In this document: in pieces, positions 1 through 10,361 of the stretch
Layout of the letters: each line of letters begins with the position of its first letter
Numbering within the stretch: the first letter of the stretch is position 1
Source of the DNA: Oscillospiraceae bacterium
GTDB lineage: Bacteria > Bacillota > Clostridia > Oscillospirales > Oscillospiraceae
NCBI GenBank assembly: GCA_017458025.1
Contig: JAFTGG010000093.1
Location: 1-10,361 of the forward strand
Direction: 5' to 3'
Length of the DNA stretch: 10,361 nt
The notes under the pieces: model-generated
Told to the model about the DNA's origin: nothing
Database searches by the model: none
What the model saw: the letters and a program-made list of their open reading frames with translations, nothing else
Program-made: the position numbers and the translations under genes

Positions 1-98
1 AAATCTACTTGACAGAAGGATTGGAAGAAAACATGAAGATTACGACGCCTTTGGACATGATTCTGGCAGAGGCGATCTGGGAGAAAAGGGAGGGCTGA
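1..98 (+). CDS. ispD: IspD, 2-C-methyl-D-erythritol 4-phosphate cytidylyltransferase (C-terminal fragment)
   Basis: Only the last 31 codons are present, read in frame from base 3 to the TGA at 96-98; the gene begins before the window. The tail carries the IspD ending, an '[17 protein letters not shown]' stretch followed by AEAIW, matching the family's 'N-x-K-I-T-T-P-x-D' close to the C-terminus. IspD transfers CMP from CTP to methylerythritol phosphate in the cytosolic MEP pathway of isoprenoid synthesis. The next gene is ispF, the common partner of ispD in bacterial operons (sometimes fused as IspDF), 31 bp downstream, which strongly supports the call. The fragment is too short to check the catalytic N-terminal part. 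Confidence 0.85.
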
Positions 99-110
99 CG
101 CCTCTCTTTT
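84..110 (+). terminator. Hairpin with T-tract overlapping the ispD stop codon (possible weak terminator)
   Basis: An arm at 84-95 (AAAAGGGAGGGC) can pair with 100-110 (GCCTCTCTTTT) around a TGAC loop, giving about 11 pairs with one bulged G and one G-T pair. The T-tract is mostly consumed in the stem, so as a terminator it looks weak. It would lower rather than block read-through into ispF. The arm resembles the sequence used in the stronger terminator at 671-701. Confidence 0.4.
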
Positions 111-129
111 TCCTTGTGGGAGGGACAGT

Positions 130-612
130 ATGACGAATTTGCGGATCGGGCACGGCTATGACGTACACCGCTTGGTCGAGGGACGCCCACTGATCCTGGG
201 CGGTGTGACGGTGCCGCATGACAGGGGCCTTGACGGACATTCGGACGCGGACGTGCTGGCGCACGCCGTCATGGACGCGCTGCTCGGCGCGGCGGCGCTC
301 GGCGATATCGGGCAGTTGTTTCCGGACTCGGACGACGCGTACAAGGGCGCGTCGAGCATGGCACTGCTGCGCGAGGTCGGCAAGCGGCTCGCGGACGCGG
401 GCTATGCGGTCGTCAACATCGACGCGACGATGCTGGCGCAGGCGCCGAAGCTCGCGCCGTACCGCGACATGATGCGGCTCAAGCTTGCGAACGCGCTCGG
501 CGTCCGCGCGGAACAGATCAGCGTCAAGGCGACGACCGAGGAGGGGCTCGGTTTTACCGGCGCGCTTGAGGGTATTGCCGCGCACGCTGTGGCGCTCATT
601 GAAAAAAATTGA
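130..612 (+). CDS. ispF: IspF, 2-C-methyl-D-erythritol 2,4-cyclodiphosphate synthase
   Basis: This 160-residue protein has the usual IspF length. IspF cyclises 4-diphosphocytidyl-methylerythritol 2-phosphate to MEcPP with release of CMP, the fifth step of the MEP pathway, as a cytosolic homotrimer. Visible hallmarks are GYDVHR at residues 9-14 (Asp11 and His13 as metal ligands), the [18 protein letters not shown] block at 37-54 (His45 the third metal ligand), DIGQLFPD at 59-66, [13 protein letters not shown] at 96-108, and [14 protein letters not shown] at 131-144, which contributes to nucleotide and diphosphate binding. The ATG at 130 has a GGGAGGG ribosome site about 6 bp upstream. It follows ispD by 31 bp and is closed by the terminator at 671-701. 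No anomalies seen. Confidence 0.97.
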
Positions 613-670
613 AGTTATTTCTCTGTTTGCGTTGTTTTTAGCGGCGAGCGGAACGGGAAAGCAAAGACGA

Positions 671-701
671 AGGAGGGCTGATGCGGTCAGCCCTCTTTTT
701 T
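671..701 (+). terminator. Rho-independent terminator after ispF
   Basis: A perfect 9-bp stem pairs GAGGGCTGA (673-681) with TCAGCCCTC (687-695) around a 5-nt loop (TGCGG), followed directly by six T (696-701). It can be extended by weaker G-T and A-T pairs at the base. It lies 59 bp past the ispF stop and 50 bp before the next start, so it separates the isoprenoid operon from the DUF3343/desulfurase pair. The upstream stretch 613-670 and the spacer 702-750 hold no convincing promoter that I can see. Confidence 0.9.
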
Positions 702-750
702 CACGCCCTTTGCGCCGCGGTCATAGTATGCGGTAAAGGGGGAGTTCCTG

Positions 751-1002
751 ATGAACCATTATCTGCTGACCGCCCGCACGATCACGCATGCCCAGCGGAT
801 GGCGCGTGCGCTTGAGCACACGGGCGTTTCTGCAAAGATCCGCCGCATCGGCAGCGGCGTGACAAAAAACGGCTGCGGCTACACGCTGCAGGTGCCCGAA
901 CGGCAGTATCAGACCGCTGCCGACGCGCTGCGCACCGCGGGGCTGCGCCCGGTCAAGGCGTTTCATGTTGTGAATGGTGAACGGCGCGAGGTTGACCTAT
1001 GA
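751..1002 (+). CDS. DUF3343 family protein (putative Se/S carrier-like)
   Basis: An 83-residue soluble protein, typical for the DUF3343 family, which Pfam describes as putative selenium/sulfur carrier-like. The N-terminal half (YLLTARTITHAQRMARALEH) is the family's 'F-x-(S/T)-T-x-x-A-x-x-x-E-x-x-L' helix region. The conserved cysteine sits in NGCGYTLQV (Cys42), corresponding to the family's 'S-x-x-C-G' motif. The ATG at 751 follows a GGGGGAG ribosome site (738-744) at 6-bp spacing. Its stop overlaps the start of the cysteine desulfurase as ATGA (999-1002), implying coupled translation. Family and context suggest that it accepts persulfide sulfur or selenium on Cys42 from that enzyme, but this is inference; no DUF3343 function is visible in the sequence itself. 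Confidence 0.85.
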   Translation: MNHYLLTARTITHAQRMARALEHTGVSAKIRRIGSGVTKNGCGYTLQVPERQYQTAADALRTAGLRPVKAFHVVNGERREVDL

Positions 1003-2120
1003 TTTACCTTGACAGCGCGGCAACGACCTTCCAAAAGCCGCAAGCCGTCCGCGCCGCTATGCTTCGCGCAATGCAGACGATGAGCTCGCCGGGACGCGGG
1101 GGCTACGCGAGCGCCCGCGCGGCGGAAGAGCTGCTGTTCCGCGCCCGCAGCCTCGCCGCGGAGACGTTCGGCGCGCCGTCGCCGGAGCAGGTCGTGTTCA
1201 CGACCAGCGCGACGCACGGACTCAATATTGCGATCAAGAGCCTTGTACCCGCCGGTGGACGCGCGGTCGTCTCTGGCTGGGAGCACAACGCGGTCACGCG
1301 TCCTCTCCGCGCGCTGGAAGCGGACATTGCCGTCGCGCGATCGCCGCTGTTCGACACAGAAGCGTGCGTCGCGGCGTTCCGCAGGGCGCTGAAGCGCGGC
1401 GCGGATGCCGCGGTCTGCACCACCGCGTCCAATGTGTTCGGATATATTCTTCCCATCGGCGAGATTGCTGCGCTCTGCCGCAAAGCCGGTGTGCCGCTGA
1501 TCGTCGACGCGTCGCAGACGGCGGGCGTTCTTCCGCTCGACATGGCGTCGCTGGACGCGGCGTTCGTCGCGATGCCGGGGCACAAAGGGCTCTACGGCCC
1601 GCAGGGGACGGGGCTGCTGCTCTGCGGCGCGGAGGCAAAGCCGCTCATCGAGGGCGGCACGGGCAGCGCGTCGCTCTCGCAGGAGATGCCGGAGTTTTTG
1701 CCCGACCGCCTGGAAGCGGGAACGCACAACATGCCCGGTATCGCGGGGCTTGAGGCGGGCATGCGCTTTGTGCGCGCCAAGACGCCGGAGCGCATCGCAC
1801 GGCATGAGCAGCGGCTCGTTTGCCGCGCGGCAAACGGATTGCGCCGCTTTGGCGGCGTGACGGTCTACGCCGCGGAGGATATGTCGGCGCATCTCGGCGT
1901 GCTGTCGTTCACGGCCGAGGGACGCGAGCCGGAGGAGGTCGCGGAAGCCCTGGCGTCGCACGGCGTCGCGGTACGCGCGGGGCTCCACTGCGCGCCGTGC
2001 GCGCACAAAAGCGCGGGGACGCTCGAACAGGGCACCGTGCGCCTGAGCGTATCCGCGTTCAACACCGAGGCGGATATCGACGGTTTTCTCCGCGCGATGC
2101 GGGGGATACTGTCGAAGTAA
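999..2120 (+). CDS. Cysteine desulfurase-like class V aminotransferase (EF2568-type)
   Basis: This 373-residue PLP enzyme is of the class V aminotransferase fold, in the group related to Enterococcus EF2568. Such enzymes release sulfur (or selenium) from cysteine as an enzyme-bound persulfide, giving alanine. Visible motifs: LDSAATT at 4-10; TTSATHGLN at 68-76 for PLP phosphate; EHN at 95-97 with His96 stacking on PLP; IVDASQTAG at 168-176 with Asp170 contacting the pyridine nitrogen; MPGHKGLYGPQGTG at 192-205 with Lys196 as Schiff-base lysine; and RAGLHCAPCAHKS at 326-338 with Cys331 as the likely persulfide cysteine. The start is fixed by the ATGA overlap with the DUF3343 gene. No IscU, SufU or SelD gene lies nearby, so the acceptor is presumably the DUF3343 partner. 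EF2568-type enzymes are known from loci with orphan selD and Se-dependent molybdenum hydroxylases; that link is not visible here. Confidence 0.92.
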   Translation: MIYLDSAATTFQKPQAVRAAMLRAMQTMSSPGRGGYASARAAEELLFRARSLAAETFGAPSPEQVVFTTSATHGLNIAIKSLVPAGGRAVVSGWEHNAVTRPLRALEADIAVARSPLFDTEACVAAFRRALKRGADAAVCTTASNVFGYILPIGEIAALCRKAGVPLIVDASQTAGVLPLDMASLDAAFVAMPGHKGLYGPQGTGLLLCGAEAKPLIEGGTGSASLSQEMPEFLPDRLEAGTHNMPGIAGLEAGMRFVRAKTPERIARHEQRLVCRAANGLRRFGGVTVYAAEDMSAHLGVLSFTAEGREPEEVAEALASHGVAVRAGLHCAPCAHKSAGTLEQGTVRLSVSAFNTEADIDGFLRAMRGILSK

Positions 2121-2166
2121 CCCAATTTCCTTTTGAGATTTCATGGAAAATTCACAGCTCTCCCGG

Positions 2167-2195
2167 TTGCAATTTCGCGGCGCTTATATTAGAAT
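2167..2195 (+). promoter_or_regulatory. Sigma-A-type promoter for the cdaA operon
   Basis: TTGCAA (2167-2172, 4/6 to TTGACA) and TAGAAT (2190-2195, 5/6 to TATAAT) are separated by exactly 17 bp. It lies in the only AT-richer gap of this region (2121-2241), with a predicted transcript start near 2202 and about 40 nt of leader before cdaA. The leader is too short for a c-di-AMP riboswitch. An imperfect inverted repeat, AATTTCC (2124-2130) and GGAAAATT (2145-2152), lies upstream of the -35 box. Confidence 0.6.
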
Positions 2196-2241
2196 ATGTT
2201 TAACTGTACAATAGGCGCATTATGAGATAGGGAGATACCTG

Positions 2242-3135
2242 ATGGAAGTTGTGAGGACGATCATGGAGGGCGTGCTGCGCTATCTTGGGACGATCGCGCT
2301 GACGGATTGGCTCGACATCGCGCTCCTGGCATATCTGCTGTATCGCGCGCTGAAGCTGGTCGGGCGCTCCCGCGCGGCGAGTCTCGGCAGAGGCGTGCTG
2401 GTGTTTCTGCTGGCTTTGGCGCTGTCCGACGTGCTGCGGCTCAACAGCATCAATTGGATATTGCGCAACATCGTGACCGTGGGCGCATTGGCGCTGATCG
2501 TGCTGTTCCAGCCGGAGATCCGCCGTTTACTTGAGCAGGTCGGCTCCAGCCGGCTCAGCTCGTTCAACCCGTTCGCGCGCGTGCAGCAGACCAGCGTGAT
2601 CGAGACCGCCATCGCGCAGACGGTGGACGCCTGCGCCGAGATGTCCGAGGCGCACACGGGCATGCTGGTCGTCTTTGAGCGAAACCTCAAGCTGGACGAT
2701 ATTGCCCGCACCGGCACCATTGTGGACGCGCAGGTGTCGAGCCAGCTTTTAAAGAATATCTTTTTCGTCAAGGCTGCGATGCACGACGGCGCGGTCATTA
2801 TCCGCGACGGGCGTTTGCTCGCGGGCGGCTGTATTCTGCCGCTGTCGCACAATGCGAACATCAGCCGCGACCTCGGTACGCGCCATCGCGCCGGCATCGG
2901 CATGAGCGAAAATTCGGATGCGGTGGTCGTCATCGTCTCGGAGGAAACGGGCGCGATCTCGGTCGCGATCCGCGGCATGCTCAAGCGGCATCTGACGGCG
3001 CAGACGCTTGAAAAGCTCCTGACCAACGAGCTGCTTCCGGCGCCCGAGGAACAGGAAACGCAGGACAAGTTCCGGCTGCGCCTGCCGTGGCAGCGCAAGG
3101 CGGGAAAGGAGGCGGACGGCGATGCAGATGAGTAA
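2242..3135 (+). CDS. cdaA: CdaA, membrane diadenylate cyclase
   Basis: A 297-residue protein that makes cyclic di-AMP from two ATP. The N-terminus has three hydrophobic segments (about residues 13-36, 50-64 and 74-90), followed by a cytoplasmic DAC domain from about residue 110 to 260. The two catalytic signatures are present: DGA at 182-184 (in AMHDGAVII) and GTRHRA at 212-217. ETGAISVAIRG at 235-245 is also typical. A charged, Glu/Asp-rich tail follows residue 266. The ATG at 2242 has AGGGAG (2229-2234) 7 bp upstream. It is first in the long operon and overlaps cdaR by 14 bp, the conserved cdaA-cdaR pairing. Cyclic di-AMP controls potassium and osmolyte transport and cell-wall homeostasis in Firmicutes. 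glmM, the usual third gene, is not next to it here. Confidence 0.97.
   Translation: MEVVRTIMEGVLRYLGTIALTDWLDIALLAYLLYRALKLVGRSRAASLGRGVLVFLLALALSDVLRLNSINWILRNIVTVGALALIVLFQPEIRRLLEQVGSSRLSSFNPFARVQQTSVIETAIAQTVDACAEMSEAHTGMLVVFERNLKLDDIARTGTIVDAQVSSQLLKNIFFVKAAMHDGAVIIRDGRLLAGGCILPLSHNANISRDLGTRHRAGIGMSENSDAVVVIVSEETGAISVAIRGMLKRHLTAQTLEKLLTNELLPAPEEQETQDKFRLRLPWQRKAGKEADGDADE
3105..3112 (+). promoter_or_regulatory. Ribosome binding site of cdaR, inside the end of cdaA
   Basis: AAAGGAGG ends 9 bp before the ATG at 3122 and 15 bp before the alternative in-frame ATG at 3128. It therefore favours 3122, which overlaps the cdaA coding end by 14 bp. Confidence 0.75.
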
Positions 3136-4381
3136 CGGCCGCAAAGCACTGTACATCATCATATCGGTCCTGATCGCGTTCGTGCTCTGGTTCTATGTGA
3201 ACAACACATCGAGCGTCGTTTTGACGATCAACGATATCCCCGTGGAGTTCCTCAACAGCGAAACGGCGCTGGCCAACAAGGGGCTTGTGCTGCTCAGCGG
3301 CGGCGACGAGACGGTGGATCTGGAGCTCACGATGCCGCGCAATCTGGTCTATGGATTCGACACCGACCGCGTACGGCTCATTGCGGATCTGAACTCCATC
3401 AACACGACGGGCACACAGTCGCTGACATATAACATCGCCGGAGTCGATATGAGCCAGGTTACGGTGAAATCGCCGACGATCCGCACGATTTCGGTGCGCG
3501 TCGGCGAGCTGTTCCGCAAGACCGACGTCGAGATCCGCGTCAATCTGATCGGCAACGTGGCGGACGGCTATGTCGCGGGCCGCGTCCAGCTTCTGCCCGA
3601 GACGCTGGAGGTCTGGGGCCAGCAGAGCGACGTGATGAGCGTCAGCTACGCGCAAGTGACGCTGAACATTGAAAACGCGCGCTCGACCATCGTTGAAATG
3701 CTGGAATACAAGCTTTACGACTATGACGACGAACTGATCGAGGGCAGCAGCATCCACGCCGCAAGCGATACGGTGCAGGTGACGATGCCGGTCATCTCTG
3801 CGACGGATATCCCGCTGGTCGTCAACTTCATTGAGGAGCCCGGCGTCCGCAGGGAGAGCTTCGACTACTCGCTTGACCGTTCCTCCGTGACGCTCTCCGG
3901 CGATGCGAATCAGATCGCTGCGCTCGGCGAGCTGGTGCTCGGCGAGGTGGTGCTTTCCGAGATCGAGGAGGAGCAGACCATCACCTATGATATTCCCGTA
4001 CCTGAAGGCCTGAGCAATCTCAGCGGCGTATCGACCGCTACGCTGACCATTGCCAACCGCGACGTCACGATGCGCAACGTGACCGTGACAAGCTTCGACT
4101 ATGAAAATTTCGGCGAAGAAGATCGCACGGTCGAGGTCGTGACCTCGTCGCTGAACGTGACCTTGCGCGGCGCGCGGGAGACGCTGGAGGCAATCGCGGC
4201 GGATCAGGTGCGGGCGGTAGCCGACCTCTCCGGCGTGGCAAATGCCAGCGGTACCTATACGGTACCCGCCAACATTCGCATCGAGGGCGGCCCCGACGTC
4301 GGAACGACGCAGGAGTATCAGCTGACGGTGCGCATCGGATTGCCGGAGCAAACGGAAGAAACAGAGGAAACGCAGGAATGA
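3122..4381 (+). CDS. cdaR: CdaR, YbbR-domain regulator of CdaA
   Basis: A 419-residue protein with one N-terminal membrane anchor (residues about 9-26, ending LWFYVNN) and a long extracytoplasmic part made of about four YbbR-like beta-rich repeats, roughly 30-127, 135-222, 228-312 and 318-405. Repeat features include 'V-x-L-x-x-x-x-P-V-E-F' near residue 33 and recurrent 'D-L/x-V-x-V-x-L/V-x-G' strands such as LNVTLRG at 344-350. The C-terminus ends in a short Glu/Thr-rich tail. CdaR binds CdaA in the membrane and modulates cyclic di-AMP output; how it senses is not known. The start at 3122 is preferred on ribosome-site spacing. Its stop overlaps the next start as ATGA (4378-4381), linking it tightly to an RseC-family gene rather than to glmM. 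Confidence 0.93.
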   Translation: MQMSNGRKALYIIISVLIAFVLWFYVNNTSSVVLTINDIPVEFLNSETALANKGLVLLSGGDETVDLELTMPRNLVYGFDTDRVRLIADLNSINTTGTQSLTYNIAGVDMSQVTVKSPTIRTISVRVGELFRKTDVEIRVNLIGNVADGYVAGRVQLLPETLEVWGQQSDVMSVSYAQVTLNIENARSTIVEMLEYKLYDYDDELIEGSSIHAASDTVQVTMPVISATDIPLVVNFIEEPGVRRESFDYSLDRSSVTLSGDANQIAALGELVLGEVVLSEIEEEQTITYDIPVPEGLSNLSGVSTATLTIANRDVTMRNVTVTSFDYENFGEEDRTVEVVTSSLNVTLRGARETLEAIAADQVRAVADLSGVANASGTYTVPANIRIEGGPDVGTTQEYQLTVRIGLPEQTEETEETQE

Positions 4382-4785
4382 AGCAGATCGCGACAGTGGA
4401 CAAGATACTCGCGAACGGGCGCGCGGAGATCGTCGTCGCGCGACTGTCCGCCTGCGCGCATGACTGCCATGACTGCGCCGGCTGCGGCGGCACGCCGACG
4501 CCCATTCACGCAGTGGTGGACAATCCCATTGGCGCGCAGGAAGGGCAGAAGGTCGTGGTCGAGAGCAGCACGCGCCAGATGTTCGGCGTGTTGGCGCTGG
4601 TCTACATGGTGCCGGTCGCGCTGTTTTTCATCGCGTATTTCGCGACGGCTTCTTTTGGAAACGACGCGCTCTCGGCGGGCGTCTCGATCCTCGCGTTTTT
4701 CCTCGGCGTCGTGCCGGCGATCCGCTACGACCGCCGTATCAAGCGCAGCGGCGGCATGACGTTCACCATCGTGCGGGCGTTTTAG
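4378..4785 (+). CDS. SoxR-reducing system RseC family membrane protein
   Basis: A 135-residue protein of the RseC/MucC type (PF04246). Residues 1-65 form a small cytoplasmic domain with four cysteines spaced C-x3-C-x2-C-x2-C (26, 30, 33, 36) in SACAHDCHDCAGCGG, which probably bind a metal or Fe-S cluster. Two membrane helices follow (about 69-91 and 96-115), then a basic stretch, RYDRRIKR. In Proteobacteria RseC is linked to SoxR reduction with the Rsx/Rnf complex and to SigE control; in Clostridia relatives occur with or without rnf genes and their role is poorly defined. No rnf or rsx genes are seen here. It starts on an ATGA overlap with cdaR, and its TAG lies 6 bp before the next gene. 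Confidence 0.88.
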   Translation: MKQIATVDKILANGRAEIVVARLSACAHDCHDCAGCGGTPTPIHAVVDNPIGAQEGQKVVVESSTRQMFGVLALVYMVPVALFFIAYFATASFGNDALSAGVSILAFFLGVVPAIRYDRRIKRSGGMTFTIVRAF

Positions 4786-4791
4786 CGCGCG

Positions 4792-5691
4792 GTGTTCGGC
4801 TATATCCGTCCCGCCGCGCCGAGGCTTTCCGGCGCGGAGAACGAGCGTTTCCGCAGCGCCTACTGCGGCCTGTGCCACACGCTGGGCAGACGCTACGGCT
4901 TTTTCGCGCGGTTTCTGCTGAACTTTGATTTCACGTTCCTCGCGATCCTGCTTTCGCTCGGCGAGTCGGGAACGCGCGCCTGCCGGCGCTGTGCCGCGCA
5001 CCCGTGTAAGGGCTGCGGCGCGATGGCCGCGTCGCCGGCGCTGGACGCCGCGGCGGACCGCAGCGTCGTGCTGGCGTGGTGGCAGCTGCGGGACCACATT
5101 GCCGACCACGGCTTCCTTGCGGGACTCAAATACCGTCTCGCGGCGCTGTTCGTGCGTCGGGCGTACCGCAAGGCGCGCGCGATGGTTCCGGAGTTCGATG
5201 CGGCGGTGCAGCGGCACCTGCGCGAGCTGGGCGCGCGCGAGGCAGAGCATTGCGCCTCGCTCGATGCGGCGGCGGAGCCGTTCGCGGCGCTGCTTGCGGA
5301 GATTGCAACGGTGGAGCCGGACGCGACGAAGCGCCGCGTGCTCGGGCAACTTTTCTACCATCTCGGCCGCTGGATCTACCTGATCGACGCGGCGGACGAT
5401 TTCAAGCAGGACGCGAAAAGCGGCAACTACAATCCGCTGCGCTACCGTTACGGCGTCGACGGGAACGAGCTTTCCGAAGACGTCAAGCGCGCGCTGGGCG
5501 AGACGCTGGACGCGTCGATCCGTCAGATGGCGGGCGCGTACGCGCTGCTGGACGCCGGCGAATGGTCGCCGGTACTCGACAGCATTTTTTACGACAGTCT
5601 CTACGGCATCGGCAAGGCGGTTTTGGAGGGCAGTTACCGCAAAGGTGCGCGCTTCAGGCGCTATCGAGATACAAGTGAGGAACCGATATGA
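4792..5691 (+). CDS. DUF5685 family protein (function unknown)
   Basis: A 299-residue protein starting at GTG 4792; no ribosome site is obvious, but the MFGYIRP N-terminus matches the DUF5685 family start, and the preceding TAG is 6 bp away, so reinitiation is likely. Cysteines cluster early: YCGLC (25, 28), CRRC (64, 67) and HPCKGC (72, 75), suggesting a metal or Fe-S site. The rest is predicted mainly helical and Ala/Leu/Arg-rich. Two acidic motifs stand out: [12 protein letters not shown] (Asp101, Asp105) and [11 protein letters not shown] followed by KSGNYNP (Asp199, 202, 203, 207). These resemble the paired D-x3-D motifs of squalene/phytoene synthases (inference). The stop overlaps the J-domain gene as ATGA (5688-5691). 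I do not know its function; family assignment is from the N-terminus, Cys pattern and the neighbouring J-domain gene. Confidence 0.85.
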
Positions 5692-6314
5692 GCGATCCCT
5701 ACAAAGTATTGAATATTTCGCCCACGGCGTCTGACGACGAGGTCAAACACGCCTACCGCGAGCTGGCGCGGAAGTATCACCCCGACAACTACCACGACAA
5801 TCCGCTCGCCGACCTCGCGCAGGAGAAGATGAAGGAGATCAACGAGGCGTACGAGCAGATCCAGCGGCAGCGTAAGGGCGGCTACGCCGCCTCGTCGCAG
5901 CGAAGCGGCGGCTACAACGGCTCGTACGGCAATTCGTACAGCAGCTCGACGAGCGGCGATCCGCTGCTCCAGCGCGTCCGGCTCGCCATCAACAGCGGCG
6001 ATATCACGCAGGCGGAGCGGCTGCTGAACGAGGCAAGCGATCGCGGCGCGGAGTGGAGCTTCCTCATGGGCATTGTCTGTTCCCGCCGCGGCTGGATGGA
6101 CGACGCGCGGCAGTATCTCGAGACCGCCTGCCGCATGGAGCCGAACAACGAGGAGTATCGCCAGGCGCTGCAGATGTTCACCAGCAGCGGCGGCTACCGT
6201 CCCGCGGGCTTCCGCGGCTTTGGCACGATGACTTACGGCAACGACGCGTGCATGCGGCTGTGCGCCGCGTGGTCGTGCTGTATGCTGAGCGGCGGAAGAT
6301 GCTTCTTCTGCTGA
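5688..6314 (+). CDS. J-domain protein with helical-repeat region and Cys-rich tail
   Basis: A 208-residue protein. Residues 3-60 form a J domain with the HPD signature at 31-33 ([11 protein letters not shown]) and the [11 protein letters not shown] helix, so it should stimulate a DnaK-type Hsp70. A Gly/Ser/Tyr-rich linker (about 64-90) leads to a helical stretch (about 93-165) that looks like TPR-type repeats ([15 protein letters not shown] and a second copy around [20 protein letters not shown]). The C-terminus is Cys-rich: Cys188, 192, 197, 198, 205 and 208, the last being the final residue. It lacks the DnaJ zinc-finger and client-binding domains, so it is a specialised co-chaperone, not housekeeping DnaJ. 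The ATGA overlap with the DUF5685 gene suggests that the two work together; the Cys tail may bind metal. Confidence 0.9.
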
Positions 6315-6337
6315 AACGATAAGGAGAGAGAAAACCT

Positions 6338-7222
6338 ATGGTCAAGAGCATGACCGGCTACGGCCGGGCAAAGCAAACCCTGAACGGACGCGACATCACC
6401 GTTGAGGTGCGCAGCGTCAACAACCGCTACCTCGATACGACGGTCAAGCTGCCGCGCGCCTTTATCTTCGCCGAGGACGCCATCAAGCAGCGCGTGCAAA
6501 AGGCGGTATCCCGCGGAAAGGTGGACGTGTTTGTCACCATCGACGCCGCCGCCGCGGACGCGACGGTCGTCACGGTAAACGAGGCGCTGGCGGAGTCCTA
6601 CATCGCGGCGCTGCGGAAGATCGGGGCGATGAACCCCAGCATGCTGCGCGGGGAGTACAGCGCCGTGGACGTCGCGCGGTTTCCCGACGTCTTGACCGTC
6701 ACGAAGGCGGAGGAGGACCTTGAGAGCGCGCAGGCGGACATCTGCGCCGTCGCGGACGAGGCGCTGCGGGCCTACAATGCGATGCGCGCGACCGAGGGCG
6801 AAAAGCTTGCGGCGGATATCGGCTCGCGGCTTGGCGCCATTGAGGCGCTGACCGGCAGGGTCGAGGAGCGATCGCCCGAAACGGTCAGGGAGTACCGCGA
6901 AAAGCTGACCGCGCGCATGCAGGAGGTGTTGCAGAGCACCACCATCGAGGAGTCGCGTATCCTGACCGAGGCCGCCATCTACGCGGACAAGATTGCCGTG
7001 GACGAGGAGACGGTGCGGCTTCGGAGCCACATTTCCCAGCTGCGCGGCATGCTTGAGTCCGACGAGCCTATGGGCCGCAAGATGGACTTCCTCATTCAAG
7101 AGGTCAATCGAGAGAGCAATACCATTGGCTCCAAGTGCAACGACGTGGACATTGCCCGCGTTGTGGTCGAGCTCAAGGCGGAGGTCGAGAAGATCCGCGA
7201 ACAGGTGCAGAACATCGAGTGA
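6338..7222 (+). CDS. yicC: YicC family endoribonuclease (YloC)
   Basis: A 294-residue protein of the usual length. The N-terminus [10 protein letters not shown] (2-11) and [11 protein letters not shown] (23-33) are the YicC-family signature. The C-terminal DUF1732-type block, [15 protein letters not shown] (245-259) followed by NTIGSK, is the most conserved part of the family. YicC proteins are cytosolic oligomeric endoribonucleases; the E. coli and B. subtilis members have been implicated in RNA decay. The ATG at 6338 has AAGGAGAG (6321-6328) 9 bp upstream, a strong site after the 23-bp gap from the J-domain gene. It opens the conserved Firmicutes string yicC-remA-gmk-rpoZ-priA. Confidence 0.95.
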
Positions 7223-7232
7223 GAGGGAATAT

Positions 7233-7496
7233 ATGCAGCTAATCAACATAGGCTTTGGCAATCTGGTTTCCGCCGAGCGCATGCTCGCCGTCGTGTCGCC
7301 GGACTCCGCGCCGATCAAGCGGCTCATTCAGGAGTCGCGCGAGCGCGGCATGCTCATCGACGCGACTTACGGCCGCAAGACCGCGGCGGTATTCATCATG
7401 GACAGCGACCATGTGGTGCTCTCGGCGATCCCCGCCGCGAGGATTGCGGAGCGCATGGGCGTTGAGGTGCTGGGCGGCTTGGACGAGGAGGGTTGA
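7233..7496 (+). CDS. remA: RemA family DNA-binding regulator (DUF370)
   Basis: An 87-residue protein starting at ATG 7233 behind GAGGGA (7222-7227) and 10 bp after the yicC stop. A longer in-frame reading upstream would lie inside yicC and is not supported. The sequence begins [12 protein letters not shown] and contains [38 protein letters not shown] and [11 protein letters not shown], all typical for DUF370/RemA. In Bacillus RemA is a ring-forming DNA-binding protein that activates matrix and osmoprotection genes; in other Firmicutes the regulon is unknown. Placement between yicC and gmk is the conserved order. Its end carries the gmk ribosome site. Confidence 0.93.
7487..7492 (+). promoter_or_regulatory. 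Ribosome binding site that fixes the gmk start
   Basis: GGAGGG ends 9 bp before ATG 7502 but directly abuts the in-frame TTG at 7493. The ATG at 7502 is therefore the likely gmk start, giving a 5-bp gap after remA. Confidence 0.8.
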
Positions 7497-7501
7497 ACGC
7501 A

Positions 7502-8095
7502 ATGGCAAAAGGTAAGACTTTCATTATCTCCGGCCCGTCCGGCGTCGGAAAAAGCACGGTGCTGCGCGAGCTGTTTAAGGATCGCGACGACTTGTATTTT
7601 TCCGTTTCCGCCACTACGCGCGAACCGCGCGAGGGCGAGCAGGACGGCGTCAGCTACCACTTCATCAACGTCGAACGCTTTCAGGAGATGATCGAGGCGG
7701 ACGCGTTCCTTGAATACGCCGAATACGTCGGGAACTTTTACGGCACGCCGAAGAAGTATGTCGATCGGGCGATGAACGAGGGCAAGGACGTCATTCTCGA
7801 CATTGAGGTGCAGGGCGCTTTGCAGGTCTGCACCAAGCGCCCCGAAACGATCCGCATTTTCATCGCGCCGCCGTCCTGGGACGAGCTGGAGCGCCGTCTC
7901 AAAAGCCGCGGCACCGACAGCGACGAAAAGATTCAAAAGCGCCTTGTGCGCGCGAAGGCGGAGCTCCAGACCGCCGACGTCTACGATTACTTTGTCATCA
8001 ACGACTCGGTCGACCGGGCCGTTCGTGAGATAAACGCCATCATGCTCGCCGAGCATTGCAAGCCCGCTGAGCGCATGAAAATTTTGAAAGAATAA
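7502..8095 (+). CDS. gmk: Guanylate kinase
   Basis: A 197-residue protein that phosphorylates GMP to GDP with ATP in the cytosol; the length is normal. The P-loop GPSGVGKS lies at 11-18. The GMP-binding region contains SATTREPREGEQDGVSYHF at 36-54 (Arg40 and Tyr52), and EYAEYVGNFYGTP at 71-83 is also typical. ILDIEVQGALQV at 98-109 carries the Walker B-like Asp100. RLVRAKAEL at 148-156 provides the usual Arg contacts. The ATG at 7502 is chosen because of its ribosome-site spacing; a TTG three codons upstream is in frame but has no spacing from the site. It sits between remA and rpoZ as in most Firmicutes. Confidence 0.97.
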   Translation: MAKGKTFIISGPSGVGKSTVLRELFKDRDDLYFSVSATTREPREGEQDGVSYHFINVERFQEMIEADAFLEYAEYVGNFYGTPKKYVDRAMNEGKDVILDIEVQGALQVCTKRPETIRIFIAPPSWDELERRLKSRGTDSDEKIQKRLVRAKAELQTADVYDYFVINDSVDRAVREINAIMLAEHCKPAERMKILKE

Positions 8096-8127
8096 GCCGC
8101 GGCGCGGCAGAAAGAAGGAACCCCATT

Positions 8128-8340
8128 ATGATGCTCTATCCCGCTATGACCACGCTCAACGAAAACATTCCCAACCGCTATCTGCTGGTGAACGTCGTCG
8201 CGCGCCGCGCGCGCCAGATCGCCGAGGCGGCGGACGAGGAGGGGACGCGCCTGACCGAAAAGCCCGTCACCTCCGCCATCAACGAGGTCGCCGAGGGCGC
8301 GATCAGCACCGGCGATGTGGATATCTCCATCAACCGTTGA
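8128..8340 (+). CDS. rpoZ: RNA polymerase omega subunit
   Basis: A 70-residue protein, near the usual short Firmicutes omega length. RYLLVNVVARRARQI at 17-31 is the conserved helix that binds the beta' subunit, and EKPVTSAINEVAEG at 44-57 is the second family block. Omega helps assemble and stabilise RNA polymerase. The ribosome site GAAGGAA (8114-8120) precedes two adjacent ATGs at 8128 and 8131; the second would give the more usual M-L-x-P beginning, and the spacing allows either. It follows gmk by 32 bp, a gap holding a small GC hairpin (8096-8108) without a T-run. Its stop overlaps the priA start as TTGA. Confidence 0.93.
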   Translation: MMLYPAMTTLNENIPNRYLLVNVVARRARQIAEAADEEGTRLTEKPVTSAINEVAEGAISTGDVDISINR

Positions 8341-10361
8341 GACTTGCGCAAATCGCGATCAGCGGTATCCCGTACGCCGCCGACCGGCCCTACACCTACC
8401 TGATCCCGGACGGGCTTTCCGAGACGCTTCGGGCGGGTATGCGCGTCGCGGCGCCCTTTGGCCGCGGCAATCGCCGTACCGAGGGCTTTGTGCTGGAAAC
8501 GGCCGACGGCGAGCCGGAGCGCGGCTGTAAGCCGATCGTCGCCGTGCTGGACGATGCGCCGCTGATGAACGGCGAGGCGCTGCGTCTCGTCCGTTGGATC
8601 AAGGCGCGGTACTTCTGCACCTACTACGACGCGATCAAAACGATCCTGCCGTCCGGCGTCTGGTTCCGCTATAAGGAGCTGTGGCGTCTCGCGGAGGGCC
8701 TGGACGCGGATACGGCGCTCGCCGCCGTGGCGCCGGACAGCGTGGAAGCGCTGCTCCTGCGCGAGCTCTCGGCGGTGAAAGAGGCGGAGACGGAAGCCCT
8801 CGTCGGGCTCGGCGGAGAGGAAACCGCCAAAGCGCTCAGCTCGCTGCGCGACAAGGCGCTCGTGACCGTCGAGCAGACCGCCGTGCGGACGGTCGGCGAC
8901 AAAACGCTGCGCATGGCGAGCCTCGCAATGAGTCCGGAGGACGCCATGACGGCGGTGGAAAAGAAAAAGGCCTCCGCGGCCGTGCGCTACGCGGTCGTGG
9001 AGCTTCTTTGCTCTCAAGGAACGCTGGCGTCCTCGGACGTTTATTACTACACCGGCGCGACGGCGCGGACGCTCAGAAGCCTTGAAAAGGACGGTATAAT
9101 CCGCCTTGAAAAGCAGGAGGTCCTGCGCGTCCCCGCCTATGCGGCGGCGGACGCGCCGCCCATCGTGCTGAGCGACGAGCAGCAGACCGCGTTCGAGGGG
9201 CTGGACAAGCTCGCCCGCTCCGGTATGGCGCAGGCGGCGCTGCTTCACGGCGTCACCGCCAGCGGCAAGACGCAGGTCTATATCCGGCTCATTCAGGAAA
9301 CCCTCGCGCGCGGCAAGACCGCGCTTCTGCTGGTTCCGGAGATCGCGCTGACGCCGCAGATGATGGCAAAGTTCACCGCCTACTTCGGCGACGAGGTTGC
9401 GATGCTCCACAGCGCCCTGCGCCTGACGGAGCGGTACGACCAGTGGAAGCGTATCCGCCGCGGCGAGGTCAAGGTTGTGCTCGGCACGCGCTCGGCGGTG
9501 TTCGCGCCGCTCGAAGACCTCGGCGTCGTCATCATGGACGAGGAGCAGGAGGGAACCTACACCTCCGAAAACCCGCCGCGCTATCAGACCCGCGATATCG
9601 CGCAGTTTCGCTGCGCCCAACACGGCGCCCTGTTGCTGCTCGGTTCGGCAACGCCAACGGTGGAAACGTCGTATTACGCGCGAAGCGGTCGCTATCAAGT
9701 CTTTCGCCTTTACAAACGATATAACGAGCAAAGCCTTCCGCGGGTGACCATCGCCGACATGCGGCAGGAGCTGCGCGGCGGCAACGACGGCATTTTGAGC
9801 GCGCCGCTGCGGCGCGAGCTGCGGGCGAACCTTGAGCGCGGGGAGCAGAGCATTCTGTTCCTCAACCGCCGCGGAAACGCGCGCATGCTGCTGTGCGGCG
9901 CGTGCGGCTCCGTGCCGGAATGTCCGCGGTGCAGCGTGCCGCTGACCTATCATTCGGCTAACCGTCGGCTCATGTGCCACTACTGCGGCTTTTCGCAGCC
10001 GGTATTCGACCGCTGTCCGGACTGCGGCAGCCCGATGCGGCCGGTCGGCGCCGGCACGCAGAAGGTCGAGGAGGAGCTGCGCGCGGCGTTTCCGGACGCC
10101 GGCGTGCTGCGCATGGATATGGACACCGTCGGCGCGGCGCACGGGCATGAAAAGCTGCTCAAGCAAGTTACCGAGAAAAACGTCCCGATCCTGCTCGGCA
10201 CCCAAATGGTCGCAAAGGGGCTGGATTTTGAAAATGTGACGCTGGTCGGCGTGCTGGCGGCGGACCTGGCGCTCTATGTGGACAACTACCACGCCGCAGA
10301 GCGGACGTTCAGCCTGCTGGCGCAGGTCGTGGGCCGCGCGGGGCGCGGCAGCAAGCAGGGG
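8337..10361 (+). CDS. priA: PriA, primosomal replication restart helicase (3' end outside window)
   Basis: An open frame of 675 codons from TTG 8337 to the window edge; roughly the last 60-80 residues of a typical PriA are missing. PriA reloads the replisome at stalled forks. Domains in order: N-terminal 3'-end-binding domain (about 1-100, with DRPYTYLIPDGL and RVAAPFGRGNRRTEG), winged helix, then the helicase core. Walker A is HGVTASGKT with Lys311; PEIALTPQM and GTRSAVFAPL follow. The Walker B box reads DEEQ at 401-404 where PriA usually has DEEH. A zinc region has eight cysteines in four C-x2-C pairs (from CGACGS to CPDCGS). GTQMVAKGLDF and QVVGRAGRG are motifs V and VI. The TTG start overlaps the rpoZ stop, with no clear ribosome site; the next in-frame ATG at 8439 would cut the N-terminal domain. 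coaBC, often between rpoZ and priA, is absent. Confidence 0.95.
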   Translation, partial: MRLAQIAISGIPYAADRPYTYLIPDGLSETLRAGMRVAAPFGRGNRRTEGFVLETADGEPERGCKPIVAVLDDAPLMNGEALRLVRWIKARYFCTYYDAIKTILPSGVWFRYKELWRLAEGLDADTALAAVAPDSVEALLLRELSAVKEAETEALVGLGGEETAKALSSLRDKALVTVEQTAVRTVGDKTLRMASLAMSPEDAMTAVEKKKASAAVRYAVVELLCSQGTLASSDVYYYTGATARTLRSLEKDGIIRLEKQEVLRVPAYAAADAPPIVLSDEQQTAFEGLDKLARSGMAQAALLHGVTASGKTQVYIRLIQETLARGKTALLLVPEIALTPQMMAKFTAYFGDEVAMLHSALRLTERYDQWKRIRRGEVKVVLGTRSAVFAPLEDLGVVIMDEEQEGTYTSENPPRYQTRDIAQFRCAQHGALLLLGSATPTVETSYYARSGRYQVFRLYKRYNEQSLPRVTIADMRQELRGGNDGILSAPLRRELRANLERGEQSILFLNRRGNARMLLCGACGSVPECPRCSVPLTYHSANRRLMCHYCGFSQPVFDRCPDCGSPMRPVGAGTQKVEEELRAAFPDAGVLRMDMDTVGAAHGHEKLLKQVTEKNVPILLGTQMVAKGLDFENVTLVGVLAADLALYVDNYHAAERTFSLLAQVVGRAGRGSKQG

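Follow-up and report, generated by a model that had tools for sequence, protein, structure and literature searches.

What does the product of a DUF5685 gene do, and why is it so often followed by a gene for a protein with a cysteine-rich tail? The window, the whole stretch of 10,361 nucleotides analysed here, carries one such gene (Table 1). Residues 1–270 of its product form a near full-length DUF5685 domain (PF18937, E 2.4e-68), scoring 230.9 bits against the curated Pfam cut-off of 26.7 bits, and the MFGY start is conserved at residue 1 of family members in a 22-sequence alignment. DUF5685 is widespread in Clostridia-like bacteria, with detections in 111 of the 196 genomes sampled from the class and 45 of the 398 from the phylum; a PF18937 search also scored over the cut-off in the control genome of Thermotoga maritima, outside Clostridia. 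The accessible text of PMC9403866 names the family among the domains listed for C. difficile proteins, and the accessible open-access literature describes no function for DUF5685 or PF18937, preprints and most subscription papers falling outside the scope of that search.

The surroundings of the gene in the window are mixed. Directly 5′ of it (2242–4785) lie cdaA (diadenylate cyclase), a gene that has no NCBIfam match and that we take to be YbbR-like, and an RseC/MucC-like gene carrying the Cys-rich stretch CAHDCHDCAGCGG. ispF (130–612), of the MEP isoprenoid pathway, lies some 4 kb upstream of the DUF5685 gene on its strand, and at 751–2120 a small 83-aa gene with no NCBIfam match adjoins a cysteine desulfurase family gene.

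Table 1. Features of the DUF5685 gene and its partner in the window, and polyprenyl synthase genes at four other DUF5685 loci (locus coordinates).
Feature	Position	Strand	Details and basis
DUF5685 gene	4792..5691	+	299 aa, GTG start; class I isoprenoid-synthase fold predicted
Y24-C25-G-L-C28, first helix	4861..4875	+	C25 and C28 invariant in 284/284 members having the region
C67, third invariant Cys	4990..4992	+	Sits between the model's two short strands; conservation counts
First Asp motif, residues 94–106, D101-x3-D105	5071..5109	+	C-terminal end of helix 82–105
E150, near-invariant acidic residue	5239..5241	+	End of helix 133–151; E in 286/288
Second Asp motif and loop, residues 197–215, D199-x3-D203-x3-D207...GNYNP	5380..5436	+	Sequence, conservation, model, profile alignment
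Partner gene	5688..6314	+	4-nt overlap with DUF5685 gene; J domain, TPR-like middle, Cys-rich tail
Cys-rich C-terminal tail of partner	6249..6311	+	ORF translation, neighbour survey
Polyprenyl synthase relative, L197	5565-6512
Polyprenyl synthase relative, L199	1757-2902
Polyprenyl synthase relative, L202	1795-2820
Polyprenyl synthase relative, L200	695-1726		Gene in two ORFs

An earlier note on this DNA had read two aspartate motifs as signs of a class I terpenoid-synthase-like fold, broadly resembling squalene/phytoene synthases. The fold is supported by a high-confidence predicted model of the window protein, by structure matches and by the conserved motifs. In the model the protein has the all-helical isoprenoid-synthase fold, the first Asp motif stands at a helix end and the second forms an i, i+4, i+8 triad, as in the class I superfamily. 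The structure-match lists are one-sided for this fold: the best Foldseek matches include trans-polyprenyl diphosphate synthases (4jxy, 9imq and the E. coli octaprenyl diphosphate synthase) and MoeN5, with the squalene/phytoene-type enzyme CrtM at rank 49. Identity to the structures in the best 50 matches is 9–16%, and among the matches listed none has E below 1e-3 and the rmsd runs from 4.6 to 11; squalene/phytoene synthases are not among the matches listed by VIA. It is highly improbable that the motif resemblance arose by chance on an unrelated fold. Sequence-only comparisons are indeed weak, and PDB searches with sequence gave no solved relative (0 matches for the window protein; 7 for the profile, namely designed repeats, prefoldins and a globin, none of them useful), but the confidence of the model, the one-sided lists and the conservation of the Asp motifs led us to reject chance resemblance. 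Judged from the model, DUF5685 almost certainly has a class I isoprenoid-synthase fold.

Conservation was read from a 288-member alignment made by pooling 137 family members, 15 search matches and 140 loci (292 sequences) and removing identical sequences, so that all members are non-identical and near-duplicates may remain. D101 is aspartate in all 288 members and D105 in 287, and the second motif keeps D199 in 288, D203 in 287 and D207 in 285. The four aspartates named in the earlier note (101, 105, 203 and 207) are thus each retained in at least 285 of the 288, and both motifs are where it had put them in the translation, the KSGNYNP that follows the second occupying residues 209–215 rather than ending at 214. 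Its D203-x3-D207 pair stands as part of a longer arrangement: D199 had been overlooked, and the true layout is a D199-x3-D203-x3-D207 triad. Y196 is invariant (288/288), N214 is N in 286 of the 288, and E150, also overlooked, is near-invariant. The added Cys-rich N-terminal section does contain cysteines, better described as an invariant C25-x2-C28...C67 set (C in 284, 284 and 283 of the 288 members); the exceptions are L165, L187, L188 and L213, where the region is missing, and one member with X at position 67. Departures at the aspartates are confined to four members: P0190 and P0201 (D207N), L165 (D105N) and L188 (D203A, D207K). A further sequence outside the 288, L021, has N at position 105 in the separate 22-sequence alignment. 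Across these sequences the Asp motifs are conserved more than chance would allow.

Which known family does this site resemble? Like DUF5685, squalene/phytoene synthases (PF00494; CrtM) have D-x3-D and N/D-x3-D-x3-D preceded by G at −7. In an alignment of 11 of the 12 squalene/phytoene synthase (SQS) matches, D-x3-D and N-x3-D-x3-D are invariant and a G lies seven residues before the N. Comparison by hhalign (P 0.0034) places G192, D199, D203 and D207 of DUF5685 exactly on this G and the N/D/D triad, the spacing being that of N149/D153/D157, and a forced extension puts D101/D105 on the SQS DxxxD, in low-confidence columns. As controls, each of two alignments was column-shuffled 60 times, three alignments were reversed, and 22 neighbour families were compared, among them c21, a polyprenyl synthase family in its own right. 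With these included, SQS comes out narrowly ahead: it scores 28.9, the shuffled maximum being 21.3 and the P of the reversed SQS alignment 0.055, and natural decoys come close (family c16 with score 28.2 and P 0.017; family c3 with the best decoy P, 0.012). Because this lead is small, the profile comparison is treated as support, not as proof of homology. The likeness to squalene/phytoene synthases is therefore kept; membership of that family is rejected, since the window protein has no PF00494 match in Pfam at E up to 10, and PF00494 is absent among the 25 of 69 families listed for the 137 DUF5685 members. Nor is a match to PF00348, the trans-polyprenyl diphosphate synthases, or to DUF2600 (PF10776) listed for the window protein at E up to 10. 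For polyprenyl synthases against DUF5685, hhalign gives P 0.42; compared with the trans-polyprenyl enzymes, DUF5685 has D-x3-D, D-x3-D-x3-D followed by GxYNP, and an added Cys trio.

The second part of the question concerns the partner. In the window its J domain spans residues 3–62 and has the HPD motif. The neighbourhood survey covered 141 loci: the window, the best 80 of 583 matches (its closest named relatives) and 60 chosen from diverse genomes. The loci are not independent, 80 of the 141 being closest named relatives of the window protein, and gene order comes from a simple ORF picker, which overlooks some genes, gives others a wrong start and may choose antisense ORFs. In 116 of the 136 loci with a +1 gene, that gene encodes a J-domain/TPR protein on the strand of DUF5685, most commonly at a spacing of −4 nt; this holds for 76 of 77 in the closest-relatives set, window included, and for 40 of 59 diverse loci. 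At least five cysteines occur in the last 40 residues of 113 of these 116 J partners as against 9 of 899 other picked neighbours; two of the remaining partners have four and one has none. The chain ends in CC in 60 of the 116 and has two or more cysteines among its last five residues in 95. The J-domain/TPR protein with a Cys-rich C-terminal tail as the usual neighbour of DUF5685 is what is new here.

For the 20 loci lacking a J gene at +1, the Cys-richest same-strand ORFs were read by eye, and 11 of these loci have a tail protein with 7–11 cysteines. The picker had skipped the J-tail ORF in L180, L191 and L038, J lies two genes on in L185, and in L187, L196, L198, L203, L204 and L205 no J domain was detected in the tail protein. 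In L197 and its relatives the Cys tail is fused to DUF5685 itself. This fusion occurs in P0239–P0251, 13 of the 15 search matches, including that of Anoxybacter fermentans, and the fused tail is nearly invariant among them while whole-protein identity drops to 38%. The other nine loci (L156, L165, L186, L188, L199–L202 and L213) have no convincing Cys tail nearby by eye, only ORFs with 4–6 cysteines; the L156 genome has a Cys tail elsewhere.

Co-occurrence was also followed genome-wide, using a DNA pattern that stands for the tail variant CCECMGGD, which is absent from the window's own genome. The pattern is found in 12 of the 398 phylum genomes, all 12 of which have DUF5685, and in 29 of the 196 class genomes, 28 of which have it; the two samples overlap (G337 is in both). 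A reversed control pattern gave 0 in every genome row of both samples, and the Fisher values for co-occurrence are 1e-12 and 4e-7, ignoring relatedness. At L207 the chosen ORF lacks a tail, yet the pattern lies close to DUF5685 in that genome. The exception is G487, 65% complete, in which the pattern is present and DUF5685 went undetected. There (L252, G487:C185, 4366–5914) a J-Cys-tail gene is followed by a membrane gene with no DUF5685 beside them, and the preceding gene encodes a different protein of 152 aa. In G530 the contig bearing a tail gene with no J domain and a membrane gene is not the one that bears DUF5685. In G508, G552 and G573, of the same genus, pattern and DUF5685 share a contig at a distance of over 13 kb, so the two are not always neighbours. 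Taken with the neighbourhood counts, it is likely that DUF5685 is functionally coupled to the tail protein.

Other companions are less regular. Of the 60 diverse loci, 28 carry a small membrane protein (cluster c7), 26 of them at +2 and the other 2 at +1, and 8 carry a zinc-ribbon membrane protein (c14). The three c7-like proteins tested have no Pfam family; a profile alignment (hhalign P 7e-4) points to a possible relationship between c7 and c24, the DUF2232-like proteins found at divergent loci. Hsp70 genes lie within four genes of DUF5685 in five loci, on the same strand in L163, L164 and L211 and on the opposite strand in L199 and L202, which suggests that the J protein has a chaperone partner of its own.

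The main alternative to an enzyme acting on its neighbour is that DUF5685 makes a small-molecule isoprenoid, a terpene or modified prenyl chain as YtpB or MoeN5 do, with the J-TPR tail protein as its chaperone or membrane tether and the tail not a substrate. Known class I enzymes act mostly on small molecules, and MoeN5 is among the best fold matches. YtpB (BalTS; DUF2600, class IB), a tetraprenyl-beta-curcumene synthase, shares with DUF5685 the register of the second motif, including the loop G and N: aligned from 19 of 30 loci with DUF2600, it runs in register through D..D..D...G-x2-N (hhalign P 0.026), at a score of 23.8 that is barely above its own shuffled maximum of 23.6. Pfam finds DUF2600 in 4 of the 137 DUF5685 members (best E 7.8e-4, weak for 137 scans); FTCD_C matches more of them, 6 of 137 with a best E of 9.5e-4, and is taken as a presumed helical chance match. 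Unlike DUF5685, YtpB has DYLDNLxD as its first motif and no cysteine in its invariant columns (C72 and C123 are near-invariant). The accessible text of PMC7839719 gives the BalTS motifs as DYLDNLxD and DY(F,L,W)IDxxED.

Genes for polyprenyl synthases also speak for a small-molecule product: they lie within four genes of DUF5685 in 4 of the 141 loci, all divergent (L197, L199, L200 and L202), and none is found within that distance in the divergent loci L198 and L201. These synthases keep DDxxD intact and, where that part is present, have NDxNN in place of the second motif; they are possibly a separate peptide- or lipid-modifying group, and for those of L199 and L202 the best NCBIfam model, below its cut-off, is the family 2 encapsulin cargo polyprenyl transferase. 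Against a small-molecule product, the tail goes with DUF5685 in loci where no J domain was detected, and one clade has the two as a fusion. Neither SQS_PSY nor DUF2600 gave a match in the window genome (89% complete), which thus shows neither kind of triterpene route; it does have a polyprenyl synthase, which could supply a prenyl donor. This alternative has a real chance of being right, short of an even one.

A second alternative makes DUF5685 a former isoprenoid synthase that does metal or redox work, its aspartates being structural and the Cys trio and Cys tail binding Zn, Fe-S or Cu and passing on metal or electrons. C25, C28 and C67 are invariant where present, and metal binding looks feasible for acidic Cys-rich tails such as CADCCCECMGGDLISCC and for the fused tail, which is strictly conserved. 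Five aspartates with E150 and N214 are nevertheless kept in at least 285 of the 288 members, unlike a degenerate site, and the Cys spacing of the J tails differs between loci by eye; we consider this reading unlikely.

We therefore return to the reading in which the site is active, the predicted fold and intact motifs arguing for ionisation of a prenyl diphosphate. DUF5685 is likely to carry out prenyl-diphosphate chemistry, and it is fairly probable that it does so as an enzyme coupled to the tail protein. From the computed features (the fold, as a prediction, the motifs and the tail coupling) we infer metal binding, donor, catalysis and acceptor as follows. DUF5685 would be a Mg2+-dependent enzyme in which D101/D105 and D199/D203/D207 hold metal ions and an allylic prenyl diphosphate is bound and ionised, the resulting allyl cation being captured by an acceptor. 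It would form one module with the Cys-tail protein (usually J domain, TPR and tail) and often the small membrane protein, and the tail protein, as a member of this module, would serve it as client, acceptor or membrane docking partner. The tail is favoured as acceptor or docking site, being the commonest companion, present without a detected J domain and fused in one clade; counting against such a role, the tail is missing from the surroundings of several divergent loci, and acidic tails might bind metal instead. The most economical scheme has a tail cysteine as acceptor, that is, S-prenylation, which we regard as possible and rather doubtful. The Cys trio may then be a zinc site that activates the thiolate, a suggestion drawn from known zinc enzymes. 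Equally tentative is the fuller proposal of a bacterial protein S-prenyltransferase built on a class I terpenoid-synthase fold, which would add a prenyl chain to C-terminal tail cysteines, in most cases those of a J-domain chaperone.

The cysteine-string J proteins (CSP) of eukaryotes have, by description, the same parts as the DUF5685 partner, a J domain and a C-terminal Cys-rich stretch. A bacterial J domain with a cysteine string was not found in the accessible open-access literature. The window partner has no CYSTM match in Pfam at E up to 10, short Cys-rich tails scoring poorly; CYSTM denotes Cys-rich tail-anchored proteins in the accessible text of PMC10217909. Precedent for a polypeptide acceptor comes from ComQ/PalQ, isoprenoid-synthase-superfamily enzymes that prenylate a polypeptide partner, ComQ doing so without a second Asp motif (accessible text of PMC10853753). 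Compared by description only, DUF5685 differs from these tryptophan-targeting enzymes in having both Asp motifs and a Cys-tail partner. According to the accessible text of a 2026 review (PMC13290415), tryptophan is the residue modified by every trans-IDS-like peptide prenyltransferase characterised so far, so a Cys-directed enzyme of class I fold would be new. The function proposed here for DUF5685 is not described in the accessible literature on bacterial protein prenylation, including PMC8669142, or on S-prenylation in connection with isoprenoid synthases.

Once DUF5685 is placed among the isoprenoid synthases, its site looking intact and its partner being chaperone-like with a Cys tail, the family has a function that can be tested directly. 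What was not expected is the Cys-tail J-protein module; DUF5685 itself would be categorically new only if cysteine prenylation were demonstrated. If the proposal is true, an S-prenylated J tail would be the bacterial counterpart of the prenylated or cysteine-string J proteins of eukaryotes, and the lipid tagging of cysteines in bacteria becomes an idea that can be tested.
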